Shown: positions 1 through 64,000 of the stretch, piece after piece | Layout: each line of letters begins with the position of its first letter | Position numbering within the stretch: position 1 is the stretch's first letter | Assembly: GCA_013032095.1 (NCBI GenBank) | Contig: WQBJ01000002.1 | Span: forward strand, 255,501 to 319,500 | Reading direction: 5' to 3' | DNA: 64,000 nt | Source of the DNA: Ruegeria atlantica | Lineage (GTDB): Bacteria > Pseudomonadota > Alphaproteobacteria > Rhodobacterales > Rhodobacteraceae | The notes under the pieces: model-generated | The model's database searches: none | Told to the model about the DNA's origin: nothing | Seen by the model: only the letters and a program-made list of their open reading frames with translations | Translations under genes and position numbers: made by a program

Positions 1-930
1 AGCAATGAGACACCCATTGGAGGCATCTTGCTCAGCCTTGCACTGCTGCTTCTGACGATTGACGTGATCGCTTCGCTGGCCCTTTCAGGACGGCTTGGGT
101 TGGCTAAAGCGGCCGCTGTTGCGCTGGGCACGGTGATTCTGGTGCCAGAAGCGCAGGCGCAGACGCCCGAAGAAACCGATTTTGCACTGAACGCGACCAA
201 GGAACTGGTGCTGGCCCATGTATTGACCGGAAATACGCAGGTCGATGATGTGGCTCGCGCAGGGATGCGCGGGCTGGCGCAGGTACTGTTCTATCGTACT
301 TCGGTCGAACCCGCTGAACCCATCGGCGTGGATTTGGAACGCGATGAGTTGGCCTTCTTTCCCTTGCTTTATTGGCCGATCACACCGGACCAGCCGCAGC
401 CCTCTATCGAAGCTTATGCAAAGCTGAACGCCTATCTACGCTCGGGTGGTATGATCCTGTTCGACACACGCGACGCGGATGTGGCGCGGTTCGGAGCGTC
501 CAGCCCCAATGGCCGCAAGCTGCAACAGCTGGCCGCACCGCTGAACATTCCCGCGCTAGAGCCTGTTCCTCGCGATCACGTGCTGACCCGAGCCTTTTAC
601 CTGTTGCAGGATTTCCCGGGTCGCTACGCAGGCACCGAGGTCTGGGTTGAGGCAGCACCGCTGGATGCGGAACAGATCGAAGGCATGCCATTCCGCAACC
701 TCAATGACAACGTGACCCCGGTGGTGATCGGCGGCAATGACTGGGCTTCGGCCTGGGCCGTGGATCGCAATGGGCAGGCGTTGTTGCCGGTCGGGCGCGG
801 CTATGCCGGGGAACGTCAGCGCGAGCTGGCCAATCGCTTTGGCGTCAATCTGGTGATGCATGTACTGACCGGGAATTATAAATCGGATCAGGTGCATGTA
901 CCTGCGTTGTTGGACAGGTTGGGACAATGA
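1..930 (+). CDS. DUF4159 domain-containing membrane protein (C-terminal part)
   Basis: The frame is open from the first base, so the N-terminus lies outside the window. The visible part has one hydrophobic segment near its start (GGILLSLALLLLTIDVIASL), then about 250 soluble residues of DUF4159 type containing YLRSGGMILFDTRDADV. In full-length homologues a BatA-like N-terminus precedes this (family knowledge). Homologues usually sit downstream of MoxR-ATPase and DUF58 genes in envelope or aerotolerance-type operons. Those genes would be upstream of the window and are not seen. The stop overlaps the next start in ATGA, so the two genes are probably translationally coupled. The biochemical role is unknown. 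Confidence 0.8.
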   Translation, partial: SNETPIGGILLSLALLLLTIDVIASLALSGRLGLAKAAAVALGTVILVPEAQAQTPEETDFALNATKELVLAHVLTGNTQVDDVARAGMRGLAQVLFYRTSVEPAEPIGVDLERDELAFFPLLYWPITPDQPQPSIEAYAKLNAYLRSGGMILFDTRDADVARFGASSPNGRKLQQLAAPLNIPALEPVPRDHVLTRAFYLLQDFPGRYAGTEVWVEAAPLDAEQIEGMPFRNLNDNVTPVVIGGNDWASAWAVDRNGQALLPVGRGYAGERQRELANRFGVNLVMHVLTGNYKSDQVHVPALLDRLGQ

Positions 931-2969
931 CTGGAACCGTCATCTTTGATCCGCTGATCCCGTGGCCCGTTCTGGCAATTATAGCCTCGATAGCGGTTGC
1001 AGGGGTCATTCTGGCGCTGTGGCGCGGGTTGTCCGGCTGGGCTTTGCGGGGGTTGGCAGCCTTGGTCGTGATCGCAGCACTGGCGGGGCCGGTCTATCAG
1101 GTCGAAGACCGCGCGCCGCTGACCGATATCGTACTGATGATCGAGGATGAAAGCGCCAGTCAAAAGCTCTCCGATCGCGCCAACCAATCCACGCAAGCGG
1201 CTGAGGAACTGGCCGCTGAAATTGAATCCCGTGACAATACCGAGCTGCGTCGGATCAAGGTGGGTGACGGCGATGGCGACGAAGGTACGCAGGTCATGGC
1301 CGCCCTGAATGCTGCGTTGGCCGAGGAACCTCGCGCGCGGATCGCCGGTATTCTGGTGGTGTCGGACGGCATCGTGCATGACGTCGACCAATCCCCGGAC
1401 CTGCCTGCCCCGATGCACTTGCTGCAAACCGGACGGGAAAGCGACTGGGATCGCCGCCTGATCGTCCGCAATGCTCCGGCCTTTGCCATTATTGGCGAAC
1501 CAGTGACTCTGACCCTGCGTGTCGAGGATAGCGGTGCCGCACCCGTTGGCGCTGCGAGCGCGCCACTTGAGATTTCCGTGGACGGGGCCGAGCCCGAGCA
1601 GTTCAGTATTCCCATCGGCGTTGATGTCGAATTGCCCATCACGCTGCCGCATGGTGGGCGTAATGTCATTCAGTTCACCGTGCCACAAGCCGAGGGCGAA
1701 CTGACCGACCGCAACAACACTGCGCTGATCCAAATGAATGGGGTACGCGACCGGCTGCGGGTGCTGCTGGTCTCGGGCGAGCCTCATCCGGGCGGACGGA
1801 CGTGGCGCAACCTGCTGAAATCCGACAGCTCGGTCGATCTGGTGCATTTCACCATCCTGCGTCCGCCCGAGAAGCAGGACGGTGTGCCGGTGGATGAGTT
1901 GTCGCTGATCGCCTTCCCGACGCGCGAGCTGTTTTTGGAGAAGATCAACGATTTCGACCTGATCATCTTTGACCGTTACAAACGCCGCGGCATCCTGCCC
2001 GCGATCTATCTGGACAACGTCACCAACTATATCAACGACGGTGGCGCGGTTCTGATTGCCGCCGGGCCGGATTTTGCCAGTGCAGACAGTATCTTCCGGT
2101 CTCCGCTGGCGCCGATTTTGCCCGCACAACCTACCGCCCGTGTGATCGAGGAGCGCTTTGTGCCCATGGTCACCGATCTGGGCCACCGGCATCCGGTCAC
2201 GACGAATTTGGGCGACTCTGAGGATTGGGGCGCGTGGCTGCGCCAGATTGACGTCAATCACCGCACGGGTGAGCTGTTGATGACAGGTGTCGATGAACGT
2301 CCTCTGCTGGTGCTGGACCGTGTCGGAGAAGGGCGTGTGGCTCTGCTTGCGTCAGACCACGCTTGGTTGTGGAGCCGGGGGTTTGAAGGCGGTGGTCCAC
2401 AGCTGGAGCTGCTGCGCCGTCTGGCCCATTGGATGATGAAGGAACCCGAGCTTGAAGAAGAAGCTCTTTGGGCCGAAGCTAACGGGCAGATCATGCGCAT
2501 CGTCCGTCAGACCTTGGAGGATGAGGTCGGACCGGTGACCATTACCCGTCCCGACGGGGAAACGCTTGAGATCACGCTGGACGAGGTGTCTCCGGGCCGG
2601 TTCGAGGCGCTGTATTATGGGCCTGAGATCGGCCTCTATCGACTGCAGGAAGGGGATCAGATGGCCGTGATCGGCCTCGGCCCCGCCGCGCCGAAGGAAT
2701 TTGAGCGCACCATCGCCACCTCTGAAGTGTTGGACCCCGTATTGACCCAATTGCGCGGCGGCGCGGTCCGGCTGGAAGAAGGGCTGCCCTCGATCCGCAA
2801 TGTCCGCGCCGGACGCCCGGCTGCCGGGCGCGGCTGGATCGGCCTGACCCCACGTGAAGCCTATGAGACGCGCGATGTCACGCAGGCCGGTTTGCTCCCG
2901 CCCTGGCTGGTGCTGGTGCTTGCAGGTGGCTTCCTACTGGGTGGGTGGCTGCGCGAAGGGCGACGCTGA
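927..2969 (+). CDS. Large membrane protein, partner of the DUF4159 protein
   Basis: This 680-residue protein has two N-terminal membrane segments (about residues 10-30 and 37-57) and one close to the C-terminus (about 655-675). The long central part would be extracytoplasmic or cytoplasmic depending on topology. Its middle resembles the vWA/glutamine-amidotransferase-like folds of BatA-type operons (IAGILVVSDGIVHDVDQS; later ALLASDHAWLWSRGFEGGG), but no catalytic triad is evident. The start overlaps the upstream stop by 4 bases. The pairing with a DUF4159 gene is common in alphaproteobacteria. The function is not established; a role in envelope integrity is inferred from context only. Confidence 0.7.
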   Translation: MTGTVIFDPLIPWPVLAIIASIAVAGVILALWRGLSGWALRGLAALVVIAALAGPVYQVEDRAPLTDIVLMIEDESASQKLSDRANQSTQAAEELAAEIESRDNTELRRIKVGDGDGDEGTQVMAALNAALAEEPRARIAGILVVSDGIVHDVDQSPDLPAPMHLLQTGRESDWDRRLIVRNAPAFAIIGEPVTLTLRVEDSGAAPVGAASAPLEISVDGAEPEQFSIPIGVDVELPITLPHGGRNVIQFTVPQAEGELTDRNNTALIQMNGVRDRLRVLLVSGEPHPGGRTWRNLLKSDSSVDLVHFTILRPPEKQDGVPVDELSLIAFPTRELFLEKINDFDLIIFDRYKRRGILPAIYLDNVTNYINDGGAVLIAAGPDFASADSIFRSPLAPILPAQPTARVIEERFVPMVTDLGHRHPVTTNLGDSEDWGAWLRQIDVNHRTGELLMTGVDERPLLVLDRVGEGRVALLASDHAWLWSRGFEGGGPQLELLRRLAHWMMKEPELEEEALWAEANGQIMRIVRQTLEDEVGPVTITRPDGETLEITLDEVSPGRFEALYYGPEIGLYRLQEGDQMAVIGLGPAAPKEFERTIATSEVLDPVLTQLRGGAVRLEEGLPSIRNVRAGRPAAGRGWIGLTPREAYETRDVTQAGLLPPWLVLVLAGGFLLGGWLREGRR

Positions 2970-3821
2970 TTATTCGAACACAACGCTGACCGTCGGATCA
3001 CCGGGCAGACCATCATAGGTGACGGAGGCGCCGCCCTTGCCCTTTGCGGGTGGCACGAGCGGACCGAAAGACCCGACCGAAATCAGGTCTCCGGGCTGAA
3101 ACTCGATCCCTTTCGACATCAACCACAGGGCAGCGTTGGCCGGGTGCCCCAGAACCGCCACGCCCGGTGCCTGCGCCAGAACCTCACCATCTGCAGCGCG
3201 AAGCGTGATGGTCATTTCCGCAAGTGCCTTCGTTATCGCCTCCGCGTCCGTGACAGGAATTTCAGAGCCTAACACTCCCAGTTTCGGCGCGACCCCGATG
3301 GCAGTTAGTGTCACTGGTGTGATCGGTTCACCTTCGGCCAAGGTCAGGTCGGGCAGTTCGATAAATGGGTGGATGGCCGCTATATTCGCGATGATCTCTG
3401 AAGGTGTGGTTGCCTGATTGATCCCTGCGTCCCCAACGACAAGCACCAGATCCGCCTCAAAGACCGGACGGGCGCCCCATACGGAGGGGACCGCCGCCCC
3501 GTCTTCCAACATCATATCTCGGAAGAGTATACCCTGGACCGGTTCGGATGCGCCGAACCGCTCCTGTGCAGGGGCGCTGGTCAGACCTGCCTTGTAGCCG
3601 ATTACCGGGCCCAAGTGTTGCTCTAACGCTGAGACAATCTTAGTTTGGGTGCAAAGAGCGTCTTTCATGCTGCCGCCGGCAGACAAAGCAGGTGTGGGGG
3701 TATTGCTCAGGTAATCCTGCACGTATTGATCCACCTGCGCATCAGTGGCGCAATCGGCCGCCACCGACGAAGCGAAACAGGCTAGGCATAAAAGTGCTAA
3801 GTGCGAGCGAATAAATCGCAT
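2970..3821 (-). CDS. Exported fumarylacetoacetase/2-keto-4-pentenoate hydratase-like protein
   Basis: The start at 3821 is chosen because GGAGG lies 6 bases upstream and the protein then begins with a clear Sec signal peptide (MRFIRSHLALLCLACFASSVAA). The mature part follows the FAH/2-keto-4-pentenoate hydratase fold: a GYKAGLTS segment, acidic FEADLVLVV, HPFIELPD, then GHPANAALWL and the C-terminal LISVGSFGPLVPP. Family members are normally cytosolic metal-dependent hydratases or decarboxylases of catechol meta-cleavage. The signal peptide and two early cysteines in the mature part suggest a periplasmic, possibly disulfide-bonded variant. It ends directly against the stop of the convergent upstream operon. 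The substrate is unknown. Confidence 0.7.
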   Translation of the reverse strand: MRFIRSHLALLCLACFASSVAADCATDAQVDQYVQDYLSNTPTPALSAGGSMKDALCTQTKIVSALEQHLGPVIGYKAGLTSAPAQERFGASEPVQGILFRDMMLEDGAAVPSVWGARPVFEADLVLVVGDAGINQATTPSEIIANIAAIHPFIELPDLTLAEGEPITPVTLTAIGVAPKLGVLGSEIPVTDAEAITKALAEMTITLRAADGEVLAQAPGVAVLGHPANAALWLMSKGIEFQPGDLISVGSFGPLVPPAKGKGGASVTYDGLPGDPTVSVVFE

Positions 3822-3934
3822 GGCAGACCTCCGGTTTTCAAAACTCTGACACGGGGCGTGCGAGTCCGGCAACGGCTTAAATACTTGTTCACGCTCTGAG
3901 TGGATGCTGTTCGTGGATTGTTCCGGGATCACCA

Positions 3935-6145
3935 ATGATGAGTCTTGCAAACAAACTGGCACAGGAGCGGCGCGCGCGGCTGGCGGCCGAGCGCCTGTTG
4001 GAGATGAAACAAGCCGAGTTGTCGGCTGCCAATCGCAAACTTGGCTTGCACGCGATGGCGCTGACCAAACGCATCGGCGAGACCCAGGCCGAGGTCGAGA
4101 CGGTCCGCGATGAGAATGAAAAGGTAAAATCCGACCTGACTCGGGCCAACGCCAAGATCGAAGTGGCCGAGCGTCGCCTGTGGCATTCGATGCAGACTAT
4201 CCAGGATGGGTTCGCGTTTTTTGATGACCAAAGCCGCCTGATCGGCGCCAATGCAGCCTATCTTAGCGTGTTTGACGGGCTGGATGAGGTCGCGCCCGGT
4301 ATCACCTATGCGCGTATCCTCGAGATCCTGACTGATGAAGGCTTGATCGACATTGGCGCCGAAACTTCGGTGGATTGGCAGGCTCGAATGCTGGCGCGCT
4401 GGGCGCAGCCCCAACCGGATCCGGTGGTGATCAAGTTGTGGAACGGTGAGTATTTCAAGATGATCGACCAGCGCGGCAATGGCGGTGACGTGGTCAGTCT
4501 GGGCTTGAACATCACGGCTTCGGTTCGACATGAGACCGAACTGAAAGCCGCCCGTGAACGAGCCGAGGCCGCGAACCGTGCGAAATCGGCCTTTCTGGCC
4601 AATATGAGTCACGAGATAAGAACCCCGATGAATGGTATTGTCGGGATGACCGAGTTGATGTCGGAAACTCCGCTGGATGATGAGCAGAGGCTGTATCTCA
4701 ACACCATCCGTAACTCCGGCGAGGCGCTGCTGGTGATTATCAACGACGTGCTGGACTATTCGAAGATCGAGGCCGACAAGCTGATCCTGCACCCGGAACA
4801 ATTCGATTTTGAACGCTGCATTCTTGAGGTCGCGATGCTGATGCAGCCTAGCGTGCGCGACAAGGGGCTATCCTTGCTTGTGGATTACGACCTCTTCTTG
4901 CCGACCCTGTTTGTGGGTGATCCGGGGCGGGTTCGTCAGGTGCTGACCAATTTGGTGGGCAACGCAGTCAAGTTTACGGCCGAAGGGCATGTTCTCATCC
5001 GTGTGACGGGGGTACCGAATACAGATTCAGAGACGTGTGATATCCACGTGGCGATTGAGGATACCGGTATTGGTATAGAAGCAGACAAGGTTGGGCACAT
5101 CTTTGGCGAATTCAATCAAGTCGAAGATGAGAAAAACCGCGAATTCGAAGGCACCGGGCTGGGCTTGGCCATCACAAAACGGCTGGTCACGCTGATGGGC
5201 GGGTCGGTCTGGGTTGAAAGCGAGCCGGGGCAGGGGTCATGTTTCGGATTCCGGGTCTCGTTGCCAACGGCTGAAGGCCCCCAGCCCGCGCCGCCCGATC
5301 TGGCGGGACGTCTGAGCCACGTGATCGTGGTCGAGGATTTGGCGGCAAACCGCGCAATCCTGTCAAAACAGCTCGGGCGGTTAGGGGCAAGAGTAACGGT
5401 TTGCATATCGGGTGGAGAGGCGCTTTCGGCCATCGATGACAGTGTGGACCTGCTGCTATGCGATCACGACCTGCCGGATATGGATGGGCTAGAGTTGGCT
5501 ACGACACTGAAAGACCGGGGCTGGGGCGATTTGCCAGTGGTCGTGATGTCAGTCAATCCGGGCGTAATCCATGCCAATCCGGCCCGGCACCTGATTGAAG
5601 GAGTGCTTCACAAACCCATTCCCCGGGCCGAACTCTATTCACGCCTGACCATGCTGGGGCGTACGCCCGCCATGCCGAAGGCCGGGTCAATCGCGGAGAA
5701 AACACCTGTGAAGCAGCGGGGTGGTGGTCACCGGAAAATGCGTGTTTTGGCAGCCGAAGATAACCGGACCAATCAACTGATACTGCAAAAGATGGTCAAA
5801 GACCTGAACATTGACCTGCAATTTGCAGGTAACGGGATTGAAGCGGTGGAGCAGTACCAGACCTTTAGTCCGGACCTGATTTTCATGGATATCTCGATGC
5901 CCAAGATGGATGGCAAGCAGGCAACGGCGGAAATCCGGCGGCGCGAGATTGAAACGGAGTGCCACGTACCGATTGTCGCTCTGACCGCGCATGCCATGAC
6001 CGGGGATGATCAGGGTATCCTGTCGGCTGGGCTGGATCACTATCTGACCAAACCGCTGCAGAAGCAGAAAATCCATCAGATAATCGTCGATCACCAGCCG
6101 GTGGAGGTCTTGCCTGTCATTGCCGAAAACGCAGAGGCTGACTAG
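3935..6145 (+). CDS. Hybrid sensor histidine kinase with two receiver domains
   Basis: This 736-residue protein has no membrane segment and is probably cytosolic. Residues 1-85 form a basic/acidic coiled coil, followed by a PAS-like domain (about 85-200). HisKA has the H-box FLANMSHEIRTPMNG with His226. The ATPase domain has N-box NLVGNAVKF, G1 DTGIG (376-380) and G2 GTGLGL (406-411). Receiver 1 (about 462-575) has phospho-acceptor Asp510 in LLLCDHDLPDMDG. Receiver 2 (about 602-715) has Asp652 in FMDISMPKMDG. The architecture is typical of multi-step phosphorelays. No Hpt or DNA-binding partner is adjacent, so the output is unknown. Two ATG codons overlap the start (3935 and 3938). Confidence 0.9.
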   Translation: MMSLANKLAQERRARLAAERLLEMKQAELSAANRKLGLHAMALTKRIGETQAEVETVRDENEKVKSDLTRANAKIEVAERRLWHSMQTIQDGFAFFDDQSRLIGANAAYLSVFDGLDEVAPGITYARILEILTDEGLIDIGAETSVDWQARMLARWAQPQPDPVVIKLWNGEYFKMIDQRGNGGDVVSLGLNITASVRHETELKAARERAEAANRAKSAFLANMSHEIRTPMNGIVGMTELMSETPLDDEQRLYLNTIRNSGEALLVIINDVLDYSKIEADKLILHPEQFDFERCILEVAMLMQPSVRDKGLSLLVDYDLFLPTLFVGDPGRVRQVLTNLVGNAVKFTAEGHVLIRVTGVPNTDSETCDIHVAIEDTGIGIEADKVGHIFGEFNQVEDEKNREFEGTGLGLAITKRLVTLMGGSVWVESEPGQGSCFGFRVSLPTAEGPQPAPPDLAGRLSHVIVVEDLAANRAILSKQLGRLGARVTVCISGGEALSAIDDSVDLLLCDHDLPDMDGLELATTLKDRGWGDLPVVVMSVNPGVIHANPARHLIEGVLHKPIPRAELYSRLTMLGRTPAMPKAGSIAEKTPVKQRGGGHRKMRVLAAEDNRTNQLILQKMVKDLNIDLQFAGNGIEAVEQYQTFSPDLIFMDISMPKMDGKQATAEIRRREIETECHVPIVALTAHAMTGDDQGILSAGLDHYLTKPLQKQKIHQIIVDHQPVEVLPVIAENAEAD

Positions 6146-6154
6146 GTTGAATCC

Positions 6155-6613
6155 ATGTCAGAACGTGGATTTCAGCCTCGTGCGCTGGGTGAGATAGCCA
6201 TTCGCTGTGCCGATATGGACGCGATGGTCAAGTTTTATGAAGACGTGATTGGGTTAGAGCGTCTTACCGGCGGTCATAACAGCGCCATCACCTTTTTTCG
6301 TATTACCGAGGGGTTTGGCGGGCACACACAGGTGTTGGCCCTGTTCCATCATACCGCCGCTCCGCGCCCCGGCCTGCATCCGACCGGGGACAACACGCCA
6401 GTGACAGGGGCTAAATCGTCCCTGCATCACATCGCGCTCTCGTTACCATTTGATGAGCAAGAGGCCGTGATGCACTGGTACGACAAGATCGGCCAACCCT
6501 ATCGGGTCGAGCAGTTCGGCTGGATCGGATGGCGCGGCATTTTTACCGAAGACCCCGAGGGAAACACCGTCGAACTGGTTGCTTATAACCCGTCGATGTT
6601 GGATCAGGCCTGA
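6155..6613 (+). CDS. VOC (glyoxalase/bleomycin-resistance fold) family protein
   Basis: This 152-residue single VOC module has the usual halves: GEIAIRCADMDAMVKFYEDVIGL at the N-terminus and HHIALSLPF with GIFTEDPEGNTVELVAY at the C-terminus. The histidines and the terminal glutamate are in the positions used for metal binding in glyoxalase-like enzymes. Nothing in the sequence identifies a substrate. It starts 9 bases after the histidine kinase stop, so it may be co-transcribed. Its last 10 bases overlap the end of the convergent yaaA gene. Confidence 0.75.
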   Translation: MSERGFQPRALGEIAIRCADMDAMVKFYEDVIGLERLTGGHNSAITFFRITEGFGGHTQVLALFHHTAAPRPGLHPTGDNTPVTGAKSSLHHIALSLPFDEQEAVMHWYDKIGQPYRVEQFGWIGWRGIFTEDPEGNTVELVAYNPSMLDQA

Positions 6614-7374
6614 TAGGGGCGCACGAAGACAGGTTTGTCCTCTTCTGACAGGTCGGGGCGATATTCATAGCCACCGGTATCAAAATCCAGCAAACTTTTA
6701 GGGTCAGTCAAGCGGTGCTGAATGACGGAACGCGCCATGGCGCCACGCGCTTTCTTGGCAAAGAAGCTGACGATTTTGGGTGTGCCCGCTTTATCTTCCA
6801 TGAAAACCGGCGTGATGACCTTCAGTTTCAGCGCCTTGGGGTCGACGGCGCCGAAATATTCCTGACTGGCGCAGTTCACCAGAATATTTGATCCGATTTC
6901 TTCGCCCTGCGCGTTCAGTGCCTTGCTCAGTTGATCGCGCCAGTATTCGTACAGGTTCTTACCGCGGCGGGTTTTCAGCTTGCTGCCCATCTCCAGCCGG
7001 TAGGCCTGAATGGCGTCCAAGGGGCGCAGCACGCCATAGAGACCGGACAAAATGCGCAGATGATCCTGCGCCCAAGACATTTCCTCGGCATCCAGCGAGG
7101 ATGCTTCAAGACCTTGATAAGTGTCGCCTGCAAAAGCCAGTGCGGCGGGGCGGATCAGATCGGCCTCAGGTGCATCGGAAAAAGCGCGATAACGGTCGCG
7201 GTTTAGGCGGGCCAGATCATCGCTGAGGTCCATCAGCTTTTTCAGATCGCCCAGAGTCAGATTGCGGGCGGTTTTCGACAGGCGGATCGCGTCATCCTGA
7301 AAATCGGGTTGCGTGACCTCAATATCCCGTTCCGCCCAGTCCAGCCGCTTGGCCGGGGAAATGACTACCAGCAT
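6604..7374 (-). CDS. yaaA: Peroxide stress protein YaaA (UPF0246/DUF328)
   Basis: This 256-residue, full-length member of the YaaA family begins with the diagnostic MLVVISPAKRLDW. It also has RLEMGSKLKTRRGKNLYEYW, NCASQEYF and the basic KKARGAMARSVIQHRL. In E. coli, YaaA lowers intracellular free iron during peroxide stress and binds DNA (family knowledge); no enzymatic motif is evident here. It lies upstream of nothing on the same strand except recQ, whose stop is 33 bases before the yaaA start, so the two may share a transcript. Confidence 0.9.
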   Translation of the reverse strand: MLVVISPAKRLDWAERDIEVTQPDFQDDAIRLSKTARNLTLGDLKKLMDLSDDLARLNRDRYRAFSDAPEADLIRPAALAFAGDTYQGLEASSLDAEEMSWAQDHLRILSGLYGVLRPLDAIQAYRLEMGSKLKTRRGKNLYEYWRDQLSKALNAQGEEIGSNILVNCASQEYFGAVDPKALKLKVITPVFMEDKAGTPKIVSFFAKKARGAMARSVIQHRLTDPKSLLDFDTGGYEYRPDLSEEDKPVFVRPYQA

Positions 7375-7407
7375 ATCCGCCCTCGTTTCTTGCCTGTCGT
7401 TGGGTAT

Positions 7408-9447
7408 TTAGCCCGCCTGACGCAACACGTCCAGAAAGGCGGCACCAAACCTTTCGTGACGGCGATCACCCAGTAGTTTCTCCATCGCGCGCGGGTCGTC
7501 GCTGCGAAGTTGAGCGACCTTGGCCAGTTGCGAGGCGGAGCAGGTCAGTGGCTTGTCAATCCCGTCTGGTCCCCGCGAAAGTTGCGTCTGAATTTCCAAC
7601 AATTGGTCATAGATGTCGCCCTGATTACGCCCTGCCAGTTTGCGCCGAGCGGGGTGGACCTCTTCGACGGCTCCGGCCAGCACCTCGAGGAAAGTGTCAC
7701 CGTAGCGTTCCAGCTTCTTGGCGCCGATGCCGCTGATCCGGGCCATGTCGTCCAGCGTCATGGGGCGTTTCTCGGCCATTTCGATCAGGGTTCGGTCGGG
7801 GAAGATGACATAGGCGGGGACACGTGCGGATTCCGCCAGCGCCCGGCGTTTGGCCTTGAGCGCGCTCAGCAGCGGTGCGTCTTCTTCGGACACCATCATT
7901 TTGACGGCGGGGCGGCGGGTGGCCTTACGGATCGTGTCCTTGCGCAGGTTGATTTGCGCCTCGCCCTTCAGGATCGGTTTGGCGGCATCGGTCATCCGCA
8001 GCGCGCCGTGGCGTTCCGGGTCCGGTCGAACTAGATCGTAGCCCATCATCTGCCGGAAAATTGCCTGCCATTGCGACCGCGACCAGTCCTTTCCGATGCT
8101 CCACGTGGATAGATTGTCATGCCGCCGCGCGCGGATCTTGTCGGTTTCATTGCCCAGCAGGATGTCGATCAGATGGCCCGCACCGAACCATTCCTCGGTG
8201 CGCAGGATTGCCGACAGGGCCATGCGGACCGGGGTGGTAGCGTCGAAAACTTCGGGAGGGGTATCGCAAAGATCGCATTTGCCGCAAGGTTCTGCTTGTT
8301 CGCCAAAGTACCCCAGCAAAGTTTGACGGCGGCAGACCAGCGCTTCGGCCAGACCCAACAGGGAATTTAGCCGGGCGTGGTCAGCCATTCGCCGTTCGGG
8401 CGGGGCTAGCCCCTCGTCGATCTGCGAGCGGCGCAGTCGAATGTCGTCGGGGCCGAACAGAGTCAAGGTCTCAGCCGGTCCGCCATCGCGCCCAGCGCGG
8501 CCGATTTCCTGATAATAGGCCTCAATGGATTTCGGCAGGTCCGCATGGGCGACCCAACGGATATCGGGTTTGTCGATGCCCATTCCAAAGGCCACGGTGG
8601 CGACGACGATCAACCCGTCCTCACGTGCGAAGCGGGTTTCGACAATACGACGATCCTCGGCCTCCATACCTCCATGATAGTGACAGGCCACGTGACCTTC
8701 GGCGCGCAGGGCCTGGGCCAGTACCTCGGTTTTGTTGCGGGTGCCGCAATAGACGATGCCGGATTGCCCTTTGCGGGTGGCGGCAAAATCCAGAATCTGT
8801 TTGCGCGGCCCGTCCTTGGCGGCAAAGGCCAGATGGATATTGGGCCGGTCAAACCCGCGCAGGAATTTGCGCGGCGGAGTGCCATCGAACAGCTTCTGAA
8901 CGATCTCGTCCTGCGTTTCCGCGTCCGCCGTGGCGGTGAAGGCGGCGAGAGGGACGTCTAAAGCGCGCCGCAACTCTCCGATCCGCAGATAGTCGGGGCG
9001 GAAATCGTGGCCCCACTGGCTGACGCAGTGGGCTTCGTCCACGGCGATCAGGCTGACATTGATCCGCCGCAGCATTCCTAGCGCCGATCCGGCGGCCAGG
9101 CGTTCGGGTGCCATGTAAAGTAGTTTGAGCCGCCCGGCCTCCAGCGCCTCCCACACCGCGTCGGTTTCTTCTTGGGTGTTGCCTGAGGTCAGCGCACCGG
9201 CCTCAACGCCCGCCTCCTGCAATCCGCGCACCTGATCTCGCATCAGGGCGATCAGCGGGGAAATTACCACCGTCACCCCATCGCGTAACAGGGCAGGCAG
9301 CTGATAACACAGGGATTTACCGCCGCCCGTAGGCATGATCGCCAGCACGTTTTCACCTGCGGTCACGGCATCGACGATCTCTTCCTGCCCGGGGCGGAAG
9401 TCGTCGAATCCAAAGACATCTCGCAGCAAAGGCGCGGCGTCGAACAT
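7408..9447 (-). CDS. recQ: ATP-dependent DNA helicase RecQ
   Basis: This 679-residue protein has the standard order of RecQ domains. Walker A is PTGGGKS (39-45), motif II is DEAH (137-140) with aromatic-rich CVSQWGHDFRP, and motif VI is QEIGRAGRDG. The RQC zinc site is C...CGKCDLCDTP (about 373-397), and the HRDC domain (SALKAKRRALAE through ISGIGAKKLERYGD) is C-terminal. It unwinds 3'-5' during recombination repair and RecF-pathway processing. All key residues are present. The start follows a short intergenic region downstream of yggT on the same strand. Confidence 0.96.
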   Translation of the reverse strand: MFDAAPLLRDVFGFDDFRPGQEEIVDAVTAGENVLAIMPTGGGKSLCYQLPALLRDGVTVVISPLIALMRDQVRGLQEAGVEAGALTSGNTQEETDAVWEALEAGRLKLLYMAPERLAAGSALGMLRRINVSLIAVDEAHCVSQWGHDFRPDYLRIGELRRALDVPLAAFTATADAETQDEIVQKLFDGTPPRKFLRGFDRPNIHLAFAAKDGPRKQILDFAATRKGQSGIVYCGTRNKTEVLAQALRAEGHVACHYHGGMEAEDRRIVETRFAREDGLIVVATVAFGMGIDKPDIRWVAHADLPKSIEAYYQEIGRAGRDGGPAETLTLFGPDDIRLRRSQIDEGLAPPERRMADHARLNSLLGLAEALVCRRQTLLGYFGEQAEPCGKCDLCDTPPEVFDATTPVRMALSAILRTEEWFGAGHLIDILLGNETDKIRARRHDNLSTWSIGKDWSRSQWQAIFRQMMGYDLVRPDPERHGALRMTDAAKPILKGEAQINLRKDTIRKATRRPAVKMMVSEEDAPLLSALKAKRRALAESARVPAYVIFPDRTLIEMAEKRPMTLDDMARISGIGAKKLERYGDTFLEVLAGAVEEVHPARRKLAGRNQGDIYDQLLEIQTQLSRGPDGIDKPLTCSASQLAKVAQLRSDDPRAMEKLLGDRRHERFGAAFLDVLRQAG

Positions 9448-9525
9448 GTGCGGGGTTGCCCTGTTTTAAGGTTTATCTGCTCTTAAGACAGGACAATCAC
9501 ATACTAAGATTCGGTGAACAAGAGG

Positions 9526-9813
9526 TCAGACAAAATAGACCATATTGTTGATCAGGATAATCCGCAGTGCGTAGACGCCGACCAGTACCACCAGAGGCGT
9601 CAGGTCCAGCCCGCCCATTGCGGGCAGAAAGCGGCGGATTGGGCCATAGATAGGCTCTAAAATCCGGTTCAGGCCATACCAGATTTGCGCGACCAGCTGT
9701 TGATGCAGGTTGAGCACCTGAAAGTTGATCAGCCAGCTCATGATCACATGGGCCAGAATGATGAACCAGACAATGTCCAGGATCAGCAGCAGAATTTGGA
9801 TCAGCGACAGCAT
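9526..9813 (-). CDS. YggT family integral membrane protein
   Basis: This 95-residue protein has two long hydrophobic segments (about residues 3-24 and 65-92) flanking the family signature NRILEPIYGPIRRFLPAMGGLDLTPLVVL. YggT proteins are widespread small inner-membrane proteins. Some have been linked to osmotic shock resistance or cell-division and photosystem assembly in other groups, but no function can be assigned here. The Shine-Dalgarno GGAGG lies just before the ATG at 9813. It is followed on the same strand by recQ after about 80 bases. Confidence 0.85.
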   Translation of the reverse strand: MLSLIQILLLILDIVWFIILAHVIMSWLINFQVLNLHQQLVAQIWYGLNRILEPIYGPIRRFLPAMGGLDLTPLVVLVGVYALRIILINNMVYFV

Positions 9814-9943
9814 GGGGCCTCCAGTAAGTACGCGAGATGAGAGGTAAGCGCCCCCGCGACAAAGAGCAAGCCCGCGCCAACAGAACGCTTGCGAAACACC
9901 TCAAAGGCCCGTCTTATGAGGGCAACAATAAACAGGGGCGGTC

Positions 9944-11311
9944 ATGGCAGAGATTTCCAAGCGCAGGCGCATTTGGGGCTGGTGGTTTTTCGATTGGGCC
10001 AGTCAGCCCTATCACACGCTTCTGGTCACTTTTGTCTTTGGTCCCTATTTCGCCGGAGTTGCGGCCGGGTATTTCGCCGGCACCGGGTTGGACGCCGAGG
10101 CTGCGGCGGCGCGGGCGCAGACGGTGTGGGCCAACTGCCTGACCATCACCGGGTTGATCATCGCCTTTGGCGCGCCGCTTTTGGGAGCGATGGCGGATGT
10201 GTCGGGGCGGCGCATTCCTTGGATTTTCGCATTTTCGGTGATGTACGCCGTGGGGTCGGCAGCGTTGTGGTACACGATGCCCGACGGCTCGAACATGTGG
10301 CTGATGCTGTCGGCCTTTGGGTTGGGCTTTGTGGGCGCGGAATACGCGCTGATCTTCATCAACTCGCAACTACCCGATCTGGGAGATGACAACGAGGTCG
10401 GGGAAATCTCAGGTTCGGGCTTTGCCTTCGGGTATTTCGGTGGGTTGATCTCGCTGGCGATCATGTTGCTGCTTTTTGTCGAACAGCCCAACGGCAAAAC
10501 GCTGATTGGGATGGACCCGATGTTCGGCATGGATGCGGCGAACCAAGAGGGTACACGCTTCGTCGGCCCTTTCACCGCCGGTTGGTTCATTCTGTTTATG
10601 GTGCCCTATTTCCTGTGGGTGCGCGACGACCCGGATAGCAACAAAACGGGCAGTCTGGGCGAAGCACTGCGCCTGCTGGGCAAGTTGGTCTCTGACCTTC
10701 GTCACCGGGTCAGTCTGGCGACCTATCTGGGCTCGTCCATGTTCTACCGAGATGCGCTGAACGGACTTTACAGCTTTGGTGGTGTTTATGCGCGGCTGGT
10801 GCTGGAGTGGGACCTGATCAAGATCGGCGTGTTCGGGATTGTCAGCGTTCTGGCCTCGGCCATTTTCGCGTGGATCGGCGGTAAGCTGGACAAGAAATAC
10901 GGTCCTAAACCGGTCATTCTGGTGACGATCTGGGTGTTGATCTTCGTCTGTGTCACCGTGGTATCTATGGACCGGACGCAAGTCTATGGCATTTCTCTGC
11001 CCGAAGGCTCGGGCCTGCCTGATCTGGTGTTCTTTGGCTGCGGTGTGCTGATCGGCGGCATGGGGGGAATCCTGCAGTCAGCCAGCCGTTCGCTGATGGT
11101 GCGCCATACCGATCCAAAAGCCCCGGTAGAGAGCTTTGGTCTCTACGGCCTGTCCGGCCGCGCCACTGCCTTTGCCGCGCCGTTGCTGATCGGGATTGCC
11201 ACAACTGTGACCGGCAGTGCACGGCTGGGGGTGTCACCAATCATTCTGTTGTTTATTCTGGGTCTGTTCCTAATGCGCTGGGTGAAACCGGAAGGGGATC
11301 AGAGCAGATGA
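9944..11311 (+). CDS. MFS transporter, UMF22/Atg22-like family
   Basis: This 455-residue protein has about 12 hydrophobic segments. The N-terminal RRRIWGWWFFDWASQPYHTLLVTFVFGPYF is typical of the Atg22-like MFS subfamily, whose yeast member exports amino acids from the vacuole. SGSGFAFGYFGGLISL and the late RATAFAAPLLIG also fit that subfamily. The substrate in bacteria is unknown. The ATG is followed by mepA with a 4-base overlap, so transport and cell-wall turnover genes are co-transcribed. Whether it takes up wall-derived products is only a guess from context. Confidence 0.8.
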   Translation: MAEISKRRRIWGWWFFDWASQPYHTLLVTFVFGPYFAGVAAGYFAGTGLDAEAAAARAQTVWANCLTITGLIIAFGAPLLGAMADVSGRRIPWIFAFSVMYAVGSAALWYTMPDGSNMWLMLSAFGLGFVGAEYALIFINSQLPDLGDDNEVGEISGSGFAFGYFGGLISLAIMLLLFVEQPNGKTLIGMDPMFGMDAANQEGTRFVGPFTAGWFILFMVPYFLWVRDDPDSNKTGSLGEALRLLGKLVSDLRHRVSLATYLGSSMFYRDALNGLYSFGGVYARLVLEWDLIKIGVFGIVSVLASAIFAWIGGKLDKKYGPKPVILVTIWVLIFVCVTVVSMDRTQVYGISLPEGSGLPDLVFFGCGVLIGGMGGILQSASRSLMVRHTDPKAPVESFGLYGLSGRATAFAAPLLIGIATTVTGSARLGVSPIILLFILGLFLMRWVKPEGDQSR

Positions 11312-12171
11312 TTTTATTACGTTTTTTGGCAATAGTCGCCGCGATTACATGGGCAGGCACTGCGGGGGCGCAACCTCTGGCCAAGCAATTGTTCGGGGCA
11401 CAAAAGCAAAGTTCACAGCAGAAACCGGCCGCTTTCGGCAGTTATTCGCGCGGCTGTGCAGCGGGCTCGGTGCAACTGCCCGAGACCGGGCCAACATGGC
11501 AGGCGATGCGCTTATCTCGCAATCGCAACTGGGGGCACCCACAAGCGATCGACTATGTGCAAGACCTCAGCCGGTTTGCGGCAAAGCAGCCGGGGTGGAA
11601 TGGTCTCTATATCGGGGATATCAGCCAGCCACGTGGCGGACCGATGACCTCGGGCCACCGGTCACATCAAATGGGGTTGGACATCGACATCTGGATGCTG
11701 CCCGGTGAAGACATGCGACTGTCGCGAAAGACGCGTGAGAATATCTCGTCTATTTCCCTGCGCCGCTCCAACGGGGCCTTCGTGAACAGCAACTGGACCA
11801 AGCAGCATCACGCCGTGCTGCGCGAGGCGGCCAAAGACAAACGCGTAGCGCGGATTTTCGTCTTTCCGGGTGCCAAAGTTCAGATGTGCAAGGATGAGAA
11901 AGGGAACCGCGCCTATCTGCGCAAAATCCGCCCCTGGTGGGGGCACCACTACCATTTCCACGTGCGTTTGAAATGCCCCAGAGGCTCGCGCGGCTGCGTC
12001 GACCAAGATCCGCCCCCCAAGGGTGATGGCTGCGCGCAAGCGCAGGAATGGGTAAACAATATCCTCAACCCGCCTCCACCTGATCCAAACGCACCACCAC
12101 CCAAGAAACGCCGGGAGTATGTTCTGGCTGATTTGCCTCAGCAATGCGCCTCAGTTTTGCAATCCAACTAA
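11308..12171 (+). CDS. mepA: Penicillin-insensitive murein endopeptidase MepA
   Basis: This 287-residue protein has a Sec signal peptide (MILLRFLAIVAAITWAGTAGA). The LAS-type zinc metallopeptidase motifs of MepA are intact: HRSHQMGLDIDIWM (His120, Asp127) and WGHHYHFHVRL (His216 and His218), plus the conserved GDISQPRGGPMTSGHRSH loop. It cleaves D-Ala-meso-DAP cross-links of peptidoglycan in the periplasm. The C-terminus has a proline-rich stretch (NPPPPDPNAPPPKKR) after the catalytic domain. Its 3' end overlaps the next gene by 28 bases. Confidence 0.93.
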   Translation: MILLRFLAIVAAITWAGTAGAQPLAKQLFGAQKQSSQQKPAAFGSYSRGCAAGSVQLPETGPTWQAMRLSRNRNWGHPQAIDYVQDLSRFAAKQPGWNGLYIGDISQPRGGPMTSGHRSHQMGLDIDIWMLPGEDMRLSRKTRENISSISLRRSNGAFVNSNWTKQHHAVLREAAKDKRVARIFVFPGAKVQMCKDEKGNRAYLRKIRPWWGHHYHFHVRLKCPRGSRGCVDQDPPPKGDGCAQAQEWVNNILNPPPPDPNAPPPKKRREYVLADLPQQCASVLQSN

Positions 12172-13028
12172 GCGCGGCTTTGCTACTGGCCGCGTCGGCC
12201 TGGGCGGTCGAGGTCAAAACGGCCACGCACCTGAGTAGCTATACGTGGCGGCACAGTGCTGACTGGTTTGGCGGGTTTTCGGCCCTGCAGGTCTCGGATA
12301 ACGGCCGTCAAATGGTTGTGCTGAGTGACAGTGCGGTTCTTGCTCGCGCAGTGATCGAACGGGATGGGGACGAAATCACCGCGGTTCGGTTCACCGGCGA
12401 CTGGCCTGTTCTGTCTAGCAAAGGTCGGCCTATGTCGGGCAAAGCGGGGGATTCCGAAGGTATCGCGGTGGCACCGGATGGCAGTTACTATGTCTCATTC
12501 GAAGCTTTGCATCGTGTCGCCAGGTACGCGGCCCCTGACGCCAAAGCAGTTGTATTGCCGCGCCCGGAAGCTTTTGAAAATCTGAGCAACAACGGGTCAT
12601 TGGAAGCGCTGGCAATTGACGACAAGGGGCGATTGTACACCCTGCCCGAGAAAAGCCGGACCGAACAGGGCAAGATTCCCGTCTATCGCTGGGACGGACA
12701 GGCTTGGTCGACACCATTCGTACTACCGCAGCGGGGTAATTTTCTTCCGGTGTCTGCCGATTTCGGACCTGATGGACGATTTTATGTGTTGGAACGCAGC
12801 CTGTCCCTGATTGGTTTTCGTACACGGCTCCGTAGGTGGCAGATCACAGAAGACGGGGCAGGGGTCGAGGAAACACTGTTTGAATCCGGCACCGGAACCC
12901 ATGACAATCTCGAAGGACTGTCCGTCTGGCGCGACGATCAGGGCAGGCTACGGGCCACGATGGTCTCGGATGATAACTTTATGATCCTGCAACGCACCGA
13001 GCTGGTGGAATATCTATTGCCCGATTGA
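12144..13028 (+). CDS. Exported esterase-like activity of phytase family protein
   Basis: This 294-residue protein has a signal peptide (MRLSFAIQLSAALLLAASAWA). The rest reads as a beta-propeller-like protein of the family named after esterase-like activity of phytase: GDSEGIAVAPDGSYYVSFE, SLEALAIDDKGRLYTLPE, SADFGPDGRFYVLERS and DNLEGLSVWRD. The EGI/EGL-x-D repeats bear the likely metal or substrate ligands. It starts inside mepA (28-base overlap) and is probably translationally coupled to it. The substrate is not known; an exported calcium-dependent phosphoesterase is one possibility from the family name only. Confidence 0.75.
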   Translation: MRLSFAIQLSAALLLAASAWAVEVKTATHLSSYTWRHSADWFGGFSALQVSDNGRQMVVLSDSAVLARAVIERDGDEITAVRFTGDWPVLSSKGRPMSGKAGDSEGIAVAPDGSYYVSFEALHRVARYAAPDAKAVVLPRPEAFENLSNNGSLEALAIDDKGRLYTLPEKSRTEQGKIPVYRWDGQAWSTPFVLPQRGNFLPVSADFGPDGRFYVLERSLSLIGFRTRLRRWQITEDGAGVEETLFESGTGTHDNLEGLSVWRDDQGRLRATMVSDDNFMILQRTELVEYLLPD

Positions 13029-13119
13029 CACAAGGCTATCGAGGGTCTAAACGCACGGCTTGCCTTGGGATGAGCCCGGGGCCAAGTCGCCGCTACCTTG
13101 TCAAAACGGGCATCTGAAA

Positions 13120-13764
13120 ATGCAACGCGCTTATATTCCCGGCATTCTTGCCATGGCCGCCATTGTTGTGGCCTCAAACATTCTGGTTCAGTTCCTGATC
13201 TTTGACGGGCTGCTGACCTGGGGTGCCTTCACCTACCCGCTGGCCTTTCTGGTCACCGACATCATGAACCGCGTCTATGGCGTGGCCACTGCCCGCAAGG
13301 TTGTGTTTGCCGGTTTCATCACCGGTATCATCTGCTCGCTGATCGGTAGCCAGATCATGCTGCAGGGTGATGGTTTCACCTATGCCGCCGTTCCGCTGCG
13401 GATCGCCGTCGCGTCGGGCACCGCCTTCCTGATCGCCCAGCTGACCGATGTCACCGTGTTCAATTCGCTGCGCGGTGGCCGCTGGTGGCGCGCACCGCTG
13501 GTCTCGACGCTGGTTGGATCGGCGCTGGATACCGCTCTGTTCTTCACCATCGCATTCTCGGCCTCGGTCACCTTCTTCGGTGCCGATGCAGACGCCGCAA
13601 TCAACTGGGCGTGGGAGCCCGTGCCCTTCATGCTGTCCGGCCCAATGGCTCCGCTGTGGGTCACGCTGGCTTTCGCGGATTGGCTGGTGAAACTGTCGCT
13701 GGCGCTGATCGCGTTGATTCCGTTCAAGGTGATCGTTGCGCGGTTGACCGCTCAGCCTGCGTAA
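13120..13764 (+). CDS. yhhQ: Queuosine precursor transporter (YhhQ/VUT family)
   Basis: This 214-residue membrane protein has about six hydrophobic segments. It carries the YhhQ/VUT hallmark FPLAF/YPLAFLVTDIMNRVYG (here TYPLAFLVTDIMNRVYG) near residues 30-50. YhhQ imports preQ0/preQ1, precursors of queuosine in tRNA anticodons (established in E. coli). The start at 13120 is preferred over an upstream in-frame ATG because MQRAYIPGILAM begins directly with the first membrane segment. No clear preQ1 riboswitch could be recognised in the 90 bases upstream. Confidence 0.88.
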   Translation: MQRAYIPGILAMAAIVVASNILVQFLIFDGLLTWGAFTYPLAFLVTDIMNRVYGVATARKVVFAGFITGIICSLIGSQIMLQGDGFTYAAVPLRIAVASGTAFLIAQLTDVTVFNSLRGGRWWRAPLVSTLVGSALDTALFFTIAFSASVTFFGADADAAINWAWEPVPFMLSGPMAPLWVTLAFADWLVKLSLALIALIPFKVIVARLTAQPA

Positions 13765-13824
13765 AAAAGTGCTTTGAGAATGGCGCATCTTGTGTCAGGC
13801 TCAAAGTTAACCGCAACAGATAGA

Positions 13825-13840
13825 AAAGGAGGTGATCCAG
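13825..13840 (+). promoter_or_regulatory. Hyper-extended Shine-Dalgarno, 16-base perfect complement of the 16S 3' end
   Basis: The sequence AAAGGAGGTGATCCAG is the exact reverse complement of the conserved 16S rRNA tail CTGGATCACCTCCTTT. Ordinary ribosome binding sites in this window pair over 4-6 bases. Its core GGAGG ends 7 bases before the GTG at 13840, which is optimal spacing. A site this long should bind 30S subunits very tightly and may slow clearance of the initiating ribosome. This last point is inference. Confidence 0.8.
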
Positions 13841-13896
13841 TGTCGAGAAAGAGATTGGAGAGAGGTGTCGGAACAACCGGGGGGATCGCCTGTTAG
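13840..13896 (+). CDS. 18-residue mini-ORF with extreme ribosome binding site
   Basis: The frame opens with GTG and encodes VSRKRLERGVGTTGGIAC before TAG. It is supported by the 16-base Shine-Dalgarno at ideal spacing and by a terminator about 70 bases after the stop. The peptide is basic at its N-terminus and ends in Ile-Ala-Cys. The coding sequence is purine-rich with further internal Shine-Dalgarno-like GGAG/GAGG runs. I do not recognise the peptide. Translation may matter more than the product (leader peptide), or the peptide may itself be functional. Conservation at the amino-acid versus RNA level would tell. Confidence 0.45.
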   Translation: MSRKRLERGVGTTGGIAC

Positions 13897-13966
13897 GGCA
13901 GCCCTTGGCGGAGCGCTCGCTCCGGCTGGTCGAAGGATCTAACCGACCCAACCTCCTGAACTTTCG

Positions 13967-14000
13967 AAGGGCCGTCCCACAGGGGCGGCCCTTTTTGTTT
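13967..14000 (+). terminator. Intrinsic terminator upstream of arfB
   Basis: Arms GGGCCGTCCC (13969-13978) and GGGGCGGCCC (13982-13991) form 10 pairs with one G-U and a 3-base loop. Two A-T pairs extend the base of the stem. It is followed by TTTTTGTTT. It lies 28 bases before the arfB ATG, so transcripts from upstream reach arfB only by read-through or from a promoter inside the short gap. Confidence 0.85.
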
Positions 14001-14027
14001 CCACTCACGCCGGTTAAGGTCCCAGCC

Positions 14028-14447
14028 ATGCTGCGCATCACTGATGATATCACCCTGCAGGACTGGGAAATGACCGAGAGCTTTGTCCGCTCGTCCGGTC
14101 CCGGCGGGCAGAATGTCAACAAGGTCTCAACGGCGGTCGAGTTGCGGTTCGAGGCTGCGCGTTCGCCCTCTTTGCCTGATCCCGTCAAGAACCGCTTGAA
14201 ACGGCTGGCAGGGCGGCGGTGGACCAAGGATGGTGCGATCATCATTCAGTGTGAGGAGACCCGATCGCAGGCCCGCAACCGTGAAATCGCCCGCGCCCGC
14301 CTGGCCGATCTGATCTCTCGCGCGCTGGTCAAACCCAAGCGGCGCATTGCGACCAAGCCCACTAATGGCTCGGTCAAACGGCGGCTGGCAGCTAAGAAGG
14401 CGCGGTCGGACGTGAAAGCGCTGCGGGGTAAAGTCTCGGAAGATTGA
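14028..14447 (+). CDS. arfB: Alternative ribosome-rescue aminoacyl-tRNA hydrolase ArfB (YaeJ)
   Basis: This 139-residue protein has the class-I release-factor catalytic loop SSGPGGQNVNKVSTAVELRF (GGQ at 26-28). It lacks a codon-recognition domain and has a long basic C-terminal tail (KPKRRIATKPTNGSVKRRLAAKK) that enters the empty mRNA channel in family members. It releases peptides from ribosomes stalled on non-stop mRNA, as a backup to tmRNA-SmpB. The ATG at 14028 follows a weak AAGGT site, 28 bases after a strong terminator. smpB lies 3.2 kb downstream. Expression may depend on the leader element at 13820-14000. Confidence 0.93.
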   Translation: MLRITDDITLQDWEMTESFVRSSGPGGQNVNKVSTAVELRFEAARSPSLPDPVKNRLKRLAGRRWTKDGAIIIQCEETRSQARNREIARARLADLISRALVKPKRRIATKPTNGSVKRRLAAKKARSDVKALRGKVSED

Positions 14448-14501
14448 TCTGGAAACTTTGTGGGGCCTTGCTACTTTGGTGTCATAGGGGAGAGCAAGAT
14501 C

Positions 14502-15248
14502 ATGAGGTTAGAGGGAAAAACCGCAATCGTGACCGGCGGTGCTTCGGGCTTTGGCGCCGGGATCGTGCAGAAATTCCTATCCGAAGGGGCGCGTGTCATG
14601 ATTGCCGATATCAACGGTGAGGCGGCGGAAGTGCAGGCCAAGCAACTCGGTCCCAACACGCTGGCTCAATTGGTTGATGTTGCAGACGCCTCTTCGGTGC
14701 AAGCGATGGCGAATGTCGCGTTTGAGCGGTTCGGACATCTGGACATTCTGGTCAACAATGCGGGTGTGACGCACCTGCCCACACCACTGGATGAGGTCAC
14801 CGAAGAGGATTTCAACCGGGTCTTCAATGTGAACATGAAATCTGTCTATCTGACGGCAAAGGCGTTTGTCCCCGCCATGAAAGCGCGTGGAGCAGGCGCG
14901 ATCCTGAACGTTGCCTCCACCGCTGGCCTCTCACCGCGTCCAAACCTGAACTGGTACAACGCTTCCAAAGGCTGGATGATCACTGCAACCAAAACCATGG
15001 CTGTCGAACTGGCTCCGTCCGGCGTACGGGTAAACGCGATCTGCCCGGTGGCTGGGGAAACGCCCCTGCTGAAATCTTTCATGGGGGAAGACACGCCCGA
15101 GATGCGCGCCAAGTTCCTCTCAACCATTCCGTTGGGCCGTTTCTCGACCCCCGATGACATGGCCAACGCGGCCCTTTTCCTGTGTTCGGACGAGGCCAGC
15201 ATGATCACCGGCACAGCATTGGAGGTCGACGGTGGCCGTTGCATCTGA
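14502..15248 (+). CDS. SDR family oxidoreductase
   Basis: This 248-residue classical short-chain dehydrogenase has cofactor loop TGGASGFG (11-18), NNAG (85-88), catalytic Ser139, Tyr152 and Lys156 (WYNASKG), and a C-terminal MITGTALEVDGGRCI. The acidic Asp36 (IADING) after beta-2 suggests NAD rather than NADP. It resembles glucose/3-oxoacyl-type reductases, but the substrate cannot be fixed. The start at 14502 follows GGGGAGAG. It stands alone between arfB and a P1 peptidase. Confidence 0.85.
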   Translation: MRLEGKTAIVTGGASGFGAGIVQKFLSEGARVMIADINGEAAEVQAKQLGPNTLAQLVDVADASSVQAMANVAFERFGHLDILVNNAGVTHLPTPLDEVTEEDFNRVFNVNMKSVYLTAKAFVPAMKARGAGAILNVASTAGLSPRPNLNWYNASKGWMITATKTMAVELAPSGVRVNAICPVAGETPLLKSFMGEDTPEMRAKFLSTIPLGRFSTPDDMANAALFLCSDEASMITGTALEVDGGRCI

Positions 15249-15329
15249 TCCACTCTTCAAACGGCTGAGGATTTCTTCGCCGGAAGCAGCGCATGTGCGC
15301 GCTTCCTGGCCACAACACCAAAGATCGCA

Positions 15330-16340
15330 ATGACCCCCGGACCCAGAAACCTGATCACCGATGTCCCCGGCTTGCGGGTCGGAAACGCGCAGGATGACAT
15401 ATTGAAGTCCGGCACAACCGTGCTGACCGCAGATCAGGCGTTCACCACGTCAGTCCACGTGATGGGCGGTGCGCCGGGCACGCGGGAAACCGATCTTTTA
15501 GCTCCGGACAAATCCGTCTCGCGGGTGGACGCGATCGCTCTGTCCGGTGGCTCGGCCTTTGGGCTGGATGCTTGCTCCGGTGTGTCGGACGCATTGCGCG
15601 CGCGGGGGAAGGGGTATGCCGTCGGGAACGCAATTGTGCCCATAGTGCCCGGAGCGATCCTGTTTGACCTGTTGAATGGCGGTGACAAGGCGTGGACTGA
15701 AAACCCTTACCGAGCCCTGGGGCGCACCGCGTATGAAAAAGCCAACGAAGATTTTGAACTCGGTACGGCCGGTGCGGGGACCGGAGCCTTGGCAGCGCGA
15801 CACAAGGGCGGGTTGGGGTCAGCCTCGCTGGTGCTGGAAAACGGCGTAACTGTCGGCGCGCTGGTAGCGGCTAATCCGTTGGGAAGCGTCACCACTCCGG
15901 GCGACCAGCATTTTTGGGCCGCGCCTTTTGAATTTGACGCAGAATTCGGAGGATTAGGGCCTGATCCGAGCATTGGCCTTGGCCAACCCGCGCCCAGCCT
16001 TAAAGCGCAGGCGATGCGACCCGCCGAACCGGACAAGGGCAATACCACCATCGCCATCGTGGCCACCGATGCGGATCTGTCCAAACCGCAATGTCAGCGA
16101 TTGGCCGTGGCTGCACATGACGGTATCGCGCGGGCGATTCTGCCTGCTCACACGCCCGGAGACGGAGATCTGGTCTTTGGCGTCAGCACGGGCGTGCACG
16201 CTGTCAACGCCGAAGCGGAACTGGGGCTCATTGGTCACGCGGCTTCGATCTGTTTGGCAAGGGCTATTGCGCGGGCGATTTATCTGGCCTCTCCGGCCGC
16301 AGGCGATCTTCTGCCCTGTTGGTCCGCGCACATGACTTAA
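15330..16340 (+). CDS. P1 family (DmpA-type) aminopeptidase
   Basis: This 336-residue member of peptidase family S58/P1 belongs with L-aminopeptidase D-Ala-esterase/amidase and beta-peptidyl aminopeptidases. Such enzymes mature by autocleavage before a Ser/Thr nucleophile. The corresponding site here is DKGN-TTIAIVATDA, predicting Thr239 as the new N-terminal nucleophile. Other signatures are GLRVGNAQDD at the start, LSGGSAFGLDA and GVSTGVHAVNAEAEL. The ATG at 15330 follows a modest ribosome binding site. The natural substrate is unknown. Confidence 0.85.
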   Translation: MTPGPRNLITDVPGLRVGNAQDDILKSGTTVLTADQAFTTSVHVMGGAPGTRETDLLAPDKSVSRVDAIALSGGSAFGLDACSGVSDALRARGKGYAVGNAIVPIVPGAILFDLLNGGDKAWTENPYRALGRTAYEKANEDFELGTAGAGTGALAARHKGGLGSASLVLENGVTVGALVAANPLGSVTTPGDQHFWAAPFEFDAEFGGLGPDPSIGLGQPAPSLKAQAMRPAEPDKGNTTIAIVATDADLSKPQCQRLAVAAHDGIARAILPAHTPGDGDLVFGVSTGVHAVNAEAELGLIGHAASICLARAIARAIYLASPAAGDLLPCWSAHMT

Positions 16341-16410
16341 GTTAAGGACGACCTATATGCCGCAGTGGCACAGTGCCCGCGCGCGGCAATCTGCGCGTTG
16401 ACTCTTTTTT

Positions 16411-16432
16411 GCGCCGACGGTCCATTCGGCGC
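16411..16432 (+). other. 5'-UTR stem-loop of the cytochrome c gene
   Basis: The arms GCGCCGA (16411-16417) and TCGGCGC (16426-16432) form 7 perfect pairs with an 8-base loop, preceded by TTTTTT. The T-run is on the wrong side for a plus-strand terminator. The start codon of the cytochrome gene is 26 bases downstream. It may stabilise the message or regulate translation. Confidence 0.35.
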
Positions 16433-16458
16433 AGCCAATTCGTATCGGAGCAAAAGCT

Positions 16459-16872
16459 ATGAATCGCATCCTCGCTACCGCCATCGTCGGCCTGCTGGCC
16501 CTTCCAGTTTATGCTGAAGGTGACGCTGAAGCCGGTAAAAAGGCCTTTAACAAGTGCAAGTCCTGCCACCTGATCGCTGATCCTGCTGGCGAAGTGATTG
16601 TCAAAGGCGGCAAGACTGGTCCGAACCTCTACGGAATCGCAGGTCGTACCGCGGGTACTGTTGAAGGGTTCAAATACGGCGACAGCATCGTTGCTGCCGG
16701 CGAAAATGGTCTGGTTTGGGACGAAACAACCTTCGTTGAATATGCTCAGGACCCCAAGGCGTTTCTGAAGTCCTACCTAGATGACACCGCCGCCAAGTCA
16801 AAGATGACCTTTAAACTGAAAAAAGGTGCCGAAGACGTTTACGCCTATATCGTAAGCGTGTCGGGCGAATAA
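16459..16872 (+). CDS. Periplasmic cytochrome c2/c551
   Basis: This 137-residue protein has a Sec signal peptide (MNRILATAIVGLLALPVYA). It has one haem motif CKSCH (Cys33, Cys36, His37) and a likely Met116 axial ligand (SKMTFKL). The insertion-rich middle (GGKTGPNLYGIAGRTAG) matches class I cytochromes c2/c551 of Rhodobacteraceae. It shuttles electrons from the bc1 complex to oxidases or denitrification enzymes in the periplasm. It is monocistronic: a 5' stem-loop precedes it and a terminator follows at 16906. It could be the cycA orthologue, but several c2 paralogues exist in these genomes. Confidence 0.88.
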   Translation: MNRILATAIVGLLALPVYAEGDAEAGKKAFNKCKSCHLIADPAGEVIVKGGKTGPNLYGIAGRTAGTVEGFKYGDSIVAAGENGLVWDETTFVEYAQDPKAFLKSYLDDTAAKSKMTFKLKKGAEDVYAYIVSVSGE

Positions 16873-16905
16873 CAACGTCCGAAGCAGATTAGATTTGCAG
16901 TTACA

Positions 16906-16930
16906 AAAGGCCGCAGCCCCTGCGGCCTTT
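16906..16930 (+). terminator. Intrinsic terminator after the cytochrome c gene
   Basis: Perfect 11-bp stem: arms AAAGGCCGCAG (16906-16916) and CTGCGGCCTTT (16920-16930), loop CCC. The A-run before and T-run after are part of the stem, so it could act in both directions. Confidence 0.8.
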
Positions 16931-17082
16931 CGTGCGATTGATAACTGGATCAATCAGCGCCACCTTGGGTTTGCGCGGTTCATCATGCGTTGCGCGCATG
17001 GTTTCGCAGAGCCAAGCCGATCCGGCCGCAGCCAATTTCGAAAAACCGGCCAATCACGCAGATCGGCAGCAGGAGACAAGAC

Positions 17083-17625
17083 ATGGGAATTCTGATCCCA
17101 GCCTGGGTTGATGGCGAATTGACCCCCGTGGACAAGCTTGAGGCGCATGAAAAGGGCCTGCGGCACAAGGCTGTGTCGGTCTTTGTCGTCCGCGGCACCG
17201 AGATTCTGATGCAAAGGCGGGCCTTGGGCAAATACCACACGCCGGGCCTTTGGGCGAATACCTGCTGCACACATCCGGATTGGGGTGAGACGCCCTCGGA
17301 ATGCGCCGTGCGTCGCCTTCGTGAGGAATTGGGGATCACTGGGCTTTATCCCGAATACCGTCACCGGCTGGAATATCACGCCGATGTCGGCAACAACATG
17401 ATCGAGCATGAGGTAGTTGATATCTTCCTCGCGCATGCCCGCGGTCCGCTCAAAATCGAGCCTAATCCGGACGAAGTCATGGATATCCGCTGGATCGATT
17501 ACCACGATCTTCTGGCCGAGGTGAAACGCCATCCGCAGCGGTTCACCCCCTGGCTGAAGATTTATTTGCACAACCACGCGGACACGATTTTTGGCCCTGA
17601 TTTGATAATCTCGGCGGCGACCTGA
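17083..17625 (+). CDS. idi: Isopentenyl-diphosphate delta-isomerase (type I)
   Basis: This 180-residue Nudix-fold protein has the IPP isomerase signatures [18 protein letters not shown] (catalytic Cys in NTCCTHP) and the Nudix-like REELGI segment with metal-binding Glu. It also has [18 protein letters not shown], whose Glu is the second acid. It interconverts IPP and DMAPP for carotenoid, quinone and undecaprenol synthesis. Type I idi is common in Rhodobacteraceae. The start at 17083 is supported by AGGAGA about 9 bases upstream. smpB follows 47 bases later. Confidence 0.93.
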
Positions 17626-17672
17626 GTTCTACCGCTTGCAAGGCCTGCTCAAGCCGCCTAAATCAACGCGTC

Positions 17673-18155
17673 ATGGCCAAGCAAAAGCAGAAGACAGACC
17701 CGAATTACAAAGTCATCGCCGAAAACCGGCGTGCCCGCTTCGATTACGCGATCGAAGAGGATATCGAGTGCGGCATCGTGCTGGAAGGGTCCGAGGTCAA
17801 ATCCTTGCGCGCGGGCGGATCGAACATCGCCGAAAGCTATGCCTCGGTCGATGACGGAGAGCTGTGGCTGATCAACAGCTATATCGCGCCGTACGAGCAG
17901 GCGAAGGTGTTCAAACACGAAGAACGCCGCCGCCGCAAGCTGCTGGTATCGCGCAAAGAGTTGTCGAACCTGTGGAATGCGACCCAGCGCAAAGGCATGA
18001 CGCTGGTGCCGCTGGTATTGTATTTCAACCACAAGGGCCGGGCGAAGCTGAAAATCGGCATCGCCAAAGGTAAGAAACTGCACGACAAGCGTGAAACTCA
18101 GGCCAAGCGGGACTGGTCACGTCAGAAACAGCGGTTGATGAAGGATCACAGCTGA
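17673..18155 (+). CDS. smpB: SsrA-binding protein SmpB
   Basis: This 160-residue protein shows the full SmpB pattern: [40 protein letters not shown] and the C-terminal basic tail ([19 protein letters not shown]) that mimics the mRNA codon in the decoding centre. It brings tmRNA to stalled ribosomes for trans-translation. The last codons and the TGA stop (18153-18155) lie in a 10-bp hairpin at 18139-18162. arfB, the backup rescue factor, is 3.2 kb upstream. The tmRNA gene itself is not visible in the window. Confidence 0.96.
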
Positions 18156-18162
18156 TCCTTCA
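18139..18162. terminator. Hairpin spanning the smpB stop codon
   Basis: Arms TGAAGGATCA (18139-18148) and TGATCCTTCA (18153-18162) are perfectly complementary (10 bp) with loop CAGC. The TGA of smpB is the first codon of the right arm. The convergent glpK stop is 7 bases beyond. There is no T-run, so its terminator activity is uncertain; it may be a shared 3'-end processing or stabilising structure. Confidence 0.5.
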
Positions 18163-18168
18163 GTCACT

Positions 18169-19647
18169 TCAGAACGCCATGGCTGCGGACACGGCGCGTT
18201 TCCAGCGGTCATAAGCGGCGTCTCGGTCCTCGGCAGACAATTCCGGTTTGAACCGGTGATCCAGCGCCCAGGTTTCCGAAAATCCCTGTTGATCCGGGTA
18301 AACACCAGCCCGCATCCCGGCCAGCCAGGTCGCGCCCAAAGCGGTGGTCTCCTGCATCACGGGACGGTCCACCTCGGCCCCCAGATAGTCCGAAAGACCT
18401 TGCATCGCCCAGTCCGAGGCACTGGCCCCTCCGTCCACACGTAGCGTTACTTCGGTATCCGCACCCCAGTCACCTTGCATGGCGTGCCACAGATCGCGGG
18501 TTTGGTAGGCGATACTCTCCAGCGTGGCCTTAGCAAATTCTGCACGCCCTGAGTTGCGGGTCAGGCCAAACACTGCGCCGCGGCAATCGGGCTTCCAATA
18601 AGGCGCGCCGAGGCCGGTAAAGGCGGGCACCAGAACCACATGCTGGTTCGGGTCGGCCTGTTTCGCCAGTTCTCCGCTTTCGGGTGCAGTTTCGATGATC
18701 TGCAACGCGTCGCGCAGCCATTGCACGGCGGCCCCGGCGACAAAGATCGAGCCTTCCAGCGCAAAGGTTCGCTTACCGTCCAACTGATAGGCAATGGTCG
18801 TGAGTAAGCGGTTTTTCGATTCAACCGGCTTGTCGCCGGTGTTCAGCAGGGCGAAACAGCCCGTGCCATAGGTGGACTTCATCATGCCCGGTTGGAAGCA
18901 GGCTTGCCCGATCGTGGCCGCCTGCTGGTCCCCGGCCACACCCAAAATGGGGATATTTCCGCCTAAGAGAGTCGTTTCTCCGAAATCCGAGGCGCAATCG
19001 TGCACCTCGGGCAGCATGTTCATCGGCACGTCCAGCAGGTCGCAAATCTCGGTGCTCCACTCACCCTTATGGATGTCAAACAGCAGAGTGCGCGCGGCGT
19101 TGGTGGCGTCGGTGGCGTGGCTGCGCCCTTCGGTCAGGCGCCAAATGAGAAAGCAGTCGATGGTGCCGAACATCAACTCCCCGGCCTCGGCTTTTTCGCG
19201 CGCACCCGGCAGGGTATCCAGCAGCCATTTGACCTTGGTGCCCGAGAAATACGGGTCCAGCAGCAGCCCGGTCTGGGCGGTCACGTCATCCTCGCACCCA
19301 GCCTGCTTGTACCGCGTGCAGATCTCGGCAGTGCGGCGGTCCTGCCAAACGATCGCGTTGTGGATCGGCTTGCCGGTGGCACGGTCCCAGACCACGGTGG
19401 TTTCGCGCTGGTTGGTGATGCCGATGCCCGCGATTTGGTCGGGGGTGACGCCGGTGGTTTGCATCACTTCGCGGCAGACGCTCAGAACGCTGTCCCAGAT
19501 TTCCTCAGGATCGTGTTCGACCCAGCCTTCCTGTGGAAAATGCTGGGTGAACTCATGCTGCGCGGTACCTGCTCGCTGCATTTCTGCGTCGAACAAAATG
19601 GCCCGCGATGATGTGGTGCCCTGATCAATGGCGAGAATATAGGTCAT
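18169..19647 (-). CDS. glpK: Glycerol kinase
   Basis: This 492-residue FGGY-family kinase begins [17 protein letters not shown] (phosphate-binding loop). It contains the glycerol kinase signatures [28 protein letters not shown] and [17 protein letters not shown]. The length matches E. coli GlpK. It phosphorylates glycerol to sn-glycerol-3-phosphate in the cytoplasm. No glpD or glpF is adjacent; a glycerophosphodiesterase gene lies at 52.5 kb. It converges with smpB, and the short intergenic space contains a hairpin. Confidence 0.96.
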
Positions 19648-19713
19648 TCCCCGCGCCCCTCCCGTTTGGTTTTGCGGGACTTTAGCGCAAACAATGACGC
19701 TCGGGCCAGAGGC

Positions 19714-20556
19714 TCAGACAGGAATATTGTCGATCAGTCGAACCCCATCCGCCCAGGTTGCGGCAAACAGCCGTGCGGGGCGCGTAGCGTGGGTCAGAGG
19801 CTCCAGCGTTTCGGCACAGCGCAGGTGAACATATTCAACCTGCGTAAAGCCTGCCGCCAGCAAATCAGTCTCGGCCTTGGCGACCAGCGTGTCGAACGCA
19901 GCCCCGGCTTTCAGCGACTGGGCCAGACCTTGCATGATCCGATGCTTGTTGGCGGCAATCGCCAGCCCTTCGGGTGAGAGCAGCAGGTTGCGCGAGGACA
20001 TCGCCAACCCGGACGGTTCGCGTACCGTGGGGCAGCCAACGACCTCAATCGGGATATCCAGATCGCGTGCCATGCGACGGACGATCATCAGTTGCTGATA
20101 GTCTTTTTCCCCGAAATAGGCTCTGTCGGCTTGCGTTTGCAGGAACAGTTTGGCGACAACTGTGGCGACACCGTCGAAATGGCCGGGGCGGAATTCACCC
20201 TCCATCACATTAGTCAGACCGGAGACGGAAACGGTAGTGGCAAAGCCTTGCGGATAAATCTCTTCGGGCTCAGGCACATAGATCACATCAACGCCATAGG
20301 GGGCCAGTTTCTCAGCGTCTTCGTTCTCGGTACGCGGGTACTTGGCCAAATCTTCGGGGTTGTTGAACTGTTTGGGGTTCACAAAGATCGTTACGATCAC
20401 CCGGTCGGTTCCGGCCTTTGCTGCCTCGACCAGCGACAGATGCCCCTGATGCAGCGCACCCATAGTGGGTACAACGCCGATCGTCTCACCATTGCGGTGC
20501 CATTCGGAGGTCAGGGCGCGCAGGTCGGACAGGCGGCGCAGGATCGGGGTGGTCAT
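19714..20556 (-). CDS. panC: Pantoate-beta-alanine ligase (pantothenate synthetase)
   Basis: This 280-residue protein has the nucleotidyl-transferase HIGH-like motif [12 protein letters not shown] (His36-His39), [29 protein letters not shown] and the LAMSSRN segment of the KMSKS-like loop. It condenses pantoate with beta-alanine using ATP in coenzyme A synthesis. Its ATG overlaps the panB stop by 4 bases, so panB-panC are translationally coupled. Confidence 0.96.
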
Positions 20557-21392
20557 GTCTTCTGTCCTTTTGATGGGGCCTGATCTGCGAACACATGCTC
20601 GTCGGCCGGGAAGGCGCGGGCACGGACCTCGGCGGCGTATTCAGCGATGGCGGCTTCGGCCTGTGGGCCAAGCTCGGCATAGCGTTTGACGAATTTCGGT
20701 TTAAAGGCAGTGAAGAAACCAACCATGTCGTCGACCACCAGAATTTGTCCGTCGCAGCCGGCCGACGCGCCGATGCCGATGGTCGGGATCGAGACCTCGG
20801 CCGTGATCTGGTCGGCCAGACCCTGAGGCACCTTCTCGAGCACAACAGAGAACGCGCCAGCCTCGGCCACCGCACGCGCATCGGCCAGCACCGCCTTGGC
20901 TTGTTCGTCGCGGCCCTGCACCTTGTAGCCGCCCAGCGTGTTGATCGACTGTGGGGTCAGACCGATATGGGCCATCACTGGGATGCCGCGCTTGACCAGA
21001 AAGCGGATGGTCTCGGCCATCTCGACCCCGCCTTCCAGCTTGACCGCACCTGCGCTGGTTTCGGCCATCAGGCGGGCTGCGTTGCGGAAAGCGTCGGCCG
21101 GGGAATGTTCATAGCTGCCAAATGGCATGTCGATGACCATCATCGCCTTGTCCAACCCGCGCGAAACGGCCTGACCATGCATCACCATCATCTCCATGGT
21201 CACGCCAAGCGTCGATTCCAGCCCGTGCAGCACCATGCCGACGCTGTCCCCAACCAGAACGAAGTCGCAATGGGCATCCATCAGCCGTGCCATTGGCGTG
21301 GTGTAGGCGGTCAGGCTGACCAGAGGTTCACTCCCTTTGCGGGCGCGGATGTCCTCGGCATTCGGGGCTTTTTTTCGGGCGGTGGCGCTCAT
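20553..21392 (-). CDS. panB: 3-methyl-2-oxobutanoate hydroxymethyltransferase
   Basis: This 279-residue TIM-barrel enzyme has [13 protein letters not shown], the metal-binding [30 protein letters not shown] and [17 protein letters not shown]. It adds a hydroxymethyl group from 5,10-methylene-THF to ketoisovalerate, the first step to pantothenate. The start at 21392 is preferred because GGAGGAG lies about 6 bases upstream; an in-frame upstream extension looks non-coding. It heads the panBC operon, divergent from the peptide ABC operon. Confidence 0.96.
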
Positions 21393-21562
21393 GGTCGCTC
21401 CTCCGGTGTTCATATTGCAGCGCGGCATAGCAGATTGCACAAGCTTATAGAAACCCCGGTTGCGCGAACATTTCCTTGAATGACCCAAGGTTTAAAGAGA
21501 CAGTACCCTTAGAAATGCCCGGAAAACAGCGGGTTCAGTTATTTCAACGGGGAGATATTTTC

Positions 21563-23050
21563 ATGACAAAGCAGACCTTTCGGACATTTGTCTCGGGATT
21601 GGCCCTCGGCGCCAGCCTGTTCGCGACGCAGGTTTTTGCAAAATCCGATATCACAATTGCGATGCAGTTGGAGCCGCCACATCTGGACCCCACGAGTGCT
21701 GCGGCACAGGCAATTGATTCCGTGGTCTATACCAATATCTTCGAAGGTCTGACCCGGTTCATGGGCGACGGCTCAGTCGTTCCCGGTCTTGCCGAAAGCT
21801 GGGAGATTTCCGAAGACGGCACCGTTTACACCTTCAAGCTGCATGATGGTGTGACTTTCCATGATGGCACCACGATGGATGCCGAAGACGTCAAGTTCAG
21901 CTTCGACCGGGCCATGGCCGAAGACAGCGTGAATGCGCAAAAGGCGCTGTTTGCAGGGATTGAAAGTGTTGAGGTTGTGGACCCTCTGACCGTCAAAGTC
22001 ACTTTGTCTGAACCCGATGGCAATTTTCTGTTCAACATGGCCTGGGGCGATGCGGTGATTGTCTCGCCGGAAAGCATCGAAGATATCAAAACCAACCCAG
22101 TCGGCACCGGGGCGTTCACCTTTGACAATTGGGTGCAGGGCGACAGCATTACACTGAACCGCAACCCTGACTATTGGGGTGATCAGCCCGCGTTAGAGAC
22201 GGCAACGTTCAAATTTATCTCGGACCCCACCGCCGCATTTGCCGCGATGATGGCCGAAGATGTGGATGTGTTCGACAACTTCCCTGCGCCTGAAAACCTG
22301 CCTCAGTTCGAGGCCGATCCACGCTTTCAGGTGCTGGTCGGCACCACCGAAGGGGAAACGATCCTGTCGACCAACAACAAGCAGCCGCCTTTTGACGATA
22401 TTCGCGTGCGACAGGCGCTCGCTCATGCGATCGACCGTCAGGCGATCATCGACGGCGCAATGTTCGGCTATGGCACCCCAATCGGCACTCATTTCGCGCC
22501 GCATAACCCGGCCTATGTCGATCTGACCGGCAATTCGGCCTATGATCCGAAGAAGGCTGCCAAACTTCTGGCCGATGCTGGCTACGAGAAGGGGTTGGAA
22601 ACCACACTGCACCTGCCGCCGCCGTCTTATGCTCGGCGCGGGGGCGAGATTGTTGCCGCACAACTGGCTGAGGTTGGCATCAAAGCCGAGATCATCAACG
22701 TGGAATGGGCGCAGTGGTTGGAGGCGGTGTTCAAAGGCAAGGATTACGGCCTGACCATCGTCAGCCACACCGAACCGATGGATATCGGCATTTATGCGCG
22801 CCCCGATTACTATTTCCAATATGACAGTCTGGATGCCCAGACGCTGATGGATACTTTGAAGGGAACCACCGACCCGGAGGAACGCAAGAAACTGCTGGGT
22901 GAAATGCAGCGCCTGATCGCGAATGATTTCGTCAACGGGTATCTGTTCCAGCTGGCCAAGCTGGGCGTTGCCAAGGTCGGCGTGCAGGGGTTGTGGAAGA
23001 ACGCGCCGACCGCTGCCATTGACCTGACCCAGATTAGTTGGTCCGATTGA
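21563..23050 (+). CDS. ABC transporter substrate-binding protein, family 5 (oligopeptide/dipeptide type)
   Basis: This 495-residue protein has a signal peptide (MTKQTFRTFVSGLALGASLFATQVFA). It matches family 5 solute-binding proteins: LEPPHLDPTSAAAQAIDSVVY, GLAESWEISEDGTVYTFKLHDGVTFHDG and NPVGTGAFTFDNW. Such proteins bind di/oligopeptides, nickel, opines or glutathione in the periplasm; the ligand is unknown. The start at 21563 follows GGGGAG. It heads an operon with an ion channel (23111), two permeases, a fused ATPase and an aldehyde dehydrogenase. A stem-loop follows its stop. Confidence 0.9.
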   Translation: MTKQTFRTFVSGLALGASLFATQVFAKSDITIAMQLEPPHLDPTSAAAQAIDSVVYTNIFEGLTRFMGDGSVVPGLAESWEISEDGTVYTFKLHDGVTFHDGTTMDAEDVKFSFDRAMAEDSVNAQKALFAGIESVEVVDPLTVKVTLSEPDGNFLFNMAWGDAVIVSPESIEDIKTNPVGTGAFTFDNWVQGDSITLNRNPDYWGDQPALETATFKFISDPTAAFAAMMAEDVDVFDNFPAPENLPQFEADPRFQVLVGTTEGETILSTNNKQPPFDDIRVRQALAHAIDRQAIIDGAMFGYGTPIGTHFAPHNPAYVDLTGNSAYDPKKAAKLLADAGYEKGLETTLHLPPPSYARRGGEIVAAQLAEVGIKAEIINVEWAQWLEAVFKGKDYGLTIVSHTEPMDIGIYARPDYYFQYDSLDAQTLMDTLKGTTDPEERKKLLGEMQRLIANDFVNGYLFQLAKLGVAKVGVQGLWKNAPTAAIDLTQISWSD

Positions 23051-23057
23051 TTCACCC

Positions 23058-23082
23058 CCGGGGCTGCCTGCATTGGCCCCGG
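23058..23082 (+). other. Stem-loop after the peptide-binding protein gene
   Basis: Arms CCGGGGC (23058-23064) and GCCCCGG (23076-23082) give 7 G-C pairs with an 11-base loop and no T-run. Such structures after binding-protein genes often protect the 5' message and raise its level over the downstream permease genes (inference). A similar element occurs at 47347 in the sugar operon. Confidence 0.5.
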
Positions 23083-23110
23083 TACTCCATAGTTCTGAGC
23101 GAGCCTAAAC

Positions 23111-24181
23111 ATGACCTTGGTCCGCGCCATTTGCTTCGTTGCTTTAACCCTGTGCCTGATCACCTTCGGCAGTGGGCAGGCCGCGGCACAAAGCGGTTTG
23201 GAAGGCGGGTTGGGCAGGTTGGTCGGCACGCCCGAAAATCCGCTGAACGTGGGGATCGGTATTCACATTGATCAGGTCACCAGCGTCGATCAGAAGGCCG
23301 AGAACTATGGTGCGGTCGTCGTCCTGCGGGCCGAATGGACCGACCCGGCACTGGCTTTTGATCGCAATGAAGTCGGACGGGAATTTCAGGTCTTCAACCC
23401 TTCGGTATTGGCCGACCACGCGCGGGCGCTCAACGCAGTCATACCTGCCTTTGTCATCCACAACCAACAATCCAACAAATGGATTCACGAATCCGCCGCC
23501 TCGCTGAGCTATGACGGCAATGTGGTTTATGTCGAGAAATCCTCGCTGACCTTGCAGGCCCCACATTTCGATTTCCGCAAATACCCGTTCGATACACAGG
23601 AGTTCTTTTTCGAAGTCGTCTCGGTCTTTCCGTCCGAATACGTGACTTATTATCCGCTGGTGGAGTTTTCTGGCCTCGGCGACTTGCTGGGTGAGGAAGA
23701 GTGGATACTGGACAACGCGCGGGTTGAGCATTCCAAGGTTATTGGCCTGTCTGGTCGGGAAAGCGACCAAATCGCTCTGGCGTTTGAGGGTCACCGGCAC
23801 CTGACCTATTACGTGATCCGGGTGTTTCTACCGATGCTGGTTCTGATCACCGTCGGTTGGGCGCTGTTCTTCCTCGACGAATACCGTCGCCGGATCGAAA
23901 TCGCCGGGGGCAATCTTCTGGTCTTCGTGGCCTTTAACTGGGCCATCTCGGCCGACTTGCCGAAACTAGGCTATCTGACATTTTTGGATTTCATCCTGCA
24001 ATGCATGTTCCTGATGACCGGGGCGCTGATCGTGTTCAATGTAGCCTTGCGCAAACTGAAGGTTTCCGGGCGCGAGGGCGGGGCCAGAAAACTAGACAAT
24101 TATGCGATCAAATGGATCTATCCGCTGGGCTATGGGGCCATCGTCGCTTACGCGATTTTTGCCTACCTGCTGACGCCTTAG
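23111..24181 (+). CDS. Pentameric ligand-gated ion channel (Cys-loop/pro-loop receptor homologue)
   Basis: This 356-residue protein has a signal peptide (about 1-26), then an extracellular-type beta-sandwich domain (about 40-230) with the pro-loop signature KYPFDTQEFFFEV (Pro159, Asp161). Four membrane helices follow: M1 233-255, M2 261-283, M3 290-312 and M4 334-354. The M2-M3 segment AFNWAISADLPKLGYLTFLDF aligns by eye with the GLIC pattern AFNxxxxxxLPKxxYxT. The eukaryotic Cys pair is absent, as in other bacterial members. It would gate ions across the inner membrane in response to a periplasmic ligand. It lies between the binding protein and permeases of a peptide-type ABC operon, which suggests a shared ligand. 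Confidence 0.85.
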   Translation: MTLVRAICFVALTLCLITFGSGQAAAQSGLEGGLGRLVGTPENPLNVGIGIHIDQVTSVDQKAENYGAVVVLRAEWTDPALAFDRNEVGREFQVFNPSVLADHARALNAVIPAFVIHNQQSNKWIHESAASLSYDGNVVYVEKSSLTLQAPHFDFRKYPFDTQEFFFEVVSVFPSEYVTYYPLVEFSGLGDLLGEEEWILDNARVEHSKVIGLSGRESDQIALAFEGHRHLTYYVIRVFLPMLVLITVGWALFFLDEYRRRIEIAGGNLLVFVAFNWAISADLPKLGYLTFLDFILQCMFLMTGALIVFNVALRKLKVSGREGGARKLDNYAIKWIYPLGYGAIVAYAIFAYLLTP

Positions 24182-24221
24182 ACGCTGGACCCACGCGATA
24201 TGTGACCCTAACGTGGCCCCA

Positions 24222-25169
24222 ATGCTCCGCTATGCCCTCAAACGTCTGATGTCTTTGCTGATCAGCCTCGCGGTTGCTTCGGTTGTCATTTTCGCAGTGA
24301 TCGAGGTGGCACCAGGCGATCCGGCCTCTTTTATGCTGGGCGTGAATGCGCAGGAAGATACCCTGGCCGCGTTGCGGGCCGAGCTTGGCCTGGATGTGTC
24401 CAAGGTACAGCGGTATTTCAACTGGGTTGGCGGCATGCTGGTGGGGGATTTCGGAACCTCTTACACGTATCGCACACCAGTGTCGCAAATGATTGCAGAT
24501 CGGTTGTGGGTGTCCCTGCCGCTGGCGCTCTATGCGCTGACACTGTCGACTCTGATCGCTTTTCCCGCCGGGATTTATGCCGCAGCCCGACGGGGCAAAC
24601 CCGGAGATCTGACGGTGATGGGGGCGACGCAGTTGGGTATTGCGGTGCCAAATTTCTGGTTCGCCATGATGCTGGTGCTGATCTTCGCCATCAACCTGCG
24701 CTGGTTCAACGCGGGCGGGTTTGCGGGTTGGGAAAACGGGCTCTGGGCCGGTGTGCATTCGCTGACCCTTCCTGCAATTGCCCTGGCCCTGCCGCAGGCG
24801 GCGATTCTGGCTCGGGTCATGCGGTCCTCATTGCTGGATGTTCTGGGTGAGGATTTCATGCGCACTGCCCGAGCCAAGGGTCTGTCCCGCCGTCAGGCGC
24901 TCTGGCGGCATGGCGTGCGCAATGCCCTGATCCCGGTGCTGACCATCATCGGCCTCCAGTTTTCTTTCCTATTGGCCGGATCGATCATCATCGAGCAGGT
25001 GTTCTACCTGCCCGGTCTCGGGAGGTTGGTGTTTCAGGCGATCTCGGCCCGTGATCTGATCGTGGTAGAATCCGTGGTGATGCTGCTGGTCTTTGCCGTC
25101 ATCACCGTGAATTTCCTGGTCGATCTGGCCTATGCCGCCGTTGACCCGCGCCTGAGGAGCCGGACATGA
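24222..25169 (+). CDS. ABC transporter permease (DppB/OppB type)
   Basis: This 315-residue protein has six hydrophobic segments. The N-terminus MLRYALKRLMSLLISLAVASVVIF and APGDPA are characteristic of the DppB branch. The EAA loop is FMRTARAKGLSRRQALWRHGVRNALIPV. The ATG at 24222 is preferred over a GTG 9 bases upstream (24213), but neither has a strong ribosome binding site. It forms the membrane channel with the next permease (4-base overlap at 25166). Confidence 0.9.
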   Translation: MLRYALKRLMSLLISLAVASVVIFAVIEVAPGDPASFMLGVNAQEDTLAALRAELGLDVSKVQRYFNWVGGMLVGDFGTSYTYRTPVSQMIADRLWVSLPLALYALTLSTLIAFPAGIYAAARRGKPGDLTVMGATQLGIAVPNFWFAMMLVLIFAINLRWFNAGGFAGWENGLWAGVHSLTLPAIALALPQAAILARVMRSSLLDVLGEDFMRTARAKGLSRRQALWRHGVRNALIPVLTIIGLQFSFLLAGSIIIEQVFYLPGLGRLVFQAISARDLIVVESVVMLLVFAVITVNFLVDLAYAAVDPRLRSRT

Positions 25170-25981
25170 GCCGTAACCTGATCTTTGGCGCGGCTCTGTC
25201 CTCGTTGGTGTTGCTGGCTGCACTCATCTCGTTTGTCTGGACGCCCTATGACTACGCGGCGTTGGATATCCCGAACAAGCTGCAGCCACCCAACGCACAA
25301 CACTGGTTCGGCACCGATCATTTCGGGCGGGACATGTTCTCGATGATCATGGTCGGTGCGCGGACGTCGATCGCGGTTGCTCTGGTAGCTGTGGGAATTG
25401 GCATGGCGCTGGGCGTGCCTCTGGGCCTGACGGCAGCAGCGCGAAAGGGATCGTGGCTGGACGAGGTGATCATGCGCGGTAACGATCTGGTCTTCGCCTT
25501 TCCTTCGCTGGTCATTGCCATTCTGATCACCGCTGTTTTCGGCGCCGGGGCTATCAACGCCATCATCGCTATCGGTATCTTCAACATTCCGGTCTTTGCC
25601 CGCATCACCCGTGGGGCGGCGCTTCCTTTGTGGGAGAGGGAGTTCATCCTCGCTGCACGTGTTTCGGGTAAGGGCGCGGCGCGTATATCGGCGGAGCATA
25701 TCCTGCCCAACGTGGCGAACCTGCTCATCGTGCAGGGGACCATCCAGTTCAGTCTTGGAATTCTGGCCGAGGCAGGGCTGTCTTATGTCGGGCTGGGTGC
25801 GCAGCCGCCCACGCCAAGCTGGGGCAGAATGCTGGCCGACGCGCAGACAATGGTCAGTTTTGCGCCGCATTTGGCTCTGATTCCGGGATTGGCGATCATA
25901 GTGACGGTGCTGGGTTTGAATCTGCTGGGGGACGGGTTGCGAGACTGGCTGGACCCTAGAATACGGGTGGCGCGCGCATGA
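25166..25981 (+). CDS. ABC transporter permease (DppC/OppC type)
   Basis: This 271-residue permease carries the DppC pattern HWFGTDHFGRDMFSMIMVGARTSI. Its EAA loop is FILAARVSGKGAARISAEHILPNVANLLIV, and the C-terminus is LNLLGDGLRDWLDPRIR. It has about six membrane segments. It overlaps both neighbours by 4 bases (ATGA), so the transporter core genes are tightly coupled. Confidence 0.92.
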   Translation: MSRNLIFGAALSSLVLLAALISFVWTPYDYAALDIPNKLQPPNAQHWFGTDHFGRDMFSMIMVGARTSIAVALVAVGIGMALGVPLGLTAAARKGSWLDEVIMRGNDLVFAFPSLVIAILITAVFGAGAINAIIAIGIFNIPVFARITRGAALPLWEREFILAARVSGKGAARISAEHILPNVANLLIVQGTIQFSLGILAEAGLSYVGLGAQPPTPSWGRMLADAQTMVSFAPHLALIPGLAIIVTVLGLNLLGDGLRDWLDPRIRVARA

Positions 25982-27588
25982 GTCTGTTGCAGATTGAGAA
26001 CCTGTCACTGACGATCCACGGTGCGGACATCCTGAAACGGGTCAGCTTGTCCATTGCTTCGGGGCAAATCGTGGCTGTGACTGGTGAGAGCGGTTCGGGC
26101 AAGTCGATGACCGCGCTGGCAGTGATGCAACTGCTGCCGAACGGGGCCGATGCAGCGGGTGCGATCCAGCTAGAGGGCAAGGACCTGTTGAACGTCCCGG
26201 AAGCTGAGATGTGCGCCCTGCGTGGTGCATCCATCGGAATGGTGTTTCAGGAGCCGATGACCGCTCTTAACCCGGTTAAAACCATTGGCGATCAGGTGAT
26301 GGAGACGATCCTGATCCATAAGGCCATGCCCCGCGCGCAGGCCCAGGAACGCGCGCAAGAGGTGTTGACCCGTGTAGGCCTGCCCCCAGATCGCTTTCCT
26401 CTGTCACGCTATCCGCATGAGCTGTCCGGCGGCCAGCGCCAGCGTGTAGTCATTGCAATGGCGATTGCGTTGCGTCCCAAATTGTTAATCGCGGATGAAC
26501 CGACGACGGCGCTGGATGTGACCACGCAAGCCCAGATACTGGAATTGCTTAAGGGGCTGGTGACCGAATATGGCATGGGTCTGCTGATGATCACCCATGA
26601 TCTGGCGGTGGTGGCCGATATTGCAGACCGGATCGTGGTGATGCGCTACGGAGAAGTGGTCGAAAGCGGCGCGACCGTCGACCTGATGCGCAATATGCAG
26701 CATCCCTATACGCGCATGTTGTTTGCGGCGTCTGGCCACCAAGTGACATTACCAGCATCTCCTGCACCAAGCCCATTGCTTGAGGTCCGGCACGTTGTTC
26801 GTGACTATCGCTTGCCTCGAAAGCGCCTGTTCGACACGCCGGGCCATCACCGCGCGGTGAATGATGTCACGTTTACCCTCAACCGAGGCGAACGTCTGGG
26901 ACTGGTTGGTGAATCCGGGTGCGGAAAATCGACCCTAACGCGGTCTATTCTTGGCATTGACGATGTGCAAGCTGGAGAAATCAGGTTGGACGGTGAACCT
27001 GTATTCTCGGGCCACAAACCCAACCCCGCGGTTCGTCGAAAGATGCAGGTTGTGTTTCAAGACCCCTACGGCAGTTTCAACCCCCGTCACCGTGTCTTTC
27101 GTCTGATCACCGAGCCGTTCCACCTGCTGGAGAAGCCGCCCACAGGGTCCGAGCGACAAGACCGCATCGCCGAAATGCTAACCGCTGTGGGACTCAGCCC
27201 TGATGATGCAGACAAGTACATCCATGAATTCTCGGGGGGGCAGCGGCAGCGGATTGCGATTGCGCGCGCATTGATGATCCGGCCGGATTTGATCCTGTTC
27301 GACGAGGCTGTCTCGGCCCTCGACGTTTCGGTCCGGGCGCAGATTCTGGATTTGCTGGCCGAGCTTTGCGCCACCTATGACCTGACCTACCTGTTTATCA
27401 GCCACGACCTGAGCGTCGTGCGAACGATCACCGACCGGGTGATGGTGATGCAGGCAGGCAAGATTGTGGAGCAGGGCGAGACCGAGCAAGTCTTTTCTTA
27501 CCCGCAACACCCGTATACCCGAACCTTGATCGAAGCTGCACCAATCCTGCCGGATATCGGTGTTACTATCGAAAATACTCTTAATTAG
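25978..27588 (+). CDS. ABC transporter ATP-binding protein, fused DppD-DppF type
   Basis: This 536-residue protein has two complete nucleotide-binding domains. Domain 1 has Walker A GESGSGKS (36-43), signature LSGGQRQRV (149-157) and Walker B LLIADEPTTALD. Domain 2 has Walker A GESGCGKS (311-318), signature FSGGQRQRI and Walker B LILFDEAVSALD. Each is followed by the oligopeptide-transporter C-terminal HPYTRxL segment. Fusion of the two ATPases into one chain is common in alphaproteobacteria (as in GsiA/YejF). It energises the transporter of this operon. Confidence 0.94.
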   Translation: MSLLQIENLSLTIHGADILKRVSLSIASGQIVAVTGESGSGKSMTALAVMQLLPNGADAAGAIQLEGKDLLNVPEAEMCALRGASIGMVFQEPMTALNPVKTIGDQVMETILIHKAMPRAQAQERAQEVLTRVGLPPDRFPLSRYPHELSGGQRQRVVIAMAIALRPKLLIADEPTTALDVTTQAQILELLKGLVTEYGMGLLMITHDLAVVADIADRIVVMRYGEVVESGATVDLMRNMQHPYTRMLFAASGHQVTLPASPAPSPLLEVRHVVRDYRLPRKRLFDTPGHHRAVNDVTFTLNRGERLGLVGESGCGKSTLTRSILGIDDVQAGEIRLDGEPVFSGHKPNPAVRRKMQVVFQDPYGSFNPRHRVFRLITEPFHLLEKPPTGSERQDRIAEMLTAVGLSPDDADKYIHEFSGGQRQRIAIARALMIRPDLILFDEAVSALDVSVRAQILDLLAELCATYDLTYLFISHDLSVVRTITDRVMVMQAGKIVEQGETEQVFSYPQHPYTRTLIEAAPILPDIGVTIENTLN

Positions 27589-27607
27589 AGCCGAAATGGA
27601 GGCCCAA

Positions 27608-29059
27608 ATGTCCAATCCTCTCTGGTTCAACCCCAGCCTGTGTCTGATTGGCGGTGCGTGGGTCAGCCCCGCGTCACAGGCAACCCTTCCCATAATCAAC
27701 CCGTCGGACGGTTCGGAACTTTGCCGTATCGCGCGCGGAGATGCAGCAGATATCAACGCGGCGGTCCAGGCCGCGCAAACGGCGTTGGACGGTGATTGGG
27801 GCCGTAAAACCGCTTTGGAACGGGGCCGTATCCTCACGCGCTTTGGGCAGTTGGTGTTGGAACGCGTGGATGATTTAGCCGCGTTGGAGGCGATGGATGT
27901 GGGCAAGCCTCTGACACAGGCGCGAGCGGATGCAGTTGCGCTAGCGCGGTATTGCGAATTCTACGGCGGAGCGACGGACAAGGTGATGGGCGAGACCATT
28001 CCCTATCTGGACGGCTACACCGTCTACACCCTGCGCGAGCCGCATGGGGTCACGGGCCATATCGTGCCGTGGAACTACCCGATGCAGATCATCGGCCGCT
28101 CGGTCGGGGCGGCGCTGGCGATGGGCAACGCCTGTGTATTGAAACCGGCGGAGGAGGCTTGTCTGACCGCATTGGCCTTTGCCCATCTGGCACAGCAGGC
28201 CGGTCTGCCTGCCGGGGCGTTAAACGTGGTGCCTGGTCTGGGGGCCGAGGCCGGGGCAGCACTGTCGGCGCATCCGGGTGTGCATCACGTCTCTTTCACT
28301 GGGTCGGTCGCCACGGGCGCGCTGGTGCAGCAGGCAGCGGGGCGCAATGTGGTGCCTGTGACGTTGGAACTGGGCGGCAAATCCCCGCAACTGGTATTCG
28401 ACGATGCCGATGTGGACGCCGCGCTGCCGTTTCTGGTGAATGCGGGCATTCAGAATGCGGGTCAGACCTGTTCGGCCTCGTCCCGTATTCTGGTGCAGCG
28501 CGGGGTTTACGAGCAGGTGAAAGCCCGAATGGCGGTGGTCTATGACGACCTGACTGTCGGCCCGGCGCAAGAGAATTTGAGAGTCGGCCCGCTTATTTCG
28601 GCCCGACAGAAAGAGATTGTAGAGGGTTTTCTGGCCAAGGGTGCTGATCTCACCGTCGTAGGGCAGGGGCGTATCGTCGAACACGCCCCTAAGGACGGCG
28701 CTTATGTGCAGCCAACCCTGTTTGGCGATGTTCCGCCGGATCATGTTCTGGCACAGGACGAAATCTTTGGCCCGGTGCAGGTGCTGATCCCGTTCGACAC
28801 CGAGGATGAAGCCATCCAGATCGCAAATGCCACCGACTATGGTCTGGTCGCCAGCATATGGAGTCGCGACGGGGCGCGGCAGATGCGGTTGGCGAAACGG
28901 TTAAGGTCTGGTCAGGTGTTCGTCAACAACTACGGCGCAGGTGGCGGGGTAGAGCTGCCCTTTGGCGGTGTTGGCAAATCGGGTCACGGGCGGGAAAAGG
29001 GGTTTGAGGCGCTTTATGGCTTTTCGCAGCTGAAAACCGTGGCTGCGTACCATGGTTAG
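27608..29059 (+). CDS. Aldehyde dehydrogenase family protein
   Basis: This 483-residue NAD(P)-dependent aldehyde dehydrogenase has VPWNYPMQ (153-160), catalytic Glu254 (LELGGKSP) and nucleophile Cys288 (GQTCSASS). The start at 27608 is chosen because GGAGG lies 6 bases upstream. It follows the ABC ATPase by 19 bases and is probably in that operon, so it may oxidise an aldehyde derived from the imported ligand (inference). It resembles betaine/gamma-aminobutyraldehyde-type enzymes, but the substrate is not determinable here. It differs from the betB product at 33775. Confidence 0.9.
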   Translation: MSNPLWFNPSLCLIGGAWVSPASQATLPIINPSDGSELCRIARGDAADINAAVQAAQTALDGDWGRKTALERGRILTRFGQLVLERVDDLAALEAMDVGKPLTQARADAVALARYCEFYGGATDKVMGETIPYLDGYTVYTLREPHGVTGHIVPWNYPMQIIGRSVGAALAMGNACVLKPAEEACLTALAFAHLAQQAGLPAGALNVVPGLGAEAGAALSAHPGVHHVSFTGSVATGALVQQAAGRNVVPVTLELGGKSPQLVFDDADVDAALPFLVNAGIQNAGQTCSASSRILVQRGVYEQVKARMAVVYDDLTVGPAQENLRVGPLISARQKEIVEGFLAKGADLTVVGQGRIVEHAPKDGAYVQPTLFGDVPPDHVLAQDEIFGPVQVLIPFDTEDEAIQIANATDYGLVASIWSRDGARQMRLAKRLRSGQVFVNNYGAGGGVELPFGGVGKSGHGREKGFEALYGFSQLKTVAAYHG

Positions 29060-29062
29060 GGC

Positions 29063-30355
29063 CTATACGATCACCTCAATCGACTCTTGTGTGCCGACGC
29101 CGAACACGCGTTTGTAACGGTTGATCTCATCCTCTGGACCCATCGCCTTTTCCGGATTGTCCGACAGTTTCACGGTCGGGCGGCCATTGGCGGAAACCGC
29201 TTTGCACACCAGCGAAAATGGCGCCAGTGCGTCGTCGGGCACCAGCCCGCGGAAATCATTGGTCAACAAGGTGCCCCAACCAAACGAGACCTTGGTCCGG
29301 GGTGCGAACTGGCTGTGCAATTCCCGAATTTTGTCCACGTCCAGCCCGTCAGAGAAGATCACCCGCTTTTGCGTCGGGTCCTCACCGCGGGCCTTCCACC
29401 AGTTGATGGCGATCTCGGCCCCTGCTGCCGGATCTCCACTGTCGACACGAATACCGGTCCAGCCTGCCAGCCAATCGGGCGCACGATCCAGAAATCCCTG
29501 GGTGCCGTAGGTATCGGGCAGTATGATGCGCAGATTGCCGTCATGCTCTTCGTGCCAGTCGCTGAGAACGTCATAAGGGGCTTGCGCCAACGCCTCATCT
29601 GAATCGGCCAAAGCGGAATAGACCATGGGCAACTCATGCGCATTTGTTCCGATCGCCTCAACCTCGCGCCGCATGGCGATCAAACAGTTGGAAGTGCCGG
29701 TAAAGGAAGGCCCCAATCCTTCGATCATCGCCTGAACGCACCAGTCTTGCCAGAGGAAGGAATGTCGCCGCCTCGTGCCAAAATCAGCGATGCCGAGCCC
29801 GTCAATCTTGCGCAGCTCTTCGATCTTCTCCCAAACGCGGGTCATGGCGCGGGCGTAGAGCACCTGCAGCTCGAACCGACGCATGTCGTTCAGAACCGCG
29901 CGGGATCGTAGCTCCATCAATACGGCCAAAGCCGGGATTTCCCACAACATAACCTCGGGCCAACTGCCCTCGAACGTCAGCTCATACTGATCGCCTTTGC
30001 GCTCCAAATGGTAGGGCGGTAGGCGCAGATTCTCGAACCATTCCATGAAATCCGAGCGGAACATCTGCCGTTTACCGTAAAATGTGTTGCCTCGCAGCCA
30101 GGTGCTTTCCCCCCGGCTGAGGCTGAGCGAACGGATGTGGTCCAACTGTTCACGCAGCTCGCCTTCATCAATTAATTTGGCCAATGGAATGTGATTCGAC
30201 CGGTTAATCAGCGAAAAAACAACGTCCGTTTGGGGCTTATTTCGAAACACTGACTGGCACATCAGCAGTTTGTAGAAGTCTGTGTCGATTAAAGACCGCA
30301 CAATTGGATCAATCTTCCATTTATGATTGTACACGCGCGTCGCAATATCGACCAT
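29063..30355 (-). CDS. pncB: Nicotinate phosphoribosyltransferase
   Basis: This 430-residue protein has the PncB pattern: SLIDTDFYKLLMCQSVF, FGTRRRHSFLWQDW (phosphorylated-His region), GTSNCLIAMR, RVDSGDPAAGAE, FSDGLDVDKI and FGWGTLLTNDF. It converts nicotinate and PRPP to nicotinate mononucleotide in NAD salvage. Its partner pncA lies 0.7 kb away on the same strand, separated by an unknown gene in the opposite orientation. Confidence 0.95.
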   Translation of the reverse strand: MVDIATRVYNHKWKIDPIVRSLIDTDFYKLLMCQSVFRNKPQTDVVFSLINRSNHIPLAKLIDEGELREQLDHIRSLSLSRGESTWLRGNTFYGKRQMFRSDFMEWFENLRLPPYHLERKGDQYELTFEGSWPEVMLWEIPALAVLMELRSRAVLNDMRRFELQVLYARAMTRVWEKIEELRKIDGLGIADFGTRRRHSFLWQDWCVQAMIEGLGPSFTGTSNCLIAMRREVEAIGTNAHELPMVYSALADSDEALAQAPYDVLSDWHEEHDGNLRIILPDTYGTQGFLDRAPDWLAGWTGIRVDSGDPAAGAEIAINWWKARGEDPTQKRVIFSDGLDVDKIRELHSQFAPRTKVSFGWGTLLTNDFRGLVPDDALAPFSLVCKAVSANGRPTVKLSDNPEKAMGPEDEINRYKRVFGVGTQESIEVIV

Positions 30356-30519
30356 GGGGAACTCCTGCGATTTCCGTTGTTAGATCAATAGGTGCGTTGA
30401 TTGGCAAGAGTCGCTAGATTGAGGACAATGACAAGGTCACGTCACAAAGCGAGCATATTGTGAGTTCTTTTCATCGGTTAGTGGAAAGATAGGTTGGAAG
30501 GACAAGGTTTAGTTAGTGA

Positions 30520-31059
30520 ATGGGTCTCGAGTACGACTTTGATATTGTAGAGATCGCTCCGGACGAAGTGGATCCTGAACATGGCATGTCCGCCGTGACA
30601 GGCCATAAAGCTGTGCGTGCGTCCTTCCGCAATGCTCGTACTGTTCAGGCCCTGCACAGTGCGTCTCCGAAGATTCGTCGCATATTCGTTGAATCAGGTT
30701 TTAGCCTCGAACCAAAAGGTGGTGACCTGCCACATGGGCTTTATCTGCCCGAAGATGCAGCGGATCGCGAACGTATCCTGAAGCGCTTGTTCGCCAATAT
30801 CCGAAATATGGGTGTCCAAGGTGAGTACTGCGGAGATTTCGATTTCTGGCAATTTCTCGATGACGTGAAAACAGCCCGGCCGGAGGTCAAAGTAGCCCGC
30901 GACGTCCCGAACCAATCGCCACAGCCAAAGTCAAAGCAATCTGCAATGTCCAAACCTAAAAGACGCTCGCTTCAATGGCGTATCGGGGTTGCGCTGGGTC
31001 TGGCCGTTATTGTGATTGCTATCCTGAGATATCTGGCAGCAATGGGGGCCACCCCCTAG
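30520..31059 (+). CDS. Hypothetical tail-anchored protein
   Basis: This 179-residue protein is not recognised. Residues 1-125 are soluble and acidic to mixed, including IVEIAPDEVDPEHGMSAVTG and an RxIF...GLYLPEDAADRERILKRLF stretch. A basic, Lys/Gln/Ser-rich linker follows, and then one membrane helix (about 152-173). This suggests a C-terminal membrane anchor with the body in the cytoplasm. Base composition appears less GC-rich than the neighbours. It is inserted between pncA and pncB in the opposite orientation. Its TAG stop overlaps the pncA stop within a shared CTAG. The ribosome binding site is weak. Confidence 0.6.
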   Translation: MGLEYDFDIVEIAPDEVDPEHGMSAVTGHKAVRASFRNARTVQALHSASPKIRRIFVESGFSLEPKGGDLPHGLYLPEDAADRERILKRLFANIRNMGVQGEYCGDFDFWQFLDDVKTARPEVKVARDVPNQSPQPKSKQSAMSKPKRRSLQWRIGVALGLAVIVIAILRYLAAMGATP

Positions 31060-31649
31060 GCTAATGTGACCCCAGCGTCTCGCATTGCGTCTTCTGCGGC
31101 GGCTAATGATCCGTCCAGATCTATCGCCCGGCAGGCCTCGGTTCGGACAGTTACGTCAAACCCCAAGCGGGCCGCGTCGATTGCAGAGTAGTGGACACAA
31201 AAATCTGTGGCCAATCCGACCAGTGTTAGATGTGTGATCCCGCGGGTTTTCAGGTACCCTTCCAAACCCGTGGGTGTGGTCTGATCATTCTCAAAAAAAG
31301 CCGAATAACTGTCGATGCCTTTGCGGAACCCCTTGCGAATGACAAGATCTGCGTGGGTGTTCAGGTCAGGGTGAAAATCGGCACCTTCAGTTCCCTGCAC
31401 ACAATGCTCCGGCCAAAGAACCTGCGGGCCGTAGTGCATTTCTGTCAATTCGAACGGATTTTTCCCGGTATGCGAACTGGCGAATGAGGAATGGCTCGCG
31501 GGATGCCAGTCCTGCGTCAATATCACAGTGTCGAAATCGTCCATCATGGCATTGATCACGGGTACGACCTCATCACCCCCTGGCACGGCCAATGCGCCAC
31601 CGGGGCAGAAATCGTTCTGGACGTCGATTACAAGCAGGGCGTGGGTCAT
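31056..31649 (-). CDS. pncA: Nicotinamidase
   Basis: This 197-residue cysteine hydrolase of the isochorismatase fold begins HALLVIDVQNDFCPGGAL (catalytic Asp). It has metal-site DWHPASHSSFA, the catalytic Lys segment VIRKGFRKGIDSYSAF and nucleophile Cys in GLATDFCVHYSAIDAARLG. It hydrolyses nicotinamide to nicotinate, which pncB (29063) then uses. The start at 31649 follows GAGGAG; an upstream in-frame ATG lacks one. Confidence 0.95.
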   Translation of the reverse strand: MTHALLVIDVQNDFCPGGALAVPGGDEVVPVINAMMDDFDTVILTQDWHPASHSSFASSHTGKNPFELTEMHYGPQVLWPEHCVQGTEGADFHPDLNTHADLVIRKGFRKGIDSYSAFFENDQTTPTGLEGYLKTRGITHLTLVGLATDFCVHYSAIDAARLGFDVTVRTEACRAIDLDGSLAAAEDAMRDAGVTLA

Positions 31650-31764
31650 CGCGGTCACTCCTCGGGTTGCCCTATCGGTACGGGGCGGGGGCGCGGTCGT
31701 CAATCTTGCAGGGGTCTCAGTCCGATCCCTTGCGACTCTGTGCCAGCAGGTTTAGACCGCGCGC

Positions 31765-32670
31765 ATGTATACAATCGCTGCTCTGTATCACTTCACCCGT
31801 TTCCCAGATCACGTGACCCTGCGTGAGCCTCTGCTGGAACTTTGCCGTTTGCATTCGGTCAAAGGCACGCTGCTGCTGGCGCAAGAGGGGATCAATGGCA
31901 CCATCGCAGGCCCGCGCGCGGGGATCGACGCGGTGCTGGCGCATATTCGTGCGTTGCCGGGATGTGGTGACCTGGAATGGAAAGAGGCGACAGCCGACCA
32001 TCCTCCATTTGGTAAGATGAAGGTCCGCCTGAAGAAAGAGATCGTGACCATGGGGCAGCCGGATGTCGATCCGCGCGCCCGTGTTGGGAACTATGTCGAG
32101 CCCGAGGATTGGAACGACCTGATCCGCTCGGACGACATTGTGGTGATCGACACCCGCAACGACTATGAGGTGGCGATTGGAACGTTTGAGGGCGCAATAG
32201 ACCCTGAAACAGCCAGTTTCCGCGATTTCCCGGCGTGGTGGGAAGAGAACAAAGAACGCTTCCACAACAAACGTGTCGCCATGTTCTGCACTGGTGGCAT
32301 CCGCTGCGAGAAATCCACGAACTTCCTGTTGGGGCAGGGCGTTGAGGATGTGTATCACCTGAAAGGCGGCATCCTGCGCTATCTTGAGGAAATGCCTGCC
32401 GAAGACAGCACCTGGCACGGGGAGTGTTTCGTGTTCGACAACCGTGTGTCCGTTGGGCACGGGTTGGTCGAGGGGCCGCACAACTTGTGCCACGGTTGTC
32501 GTCGCCCGATCCTGCCCGAGGATATGAAGCGCCCCGAATACGAACACGGCGTGTCCTGCCATCAATGCGTCAACGAGACCTCCGAGGCTGACAAGATGCG
32601 GTTCCGCGAGCGGCAAAAACAGATCGGTCTGGCGCGCCAGCGTGGCCAAGAGCATCTGGGCACCGACTAA
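31765..32670 (+). CDS. trhO: tRNA uridine(34) hydroxylase TrhO (rhodanese-like, YceA)
   Basis: This 301-residue protein has an N-terminal acylphosphatase-like domain (YHFTRFPDHVTLREPLLELC; GINGTIAG) and a rhodanese domain (about 110-210) with active-site CTGGIRCEKS (Cys175, Cys181). A C-terminal cysteine cluster follows (CHGCRRPI; HGVSCHQC). TrhO hydroxylates U34 of tRNAs in an oxygen-dependent way (established in E. coli). It is divergent from pncA. The ribosome binding site is weak. Confidence 0.93.
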   Translation: MYTIAALYHFTRFPDHVTLREPLLELCRLHSVKGTLLLAQEGINGTIAGPRAGIDAVLAHIRALPGCGDLEWKEATADHPPFGKMKVRLKKEIVTMGQPDVDPRARVGNYVEPEDWNDLIRSDDIVVIDTRNDYEVAIGTFEGAIDPETASFRDFPAWWEENKERFHNKRVAMFCTGGIRCEKSTNFLLGQGVEDVYHLKGGILRYLEEMPAEDSTWHGECFVFDNRVSVGHGLVEGPHNLCHGCRRPILPEDMKRPEYEHGVSCHQCVNETSEADKMRFRERQKQIGLARQRGQEHLGTD

Positions 32671-32745
32671 CTCTCTGATAAATAAGGTTGCGGGCACGGG
32701 CCGGAATGCAGATCATTGTGCCCGTATCACCGTATCGGAGGTTTC

Positions 32746-33249
32746 ATGCATCGCGACCCGACAACTCTGGAAGAGTGGAAATCGACACTGGTCGCAGCCT
32801 TGGGTCTTGTATTGGTCAGTTTTCTCGCTTGGTACGGCCTGTCGCGGTTAAGTGAGACCACCGCTGGTGACACGATCGGCACAGCGACGACTGTGCTGCT
32901 TTCGATTTGGCTGGTGTCCCAGACCTGGTACTACATGACACAGGTGAAATCCCCGAAGCGTCAACTGTTGCTCATGGGAATTTCCTTTATTCAGGTCGTG
33001 CCCTTCCTGTTTGCGGCCGTCTATGGCTCGTTCGGGTATTACGACTTGTGCGTGGTGGGGGCCAAGGGGCCGTCGGATGTTCTGTATTTCTCATATGTCA
33101 CGTTCACGACGGTCGGTTTTGGAGACCTGCACCCCGCAGGCCTGTGCCGCGGTCTGGCCGTGGCCGAGGCAATTACCGGGTATATCCTGCTGGGCCTCTT
33201 CGTTGCGGCCGCTGTTGGAGTATATGCACGTGGGCACAATCAGCACTGA
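32746..33249 (+). CDS. Small two-helix potassium-channel-like protein
   Basis: This 167-residue protein has hydrophobic segments at about 17-36, 51-70 and 83-101 and a final one at about 143-162. Before the last helix is a pore loop with a K+-type selectivity filter, YFSYVTFTTVGFGDLHP (TVGFG). This matches the Ion_trans_2 pore module. No RCK/TrkA domain is fused or adjacent. The start at 32746 follows GGAGG. A 7-bp inverted repeat (CGGGCAC/GTGCCCG, 32691-32724) lies in the upstream gap. Confidence 0.8.
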   Translation: MHRDPTTLEEWKSTLVAALGLVLVSFLAWYGLSRLSETTAGDTIGTATTVLLSIWLVSQTWYYMTQVKSPKRQLLLMGISFIQVVPFLFAAVYGSFGYYDLCVVGAKGPSDVLYFSYVTFTTVGFGDLHPAGLCRGLAVAEAITGYILLGLFVAAAVGVYARGHNQH

Positions 33250-33253
33250 CCGG

Positions 33254-33583
33254 TTACTTGTTGTGGTCGATCCACTGAGACATGGCGTGCTTGTCCCGAA
33301 AACACTCTGACGGTATGGGCCTGCGCTTGCTGCGCGAAATCCGCTCGGCATAAGCAACCTGTTTGCCGGTTGGGTAATTGGCGAAAGGTGACGGGTCATG
33401 CGGCTTATGTGCTGAAATCCAATCTGACATTGACCGCCGATCGCGTTGAGCTTCGACAGGAATTTCAAGCGCTGACTGTTCGGCAATTGCGCGGGCATAG
33501 CGCATCTGCCGATCCGTGACGGGCAGCAGGTGATAGTCGTTTGACGGACCGCCTAGGGCGGAATTTCGCGAGTACTGGGCCAT
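33254..33583 (-). CDS. Hypothetical protein with two copies of a 39-residue motif
   Basis: This 109-residue protein consists mainly of an internal duplication. Residues 22-60 (VTDRQMRYARAIAE...MSDWISAHK) and 71-109 (PTGKQVAYAERISR...MSQWIDHNK) share 15 of 39 positions, including T-x-x-Q-x-x-YA, IP, RD and MS-x-WI. Similar T-x-K-Q-x-x-YA-x-x-I units occur at the tails of topoisomerases and in small hypothetical proteins of this bacterial family (recollection, not searched). Function is unknown; nucleic-acid binding is a possibility. Three 11-bp tandem repeats lie just upstream of its start. Confidence 0.65.
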   Translation of the reverse strand: MAQYSRNSALGGPSNDYHLLPVTDRQMRYARAIAEQSALEIPVEAQRDRRSMSDWISAHKPHDPSPFANYPTGKQVAYAERISRSKRRPIPSECFRDKHAMSQWIDHNK

Positions 33584-33600
33584 CGGGTGTTCCTCTGACT

Positions 33601-33633
33601 ATGTGGAACATATGTGGAACATATGTGGAACAT
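33601..33633. repeat. Three perfect 11-bp tandem repeats with palindromic units
   Basis: The unit ATGTGGAACAT occurs three times without a spacer (33601-33611, 33612-33622, 33623-33633). Each unit is itself a short palindrome, ATGT-GGA-ACAT. The 11-bp period places the units on one face of the helix, as for a cooperatively bound regulator. The array is 18-50 bases upstream of the minus-strand gene at 33583 and about 60 bases upstream of the betB operator. Confidence 0.8.
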
Positions 33634-33693
33634 TAACCATTTTTTTCAAGAGGGGGTGGTCGGGACTGGGCGGGAAACTGCCGGTTTCAGCTT

Positions 33694-33715
33694 TTATTGA
33701 CTGACCAATCAATAA
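33694..33715. promoter_or_regulatory. Palindromic operator upstream of betB (BetI-like)
   Basis: Arms TTATTGA (33694-33700) and TCAATAA (33709-33715) are perfectly complementary around an 8-base centre. Inner bases TG and CA extend the symmetry. TetR-type BetI boxes upstream of bet genes share a TTGA...TCAA core (family knowledge). It sits 60 bases before the betB start, consistent with repression by a choline-responsive BetI encoded elsewhere. Confidence 0.6.
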
Positions 33716-33774
33716 TAGATAAGTCCGAGAAAGTTCTCTGCCCGCTCGGGGCGCATAAAAGAAAAGGACGCGGC

Positions 33775-35229
<1,455 letters not shown>

Positions 35230-35727
35230 TCCGAACCGTCTATTCAGGCTCTGTTCCATGCAAAATCGTGTATGGAGCAGAGCAGAACCGTACGTGACTC
35301 GCGGTTGAATTTGCAACCGGTGCGTCCAGCCTCAATAGAACCGGCGCAAACTAATATCGTGCCAAAGTCTCTGATGCGCATGTCACGGGTTTCATTTAGC
35401 GCGACCAACTCCTCTGTTAGAGACTAAATCCCGGCAACTTCTTCTTTGGGAGTTTGCTTGCCAAAAAAGGTGTCAGAGCCTGGCCTGCGGTCGGCCATTG
35501 CACGAATTGCTAAAAGAGTGAGGACCGGATGCAGCGGGATCAATGGATGATGCCAGTTCTCTGGAATTCGTAAATAGCGCAGTCAGGAACTTGGCACTCG
35601 TGAAGTTTTCGTGCGGCGCATTGTGATGCCTGCCTCTACCCAGATCGCGCGGCAGCAACAGAAAATGCCCTAAACATAAACAAAAAGGCACCCAATTCTG
35701 CTTGATTGCTTTGCGTCAGAGCCATTT
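35230..35727. other. About 500-base region without a recognisable gene
   Basis: An inverted repeat CTCTGTTCCAT (35249-35259) / ATGGAGCAGAG (35272-35282), with one G-U pair and a 12-base loop, follows betB and may be its terminator, although it lacks a T-run. A second small one is CGGTTG/CAACCG near 35303-35320. On the minus strand two frames contain protein-like stretches: HHNAPHENFTSAKFLTALF, and in another frame LHPVLTLLAIRAMADRRPG ending at a TAG at 35424. They could be a frameshifted gene remnant. Nothing was identified. Confidence 0.4.
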
Positions 35728-37872
35728 CTAGTTCAGTTGCAGCACCTTGAACAACTCGGCGATCTTTTGGCGAGCCTCCACGCTGTCCTGCAGTAGTTTT
35801 TCTGCATCTGCCAGGGGTTTGTCAGGCACACGCGGTTGCGGTGTCATGAGGCGCTGCGTCGCTTGAACAACCGCGCTGTACTTTGTGTCATGTTCTAAAT
35901 CCGCTTCAGAGGACTGATCGGCCAGCCAAAACAGTCGGTTTGCCTCGTTAATACGATCCGAAGCGCGCATCAGAGCACCAGCCTTGGCATAGTCCCCAAC
36001 TACGACCAAAGCTTCAGCGCGCAAAGCAACGGCCGCGCCCGTCGGGTCGTCGGCCAGTTCCAAAATCGCTTGATGTGGGTGCTGGGCCAATAGAGCTGCC
36101 TTAGCGCGCAGGCGGGCGCGCTCGCCGCGTCTGACCTTGTCCTGAGGCCGTTTTGCCAGAGCGATTGCCTGTCGTGGGAAACCAAGCTCTGCTAACCTGG
36201 ATGCAACAGTGATTGCGGCATCTGTCGTTAGATTCAGCGTCTGCTCAGTTGGCATACTGAGGATGCGGCGCAGAAAAGTGGCGTCATCGGCCCGTTCAGT
36301 TAAAATATAAACCACACGGTTCAGCGCCTTAGCATTTTCTGTGTCTTCCGGCAGTTCTGCAATCAGGTCGAGCGCTGCGTCGAATTCCTGACCCAGACTC
36401 AATGCAACAGCATGGGTTCGCTGCATCCTGGGCCCGATCTCGGCCCTGCGGAACTCGACCGTGTAGGATTCGGCCAAGTCAATCTCCTGAGGTGCGATTG
36501 CTCCGCGTTCGATCCAGCGTTTGTCGACTAGGCGAGCCAATGCCAGCGGGGCTTCCAGAGTGGCGTCTGAGGATTCGATCACTTCGGTTAGCAAGGCGTC
36601 TGTTTGGTGCGCATCACCCTCAGCAGATGAAACTTTGGCCTTGGCCTGCGTTACACTCGCGCTGGTTTGTGTTTTGACGCGATCCACTGAGCGCAAAACT
36701 CGGCGAGCAGCTTCCAATTCCTCTCCATCCACCAAAATTTCCGACAGCGGCGGGCCGACGTGGCGCCTCAAGTGATCTGGTAGGCGCACATATGCCTGTT
36801 CAATCGCAGTAAGATTGGCGTCGCTGTGCAAATGACCTTCGGAAAGCACGGCCCACAAAGCCGCATCGCTGTCGCATCGCTGTAGGCCAGAAAACGGGTT
36901 TGCTCCGGTCAACGGGCCGTTATCCAGAACGTGGCTCACGGCTGCGATACGTTTTACCTCTGCAGTATCCTCGCCCAACAGGTCGAGGGCCGTTTTAGCC
37001 TCGGCTCCAAAACCAGAGTATGCGTAGAGTTTGGCCAATTGCAGTGCGTGCGTTTTGTCGATGGTGTCGAACTCCTGAAACAAGCCGGACCGTAGCTGCG
37101 CGGCCTGTTCGGAAAAGGAGCGATCATCTGTCCATTCCTCAAAGGCCAGTTCAGCGCTGGACACACAGGGGGGGCGGCGCTCCACCTGCGGAATGTCCGG
37201 GCCTAAAAGCCCGTTCAGGTCATCCAAGATCGAGGTCACCTGGACATTCCGTTCCACTTCGGAAGGTATAAACAGACTCTGATCATAGGTAGATGCGCGT
37301 GGGCCCGCCTGGGCAAGATCCAGATCAACGATACCTCGGTCAGCGCCGTGCAGTAATCGCATGGACAGCTGATCTTCGAACCCATTTGCGTTCAGGTTCA
37401 GTAACGGCAGGGCCAGCTTATCTAATGTCTGATCGGGCTCCGACGCTGTGTCTTCCTCTGGGGCTTTGGGCAGGACGGGCGCAGGGATATCGCTGGTCAG
37501 GGGCGGAAGGAAAGTTCCGGGCGCAATGTCTACAACGATCATTGTCCGTTTGAACAGAAAGGCCGAGGCAACGCAGTCGCAGCCAAACTCCAATTCAAGG
37601 GCCCCGCCCGGATCCAATTGGGAAATTGTCGCGAGCCGGTTTTTGGTCAGTCGCTGAAAAACCGAACCGGTTTCAAAGATCGCATCCTTCAGCGCGACGT
37701 TCAGGCGGGCACCGTTCTTCGTCTGTTTCAGCACCCATCCAGTGTCCTGCGGAACCTGAACAACCAGTCTGGTATAGCCGTCATGTTCGCCCGACCGCAC
37801 CGTAAGATCTCGCGCAGCGGCGCTGCCGGCCACCGCAATCAGGGCAGAGACGAAGATCGCGAACCGGGTCAT
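35728..37872 (-). CDS. Exported TPR-like protein coupled to motA (motility-associated, unknown)
   Basis: This 714-residue protein has a signal peptide (MTRFAIFVSALIAVAGSAAA). A beta-rich N-terminal domain follows (about 21-117; VRSGEHDGYTRLVVQVPQDTGW), with an AMIN-like look. The rest is helical and repeat-like (about 230-690), consistent with TPR/SEL1-type scaffolds. It overlaps the motA stop region by 4 bases and ends the fliL-motA operon, so it is expected to act in flagellar rotation or stator assembly in the periplasm, possibly filling a MotC-like role. No homologous name is certain. motB, which usually follows motA, is absent here. Confidence 0.7.
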   Translation of the reverse strand: MTRFAIFVSALIAVAGSAAARDLTVRSGEHDGYTRLVVQVPQDTGWVLKQTKNGARLNVALKDAIFETGSVFQRLTKNRLATISQLDPGGALELEFGCDCVASAFLFKRTMIVVDIAPGTFLPPLTSDIPAPVLPKAPEEDTASEPDQTLDKLALPLLNLNANGFEDQLSMRLLHGADRGIVDLDLAQAGPRASTYDQSLFIPSEVERNVQVTSILDDLNGLLGPDIPQVERRPPCVSSAELAFEEWTDDRSFSEQAAQLRSGLFQEFDTIDKTHALQLAKLYAYSGFGAEAKTALDLLGEDTAEVKRIAAVSHVLDNGPLTGANPFSGLQRCDSDAALWAVLSEGHLHSDANLTAIEQAYVRLPDHLRRHVGPPLSEILVDGEELEAARRVLRSVDRVKTQTSASVTQAKAKVSSAEGDAHQTDALLTEVIESSDATLEAPLALARLVDKRWIERGAIAPQEIDLAESYTVEFRRAEIGPRMQRTHAVALSLGQEFDAALDLIAELPEDTENAKALNRVVYILTERADDATFLRRILSMPTEQTLNLTTDAAITVASRLAELGFPRQAIALAKRPQDKVRRGERARLRAKAALLAQHPHQAILELADDPTGAAVALRAEALVVVGDYAKAGALMRASDRINEANRLFWLADQSSEADLEHDTKYSAVVQATQRLMTPQPRVPDKPLADAEKLLQDSVEARQKIAELFKVLQLN

Positions 37873-38738
37873 GCCGCTGCCTGCTTGAGTTCTTTCAGTG
37901 CTTCTTCAAGCTCGGTAAAGCCCGGGCGGTTATGGGTTGGCGTGTTCTGGCGCCCGACCTCAATGCACATGGAGGCGTTGTGGTTGTGTAGATTGGCGAC
38001 CAAAACCTCTTTGATCAGCTGGTAGAAATGGTTGTCTTCTTCGACAACAGCCTTCAGCTTACCCGCGAAGGGGCCGACCAGACCATAGGCCAGAAACACG
38101 CCCAGAAAGGTTCCCACCAGCGCGCCACCGATGAGCTTGCCCAACACCTCGGGCGGTTGGTCGATTGACCCCATCGTTTTGATCACACCCAGAACCGCCG
38201 CCACGATGCCCAACGCGGGCAGACCATCCGCAACGGTCTGAAGGGCATGGCTGGAATGCATGGCGTGGTGAAAGTTCGCTTCCATCCTTTTTTCCAGCAC
38301 TTCTTCCACCTGATGCGGATCGTCATAGTTCATCGACGCAGATCGCATTGTGTCGCAGATAAGGTCTACCGCCTCCTTGTCGGCCTGAATCTTGGGATAG
38401 GCCGAAAACAGTGACGAATTTTCGGGGTCTTCGATATGCTGCTCAACCTCGACCGGGTTGGCCTTGGCGATGCGGATCAGAGAAAACAGCAGGCATAGCA
38501 GGTCGCGATAGTCTTCGGGCTTCCATTTCGGCCCCTTGAACACTTTTCCCATGTCCTTCGCGGTGTGCTTCACAGCGCTCATATCGTTGCTGATCAGAAA
38601 CGCGCCTACTGCAGCACCACCGATCATCATCATCTCAAAAGGGAGCGATTTCATAATGATGGCCATTTTGCCGCCCGCAGCCAGATAGCCGCCGAACACC
38701 ATAGCGAAAATGACCACAATTCCGATTAGTCCGATCAT
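37869..38738 (-). CDS. motA: Flagellar motor stator protein MotA
   Basis: This 289-residue protein has four hydrophobic segments (about 2-22, 33-50, 170-190 and 203-225). The MotA cytoplasmic loop is RDLLCLLFSLIRIAKANPVEVEQHIEDPENSSLF, and the pore segment is DGLPALGIVAAVLGVIKTMGSIDQPPEVLGKLIGGALVGTFLGV in outline. With MotB it forms the proton-driven stator. It lies downstream of the MotE-like gene (38 bases) and is translationally coupled to the unknown 714-residue protein. Confidence 0.95.
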   Translation of the reverse strand: MIGLIGIVVIFAMVFGGYLAAGGKMAIIMKSLPFEMMMIGGAAVGAFLISNDMSAVKHTAKDMGKVFKGPKWKPEDYRDLLCLLFSLIRIAKANPVEVEQHIEDPENSSLFSAYPKIQADKEAVDLICDTMRSASMNYDDPHQVEEVLEKRMEANFHHAMHSSHALQTVADGLPALGIVAAVLGVIKTMGSIDQPPEVLGKLIGGALVGTFLGVFLAYGLVGPFAGKLKAVVEEDNHFYQLIKEVLVANLHNHNASMCIEVGRQNTPTHNRPGFTELEEALKELKQAAA

Positions 38739-38776
38739 GGGGGATCTCCAGCAAAGTCCTGCGCGGGGTTACGGGG

Positions 38777-39352
38777 TTACTCCTGAGGGGCCGCCGCGTT
38801 GCGGCCCGCCATGATGACACTGATGGTGTAGGCGGCCTCAGGGCTTAACCCGGCCAGAACGCCAGCCGCCGCATCCGGAGGCATCCGCGAGAGGAAACCG
38901 GCGGCAAAACCCGGGTCCATCGTCTCGAATAGCGCGGCGGCGTCTTTCGGTTTCATGCTTTGATAGACATCAGTCAGGCGCGTCAGGTCTGTCTCGGCGG
39001 CCTTCTCGGCGATTGCGAGTGTCGCGCGCAGGGCTTCTTCAGCTTCCTGCAAGGCAATCAGTCGCACTTCGATTGCCTGACCGACAATGTCCAACGCTTT
39101 TTCCTTGTCCAGTGCTGTAGATTCGCGCTGTTTCAGGGCTTCTTCCCGGCGCAATAGTTCTGTCAGCAGAACCCGCGCTCCAGGCAGATCTTCCTGCACC
39201 TGGTTGACCCTGGGAGCGGAAGGCTCGGGCGTTTTTGCCAATGCAGGTCCAGCTTCCAGCCCAAGCCGAATCGCAGCGGACCCGATCATCAGCAGCGAAA
39301 TGACCGCCAATACGCCGCCTTTCGGGCGCCTATCGGTTTGCTCGCGGGTCAT
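38777..39352 (-). CDS. MotE-family protein (MgtE-N-like stator chaperone)
   Basis: This 191-residue protein has one N-terminal membrane helix (about 13-32), a long coiled coil (about 60-120) and a C-terminal MgtE-N/FliG-like module (VYQSMKPKDAAALFETMDPGFAAGFLSRM, then GVLAGLSPEAAYTISVIMAG). MotE in rhizobia is a periplasmic chaperone for MotC (established in Sinorhizobium). The gene order here supports a flagellar role. It overlaps the preceding gene by 4 bases. Confidence 0.75.
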   Translation of the reverse strand: MTREQTDRRPKGGVLAVISLLMIGSAAIRLGLEAGPALAKTPEPSAPRVNQVQEDLPGARVLLTELLRREEALKQRESTALDKEKALDIVGQAIEVRLIALQEAEEALRATLAIAEKAAETDLTRLTDVYQSMKPKDAAALFETMDPGFAAGFLSRMPPDAAAGVLAGLSPEAAYTISVIMAGRNAAAPQE

Positions 39353-39861
39353 GTCGCAGGTTCACTTTTTGGACGATCATGCCGGAAAAACATCAAACCG
39401 CCAGGCCGCTTCGCCGGGGCCGCAGCAACGGCCTCATTTTCCGGGTCCGCAGTCTGTTCAGTCGCCTCGGCCGTTTCTTCGCCATTGGTTATAGTGATTT
39501 CCCTAGCTTCTTCGGGCGTTTTGCCGGAGTCATGAACAGACGTGGACGACTCTGGCCCTGATGCCGTTTTTCCAGGTAGCTCCACGTCATGCATAGAGGC
39601 CATCATCAACTCCAACCTCTGTGCAACTTTCTCGGCGCGTTCCGTCAATTCCTTGAGATGCGCACCTGATTGATCCGAAGCGTCTCGTGCAGACTCCAGT
39701 GACTTCTTCAACTCATCCGCTTGCGTCGACAGAACAGCGACCGCCCCGCCTACACCTTTTTCCAGGTCGGTGAAGCGCTTGAGCCGCCGGGACAGCACGA
39801 AACAGTAAAGACCCGCACCCAGCGCGCCGGCGACCAGTAAAACATCTGCTATCAGCTCCAA
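39349..39861 (-). CDS. DUF6468-type flagellar-locus protein
   Basis: This 170-residue protein has one N-terminal membrane helix (about 4-23), then RRLKRFTDLEKGVGGAVAVLSTQADELKKSLE and an amphipathic coiled coil (to about 90). It ends in an acidic, Ala/Glu-rich low-complexity tail and a short basic end. This matches the DUF6468 proteins found next to fliL/motE in alphaproteobacteria (recollection). The function is unknown. It lies 9 bases after fliL and overlaps the MotE-like gene. Confidence 0.65.
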   Translation of the reverse strand: MELIADVLLVAGALGAGLYCFVLSRRLKRFTDLEKGVGGAVAVLSTQADELKKSLESARDASDQSGAHLKELTERAEKVAQRLELMMASMHDVELPGKTASGPESSTSVHDSGKTPEEAREITITNGEETAEATEQTADPENEAVAAAPAKRPGGLMFFRHDRPKSEPAT

Positions 39862-39870
39862 CTTCGCCTC

Positions 39871-40368
39871 CTAATTCAATACGAATTCCATCACGAGAAC
39901 GTCGCGCACGCGGCCTTCTCCTACGACGATTTCAATGCGACGCAGCAGATGTCCGCGGATGCGCATTAGGGCCAGGGAATCCTCAAGATCCGACACTTCA
40001 ACCGCGCGCAGATACCCGTTCAGGATGTCCATGATTCGCGGTTTCATCTTTTCCACGTCAGCGGCATATTCAGAGTTCACCTCCAACTGAGCGTGAAACT
40101 TCAAATGCCGTGAATCGCCTGCGTTGACCGAGACGATCAACGGCGGAAGATCGATGAATCCCACCTGCGGCAACGCTTTCATCGCTTTGCCCTGGTGCTT
40201 GTTTTCTGCCTCTTCGACCGCAGGCTTTCCACCAAACGGCAACAGGCCAGAGGTGGTCAGGAAATACCCACCAGCTGCTCCGGAGATCGCCAGAATCATC
40301 CCAATGACTAGCCCCTTTTTTCCCAATTTTTCAGTGGTTTCACCCTGCTCTGCAGTTGCGTCAGTCAT
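39871..40368 (-). CDS. fliL: Flagellar basal-body-associated protein FliL
   Basis: This 165-residue protein has a cytoplasmic N-terminus and one membrane helix (about 20-40; GLVIGMILAISGAAGGYFL). The periplasmic FliL domain has FIDLPPLIVSVNAGDSRHLKFHAQLEV and ends VRDVLVMEFVLN. FliL surrounds the stator and supports torque. The start at 40368 is preferred to an ATG 33 bases upstream because GAGGA lies 5 bases before it. It is the first gene of the minus-strand stator operon, divergent from fliF. Confidence 0.92.
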   Translation of the reverse strand: MTDATAEQGETTEKLGKKGLVIGMILAISGAAGGYFLTTSGLLPFGGKPAVEEAENKHQGKAMKALPQVGFIDLPPLIVSVNAGDSRHLKFHAQLEVNSEYAADVEKMKPRIMDILNGYLRAVEVSDLEDSLALMRIRGHLLRRIEIVVGEGRVRDVLVMEFVLN

Positions 40369-40487
40369 GACGTCCTCATTTATCCGCTCGGTAAGTGTCA
40401 TAACCCGGCAGGGACTAACCGATTGTTAAGGGCATTCGTCCAAACAGAGGATGCGTCAGGTAGAATGCCAGCGAGTCGGAGGTGAGC

Positions 40488-42077
40488 GTGCAGCAGATCG
40501 GAACTGTCTGGTCAAGTTTGGACAGGCGTAAACAAATCATCGTCACCGGTGCGGTCGTGCTGGTTTTTCTTGGGATCCTTGCGATGTCGCGACTGGTGAC
40601 TGCGCCATCGATGACCTTGCTTTATGCCGGGCTGGAAAGCGGCGCAGCAGGGGATATCGTTCGTTCACTCGATCAGCGTGGGGTTGCGTATGAGATTCGT
40701 GGCGGCTCGATCTATGTGCCTGGGTCGCAGCGGGATGAGTTGCGCCTGACTCTGGCCAGCGAAGGCCTGCCTGCCAATGGCAATCAGGGTTATGAACTGC
40801 TGGATTCGCTCAGCGGTTTCGGCACCACATCGCAGATGTTTGACGCTGCGTATTGGCGCGCGAAAGAGGGTGAGCTAGCCCGCACCATCGTCGGCAGCCC
40901 TCATATCAATCAGGCGCGGGTTCATATCGCCAACGGGTCGACCAATCCGTTCCAGCGCAGCGTGGCGCCAACGGCTTCTGTGTATCTGGTGCCATCCGGG
41001 GCTCAGATCACATCTGATCAAGCCGAGGCGATCCGGTTTCTGGTGGCCTCTGCGGTCAGCGGTCTGGCACCCGAGAATGTCACCGTCGTCGATTCGAACG
41101 GGGCGGTGATCGGCGCGCAGGAAACCGCTGTGGCCGCCGATACAGCCGATGAAAAAGCGCGCCAGCTGCGCGAACGCGTGATGCGACTGGTTGAGGCGCG
41201 CGTCGGGGCGGGAAATGCGGTGGTTGAGGTCAGTGTCGATACGGTGACCAAGACCGAATCCATCCGCGAGCGCCGCTTTGATCCCAATGGACGCGTCGCC
41301 ATCAGTACCGATATCGAGGAGCGCTCGGACAGTGCCCGCAACCAGTCCGCCGACGTCACCGTGGCGTCCAACCTGCCCGATGGGGATGGGGCCGGTGGGG
41401 ACGAGTCGAATTCTAACGCGACGCAAACGCGTGAGCGGGTGAATTATGAGGTTTCGGAGACCGAGTTGGAGGTTCACAACGCCCCCGGTGCAATCAAGCG
41501 ATTGACCGTGGCGGTTCTGGTTAATGGGTCGCGATCAGTGAACGCGACCGGGATCGAAACCTTTGAGCCGATGCCTGAGGCGGAGATGGACGCTCTGAAA
41601 GAGCTTGTGGCCTCGGCTGTTGGTTTTGACGAGACCCGTGGAGATGTCATTACCCTGAAATCGCTGGATCTTCCGGCGGTTGAACCACAAGGAACGCGGG
41701 CTTCGGCTTCGATCTGGCAAAAAGTGCATTTCGACGCGATGTCGCTGATTCAGATGGCGGTTCTGGCGATTGTCTCGCTGGTGCTTGGGCTGTTCGTGAT
41801 CCGCCCGATCCTGACTAAACCGGCGATGGCTCCAGCCCTGTTGCCCGCTGGAGCAGCTCCGGAGCCAGAGGCCTTTCTGACCGGCGAAATTGCGACGAGC
41901 GAAAACGGGCAATTCACCGCACTGCCGGGGCAGGCTGCCGCGGGCGAAGTCCCGACGCTGGCCGCGCAGCCGAAAGCTGATCCGGTCGACCGGCTGCGGG
42001 CGATGATCGGCGACAAGCAGGAGGAAACCGTCGAAATCCTGCGCAGCTGGCTGGAAGAAGGCGAGGAGCGGGTCTGA
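40488..42077 (+). CDS. fliF: Flagellar MS-ring protein FliF
   Basis: This 529-residue protein has a membrane helix at about 20-40 and another at about 420-440. The YscJ/FliF ring-building motifs are LLYAGLESGAAGDIVRSLDQRGVAYEI and MFDAAYWRAKEGELARTI, and the C-terminal FliG-binding tail is DPVDRLRAMIGDKQEETVEILRSW. The GTG at 40488 is chosen because GGAGG (40478-40482) lies 5 bases upstream. An in-frame GTG at 40482 would overlap that Shine-Dalgarno. It heads fliF-fliH-fliN-fliP with overlapping genes. Confidence 0.95.
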   Translation: MQQIGTVWSSLDRRKQIIVTGAVVLVFLGILAMSRLVTAPSMTLLYAGLESGAAGDIVRSLDQRGVAYEIRGGSIYVPGSQRDELRLTLASEGLPANGNQGYELLDSLSGFGTTSQMFDAAYWRAKEGELARTIVGSPHINQARVHIANGSTNPFQRSVAPTASVYLVPSGAQITSDQAEAIRFLVASAVSGLAPENVTVVDSNGAVIGAQETAVAADTADEKARQLRERVMRLVEARVGAGNAVVEVSVDTVTKTESIRERRFDPNGRVAISTDIEERSDSARNQSADVTVASNLPDGDGAGGDESNSNATQTRERVNYEVSETELEVHNAPGAIKRLTVAVLVNGSRSVNATGIETFEPMPEAEMDALKELVASAVGFDETRGDVITLKSLDLPAVEPQGTRASASIWQKVHFDAMSLIQMAVLAIVSLVLGLFVIRPILTKPAMAPALLPAGAAPEPEAFLTGEIATSENGQFTALPGQAAAGEVPTLAAQPKADPVDRLRAMIGDKQEETVEILRSWLEEGEERV

Positions 42078-42673
42078 TGTCGATTGCCCATCTTCTTGAG
42101 GATTTCACGTTGCAGGCCGGGGGTAGCAAGCTTCACTTGCTGGATGAAGAAACGTTGGAAGAGCAGCGGCTGGCCGCTTTTGAACAAGGATACAGCGCTG
42201 GCTGGGAAGACGCGGTTCAGGCGCAGGAACAGAGCCGCGCAAAGATATCGACTGAACTGTCCAAATCGCTTGAGGACATGTCGTTTACCTATCACGAGGC
42301 TGTCACCCGGATGACGCTTTCACTGGAACCAATGTTCCAGAGCCTTGTGAATGTCGTCCTCCCCGAAACGCTGGAACGGGGTTTTGCCGTAAGTCTGGTG
42401 GAACAGTTGACCGACATGGCGCGAGAAGAGATTGGCCAGCCGATGCAGATTTATGTGCCTGCGAACCGCGCGGTCGAAGTGGAAGAGATGCTGCCACCGG
42501 AATTGTCCGCACCCACCCGAGTGATCGAAGATCCTTCGTTGGATGCCGGGCAAGCCCGGTTGCAGGTCGGCACATCCCAGCGCGAGGTGGATTGCAGCGA
42601 CTTGCTCGCCTCGGTCGCGGGGGCATTCGACGCATATATATTTAAGGCAAAAGAGGCCGTGAACCATGAGTGA
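42077..42673 (+). CDS. fliH: FliH-like flagellar assembly protein
   Basis: This 198-residue protein has the N-terminal segment FEQGYSAGWEDAVQAQEQSRA, typical of FliH/YscL (helical, Ala/Glu-rich). The C-terminal half (LVEQLTDMAREEIGQPMQIYVP; QREVDCSDLLASVAGAFDAYI) fits the FliI-binding domain. FliH regulates the export ATPase FliI at the flagellar secretion gate. Sequence similarity is modest, so assignment rests partly on position between fliF and fliN. Confidence 0.7.
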   Translation: MSIAHLLEDFTLQAGGSKLHLLDEETLEEQRLAAFEQGYSAGWEDAVQAQEQSRAKISTELSKSLEDMSFTYHEAVTRMTLSLEPMFQSLVNVVLPETLERGFAVSLVEQLTDMAREEIGQPMQIYVPANRAVEVEEMLPPELSAPTRVIEDPSLDAGQARLQVGTSQREVDCSDLLASVAGAFDAYIFKAKEAVNHE

Positions 42674-42953
42674 TCCCCAGAACACGAAACCCGAAAAAGC
42701 CAATCCGTTTGAAGCCGTTCCGATTGAGGTGACGGTCTCGGTCGGGCGCGCTCGGCCTCTGATCCGAGACCTGCTGAACATGGGTGAAAACGCCGTTCTG
42801 ACGCTGGACAAACGGATCGAAGATCCGGTGGACCTCTATGTCGGTGACAAACTGGTTGCCCGTGGTTTGCTGGAAGAGATGGAGGGTGATCAGGCCGGAC
42901 AACTCGCTGTACGCCTGACCGAGATCGCGGATTTGCAGCACGGGATCGGTTGA
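42666..42953 (+). CDS. fliN: Flagellar motor switch protein FliN
   Basis: This short, 95-residue FliN consists of an N-terminal linker and one SpoA domain (VPIEVTVSVGRARPLIRDLLNMGENAVLTL; VDLYVGDKLVARGLLEEM). It forms the C-ring with FliM and contributes to rotation switching. It overlaps fliH by 8 bases and fliP by 1 base (TGATG). Confidence 0.9.
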   Translation: MSDPQNTKPEKANPFEAVPIEVTVSVGRARPLIRDLLNMGENAVLTLDKRIEDPVDLYVGDKLVARGLLEEMEGDQAGQLAVRLTEIADLQHGIG

Positions 42954-43684
42954 TGCGGGTTTGGCTCTGGCTGGTCGTCGCGTTCGTAACGCTGTCGCCT
43001 TCTTTGGCCGCAGCGCAGGAGCTGTCGCTGTCATTGGGCGAGGGCGGCTCGATCTCGGCGCGGACCATCCAATTGATCCTGCTGATCACGGTGCTAAGCC
43101 TCGCGCCAGGGTTGGCGATCATGATCACCTGTTTTCCGTTTTTGATAACCGTTCTCGCCATCCTGCGGCAGGGTATCGGGTTGCAGCAATCGCCACCCAA
43201 CATGTTGATCGTCAGCCTGGCTCTGTTCCTGACCTATTTCATCATGGAACCTGTCTTCTCCGAGGCCTGGTCCACGGGTATCCGCCCGATGGTCGAAGAA
43301 ACGATGGAAGTAGAACCGGCGTTGCAGATCGCGATCCAACCCTTCCGCGCCTTCATGGCCGCGCGGCTGGACCCGGATACGTTTCACGCCATGGCGGCCT
43401 TGCGGCCCGACGGTGATACGGTTGCCTTGACGCCCGAGGCGCCGCTGTCGATCCTGATGCCCTCTTTCATGCTGTCCGAGATCGCCCGCGCCTTTCAGAT
43501 CGGTTTCCTGATCTTTCTGCCGTTTCTGATCATCGACCTTGTGGTGGCGGCGGTGTTGATGTCGATGGGGATGATGATGGTGCCGCCCGCGACCGTATCA
43601 TTGCCATTCAAGCTGGCTTTTTTCGTCATCGCTGATGGCTGGTCGCTGATCGCCGGGGCGTTGGTGCGCAGCTACATGAGCTGA
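42953..43684 (+). CDS. fliP: Flagellar type III export protein FliP
   Basis: This 243-residue protein has a signal peptide (MRVWLWLVVAFVTLSPSLAAA) and four membrane segments. Diagnostic FliP stretches are ILRQGIGLQQSPPNMLIVSLALFLTYFIM and PSFMLSEIARAFQIGFLIFLPFLIIDLVVA in outline, plus MMMVPPATVSLPFKLAFF. It forms the export-gate core with FliQ and FliR. The ATG at 42953 is used because it overlaps the fliN stop (TGATG). fliQ/fliR are not seen here; a histidine kinase gene on the other strand follows. Confidence 0.94.
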   Translation: MRVWLWLVVAFVTLSPSLAAAQELSLSLGEGGSISARTIQLILLITVLSLAPGLAIMITCFPFLITVLAILRQGIGLQQSPPNMLIVSLALFLTYFIMEPVFSEAWSTGIRPMVEETMEVEPALQIAIQPFRAFMAARLDPDTFHAMAALRPDGDTVALTPEAPLSILMPSFMLSEIARAFQIGFLIFLPFLIIDLVVAAVLMSMGMMMVPPATVSLPFKLAFFVIADGWSLIAGALVRSYMS

Positions 43685-43688
43685 GCCG

Positions 43689-45140
43689 TTATTGACGGGT
43701 AATCTGCAATTGGGCGCGCAAGCCCTGATCTCCGGCCTCGAAACTCAGCGACCCACCATGCTGTTCGGCAATCGTGGCGACGATAGTCAGGCCGAGCCCG
43801 AACCCGTCTGAAGACCCAGTGTTGGAGCCGCGCCGAAACGGGGCCATCAGTGCCTCGATATCTGAGACCGACAAATCAGCCCCTTTATCCTCGACTGTGA
43901 TGGTGGCGATCCGCGCGTCAGTTTGCAACTGAACCTCGGCGTGACGGCCATATTTCAGCGCGTTGTCAATTAGATTGGCCAGAGCCCGCTTCAGTGAAAT
44001 CGGACGCGCCATCACCAGCATTCTCCGGGTTTCTGGCAGTGATCCGTGCCCACGCCGCGACATGAAAACGGAAGGCGCACCTTCGACCGCGACCGGAGCG
44101 ATTTTCCGCAGCGTTACTGGAAGATCCATGTCTTGGTAGTCTGCCACCAGAGATTCCACCAGCGCGGTCAGCGAAATCTGTTGCGGTTCCTCGACGCTCA
44201 ACTCTGACCGGGTATAGGTTAGCACGCTTTCGATCATGCCGGTCATCTGGTCCACATCAGCCTCGAGCTTTTCGCGCAGTTCGTCATCGGCAATCAATGC
44301 CGCACGAAGGCGGACGCGAGTGGCGGGCGTACCCAAATCGTGACTGACACCGGACAGAACGGTGGCACGTTTTTCCAGTTGCATTCGTTCGGCATCCAGA
44401 TGGTCATTGACGGCCGAGACGATCTCTCGCAGTTCCGCAGGACCATCAGCGTCATAGTTGTTCGGCCCGCCACGGCGTTTGCGGTCACGCAGAGCTTGGG
44501 AAAATCGGGTAAAGCTGTCCGAGACATTTCCGATAGAGGTCAGAATGACCGCCAGCGCTACAATCGCGACCAGAATGGCGGGCAGGCGCAGGTCGGCGGG
44601 TGCGGCCTTGCAGCCCCAGAATTCGGTGCCGTCCACCTGCTGCCAGTCATTGCGTCCAAACCGAGCGATCAGGATTGGTTCGCTGCAATAGGTGGCTAGC
44701 AAGCGGGTCAGATTGCCCATCTTTTCCGCCCCGGTCTGGTCGATGCGGGACAGGATATCCGATACCGGATAGACAAGCCGGTCCGACATTATCGCAAGAG
44801 TTAGTTCGCTTCCTGCCAGGGGGGTGGTGTTGTCAGTCAGGATCGACAGGTTGGTTACAAAGCTGCGGTCCGACAGGTCGGGCAATTGCGCGAATTGCCC
44901 GGAATCGGCCAGTTGCGCCGCCTCTGGCGACAAGGGCGTGATCGTGATCCCCGGCGGCGGGGTCTGGCCCACGCGCAAATCCTCGTAGACCGCAAAACCG
45001 ACGACAAAGGCGCGGGTCAGGAAATCATCCCACGCGCGGGCAGAAGCGAACCATAAACCTGCCGCAAGCAGGCCCGAGGCAAAGGCCGCCCCGGTCCAGA
45101 TCCAGCCAAGGCTGCGCAGGCGCGGGGCGCGCGTTGTCAT
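43689..45140 (-). CDS. Two-component sensor histidine kinase (EnvZ-like)
   Basis: This 483-residue protein has membrane segments at about 13-33 and 184-204, enclosing a periplasmic sensor of about 150 residues. A HAMP-like region follows, then H-box SGVSHDLGTPATRVRL (His267), N-box ALANLIDNALKYG and G2 FGLGLTIV. The G1 box reads DKGADLSVSD instead of the usual DxGxGI, a weakened ATP-lid motif. It overlaps the response-regulator stop by 4 bases. It is placed next to a glucose-type ABC operon, as GtrS/GltR are in Pseudomonas, so sugar sensing is plausible but not shown. Confidence 0.88.
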   Translation of the reverse strand: MTTRAPRLRSLGWIWTGAAFASGLLAAGLWFASARAWDDFLTRAFVVGFAVYEDLRVGQTPPPGITITPLSPEAAQLADSGQFAQLPDLSDRSFVTNLSILTDNTTPLAGSELTLAIMSDRLVYPVSDILSRIDQTGAEKMGNLTRLLATYCSEPILIARFGRNDWQQVDGTEFWGCKAAPADLRLPAILVAIVALAVILTSIGNVSDSFTRFSQALRDRKRRGGPNNYDADGPAELREIVSAVNDHLDAERMQLEKRATVLSGVSHDLGTPATRVRLRAALIADDELREKLEADVDQMTGMIESVLTYTRSELSVEEPQQISLTALVESLVADYQDMDLPVTLRKIAPVAVEGAPSVFMSRRGHGSLPETRRMLVMARPISLKRALANLIDNALKYGRHAEVQLQTDARIATITVEDKGADLSVSDIEALMAPFRRGSNTGSSDGFGLGLTIVATIAEQHGGSLSFEAGDQGLRAQLQITRQ

Positions 45141-45874
45141 GCGTCCTCTTCCACTGAGACCTCGGCGGCGAAGACGTAACCGACCCCACGCTCGGTGCGT
45201 AGCATCTGCGGGTCTTTCGGGTTGGCCTCAATCTTGGACCGCAGCCGCCCGACCAGCATGTCGATGGCGCGGCCCTGAGCCTCGGGCTTGTCGGCGCTGC
45301 CGGTGACGTCCAGCGCAGCGGCGATCTCATCCCGTGTCAGGGGGATATGTGGGTTGGCCAGCAGAACCTTGAGCAGCGCGGTCTCCCGCTGCGACAGCGA
45401 CACCAGATAACCCTCGGGCGAGTGAACCTCATCGCGTTTACCGTCAAAGCTCCAGTTGTTGAACCGAAAGCTCTTGGTCCGGCGGCGATAGGCCAGCGAA
45501 GGCGTGCGACGGGCGCGCTGCATCACCGCGCGGACGCGGGCCAGTAGCAGTTGGGGGTTGAACGGCTTGGCGATATAGTCATCGGCCCCGACCTCATACC
45601 CCGCCATGCGCTGATGATCGGCAGACAGGGCCGAGACCAGAATGATCGGAACATCCTGCTCGGCCCGCAGGCGGGCGCAGATTTCTACACCGTTCTCATC
45701 CCCCAGCATCACGTCCAGCAGGATCAGGTCGACCCGGCCTGCGGTCAGATGCGACCGGATTTCGTTTTCAGAACTCGCGGGCAGGGCGATGAATCCGTTC
45801 TGCTGCAGGAACTGGGTCATCATCGACCGCATCTCGGGGTCGTCATCCACCACCAATAGTCGCGGAATGCTCAC
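45137..45874 (-). CDS. OmpR-family response regulator
   Basis: This 245-residue protein has a receiver domain (LLVVDDDPEMRSMM; phospho-acceptor Asp54 in LILLDVMLGDENG; Lys in DDYIAKPF) and a C-terminal winged-helix Trans_reg_C domain (about 150-240) ending LRTERGVGYVF. It starts at a GTG (45874) preceded by GGGAGGA; an upstream in-frame extension lacks a ribosome binding site. It is divergent from the sugar-binding-protein gene, with GTAAC repeats between them as likely binding sites. Confidence 0.92.
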   Translation of the reverse strand: MSIPRLLVVDDDPEMRSMMTQFLQQNGFIALPASSENEIRSHLTAGRVDLILLDVMLGDENGVEICARLRAEQDVPIILVSALSADHQRMAGYEVGADDYIAKPFNPQLLLARVRAVMQRARRTPSLAYRRRTKSFRFNNWSFDGKRDEVHSPEGYLVSLSQRETALLKVLLANPHIPLTRDEIAAALDVTGSADKPEAQGRAIDMLVGRLRSKIEANPKDPQMLRTERGVGYVFAAEVSVEEDA

Positions 45875-45916
45875 GCGGTTTGTCCTCCCAGTTTCTGCTC
45901 CTCCGACAGCATGCAT

Positions 45917-45962
45917 TGTAACGAACGGAAACAGATTCAATGTCAACGTAACACGCTGTAAC
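45917..45962. promoter_or_regulatory. GTAAC direct repeats between response regulator and sugar ABC operon
   Basis: GTAAC occurs at 45918, 45948 and 45958, spaced 30 and 10 bases (helical phase). A variant GTCAAC lies at 45942. OmpR-type regulators bind tandem direct repeats with about 10-bp spacing. The location in the shared divergent promoter region suggests a site for the adjacent regulator. Confidence 0.5.
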
Positions 45963-46014
45963 AAAAGCGGTGAATTTTTGGACGATGGTGGGCATTTGCT
46001 CCGGATTACACGTT

Positions 46015-46032
46015 GCCAGATGGCAATCTGGC
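46015..46032 (+). other. 5'-UTR hairpin upstream of the sugar-binding protein gene
   Basis: GCCAGAT (46015-46021) and ATCTGGC (46026-46032) form 7 pairs with loop GGCA. An overlapping alternative TTGCC/GGCAA hairpin is possible. It lies 62 bases before the start codon and could be an operator dyad or a leader structure. Confidence 0.35.
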
Positions 46033-46093
46033 CGCAGTATGGCGGGCATCGCTGCTTTTGCAGTCACTAGGTTCTCTAGGGAGGAGACAAGAA

Positions 46094-47338
46094 ATGAAGC
46101 GTTTTGCATTTGCGACCGTTTCGACTTTGGCCGTGGTAGCCGGGTCGTCGGTTCTGGCCGGTCCGCAGGCCGAGGTTCTGCATTGGTGGACATCGGGCGG
46201 TGAGGCCAAATCGGTGGCCGTATTGCAGGAAGAATTTGCCTCGAACGGTGGCACCTGGACCGATATGCCGGTGGCCGGTGGCGGCGGGGATGCGGCGATG
46301 ACCGCGCTGCGTGCGCGGGTTCTGTCCGGCAATGCGCCGACCGCCGTTCAGCTGAAAGGCCCCGCCATTCAGGAATGGTACGAAGAAGGAGTTCTGGCAG
46401 ACATCTCATCCGTGGCCGAGGCTGAAGGTTGGGCTGATGTGCTGCCCGCATCCATCGCAGGCCACATGATGTGCGAAGGCGCATGGTGCGCCGCGCCAGT
46501 GAACGTGCACCGTGTGGACTGGATTTGGGCCAACGCCGACATTCTGGCTGCTAACGGCATCGAAATGCCGACCACTTGGGACGAATTCAACGCGGCAGCC
46601 GTCAAACTAATGGATGCCGGCGTGATCCCGTTGGCCCACGGCGGTCAGTCGTGGCAGGACGCGACCGTATTCGAAGCGGTGCTGCTGGGCATCGGAGGGC
46701 CTGAATTCTACCAGAAGGCACTGGTCGATCTGGACCCCGAGGCGCTGACCTCGGACACGATGGTTCAGGTCTTTGACCAGATGCGTCTGATGCGCGGCTA
46801 TGTGGACGAGAACTTCTCGGGCCGTGACTGGAACCTTGCAACCGCCATGGTCATGAACGGAGAAGCTGCGTTCCAGATCATGGGCGATTGGGCCAAGGGC
46901 GAGTTTCTGGCGGCAGGCAAGACACCTAGCGAGGACTTTCTGTGTGCCTCGACCCCAGGTGACGGCTACCTGTACAACGTGGACAGCTTTGCCATGTTCG
47001 ACGTGGACGGCGAAGACAAGAAAGCCGGTCAGGACCTGCTGGCCAAGCTGATCGTCGCGCCGAATTTCCAGAAGGTGTTCAACCTGAACAAAGGCTCGAT
47101 CCCTGCGCGGACCGATGTGGCGCTGGATGACTTCGACATCTGCGCCAACCTGTCGGCCGAAGAAATGGGTTCGACCTCGGCAGCCGGTTCGCTGCTGCCA
47201 TCTTATGCTCATGGAATGGCATTGCGCGGATCGCAGTCCGGTGCGATCACCGATGTTGTGACCGCGCATTTCAACTCGGATATGTCCTCGGCTGACGCGG
47301 TTCAGCAACTGGCGGACGCAGTGGCAAACAGCTACTGA
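46094..47338 (+). CDS. Glucose/mannose-type ABC transporter substrate-binding protein
   Basis: This 414-residue protein has a signal peptide (MKRFAFATVSTLAVVAGSSVLA). The mature part begins AEVLHWWTSGGEAKSVAVL and continues DMPVAGGGGDAAMTALRARVLSGNAPTAVQ, then AAPVNVHRVDWIW. This pattern is close to the Pseudomonas GtsA and Thermus glucose-binding proteins (family 1 solute-binding). It captures sugar in the periplasm for the permeases that follow. The start follows GGGAGGAG. A 10-bp stem-loop after the stop probably raises its expression above the permease genes. Confidence 0.88.
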   Translation: MKRFAFATVSTLAVVAGSSVLAGPQAEVLHWWTSGGEAKSVAVLQEEFASNGGTWTDMPVAGGGGDAAMTALRARVLSGNAPTAVQLKGPAIQEWYEEGVLADISSVAEAEGWADVLPASIAGHMMCEGAWCAAPVNVHRVDWIWANADILAANGIEMPTTWDEFNAAAVKLMDAGVIPLAHGGQSWQDATVFEAVLLGIGGPEFYQKALVDLDPEALTSDTMVQVFDQMRLMRGYVDENFSGRDWNLATAMVMNGEAAFQIMGDWAKGEFLAAGKTPSEDFLCASTPGDGYLYNVDSFAMFDVDGEDKKAGQDLLAKLIVAPNFQKVFNLNKGSIPARTDVALDDFDICANLSAEEMGSTSAAGSLLPSYAHGMALRGSQSGAITDVVTAHFNSDMSSADAVQQLADAVANSY

Positions 47339-47346
47339 TCCAACAC

Positions 47347-47375
47347 GCTCTGCCCCCTATACTGTGGGGCAGAGC
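47347..47375 (+). other. Strong stem-loop between binding-protein and permease genes
   Basis: GCTCTGCCCC (47347-47356) and GGGGCAGAGC (47366-47375) are a perfect 10-bp inverted repeat with a 9-base loop and no T-run. The permease ATG is 21 bases further. This is the classical position for a structure that stabilises the binding-protein message or partly terminates transcription. Confidence 0.7.
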
Positions 47376-47395
47376 ATCTTTCCCCGGAGGAAAAA

Positions 47396-48268
47396 ATGTC
47401 CGAATGGCTGGAAAACCACCTTCCCAAGGTGGTGCTGGCACCGTCGTTCATCGCCGTATTGATCTTTGTCTACGGCTTTATCGGATGGACCGCATGGGTG
47501 TCGCTGACACGATCAAAACTGCTGCCGAAATACGAGATCAAGGGCTTCATCCAATATGAACGCCTGTTCGACTCGCCCCGCTGGGATACGGCAATCAACA
47601 ACCTGTATATCTTTGGCGCGCTGTTCATCGTGATCGCGATGGTGCTGGGCCTGTTGCTGGCCATCCTGCTGGATCAGAAGATCCGCGTCGAAGGTGCGAT
47701 CCGCACGATCTACCTGTACCCGATGGCGCTGTCGATGATCGTCACTGGCACCGCATGGAAGTGGATTTTGAACCCAGGGTTAGGCATCGAGTCAATGGTG
47801 CAGGGATGGGGCTTTCCGAATTTCAAATTCGACTGGCTGGTGAACCCCGATTACGCTATCTACACTATCGTGATGGCCGCGATCTGGCAAAGCTCGGGTT
47901 TCGTCATGGCGCTGTTCCTGGCCGGGCTGCGTTCGGTGGACGGTGAGATCATTAAGGCCGCGCAGGTCGATGGTATCCCCACATGGCGCATCTACACCGC
48001 GATTATCATCCCCTCGATGGCCCCGATCTTCCTGTCTGCCTTCATCGTGCTGGCCCACCTTGCGATCAAGAGCTTTGACCTTGTCATCGCCCTGACGGGT
48101 GGCGGTCCGGGATATGCGACCGATCTGCCCGCCACCTACATGTACGCCATGGCCTTTTCGCGCGGCGATATCGGTCAGGCGGCGTCCTCCGCGATGATTA
48201 TGATGCTGGTCGTCTTTGCCATCGTGGTTCCATACCTTTACTCAGAGCTGAGGGCGAAAAATGACTGA
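47396..48268 (+). CDS. Sugar ABC transporter permease (MalF/UgpA type)
   Basis: This 290-residue protein has six hydrophobic segments. The EAA loop is EIIKAAQVDGIPTWRIYTAIIIPSMAPIFL (shown in part). The ending LTGGGPGYATDLPATYMYAMAF is typical of MalF-type carbohydrate permeases. It follows the stem-loop after the binding-protein gene with GGAGG before its ATG. It overlaps the next permease by 8 bases. Confidence 0.92.
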   Translation: MSEWLENHLPKVVLAPSFIAVLIFVYGFIGWTAWVSLTRSKLLPKYEIKGFIQYERLFDSPRWDTAINNLYIFGALFIVIAMVLGLLLAILLDQKIRVEGAIRTIYLYPMALSMIVTGTAWKWILNPGLGIESMVQGWGFPNFKFDWLVNPDYAIYTIVMAAIWQSSGFVMALFLAGLRSVDGEIIKAAQVDGIPTWRIYTAIIIPSMAPIFLSAFIVLAHLAIKSFDLVIALTGGGPGYATDLPATYMYAMAFSRGDIGQAASSAMIMMLVVFAIVVPYLYSELRAKND

Positions 48269-49160
48269 TCTGTCGATGCCCCATACCGAAACCCGCACCC
48301 AAAGCGCCACCGGCAAGATTGCCCTGCGTTGGCTGCTATATGTCCTGCTGGGCTTGTTCGCGCTGTACTACCTGATGCCGCTGTTTGTGATGTTGACCAC
48401 ATCGCTGAAGAGCCTTGAGGAAATCCGCACCGGCAGCCTGATCTCACTGCCCCGCGAGGTCAGCTTTGATGCCTGGAAGACCGCCTGGTCTGGCGCCTGT
48501 ACCGGTATCCAGTGTGAGGGCCTGCGGCCCTATTTCTGGAACTCGGTCCTGATCGCGGTGCCTGCCGTGGCCATCTCGACCCTACTGGGCGCGCTGAACG
48601 GTTATGTCGTGGCGCAGTGGCGGTTCAAAGGTGCCAACATCATCTTCTCGCTGATGCTGTTCGGCTGCTTCATCCCGTTCCAGGTGGTCCTGCTGCCGAT
48701 GGCACGCCTGCTGGGCATGATGGGGATTGCCGGAACCATTCCGGGCCTGATCTTCGTCCACGTCATCTACGGGCTAGGCTTCACCACGCTGTTCTTCCGC
48801 AACTACTACGTCACCATTCCGGCCGAGCTGACCAAGGCCGCCCGTGTCGATGGGGCCGGGTTCTTGCGGATCTTCTGGTCGATCTTCCTGCCGCTGTCAC
48901 TGCCCATTATCGTGGTGACCGTCATCTGGCAGTTCACGCAGATCTGGAACGACTTCCTGTTCGGCGTGTCGTTTAGCCAGGCGGGCACGCAGCCCGTGAC
49001 CGTGGCGCTCAACAACATCGTAAACTCCACCACCGGCGTCAAAGAATACAACGTCGACATGGCCGCCGCGATCATCGCGGGGCTGCCGACGCTGCTCGTC
49101 TACGTCGTTGCCGGTAAGTATTTCATCCGCGGCCTGACCGCTGGCTCTGTGAAGGGATAA
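48261..49160 (+). CDS. Carbohydrate ABC transporter permease (MalG/UgpE type)
   Basis: This 299-residue protein has six hydrophobic segments and the MalG-type signatures MPLFVMLTTSLKSLEEI, IPFQVVLLPMARLLG, ELTKAARVDGAGFLRIFW (EAA loop) and the end GKYFIRGLTAGSVKG. It pairs with the upstream permease to form the channel. The ATPase gene follows after 5 bases. Confidence 0.93.
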   Translation: MTDLSMPHTETRTQSATGKIALRWLLYVLLGLFALYYLMPLFVMLTTSLKSLEEIRTGSLISLPREVSFDAWKTAWSGACTGIQCEGLRPYFWNSVLIAVPAVAISTLLGALNGYVVAQWRFKGANIIFSLMLFGCFIPFQVVLLPMARLLGMMGIAGTIPGLIFVHVIYGLGFTTLFFRNYYVTIPAELTKAARVDGAGFLRIFWSIFLPLSLPIIVVTVIWQFTQIWNDFLFGVSFSQAGTQPVTVALNNIVNSTTGVKEYNVDMAAAIIAGLPTLLVYVVAGKYFIRGLTAGSVKG

Positions 49161-49165
49161 GACCC

Positions 49166-50263
49166 ATGGCTCCCATCCTTGATATAAACAACCTTTATAA
49201 GAACTACGGTGCGACCGAGATTCTGAAGGACATCAACATTTCGATCGATCCGGGCGACTTCCTGGTGCTGGTCGGACCTTCGGGTTGCGGTAAATCCACC
49301 CTACTGAACTGTATTGCAGGGCTTGAGGAGATCACCGGTGGCACCCTGTCCATTGGCGGCAACGACATGACTCATGTCAGCCCCAAGGACCGCGACATCG
49401 CGATGGTGTTCCAGTCCTACGCCCTGTACCCGACCATGACGGTGGCAAAAAACATCACCTTCGGCATGAAGGTCCGCGGGGTCGATCAGGCCACACAGGA
49501 CGCCAAGCTTAAGGAGGTCGCCTCGCTGCTGCAGATCGAGCCGCTGCTGAACCGCCGCCCTAGCCAGTTGTCTGGCGGACAGCGCCAGCGGGTGGCGATG
49601 GGCCGGGCGTTGGTGCGCGACCCCAAGCTGTTTCTGTTCGATGAGCCTTTGTCCAACCTCGACGCAAAGCTGCGGGTCGAGATGCGGACCGAGATCAAAA
49701 AGCTGCACCAGACGCTGGATGCGTCCATCGTATACGTGACCCATGACCAGATCGAAGCCATGACGCTGGCGACCAAGATCGTGGTTCTGAAAGGCGGTGT
49801 CGTACAGCAAATCGGCACCCCGGCTGAGATCTACAACAATCCGGCGAACCTGTTTGTGGCAGACTTCATGGGCTCGCCCGCAATGAACCTAATCCCGGCG
49901 CAGGCGACCAAGAACGGAACCGGCACCGAGATCGCCATCGCGCGCGAAACGGGTGACACCCTGGTGCTGAAAGATACCCGCGACCTTTCACTGCCCAAGG
50001 ACGTGATCCTTGGCTTGCGCCCCGAGGATATCGCCGAGGCCGGGTTCCGGGCCGGGGCTGGCGTACAAGAGGCCCCCTGCATGGTCGACATGGTCGAGCC
50101 AGCCGGGGCTGACACTTACGTCGTGTCAGAACTGGGGGGAAAGCAGGTCACTGCGCGTCTGCACGCGGAAACCACCGCACAGGCAGGCAAGATGCTGAAC
50201 CTTGCCTTTGACATGAGCAAGGTGTCCTATTTCGCCAAGGAAACCGGCGAGCGCCTGAACTGA
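49166..50263 (+). CDS. Sugar ABC transporter ATP-binding protein (MalK/UgpC type)
   Basis: This 365-residue protein has Walker A GPSGCGKS (37-44), signature LSGGQRQRVAMGRALV and Walker B FLFDEPLSNLDAKLR. The H-loop is VTHDQIEAMTL, and the C-terminal OB/TOBE regulatory region begins near 240 (LGLRPEDI). MalK-type ATPases also serve several transporters and can bind regulators. It completes the binding protein-permease-permease-ATPase operon; a bidirectional terminator follows. Confidence 0.94.
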   Translation: MAPILDINNLYKNYGATEILKDINISIDPGDFLVLVGPSGCGKSTLLNCIAGLEEITGGTLSIGGNDMTHVSPKDRDIAMVFQSYALYPTMTVAKNITFGMKVRGVDQATQDAKLKEVASLLQIEPLLNRRPSQLSGGQRQRVAMGRALVRDPKLFLFDEPLSNLDAKLRVEMRTEIKKLHQTLDASIVYVTHDQIEAMTLATKIVVLKGGVVQQIGTPAEIYNNPANLFVADFMGSPAMNLIPAQATKNGTGTEIAIARETGDTLVLKDTRDLSLPKDVILGLRPEDIAEAGFRAGAGVQEAPCMVDMVEPAGADTYVVSELGGKQVTARLHAETTAQAGKMLNLAFDMSKVSYFAKETGERLN

Positions 50264-50265
50264 AC

Positions 50266-50306
50266 AAAAAAAGCGCCGCGCAAAGCCAATCGCGCGGCGC
50301 CTTTTC
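50266..50306. terminator. Bidirectional intrinsic terminator
   Basis: GCGCCGCGC (50273-50281) and GCGCGGCGC (50292-50300) are perfectly complementary, with a 10-base loop. They are preceded by AAAAAAA and followed by CTTTT. It separates the sugar ABC operon from the convergent mlaC gene and can terminate both. Confidence 0.85.
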
Positions 50307-50321
50307 AACCTATGAACTAGG

Positions 50322-50930
50322 TCAGCTGACTTTGTTCCGGTTCATATCCTTGATCAGACGATTCAGGTCTCCGCCCCGGGCATCCAGCATTGCACCGATC
50401 TCGGTGCGTTCGGTCAGCAGCATATTCACCCCTTCGATGAACATGTTGAAGAACTTGTCGCGGCCCGATTTGTCCGAAACAAGGAAGGTCACTTCGAACG
50501 GCGACGAGCCCTGCAGCTTGACCGAGGTGCGCACCTCGTAACCTGCCTTGATCTTACGGGCATTGCGCACGGTCACCTGACCACCGATGAATTCACGGAA
50601 GCGACGGCCATACTTGTTCGAGATATAGCCCTGGAATGCCTTGGTGAACTGTTTGATCTGCGACGGGCTGGCCGAGCGGCCATCGGCCCCCAGCACATAA
50701 CGCGCCATGATCGGTACATCGGCGTATTGCACGAAAATCTTTTCGAAATCGCGGATCATGGCTTTTTCGGATTTGCCCGAAGCAATCACGCGGTTGATTT
50801 CGTCGACAACACTGACAACGAGAGCTTTGGCGCTGGCCTCGGTTTGGGCAAATGCGGGCAGGGCGGTCAGCATGGCGCCGGCCAGTCCAGTTGCAATAAA
50901 ACTGCGTCGGTTCAATTGGTTATTCGGCAT
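50322..50930 (-). CDS. mlaC: Phospholipid-binding protein MlaC
   Basis: This 202-residue protein has an N-terminal twin-arginine-like signal (NRRSFIATGLAGAM) followed by the MlaC/Ttg2 domain: FEKIFVQYADVPIMARYVLG, FTKAFQGYISNKYGRRF and VSDKSGRDKFFNMFIEGVNML in outline. MlaC ferries phospholipids across the periplasm between the MlaA complex and the MlaFEDB transporter, maintaining outer-membrane lipid asymmetry. It overlaps the mlaA stop by 11 bases. mlaFEDB are not in this window. Confidence 0.9.
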   Translation of the reverse strand: MPNNQLNRRSFIATGLAGAMLTALPAFAQTEASAKALVVSVVDEINRVIASGKSEKAMIRDFEKIFVQYADVPIMARYVLGADGRSASPSQIKQFTKAFQGYISNKYGRRFREFIGGQVTVRNARKIKAGYEVRTSVKLQGSSPFEVTFLVSDKSGRDKFFNMFIEGVNMLLTERTEIGAMLDARGGDLNRLIKDMNRNKVS

Positions 50931-51735
50931 AGGGGTCCTCGTAGGGGTCTATGTAGGGGTCCCTGACAGGGTCGGTCCCGGTTTCGGCATAGGGGTCATC
51001 ATACAGACCCAGATAGGCGTCCTCATCATCCCGTGCCAGTTCGAAGCGGCGGTTTTGGATGTAAATTGTCTGTGCCTGCCTGTAACTGTCGGCACTTTCA
51101 TAGAGAATTGAGTCGACCGTGTCCGAGAACCGCCCCCGGTCCCCCATCCGGCGCACGATCTCAGCATAGACACCGATATTGTCGACCGGCCGGACCGGAG
51201 AGAAGTTGATCGGGTTAGAGAACAGGTTGACGATCACGCCGATCGAATCCCGCTGGGTTGAAGGGCCATAGAAAGGGAGCTCGACATAGGCACCCTCGCC
51301 GACGCCCCAGACGTGCAGGGTTTCGCCGAAATCGGTATCCACCGGCGGCAGGTTCAGCTCGGCAGCGGGATCAGACAGGCCTGCGCCACCCACCGTGGTG
51401 TTGACCACAAAGCGCAGCAACGCATTGCCAGATTGCTTGATATTGCCTTGCAGCAGGTAATCCAGCGCTTGCCCAGGCATCGTCAGGTTTTCGGCGAAAT
51501 GGTTGAAGCTGGTCACCATCGGATCAGGCACGATTTTCACGTAGCCTTTCGAGGCCGGACGGAACAGGAACCTGTCCACGCCGAGATTGAATTTGTGAAT
51601 GCCCCGGTTGGTATTTTCGTAGGGGTCGAACACTTCACTCGGAGGGGTGCCTTCTGGCGGCCGCGTGGCGCAGGCGCTCAAGACTGTCATCAGTGACAGA
51701 ACGATCAGATGTTTCAGGCGGGGTCTGCTCAACAC
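50920..51735 (-). CDS. mlaA: Outer-membrane lipoprotein MlaA (VacJ)
   Basis: This 271-residue protein has a lipoprotein signal with lipobox LSAC (KHLIVLSLMTVLSAC). The MlaA domain follows: DPYENTNRGIHKFNLGVDRFLFRPASKGY, FVVNTTVGGAGLSDPAAEL, GVGEGAYVELPFYGPSTQRD and VDSILYESADSYRQAQ. MlaA removes mislocalised phospholipids from the outer leaflet. The GTG at 51735 is chosen because it gives a compact signal peptide; alternative upstream GTG/TTG starts exist. The C-terminus is an unusual DPY-repeat acidic tail (DDPYAE, RDPYID, EDPYAE). Confidence 0.88.
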   Translation of the reverse strand: MLSRPRLKHLIVLSLMTVLSACATRPPEGTPPSEVFDPYENTNRGIHKFNLGVDRFLFRPASKGYVKIVPDPMVTSFNHFAENLTMPGQALDYLLQGNIKQSGNALLRFVVNTTVGGAGLSDPAAELNLPPVDTDFGETLHVWGVGEGAYVELPFYGPSTQRDSIGVIVNLFSNPINFSPVRPVDNIGVYAEIVRRMGDRGRFSDTVDSILYESADSYRQAQTIYIQNRRFELARDDEDAYLGLYDDPYAETGTDPVRDPYIDPYEDPYAE

Positions 51736-52026
51736 GGTCTTTGCCACTCCAAACCATTCGGGATCGTCTGCCCGAACTATCAATCAATACTGCCTATGGC
51801 CACATAGCGCGGCCCAATCCGAGTTCACATATACGTTTCAAAACCAAAACGAAACAGATAGCGTTTAACCCGCACGACTGGTCGAGGTAAAGCGGCACGG
51901 GTTCAACCGTTCGGAATAAGAAGAGTTACGCGCACCTTTCAGGCACGTCCATCCCTGATTTCGTACTTTCCGAACCTGCCCTTCCCGGTTAGCTTCGCCG
52001 CGACTCAAAGATTTGGAGGAAACCTC

Positions 52027-52482
52027 ATGAGCATCGCAGCGAAACTGGAAAGCCTGGGCGTCACTCTGCCGGACGCGCCCGCGCCCGCGGCCAACTATGT
52101 CCCCTTCGTGCGCGTGGGAAACATCGTTTACGTATCGGGTCAGATTTCCAAGGCAGATGATCTGATCACCGGTAAGCTGGGTGATGACATGGAGATCGAG
52201 GCTGGTGCTAAGGCCGCAAAGGTCTGCGCCATCAACCTCTTGGCGCAGGTCAAGGCGGCTTGTGACGGGGATATCAACAAGCTGGTGCGGGTGATCAAGT
52301 TGACCGGTTTCGTGAACTCGACCGCAGAGTTCACCGCGCAGCCACAGGTGATCAATGGTGCGTCGGATTTCCTGGTCGAGGCACTGGGCGATGCGGGCCG
52401 TCATTCCCGTTCCGCCGTTAGCGCCGCGGCGCTGCCGCTGGGCGTAGCCGTCGAAATCGAAGGAATTTTCGAGGTTCAATGA
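52027..52482 (+). CDS. RidA family protein (YjgF/YER057c/UK114)
   Basis: This 151-residue member of the larger RidA-like group has GVTLPDAPAPAANYVPFVRVGNIVYVSGQI near its start, INLLAQVKAACDGDINKLVRVIKLTGFVNS, and HSRSAVSAAALPLGVAVEIEGIFEV in outline. The Arg of the RSAV segment corresponds to the ketimine/enamine-binding Arg. It probably deaminates reactive imines from PLP enzymes. GGAGGAAAC precedes the ATG, and it is translationally coupled to the next gene. Confidence 0.88.
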   Translation: MSIAAKLESLGVTLPDAPAPAANYVPFVRVGNIVYVSGQISKADDLITGKLGDDMEIEAGAKAAKVCAINLLAQVKAACDGDINKLVRVIKLTGFVNSTAEFTAQPQVINGASDFLVEALGDAGRHSRSAVSAAALPLGVAVEIEGIFEVQ

Positions 52483-53246
52483 CACCGTCTTTGCCGTCCG
52501 CGTTCCTGCAGACCCCGATTGCGCATCGAGCGCTGCACGACAAGACCGATAACCGCCCGGAAAACAGCCGGGCGGCGATCCGTGCCGCCATCGAGGCCGG
52601 TTATGGGATCGAAATTGACCTACAGCTGACTTCGGACAACCAGGCAATGGTGTTCCACGACTATGACATGACCCGCCTGACCGGTCAGTCTGGTCCAATC
52701 CAGCAGATTTCGGCATCGCAGGCTCAGGCGACTCCTTTGTTGAATGCCGATGACGGCATACCGACGCTGGACGAAGTGCTTGAGATGGTGGGCGGCAAAG
52801 TGCCCCTGCTGATCGAGTTCAAGGACCAGGATGGTGCAATGGGCACCAATGTCGGACCGCTTGAGGCCGATGCCGTGCGCGCGTTGCGGGGTTATGACGG
52901 CCCGGTGGCGCTGATGTCTTTCAACCCCAACAGCGTTGTTGAGTTGGCCCGGCTTGCTCCGCACCTGCCGCGCGGCATTGTGACGTGCTCATACCAGCCC
53001 AAGGTCGAATTGTTACCGCAGAAGGTTTGCGATCACCTGCGCGGTATTCCCGATTTCGAAAGGGTTGGTGCCAGTTTCATCAGCCATGAGGTCGCCGATC
53101 TGTCCCGGCCCCGCGTAGCTGAACTGAAAGCGCGCGGTGTGCCAATCCTGTGTTGGACCGTACGCTCGCCTGAACAAGAGGCAGAGGCCCGCGCCGTTGC
53201 CGACAATGTTACCTTCGAAGGGTATTTGGCCCAGCACCTGGGTTGA
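52479..53246 (+). CDS. Glycerophosphodiester phosphodiesterase family protein
   Basis: This 255-residue GDPD TIM-barrel protein has catalytic His in PIAHRALHD, ENSRAAIRAAIEAGYGIEIDLQLTSD (metal-binding Glu/Asp), VFHDYDMTRLTG (second His) and the C-terminal GVPILCWTVRS. It hydrolyses glycerophosphodiesters to glycerol-3-phosphate and alcohol. It lacks a signal peptide, so it is probably cytoplasmic (UgpQ-like). It overlaps ridA by 4 bases. Confidence 0.9.
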   Translation: MTPSLPSAFLQTPIAHRALHDKTDNRPENSRAAIRAAIEAGYGIEIDLQLTSDNQAMVFHDYDMTRLTGQSGPIQQISASQAQATPLLNADDGIPTLDEVLEMVGGKVPLLIEFKDQDGAMGTNVGPLEADAVRALRGYDGPVALMSFNPNSVVELARLAPHLPRGIVTCSYQPKVELLPQKVCDHLRGIPDFERVGASFISHEVADLSRPRVAELKARGVPILCWTVRSPEQEAEARAVADNVTFEGYLAQHLG

Positions 53247-53291
53247 ACCCTGCCCCCACCGTCACAGATAAAGATCAGACGCGGAGGGTAC

Positions 53292-54479
53292 ATGGATCAG
53301 GCGCAAATCGAAGTACAGGTTCTGGGGTCGCTCTCGCAGATTTCTGCAGAGGACTGGGACGCTTGCGCCTGTCCCGAAGTCGCTGACGGTGAGCGCCCGC
53401 TTGATCCCTTCACCACTCATAGGTTCCTTCTGGCGTTGGAAAACAGTGGCTCGGTCGGGCCGGGGACCGGCTGGCAACCGCAATACCTAACCACCTATCT
53501 GGATGGGATGCTGATCGCGGCGGCGCCGATGTATGCCAAGTCGCACAGTCAGGGCGAGTATATTTTTGACCATAACTGGGCCCATGCCTACGAAAACGCG
53601 GGCGGGCGATATTATCCCAAGCTGCAGATCGCGGTACCCTTCACGCCTGCTACCGGGCGGCGCTTTCTGGTGCGGCCGGGGTATGAGGCGCTGGGCATGT
53701 CTGCCCTGGTACAGGGGGCGGTGCAACTGGCGGCGGACAATCAGGTGTCATCGCTGCATGCCACTTTCTGCACGGAGGATGAGGCGCTGGCAGGCGAACA
53801 GATGGGTCTGCTGGTTCGCCAATCGCAGCAATTTCACTGGCTGAACGACAGTTATGCTGATTTTGATGGATTTCTGGCCGCATTGTCTTCGCGCAAGCGC
53901 AAGAATATCCGCAAGGAACGCGCCCAGGCTTGCGGTTTTGGCGGCGAAATCCGCACTTTGACCGGCGATGACCTGCGTCCCGAGCATTGGGATGCGTTTT
54001 GGCGGTTTTATCAGGACACCGGCGCGCGGAAATGGGGTTCGCCTTATCTGACGCGGCAATTCTTTGATATCGCACAAGAAACCATGGCCGATGACATGGC
54101 GCTGGTACTGGCGGAACGCGATGGGTACGCGATTGCGGGCGCGTTGAACTTCATTGGGCGCGAAACGCTTTATGGCCGCTATTGGGGTTGTGTCGAGCAT
54201 CACGCCTGTCTGCATTTCGAATTGTGCTATTATAGGGCAATCGACTTTGCCATTGCGGAAGGTCTGGCTCGGGTTGAAGCTGGCGCGCAGGGCGAACACA
54301 AGTTGGCGCGGGGCTATCTGCCAATGCGCACACACAGCTTGCACTGGGTCGCCGATCCCGGTTTTGCCGATGCGATCAAGAAGTATCTGGACGCCGAGGC
54401 CCACGCAGTGGGACAAGAGATTGAGATTCTGACGGAATATGGCCCGTTCAGGAAATCGAACCCGGAGGAACAGCAATGA
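53292..54479 (+). CDS. FemAB-like GNAT acyltransferase (DUF482 family)
   Basis: This 395-residue protein matches the FemAB-like/DUF482 family: [37 protein letters not shown] at the N-terminal half, [19 protein letters not shown] (basic acceptor-binding helix), [20 protein letters not shown] and [19 protein letters not shown]. Members transfer aminoacyl or acyl groups; the substrate is unknown, and the peptidoglycan link comes only from the FemAB fold. GGAGG precedes the ATG. It is coupled to phhB by a 4-base overlap. Confidence 0.82.
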
Positions 54480-54769
54480 CCGAACTTTTGTCGCCCGAGA
54501 CCCGCGGACCGCTTCTGGACCCGCTGTTCCAGAACGGCTGGACCATGGTTGAAGACCGGGATGCGATCACCAAAACCTTTATTTTCGAGGATTTCGTTCA
54601 CGCTTTCGGCTGGATGACCCAAGTGGCGATCTTTGCCGAAAAATGGAACCACCATCCCGAATGGTCTAACGTTTACCGCACGGTCGAGGTCACACTGGCC
54701 ACTCATGATGTTGGTGGGGTGTCTGCGTTGGACGCCAAGCTTGCACGCAAGATGGACAGCCTCTGCTAA
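54476..54769 (+). CDS. phhB: 4a-hydroxytetrahydrobiopterin dehydratase (PCD/DCoH)
   Basis: This 97-residue single-domain protein has the PCD motif [21 protein letters not shown] (histidines of the active site) and [19 protein letters not shown]. It recycles pterin cofactor after aromatic hydroxylation and may act in other pterin-dependent reactions. No phenylalanine hydroxylase gene is adjacent. It overlaps the preceding acyltransferase and, convergently, the next small lipoprotein gene by 4 bases. Confidence 0.92.
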
Positions 54770-55071
54770 CGGCTGCCTGAACCAACGCCGCCCGCAAGGG
54801 ACGCGGCGATGCCCATCTGTTCAAACTCGGCAGGGGTCACACTGCCGCTGCTGACGACGATATCACGCGGAATGCCGGTTGTCCGATTACCAACCTGTCG
54901 GACGCTGCGCGCGGCCGGGTTAATATCCAGACAGCGATTGTTGTAACAGGTCAGTCCGGACGTGTTGATCTGAATGCGTGCCTGCCCGTCCGGACCGGTT
55001 ACCACCGGTGCTTGCGGCACATCACAGGCCGCAAGTAGTGTAAGTGCTCCGAAACTGATCCATTTGTACAT
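54766..55071 (-). CDS. Small hypothetical lipoprotein
   Basis: This 101-residue protein has a lipoprotein signal ([17 protein letters not shown], lipobox LAAC). The mature part contains a Cys pair in [20 protein letters not shown], probably a disulfide in the periplasm. The C-terminus is Gly/Ser-rich (GGVGSGSR). I do not recognise a family. It is followed upstream by two other small exported proteins on the same strand. Confidence 0.65.
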
Positions 55072-55086
55072 GGCTCGTCCAAGTTT

Positions 55087-55434
55087 TTAATCTAGCTGAC
55101 CATTTCCATCCTGATCCGCCGTGTTGAAATCATCGTTCATCTGCGCGTCGTATTCCGCCCTTGAAATAAAGTTATCATTGTCGCGGTCAACGTCCTGGAA
55201 CTGTTTTATGTCTAGGAACGGCTTGGCCTCATCCAATCCCAGCGTGCCGTTCTTGTCCTCGTCCATCTCCTGAAAGGCGTAATCGGAAAAGGCGTTGAAC
55301 TCATCACGGGACAGGAACCCGTCGTTGTTGCTGTCGATGGCTTTCAGCTCATTTTCGTGAAGTTCGCCCACAGTTTCGGCCGAGGCCGCACCCGCCACCA
55401 GAATAATCGCTGCTATCAAAATTCCACGTGTCAT
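55087..55434 (-). CDS. Exported EF-hand calcium-binding protein
   Basis: This 115-residue protein has a signal peptide (MTRGILIAAIILVAGAASA). Four EF-hand-type loops follow: DSNNDGFLSRDEF, DEDKNGTLGLDEA, DRDNDNFISRAEY and the C-terminal DQDGNGQLD, which lacks the last position. It is a periplasmic or secreted calmodulin-like binder. The start at 55434 follows GAGGAGAG; an ATG 18 bases upstream is less likely. The partner is unknown. Confidence 0.8.
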   Translation of the reverse strand: MTRGILIAAIILVAGAASAETVGELHENELKAIDSNNDGFLSRDEFNAFSDYAFQEMDEDKNGTLGLDEAKPFLDIKQFQDVDRDNDNFISRAEYDAQMNDDFNTADQDGNGQLD

Positions 55435-55445
55435 CCCAACTCTCC

Positions 55446-55691
55446 TCAGCATGCGAATCTGTTGCCTTCAACGGCTCCGGCGGCTGCACCAGCCCCAGTC
55501 AGGATGGCTTTGCCGGACCCGCCGCCGAACTGGTTGCCGATGACACCGCCAATCAGTGCCCCGCCCAAAGTGCCGCTAAGGCAGGCAATCTCATGCTGGC
55601 GTGCCGCTTGTTGTTGTGGCGTGGGGGCTGGACCGCAGGCGGCGAGTGCCCCCGCTGTGCCCAGCATTAGCGTGAAAATACTCAGTTTCAT
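55446..55691 (-). CDS. Small glycine-zipper lipoprotein
   Basis: This 81-residue protein has a lipoprotein signal (lipobox ALAAC). The mature part contains a glycine-zipper segment GGALIGGVIGNQFGGGSGKAI that could insert in the outer membrane, and it ends in Cys. Such 'glycine zipper 2TM' proteins are common surface lipoproteins of unknown role. The ATG at 55691 is used; a TTG lies one codon upstream. Confidence 0.7.
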   Translation of the reverse strand: MKLSIFTLMLGTAGALAACGPAPTPQQQAARQHEIACLSGTLGGALIGGVIGNQFGGGSGKAILTGAGAAAGAVEGNRFAC

Positions 55692-55796
55692 CAATGAACT
55701 CCCTGATTGTATGTCACAACTATTGGCTGCGCAGGGCGTTGCATCAAGTTAAATGGTACTCATGGCGCCCGGGGTTCCCCGGGGCAAAGCGCAAAA

Positions 55797-56282
55797 TCAA
55801 ATCACGGCCAGCAAGCCTTCACCTTTCGAAATTTCACAAGAACCTGGGTTTTCTTCCAGGTTAAGCGTGATCACCTTGCCGTCTTCAACCAACATCGCAT
55901 AGCGCTTTGATCGTGCATACAGCCCAACGGGCGGGGCGTCGAAATCCATGCCGACGGCCTTGGTGAACTCTGATGCGGCATCCGACAGCATCGAAAGGCC
56001 AGCATTCGTCGCCCCTGTGGTCTCACCCCAAGCGTTCATTACAAACGGGTCGTTGACCGAGATGCAGATGATTTCGTCCACGCCTTTAGTGTCGAACTGA
56101 TCCTTGGTTTGGATAAAACTCGGCACATGCGTGTTTGTACAGGTGCCGGTAAACGCGCCGGGAACAGCGAAGATGACTACTTTGCGGCCCTTTGTCTTGT
56201 CTGAAAGCCGCACCTCTTCTGGGCCGTCTGCACCCAATTGCAGCAATGTGGCTTCGGGCAGTGTGTCACCTGTTGAAATCAT
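55797..56282 (-). CDS. Peroxiredoxin (Prx5 family)
   Basis: This 161-residue Prx5-type peroxidase has the peroxidatic Cys in VPGAFTGTCTNTHVPSF, the family hallmark. A second Cys near the end (NPGSCEISKGEG) is a candidate resolving residue. It reduces H2O2 and alkyl hydroperoxides with thiol donors in the cytoplasm. AGGAG precedes the ATG. It is divergent from a ferredoxin-reductase-like gene. Confidence 0.92.
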   Translation of the reverse strand: MISTGDTLPEATLLQLGADGPEEVRLSDKTKGRKVVIFAVPGAFTGTCTNTHVPSFIQTKDQFDTKGVDEIICISVNDPFVMNAWGETTGATNAGLSMLSDAASEFTKAVGMDFDAPPVGLYARSKRYAMLVEDGKVITLNLEENPGSCEISKGEGLLAVI

Positions 56283-56382
56283 TTTTTAAGCTCCTGTCGT
56301 TTGGATTTGCAGAGTCGGGCTTTGCCGCAATATAGGTTGGCAAATGGAGTTAACCACGGGAATTCGACAGGGTGGGAGGAAC

Positions 56383-57594
56383 ATGAGCCATATTGTCGTG
56401 ATCGGTGCGGGGCAGGCGGGGTCTTCGCTTGTTGCCAGACTGCGCAAAGACGGGTTTGAGGGGGATATCACCCTGATCGGGGCTGAGCCGCATCTGCCCT
56501 ATCAGCGCCCGCCTTTGTCTAAGGCTTATCTGCTGGGGGAGATGGAGCTGGAACGTCTGTTCCTGCGGCCCGAGAGCTTTTATGCAGAGAACAATATCGC
56601 CCTGCGATTGGGTCAGCGTGTCACCGCAATTGACCCGCAGGCCAAGACCGTCACCGTGGGTGATGAGGTAATTTCCTACGACGAACTGGCGCTGACCACC
56701 GGATCCGACCCGCGTCACCTGCCTGCTGCGATTGGAGGCGATCTGGAGGGTGTGCACGTGGTTCGCGATCTGGCCCACATCGACGAGATGGAACCCAGAG
56801 TGAAAGACGGCGCGCGCGCGCTCATCGTGGGCGGCGGCTATATCGGCCTTGAGGCCGCGGCGGTTTGTGCCAAGCGCGGGGTCAAGGTGACTCTGGTCGA
56901 GATGGCGGATCGTATCCTGCAACGTGTCGCCGCGCCTGAAACCAGCGATTACTTCCGTGCGCTGCACACCGAATACGGCGCGGATATCCGCGAAGGTGTT
57001 GGACTGGACCGTCTGGTTGGTGACAACGGCAAGGTTGTCGGAGCGGTCCTGACCGATGGCACCGAGATTGACGTTGATTTCGTTGTTGTTGGCGTGGGTA
57101 TCGTTCCCTCGACGCAATTGGCCGAGATGGCGGGGCTGGAGCTGGAGAACGGCATCAAGACCGACGCGCACGGCCGTACCTCCGATCCGTCGATATGGGC
57201 GGCGGGGGATTGCGCATCTTTCCCGCATGCTGGTGCTCGGATCCGTCTGGAAAGCGTCCCGAACGCGATTGATCAGGCCGAGATTGTGGCGCAGAACATG
57301 CTCGGCGCGGCCAAGGATTATGTGGCAACGCCGTGGTTCTGGTCGGATCAGTATGATGTGAAACTGCAAATCGCGGGCCTGAACACGGGCTATGACCGCG
57401 TCGTAACCCGTCAGGGCGATGGGCAGACGGTGTCTTTCTGGTACTACAAGGGCGACAAGTTGATCGCTGTCGACGCGATGAATGACCCACGCGCCTACAT
57501 GGTCGGCAAACGCCTCATCGAAATGGGCAAATCCGCGGATCCGGCTGTGGTTGCCGACGCGGGCGCGGATCTGAAACCGCTTCTCAAGGCGTGA
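56383..57594 (+). CDS. FAD-dependent ferredoxin/rubredoxin reductase-like oxidoreductase
   Basis: This 403-residue protein has the FAD-binding GAGQAGSS at the N-terminus, YQRPPLSKAYLLGE, an NAD-binding GGGYIGLEAA near 145-155, the AAGDCASF segment and a C-terminal reductase domain. The pattern fits putidaredoxin/rubredoxin reductases (ThcD/CamA type) that feed electrons to P450 or dioxygenase ferredoxins. No oxygenase partner lies nearby. The start at 56383 follows GGGAGGA; rsmD overlaps the stop by 4 bases. Confidence 0.88.
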   Translation: MSHIVVIGAGQAGSSLVARLRKDGFEGDITLIGAEPHLPYQRPPLSKAYLLGEMELERLFLRPESFYAENNIALRLGQRVTAIDPQAKTVTVGDEVISYDELALTTGSDPRHLPAAIGGDLEGVHVVRDLAHIDEMEPRVKDGARALIVGGGYIGLEAAAVCAKRGVKVTLVEMADRILQRVAAPETSDYFRALHTEYGADIREGVGLDRLVGDNGKVVGAVLTDGTEIDVDFVVVGVGIVPSTQLAEMAGLELENGIKTDAHGRTSDPSIWAAGDCASFPHAGARIRLESVPNAIDQAEIVAQNMLGAAKDYVATPWFWSDQYDVKLQIAGLNTGYDRVVTRQGDGQTVSFWYYKGDKLIAVDAMNDPRAYMVGKRLIEMGKSADPAVVADAGADLKPLLKA

Positions 57595-58151
57595 GGATCA
57601 TCGCCGGAGAGTTCCGGGGCCGGGCATTGGCCTCGGTCGGTAAAGGGGATGCGGGCGCACATCTGCGCCCCACCACCGACAGGGTACGCGAAAGCCTGTT
57701 CAATGTTCTCAGCCATCAAATCGACTTTGACGGGTTGCGCGTGCTGGACCTGTTCGCAGGTACAGGCGCGCTGGGGCTTGAGGCCCTGTCGCGCGGCGCG
57801 TCACTTGTGACTTTTGTGGACGACGGACGTGTGGCGCAGGGTCTGATCCGCAAGAATATCGAGCTAACTCGCAGTGCCGACCGCACCGAGCTGATCCGCC
57901 GGGATGCCACGCGGCTGGGTGATAACTCCGGAACGCCGTACGACCTGATCTTTCTGGACCCGCCTTACGGAAAGTCCTTGGGCCATAAGGCCATCGCGGC
58001 CCTGTCACAGGGCTGGATCGCCGAAGATGCGCTGATCGTGTGGGAGGAAAACGCCCCGATGCAACCGCCTGAAGGGTTTACACTGCAGGAAAGCCGCAAA
58101 TACGGCGACACGCATATCACCCTGATGTGGAGCGGCACCTCGGATGCATGA
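57591..58151 (+). CDS. rsmD: 16S rRNA (guanine966-N2)-methyltransferase RsmD
   Basis: This 186-residue protein begins at a GTG overlapping the upstream stop. It has IIAGEFRGR, the RPTTDRVRESLFNVL substrate motif, SAM-binding VLDLFAGTGALGLEALSRGA and the catalytic DPPY (FLDPPYGKS). It methylates G966 in helix 31 of 16S rRNA. It is translationally coupled to the next HAD hydrolase gene. Confidence 0.94.
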   Translation: MRIIAGEFRGRALASVGKGDAGAHLRPTTDRVRESLFNVLSHQIDFDGLRVLDLFAGTGALGLEALSRGASLVTFVDDGRVAQGLIRKNIELTRSADRTELIRRDATRLGDNSGTPYDLIFLDPPYGKSLGHKAIAALSQGWIAEDALIVWEENAPMQPPEGFTLQESRKYGDTHITLMWSGTSDA

Positions 58152-58779
58152 TCTGGTCATTTTCGATTGCGACGGCGTTCTGGTCGACAGTGAACCGCTG
58201 TCCAATCAAGTGATGGTCGCAAACTTTGCGCGACACGGGTTGTCTTTGATGGCGGACGAGTGCCACAGGATTTTTACCGGCAAGACCATGCCGGAAGTTC
58301 AGGATATTGCCCGCGGTCTGGGGGCTGATCTGCCCAATAACTGGATCGAGGAATTCGATGCTGAGACCGATGCTCATCTTCGGCAGGGTGTGCCGTTGGT
58401 TCCCGGCGTATTGGAATTGCTGACACTTCTGGATGAACGCGGCGTGCCTTTCTGCGTTGCCTCCAATGGTGGGCCCGACAAAATGCGAGTCACACTAGGG
58501 CAGAACGGCCTTTGGGACCGTTTCAAGGATGCGATGTTCTCGGCCTATACGTTGGGAGTCGGCAAGCCCGATCCAACGATGTTTCTGACGGCAGCCCGTC
58601 ACTTTGACGCCACCGCGCCGGTTGTGATCGAAGACAGCGCCAGCGGAGTTACCGCGGCGATCCGAGCCAATATGCGCTGTCTGGCTTATGTGCCCCATGG
58701 GTGTGGAGAAAAGCTGGCTGATCTAGGGGCAGAAGTCTTCACAGACATGGCCGAGGTTCCGGCGCTTTTGGGGATTTGA
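58144..58779 (+). CDS. HAD superfamily hydrolase (phosphatase/phosphoglucomutase-like)
   Basis: This 211-residue protein has HAD motif I IFDCDGVLVDSE, a C1 alpha-helical cap, motif III Lys (GVGKPDPTMF) and motif IV VIEDSASGVTAA. It resembles phosphoglycolate phosphatases and beta-phosphoglucomutases; the substrate is unknown. It overlaps rsmD by 8 bases. Confidence 0.9.
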   Translation: MHDLVIFDCDGVLVDSEPLSNQVMVANFARHGLSLMADECHRIFTGKTMPEVQDIARGLGADLPNNWIEEFDAETDAHLRQGVPLVPGVLELLTLLDERGVPFCVASNGGPDKMRVTLGQNGLWDRFKDAMFSAYTLGVGKPDPTMFLTAARHFDATAPVVIEDSASGVTAAIRANMRCLAYVPHGCGEKLADLGAEVFTDMAEVPALLGI

Positions 58780-58803
58780 CCGGGGCGTGTTAATATCCAG
58801 AGC

Positions 58804-58983
58804 ATGGACCGTGCCCTGATCCCTCCGCTCTGGACCTTTTCACAGGATAGCGATGCCGCCACCGGGCCGGAGCGCAAACCGATGCGCGCTCCGATATTCA
58901 TTCATGACGCAGTCACGCCCTGGGGGCAGGAAACACTACTGCTGAAACTGCTGCGCGAGCAGGCTGCAGATCAGGACGAATAA
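58804..58983 (+). CDS. Small hypothetical protein (59 residues)
   Basis: The frame starts MDRALIPPLWTFSQDSD and ends LLLKLLREQAADQDE. It includes the compact hydrophobic middle APIFIHDAVTPWGQETLLLK and has coding-like third-position use. The ribosome binding site is weak. It lies 24 bases after the HAD gene, and its last 13 bases overlap the map gene end convergently. The sequence looks real, but no function or family is recognised. Confidence 0.5.
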   Translation: MDRALIPPLWTFSQDSDAATGPERKPMRAPIFIHDAVTPWGQETLLLKLLREQAADQDE

Positions 58984-59783
58984 GTCGGGTGGAACTTTCC
59001 GCCCGGCGAGAGCGTAAATATCTCGACCCCATCAGCTGTAACACCCACTGAATGTTCAAACTGCGCCGACAGCGACTTGTCGCGGGTCACAGCGGTCCAG
59101 TCATCGGACAACGTCTTGGTCTCGGGGCGGCCCAAGTTCACCATCGGTTCGATAGTGAATAACATGCCTTCTTCCAGCTTGGCGCCGGTACCTGGGCGTC
59201 CGTAGTGCAGTACATTTGGCGGTGCGTGGAACACGCGGCCCAGCCCGTGGCCGCAGAAATCGCGCACAACGCTCATCCGGTGCGCCTCGACATATGCCTG
59301 AATCGCATGGCCGATATCGCCGAACGTGTTGCCCGGCTTGACCATCTCGATGCCTTTGAACAGGGCGTCGTGGGTCACCTGGATCAGGCGTTCTGCCTTG
59401 CGGGGCAGTTTACCGGCGACGAACATGCGCGAAGTATCGCCGAACCAGCCACCCACAATAACGGTCACGTCGATATTCAGGATGTCGCCATCCTTCAGCC
59501 GCTTGTCGCCGGGAATGCCGTGGCAGACCACGTGATTCACACTGATGCAGCTGGCGTGCTGATAGCCCTTATAGCCAATGGTCGCCGAAGTCGCTCCCGC
59601 GTCTTCGACCATCTGAGTGATGAGCCCGTCAATCGCGCCGGTGGTCTGGCCGGGAAAGACGTGCTCTGCAATGTCATCCAGAATCCGCGCAGCCAAGGCC
59701 CCTGCGGCGTGCATGCCGGCAAAGTCACCCTGTTCATAGATGCGGATGCCATCCTTTGTCAGACGGCCACGATGTTCTTTCAT
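58971..59783 (-). CDS. map: Methionine aminopeptidase, type I
   Basis: This 270-residue protein carries the metal ligands of the pita-bread fold: HVVCHGIPGDK, DILNIDVTVIVGGWFGDTSR, GHGLGRVFHAPPNVLHYG, EEGMLFTIEPMVNLG and FEHSVGVT. It removes the initiator Met from nascent proteins. The start at 59783 is chosen because it gives the usual family length; a longer in-frame 49-residue extension looks non-coding. It is divergent from the sulfotransferase gene. Confidence 0.93.
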   Translation of the reverse strand: MKEHRGRLTKDGIRIYEQGDFAGMHAAGALAARILDDIAEHVFPGQTTGAIDGLITQMVEDAGATSATIGYKGYQHASCISVNHVVCHGIPGDKRLKDGDILNIDVTVIVGGWFGDTSRMFVAGKLPRKAERLIQVTHDALFKGIEMVKPGNTFGDIGHAIQAYVEAHRMSVVRDFCGHGLGRVFHAPPNVLHYGRPGTGAKLEEGMLFTIEPMVNLGRPETKTLSDDWTAVTRDKSLSAQFEHSVGVTADGVEIFTLSPGGKFHPTYSS

Positions 59784-59968
59784 GGATGCAAGGCTCCAAA
59801 TGTTTCGCGCAGCGCTCCTTTTACGCTGCTTGTGCAGAAAGTACCAGAGGGCGCGCGGTCGCATTGTCAAACCCGCTGACATTGCTGCGCCCGATCGTCT
59901 GTAGACCCTCAGGTAATTTTGAACTAGCACATGGCAAGTCCGCGCGGGTGCGGGAAACAGAGAAGGGC

Positions 59969-61636
59969 ATGCAAATGCAAAGAAAAGCTGACCAGTTGAG
60001 GGCCGAGATTGCCAGCATCAGCGAACTTCTCAAGGCCGGGCGTCCGGATCGTGCCTTCAAACGGGCCACCAAAGCCGCCAAGAAGTGGCCAAATGCTGCG
60101 GCATTGCCCAGACTTGCCGGTTTATGCGCGATTCAGCAGCAGAATTTCCAGCAGGCCCAAACGCAATTCGAACGCGCCTGGCGGCTGGACCCCGGCAATG
60201 CCGAGTTGATCCAGAACTACGCGCTGAGTCTGGTTCAGGGCGGTGATCCCGCCGCTGCCCTGAAGTTTCTCGCGAAGATCAGTGCGCGTGGCCCCCTCAG
60301 CCCCGCTCAGCAGTTCATACAGGCACTGGCGCTGCTGCAAGAGCAGGAACCGGCGAAGGCGCTCGCCATCGTTGACGAGGCTTTGAAGCGCGAGCCCGCC
60401 AACCTGAACGCGCAAATTCTCAAAGCGGACTGTCTGGATGCGATGCATCAGTGGGACGGCGCGGTCGACGTTCTGACAGCTATGGTCAGAAAGAACCCGA
60501 GGTTCCTCCCCGGCCTGTTGCGTCTGGCCAGATCACAAGTTGGCCTGGGGCAACTGAGTGACGTGTTGAGAAACGTGCGCGCGGCTTTGGCGATTGCACC
60601 AGGTCACCCCGAAGCGCTGGAGATCATGGCCGGGCTGCCCAATCTCACCTTCGATGATATCGCGACTCTGAAGCCTCAGGTATCCGGGGCGATTGAGCGG
60701 GGTGCAGCCAACCCGCAGGATGCGGTGAAGTTGCGCTTCGCCGCGGCAAACCTCGCGCGCCGGGACAAGAACACACCGTTGGAAATGCAGCATCTGGCTG
60801 AGGCCCATAAGCTACAGCGCGCCGGGTTCGAGGCATGGGAGGCGCAAAGCGAACAGGACTGTGCCAAACGGCTGGCTGCCCCGCTGCCTGCGGCCTTGCC
60901 GAGCAAAGACGGCGCCCGACCGATTTTTGTGGTCGGTCTACCCCGCTCGGGCACAACGCTGGTTGAACGTATAATTGCCCGACATACCCGTGTACAGGGG
61001 ATGGGTGAGCTTGCATCCGTCCACCAATGGGCCAGGCAGGCCGAGACACAATCACCGGAATGGCGCACAGATCATAACTTGGCTGATTTCTACCTTGATA
61101 AGCTGCCAACCGTGCCTAAGGATGCCGCGGCCTTCGTCGACAAAGCTCCGGGAAACTATGCGTTCCTTGGCGAAATCGCGCAGGCGTTTCCCGAAGCCAT
61201 TATTATTAACGTGTTGCGCGACCCCCGAGACATTGCCCTATCCATGTGGCGCGCGAATTTCGGCGCGGGTGGCCTGTACTATACCCATGACCAGAAATGG
61301 ATGGCGGCCGAGGCCAACCGCTATCAGCGCTATATGCGGCACTGGCACACGATTCTTCCGGGTCGGGTGCATGACGTCCGATACGAGACACTGGTCAAGA
61401 ACCTGCAGGACACCGCGCACGAACTTGCGCGGATTTGTGACTTGCCCTTCGAAGACGCCATGCTGTCGCCCGACAAATCTGAGGACGCGATACGGACGGC
61501 CAGTAACCTGCAGGCCCGCAAACCGGTGAACACCGCCTCGGTCGGCGGCTGGCAGGTGGTGGCGGAGCAGTTTGAGCCCTTTGTGAAAGGGTTAGATGAG
61601 GAGTTGTGGCCAGAGGTGCGAGACCAGAGGGCCTGA
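59969..61636 (+). CDS. TPR-containing sulfotransferase
   Basis: This 555-residue protein has an N-terminal TPR region (about 1-240; e.g. AAALPRLAGLCAIQQQNFQQAQTQFERAW in outline) and a C-terminal sulfotransferase domain. The PAPS 5'-phosphosulfate loop is GLPRSGTTLVERII, and the 3'-phosphate site is RDPRDIALSMWR. Such TPR-sulfotransferase fusions are widespread in marine alphaproteobacteria; the acceptor is unknown. An alternative ATG lies 6 bases downstream. Confidence 0.85.
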   Translation: MQMQRKADQLRAEIASISELLKAGRPDRAFKRATKAAKKWPNAAALPRLAGLCAIQQQNFQQAQTQFERAWRLDPGNAELIQNYALSLVQGGDPAAALKFLAKISARGPLSPAQQFIQALALLQEQEPAKALAIVDEALKREPANLNAQILKADCLDAMHQWDGAVDVLTAMVRKNPRFLPGLLRLARSQVGLGQLSDVLRNVRAALAIAPGHPEALEIMAGLPNLTFDDIATLKPQVSGAIERGAANPQDAVKLRFAAANLARRDKNTPLEMQHLAEAHKLQRAGFEAWEAQSEQDCAKRLAAPLPAALPSKDGARPIFVVGLPRSGTTLVERIIARHTRVQGMGELASVHQWARQAETQSPEWRTDHNLADFYLDKLPTVPKDAAAFVDKAPGNYAFLGEIAQAFPEAIIINVLRDPRDIALSMWRANFGAGGLYYTHDQKWMAAEANRYQRYMRHWHTILPGRVHDVRYETLVKNLQDTAHELARICDLPFEDAMLSPDKSEDAIRTASNLQARKPVNTASVGGWQVVAEQFEPFVKGLDEELWPEVRDQRA

Positions 61637-61658
61637 CCCGCACCAAGACGTGCTGGGA

Positions 61659-62492
61659 TTACTCTTCGGATTGTGAATACTTCGCGTCAAGGAAAACGCC
61701 TGTGCCGGGGGTGTAGCGTGTGGGAATGTAAGGCAAATTCTTGACGATAGTGGGTAGGTCAAGTGTGGACAAGAATGCCCGTATATCCTCGTGCGGAGCG
61801 TTGGCGATGACCCTAATTTCAACCTGCCCATGAAGATCCAGCAGAAACCGTTGATAGTCGACGGGCGTGTCTGTGTCTGTCCGCCAGTTGTGCGAGACCT
61901 GCGGCCGCTTAAATAGTGTGAGGCCATCCATCTCAGCATAGGGTTCGAGCCCTGATTTGTATTTGTGCTTTTTCTCGTTCATTGCGTCGCGAATGCCGGT
62001 TCGCGACACTTTGATCGCCAGTAGGATGGTTTTCTCGCCTTGCGTATAAAATGCAATTGCGCCGGCTTTGGGTTTTTCGACAATCCGTTCGAGCTGCGTC
62101 AGAATTCTGTCTTCGGTGGTCGCTGAAAGAAGCGAGCGTACCAATTTGTGGTCAAGGAAGACTTCAGCTTTACTAAGGCTATAGTCAGATTTCTGCCATC
62201 CTGCAGGCGCATCTGGCAAAGTTGTCTTTGCATCAAAGGGCAAAGAAAGGAAAATGCCGTCGCGGAAGCTGATGATCACACGCGACAGCGACCCTAGCCC
62301 ACCACATCTGCGGCGGCACCCGTCCTCGCGCGCTTGTTCATACTCTTCGTTTTTTTCATCCAACCATGTATTTATGCTGTCGCGCGAAGCCGTTCTCTTG
62401 TCCTCGGTCATACTAGTTTCGAAGGCCATCAAGGCCGCGCCGAGGATCAGAATGAAGCCTAAAAAGAAAATCGCCTTTGCAAGTCTTCTCAT
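61659..62492 (-). CDS. Hypothetical membrane-anchored protein
   Basis: This 277-residue protein is not recognised. One N-terminal hydrophobic helix (about 5-25) could be a signal anchor, followed by an acidic stretch with EYEQAREDGCRRRCGG (a C-x3-C pair). About 200 soluble residues follow, including DGIFLSLPFDAKTTLPDAPAGW and FYTQGEKTILLAIKV. Base composition looks lower in GC than neighbours. It sits alone between a sulfotransferase gene and sfsA. Function is unknown. Confidence 0.55.
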   Translation of the reverse strand: MRRLAKAIFFLGFILILGAALMAFETSMTEDKRTASRDSINTWLDEKNEEYEQAREDGCRRRCGGLGSLSRVIISFRDGIFLSLPFDAKTTLPDAPAGWQKSDYSLSKAEVFLDHKLVRSLLSATTEDRILTQLERIVEKPKAGAIAFYTQGEKTILLAIKVSRTGIRDAMNEKKHKYKSGLEPYAEMDGLTLFKRPQVSHNWRTDTDTPVDYQRFLLDLHGQVEIRVIANAPHEDIRAFLSTLDLPTIVKNLPYIPTRYTPGTGVFLDAKYSQSEE

Positions 62493-62667
62493 ACCAATAC
62501 CGCCCGTCCCTGCCAGTGATTAAACTTGATATCAACGACAGGTGATCGACCTTTGTCGGCAGGGTTAGATCACTCGCATTCACGCGCCGAAGAACCTGAA
62601 TTGAAACATAGCCAGATTAACAACTTTTGCGAGTGGGTGATATAATTACTTCTCGCATAACGCTAAT

Positions 62668-63366
62668 TTATGGTTCTTGCAACAGGTTGACCCACACCCC
62701 TTCCGGCGTAATCCGCGTTCTATAGACCAACCGCTCAACCCCTTGCGCCTGTGCTGAGTCAAACGCCGCTGCATAGGCCGGGTCGATATCGGCGGCCAAT
62801 GCAAACCGGTCGCAATCGGTGCGCTGGATCAGGTACAGCATAATCGCCCGGTGGCCCTGTGCCGCCATCGAGGCCAGTTCGCCCAGATGTTTGGTGCCGC
62901 GTGCGGTGACGCTGTCGGGGAACTCGGCCAGACCCGGCTCGCGCGACAGGGTGACGCTTTTGATTTCGACATAGGCATCCGGCAGACCCGGCTGAGTCAG
63001 CAGAAAGTCGATACGGCTGTTTTCGCCGTATTTCACCTCGGGGCGGACGGTTTCATAGGCGGACAGTTCGGGGATTTCACGCGCTTCCAACGCTGCGCGC
63101 AGGGCCTTGTTCGGGATGGACGTATCGACGCCGGTGAAATGGCCGTTTTCGTGGTCGACCAGCCGCCAGCCGTATTTCAGTTTTTTCTTCGGGTCGTCGT
63201 TGGGTTCCAGCCAGATTTTCTCACCCGGTTCCGCCAACCCCATCATCGAGCCCGGATTGGCGCAGTGGGCGGTGACCTCGCGCCCGTCCTCCAGCGTGCA
63301 ATCCGCCAGAAAGCGTTTGTAGCGGCGGATCAGGCGGGCGGGGACAAGGGGGGTTTCAAATCGCAT
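62668..63366 (-). CDS. sfsA: SfsA family DNA/RNA nuclease (sugar fermentation stimulation protein)
   Basis: This 232-residue protein shows the SfsA pattern: LIRRYKRFLADC, TAHCANPGSMMGL, NSRIDFLL, YVEIKSVTLSREP and FPDSVTARGTKHLGEL. The Asp and Glu-x-Lys residues place it in the PD-(D/E)xK nuclease fold. First described as a stimulator of maltose use in E. coli, it is now regarded as a nuclease family. It is divergent from the CinA-type gene. Confidence 0.93.
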   Translation of the reverse strand: MRFETPLVPARLIRRYKRFLADCTLEDGREVTAHCANPGSMMGLAEPGEKIWLEPNDDPKKKLKYGWRLVDHENGHFTGVDTSIPNKALRAALEAREIPELSAYETVRPEVKYGENSRIDFLLTQPGLPDAYVEIKSVTLSREPGLAEFPDSVTARGTKHLGELASMAAQGHRAIMLYLIQRTDCDRFALAADIDPAYAAAFDSAQAQGVERLVYRTRITPEGVWVNLLQEP

Positions 63367-63417
63367 GTCTCAGGGCCTATACCTGCCCTAACGGTCGATC
63401 AAGAGGGGGCGCGCGCC

Positions 63418-64000
63418 ATGGCAAATCCAACCGCTGCAATGCTGGTGATCGGGGATGAAATCCTCTCGGGCCGGACCCGTGACGCGAATATGCATTACCT
63501 TGCCGGTGAATTGACCAAACACGGTATCGACCTGAAAGAGGTGCGGATCGTCAGCGACGATGCTCCGCCGATAGAGGCAGCGGTCAAGGAGCTGTCCGAA
63601 GGCTTTGACCATGTGTTTACAAGCGGTGGGATCGGTCCCACGCATGATGATATCACTGCCGACTGCATCGCACGCGCTTTCGGGGTGCCTATCGACATAC
63701 GCGATGACGCGCGTGCCTTGTTGCAGGCGCATTATGACAAATCCGGGCTGGAGCTGAACGAGGCCCGGATGCGCATGGCCCGAATTCCCGAAGGGGCTGC
63801 ACTGATCGAGAACCCGGTCTCGACCGCACCGGGATTTACCATCGAAAACGTGCATGTGATGGCTGGGGTGCCGTCCGTGTTTCAGGCGATGGTCGCAAGC
63901 GTTCTGCCCGGCCTGACCGGAGGAAGCCCGCTGTTGTCTCAGACTCTGCGGGTGGATCGGGGCGAGGGCGATATCGCGGCGACTCTCTCGAATCTGGCCG
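63418..64000 (+). CDS. CinA/MoaB-type molybdopterin-binding protein (N-terminal part)
   Basis: The frame starts at 63418 (MANPTAAMLVIGDEILSGRTRD) after GAGGGGG and runs off the window end; 194 codons are visible. The MoCF-biosynthesis fold motifs are present: GDEILSGRTRD, TSGGIGPTHDD and the later MAGVPSVFQAM. The family includes competence/damage-inducible CinA and small stand-alone MoaB-like proteins, and the missing C-terminus would tell which. The reported nicotinamide-nucleotide or pterin role is family knowledge. Confidence 0.88.
   Translation, partial: MANPTAAMLVIGDEILSGRTRDANMHYLAGELTKHGIDLKEVRIVSDDAPPIEAAVKELSEGFDHVFTSGGIGPTHDDITADCIARAFGVPIDIRDDARALLQAHYDKSGLELNEARMRMARIPEGAALIENPVSTAPGFTIENVHVMAGVPSVFQAMVASVLPGLTGGSPLLSQTLRVDRGEGDIAATLSNLA

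Follow-up and report, generated by a model that had tools for sequence, protein, structure and literature searches.

An rreR-type small mRNA ahead of arfB in Ruegeria atlantica, with a predicted Shine-Dalgarno lock and an ORF of fixed length

Small mRNAs with extended Shine-Dalgarno sequences

Small mRNAs of the rreR/rreB kind are reported to carry at least 16 nt complementary to the 3' end of 16S rRNA ahead of a small ORF, and to be made as separate small transcripts. The Bradyrhizobiaceae member, rreB, is said to encode 14 residues behind a Shine-Dalgarno (SD) sequence of 17 nt. Its RNA reportedly co-sediments with the 30S subunit, is translated weakly, and is stabilised when a stop codon replaces the start codon. 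The counterpart in the Rhodobacter/Roseobacter lineage, rreR, is said to encode 18 residues from a GTG start. To our knowledge, the published account of these RNAs describes neither a lock between the SD and an internal anti-SD, nor a fixed length of 18 codons with a free C-terminus, nor a link to the Rfam family CC2171. Leader-peptide attenuators form a further described class with a similar layout, as they combine a short ORF, RNA hairpins, and a terminator.

The report of Hahn et al. 2017 (RNA Biol 14:1353) is cited in the available portions of PMC7298713 and PMC7217052. A table in the available portion of PMC7217052 contains two peptides listed as unstructured, SP-1, a 14-residue B. japonicum peptide of 1.6 kDa, and SP-3, an 18-residue D. 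shibae peptide of 1.9 kDa, and the names rreB and rreR are absent there. Bradyrhizobium-type peptides in the present set have 14 residues and a calculated mass of 1.6 kDa, as given for SP-1 in that table. SP-3 is perhaps the rreR peptide; this comparison is loose because the listed 1.9 kDa stands against 1.96 kDa calculated for the peptide of a Dinoroseobacter MAG. In the main text, as available, of sRNA papers on Ruegeria pomeroyi and Paracoccus denitrificans (PMC4809877, PMC5107571) no entry is attributable to the present locus. The accessible portion of PMC5082802 holds nothing on the element, and that of PMC12218461 does not cite Hahn et al. 2017 under the terms used. A literature search on rreR, rreB, and 'ribosome-regulated expression' found no relevant text beyond citing papers, and one on CC2171 as a Caulobacter sRNA found no paper.

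The element considered here lies in a window of 64,000 nt of R. atlantica DNA, the whole stretch analysed, with all features on the forward (+) strand. It is best assigned to rreR, the counterpart of Bradyrhizobium rreB in the Rhodobacter/Roseobacter lineage. The two share an extended SD of 16–17 nt, a GTG start, and a very short ORF of 18 residues (14 in Bradyrhizobium). Complementarity to 16S rRNA is 16 nt and exact at this locus, and of 100 distinct Rhodobacterales ORFs, 90 start with GTG and 96 stop at codon 19. The element falls within a family known from earlier alphaproteobacterial work. The reading preferred here, to which a probability of about 0.58 is assigned, is that rreR is an independent ~190-nt small mRNA, which has a promoter and a terminator to itself, is locked by itself and opened by the 30S subunit, and is not a leader of the arfB gene that follows. 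An initial annotation of the window had recognised the same elements and favoured attenuation of arfB, with an independent dual-function small RNA as its alternative. The elements proved real and conserved, and the attenuation was not supported.

The extended Shine-Dalgarno sequence

The extended SD AAAGGAGGTGATCCAG occupies positions 13825–13840 and, read directly, is an exact 16-nt complement of the 16S 3' end, as the initial annotation had claimed. The 3' end used for comparison, GCGGCTGGATCACCTCCTTTCT, was taken from one genome of the same genus; a search for 16S rRNA in the window's own 272-contig assembly (G000) gave no match. Against this 3' end the match runs for exactly 16 nt and stops at a mismatch one base further upstream. 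The duplex with the 16S tail is predicted at -28.4 kcal/mol which, with an opening cost of 11.8 kcal/mol, leaves a net -16.6 kcal/mol, and the 9-nt core alone has a predicted duplex of -14.0 kcal/mol. Exact AAGGAGGTGATCCA occurs once in the window, where up to three mismatches give 10 matches vs. 4.9 expected. By our own arithmetic, a given 16-mer is expected by chance ~3e-5 times per 64 kb, counting both strands.

The SD core AAGGAGGTG is invariant in all 69 aligned family copies. The five bases after it are ATCCA in 28 copies, GTCCA in 21, and other in 20, counts that describe a deliberately enriched set made up of the 28 top-scoring copies, the window's own, 20 copies among which 19 lacked a match to the 17-mer at up to one mismatch, and 20 picked for GTCCA. 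This set holds one genome copy twice (L203 = L232). The GTCCA variant retains the 16S pair as G-U. In an unenriched family sample the 17-mer, again at up to one mismatch, was found in 147 of 198 genomes, some of the matches being at other sites. Some family members have lost part of the 16S extension, so it cannot be a strict requirement. As a separate observation, GAGGAGGTGATCCAGTG was seen in at least 12 family genomes (e.g. G489:C1:1604765-1604781), 10 of which, in a count made by eye among the matches listed, have another site beside it.

The very strong predicted 16S pairing, together with the co-sedimentation with 30S that is reported for rreB, would also suit an abundant RNA that sequesters free 30S subunits through a 16-bp helix and so lowers initiation globally. 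Such a sponge is distinctly unlikely, as both an exact ORF length and a self-lock would be superfluous for it and the 16S extension varies within the family.

The 18-codon ORF

The ORF is of the rreR type and runs from a GTG start to a TAG stop at 13840–13896, read directly as 18 codons for the peptide VSRKRLERGVGTTGGIAC, again as first annotated and with its stop at the family position. Among the 100 distinct Rhodobacterales ORFs, those without an in-frame stop at codon 19 have their first stop at codon 21 (three) or codon 23 (one). The stop at codon 19 is TGA in 42, TAG in 36, and TAA in 18, and the starts other than GTG are ATG in seven and TTG in three. These 100 are the distinct members of 104 ORFs, 68 of them model-based and taken without a length filter, and 36 from the non-redundant scan set, in which the Rhodobacterales type is defined by fewer than 25 codons; the length definition thus touches 36 of the 104. 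At the model-based loci, 64 of 67 distinct ones have 18 codons and three have 20. The conserved 5' part sets early stops in the other two frames, at codon 4 in 38 ORFs and at codon 2 in 44, and later peaks reach at most 10/100. The length stays constant despite shifts in spacing, which place the start codon 12, 13, or 14 nt after the start of the SD, and also where the whole peptide differs.

Conservation of the peptide is uneven along its length, with a mean pairwise residue identity of 0.65 at positions 2–12 vs. 0.20 at positions 13–18, which are near random. In codons 2–12 the diversities by codon position are 0.22, 0.22, and 0.30. The third positions are just somewhat more variable than the first two, which suggests a constraint on the RNA. 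The fixed stop at codon 19, the use of all three stop codons, and the near-random last six residues imply that selection acts less on the C-terminal peptide than on the translation of 18 codons. As far as the sequences indicate, this combination of a fixed 18-codon length with a drifting C-terminus appears to be new here for the Rhodobacterales.

A gene for a bioactive 18-residue peptide would account for the conserved ORF, start, and stop and for the partial conservation of residues 2–12. It has only the slightest chance of being correct, since a conserved peptide function is disfavoured by the drifting C-terminal residues and by the codon-position diversities, and the 18-residue Dinoroseobacter shibae peptide, perhaps the same one, is listed as unstructured in the available portion of PMC7217052.

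The codon AGA accounts for three of the window's 18 codons vs. a frequency of 1.7 per 1000 across nine ORFs nearby, where it is rare, and AGA at codon 3 is retained in 33 of 35 loci.

Sorting of 162 loci with the 17-mer, including 30 same-genus loci from a search with a 216-nt query, gave three ORF types. The Rhodobacterales type (73 loci) has 18 codons (VSR..LERGVGT...), the Rhizobiales-like type (62 loci) has 21–26 codons in 60 of 62 (VSHCH...TWI.AS...), and the Bradyrhizobium type (10 loci) has 14 codons (VS..KRCHLAGIAR). The 17 other loci may include some chance SDs of ordinary genes. For the non-redundant sets, two of the 162 loci with too little flank were omitted and then near-identical ones, which took the groups from 74 to 36, from 61 to 54, and from 10 to 9 in the same order, with all 15 'other' loci kept. 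At one locus (L152, 3013-3196) the ORF and 3' part diverge from those of its relatives after codon 10, giving 22 codons, which would fit a replacement of the 3' half.

Transcription unit and neighbouring genes

A promoter-like sequence, TTGAGA - 16 nt - CAGGCT, precedes the element at 13774–13801 (TTGAGA at 13774–13779, CAGGCT at 13796–13801), with an RNA start predicted near 13808. Its geometry is conserved: of 36 non-redundant Rhodobacterales loci, 33 have TTG(A/C)-N16-19-NANNNT ahead of the SD, and at each of seven control offsets none does. A general sigma-70 scan of 13000–15200 listed no promoter, the one at 13774–13801 included; this conservation is the basis of the promoter claim. At the other end, terminator prediction places an intrinsic stem-loop followed by a T-rich tail at 13966–13994, and changes on both sides of the stem (helix 4 of the consensus fold described below) agree with it. 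A strong terminator followed by arfB is also what the initial annotation had described. In several same-genus genomes, other contigs carry short matches to the terminator hairpin alone (query ~168 to 213), which marks this terminator as a sequence type that recurs within the genus.

Both neighbours lie outside the element. The upstream one is a queuosine precursor transporter family gene (Vut_1) at 13120–13764 (TIGR00697, 98.0 bits, cut-off 50.95; Pfam Vut_1), and it is found at 63 of 67 distinct family loci, at one of them 1.5 kb away. The downstream one is arfB at 14028–14447, with its ATG at 14028 (NCBIfam NF006718, ArfB equivalog, 190.6 bits, cut-off 100). As the gap between terminator and arfB is ~30 nt, readthrough into arfB is possible in this species. 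A cis-acting attenuator, or a sensor of free 30S subunits or stalling that controls arfB, would fit this terminator between the element and the arfB start, as well as the presence of arfB in the fetched DNA at 59 of the 67 distinct family loci (68 less one copy counted twice, L203 = L232).

Wider comparison speaks against such control. In five of the 59 loci arfB is 738–1695 nt away, and at the remaining eight it is absent, each with at least 1664 nt downstream fetched. In the scan set arfB is found at 39 of 44 Rhodobacterales-type loci, the window's own among the 44 (one of the five without arfB has 240 nt downstream), and at 0 of 88 loci of other types, 64 of which have at least 1500 nt downstream. 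Attenuation of arfB as the general role, which the initial annotation had preferred, was rejected in view of the conserved promoter-like sequence before the element and the absence of arfB from the DNA fetched for 8/67 family and 88/88 other-type loci, and control of arfB in cis is considered very improbable. The same annotation's stalling sensor for arfB likewise gained no support from the comparison of loci. Although rreR resembles leader-peptide attenuators in its short ORF, RNA hairpins, and terminator, it differs from them in that no downstream gene is kept across lineages. The conserved position before arfB that a cis attenuator of this gene would entail is frequent within the family and seen at none of the 88 other-type loci. 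An alignment across the family, which the initial annotation had proposed, finds the ORF and terminator conserved; the 16-base match is invariant just in its core, and arfB is in the fetched DNA at the 59 loci given above. The adjacency in Rhodobacterales is taken as shared gene order and not as the basis of function.

RNA structure

The window's copy of the RNA has a predicted fold of -90.9 kcal/mol (z -4.87), and 0 of 200 shuffles were equally stable. RNAalifold with 36 sequences gave four helices, which are the SD core with the anti-SD, a start-codon hairpin, a short internal helix, and the terminator. The SD:anti-SD helix emerged unasked. In this long-range lock (helix 1), the SD core strand AGGAGGU at 13827–13833 is predicted to pair with an internal anti-SD, ACCUCCU, at 13951–13957, with 97.2% of cells paired in the 36 sequences and 98.9% in 68. 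The start-codon hairpin (helix 2; 13836–13859), also present in the MFE structure, is predicted to pair UCCAGU at 13836–13841 with AUUGGA at 13854–13859, with 97.6% of cells paired (36 sequences) and 92.6% (68).

Across the 36 sequences 96.4% of cells pair, a value that drops to 42–53% when the partner strands are slid, and 0 of 500 shuffles attain any of five measures. With 68 distinct sequences in a model-fitted alignment, one of the five measures is attained by two of 500 shuffles and the remaining four by none. Changes on both sides are found at 6/6 pairs of the terminator (36 sequences) and 3/4 pairs of the short helix. The lock helix shows no double changes because the SD strand never varies, and its support consists of one-sided changes; variation in the partner strand is nearly all pair-keeping (GC to GU 29, UA to UG 11).

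A trans-acting anti-SD would show the same one-sided changes. The corresponding reading is a base-pairing sRNA whose CCUCC segment before the terminator pairs with SD regions of target mRNAs, the mini-ORF serving either to control the sRNA or as a further function. In favour of this reading, nearly all aligned copies retain A/G-C/U-CUCC near the 3' end as their anti-SD strand, and Rfam classes the related CC2171 as an sRNA. The reading is nevertheless rather unlikely, given that in the consensus fold the CCUCC segment is paired to the RNA's own SD, that the best SD complement sits elsewhere in other lineages, and that the 18-codon ORF is clearly under selection.

A stretch inside the ORF, GGAUCGCCU at 13883–13891, complements the SD region over a longer run than the anti-SD does, in the window and several close relatives. 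The predicted window fold uses the anti-SD and not this stretch.

Accessibility of the SD core was compared in all groups but the 15 'other' loci, each sequence being set against 12 versions in which the SD box was kept and the part downstream of it shuffled. Rhodobacterales SD cores had a pairing of 0.78 vs. 0.56 with shuffled downstream parts (p 6e-9, n=36) and an opening cost of 11.6 vs. 6.7 kcal/mol. In Bradyrhizobium the pairing was 0.73 vs. 0.64 (p 0.004, n=9). Rhizobiales-type SD cores paired less than their shuffles (0.55 vs. 0.62, p 0.044, n=54) and were cheaper to open (5.9 vs. 7.4, p 2e-5). These results make the lock a feature of Rhodobacterales, and perhaps of Bradyrhizobium also. 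All four groups hold a downstream stretch complementary to the SD beyond shuffles; a class-wide self-lock, an idea that came from the complementarity scans, failed in the Rhizobiales-type accessibility test. According to the fold models, the Rhodobacterales SD core has a possible pairing partner in a conserved anti-SD within the RNA, and the start codon lies in a predicted hairpin; both are new here.

Proposed function

At the level of sequence, comparison finds the promoter-like sequence, SD core, predicted start hairpin, ORF length, anti-SD complement, and terminator conserved. Self-locking, opening by 30S, and the passage of a ribosome as the functional event are what we infer for rreR as a stand-alone small mRNA. 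The free RNA would be self-locked, with its SD core on the internal anti-SD. Binding of the RNA by 30S is expected from its complementarity, and a free 30S subunit would open the lock because the 16S pairing, predicted at ~-28 kcal/mol, outweighs the SD opening cost of ~12 kcal/mol. The ribosome would then translate 18 codons and terminate ahead of the 3' structure, and its presence and passage, rather than the peptide, would set the structure, stability, and activity of the RNA.

A more specific proposal is put forward tentatively, at odds well below even. It holds that the RNA mimics the 16S 3' end as its lock, that 30S competes with this lock, and that a run of exactly 18 codons, the C-terminal ones being of no account in their sequence, turns ribosome availability into RNA stability or activity, which would make rreR a stand-alone gauge of free 30S. 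If this is true, nearly all Rhodobacteraceae genomes would retain such a gauge. Through the comparison, an odd SD becomes a source of testable predictions.

Relationship to CC2171

The Rfam family CC2171 (RF01867) matched the window at 33.1 bits (E 1.8e-5) over model positions 1–159 of 159, below its cut-off of 75. No known Rfam family reached its cut-off in the window, the suhB/mmgR sRNA (RF00519) scoring 18.1 bits against a cut-off of 41, and no tRNA or tmRNA was found there. The Caulobacter sRNA CC2171 and the element are alike in the conserved AAGGAGGUGAUCCAGUGUC box at the 5' end, which the alignment places in the window, in the terminator, and in their similar length. They differ in the long-range helix, as the closing stem CAUUGUC:GACAAUG of CC2171 is absent in the window, where SD:anti-SD takes this place. 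In the aligned Rhizobiales type (46 of 54 non-redundant loci), 38–44 loci pair at each of the seven positions of CAUUGUC:GACAAUG.

CC2171 scored above its cut-off in six of 10 loci, the window's own copy among the 10, and in seven of 17 in a second set, the Rhodobacterales and Bradyrhizobium loci among the 17 falling short. Loci above the cut-off that have both the box and the mini-ORF come from Methylobacterium, Bosea, Brevundimonas, Microvirga, and others. In 14 control genomes the model matched in Caulobacter vibrioides alone, and in 289 class genomes it matched 61 at E ≤0.001, nine of these above the cut-off. The above-cut-off scores at loci with box and mini-ORF support, from sequence, the view that CC2171 is an rreB-like gene and the same kind of element as rreR in other orders. 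The small mRNA rreB/rreR and the Rfam sRNA CC2171, two records known to us only apart, would thus be joined.

Distribution

A 216-nt query covering 13790–14005 was matched over its whole length or almost so (query from 1 or 19–20 to 211 or beyond, of 216) in 51 of the 54 genomes of the genus, the window's own included. Two of the remaining genomes have no match and one matches just at the terminator. The search tally for the same query at E ≤0.001 is 57 of 101 genomes. A covariance model, R1, built from the 36 Rhodobacterales sequences, detected the element at E ≤0.001 in 136 of the 149 family genomes. In 124 the match lies below 1e-10, and the 12 weaker ones may in part be chance or terminators alone. 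From this family search 28 of 30 loci were carried on, the window's own copy (L193) and the same-genus L201 being omitted. A chance origin is ruled out by the counts in the genus and the family.

The 19-mer AAGGAGGTGATCCAGTGTC occurs in at least 119 stretches in named genomes. Among the 80 named matches listed, 78 are alphaproteobacterial or labelled Proteobacteria/Pseudomonadota and two are Gammaproteobacteria. In a phylum sample the 19-mer was found in 31 of 398 genomes, all 31 in the window's own class. The exact 17-mer AAGGAGGTGATCCAGTG was found in 13 of 289 class genomes, and the element is far from universal within the class.

A gammaproteobacterial branch was considered and dropped, as the 17-mer was found in one of 194 genomes of the order of locus L120, namely L120's own. 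At L091 and L120 (SAR92 cluster, Cellvibrionales), AAGGAGGTGATCCAGTGTC is followed within ~45 nt by a GGGAGCC/GGCTCCC-TTTT terminator, upstream of which CACTGG could pair with CCAGTG. These two loci possibly represent a much shorter extended-SD RNA outside the Alphaproteobacteria.
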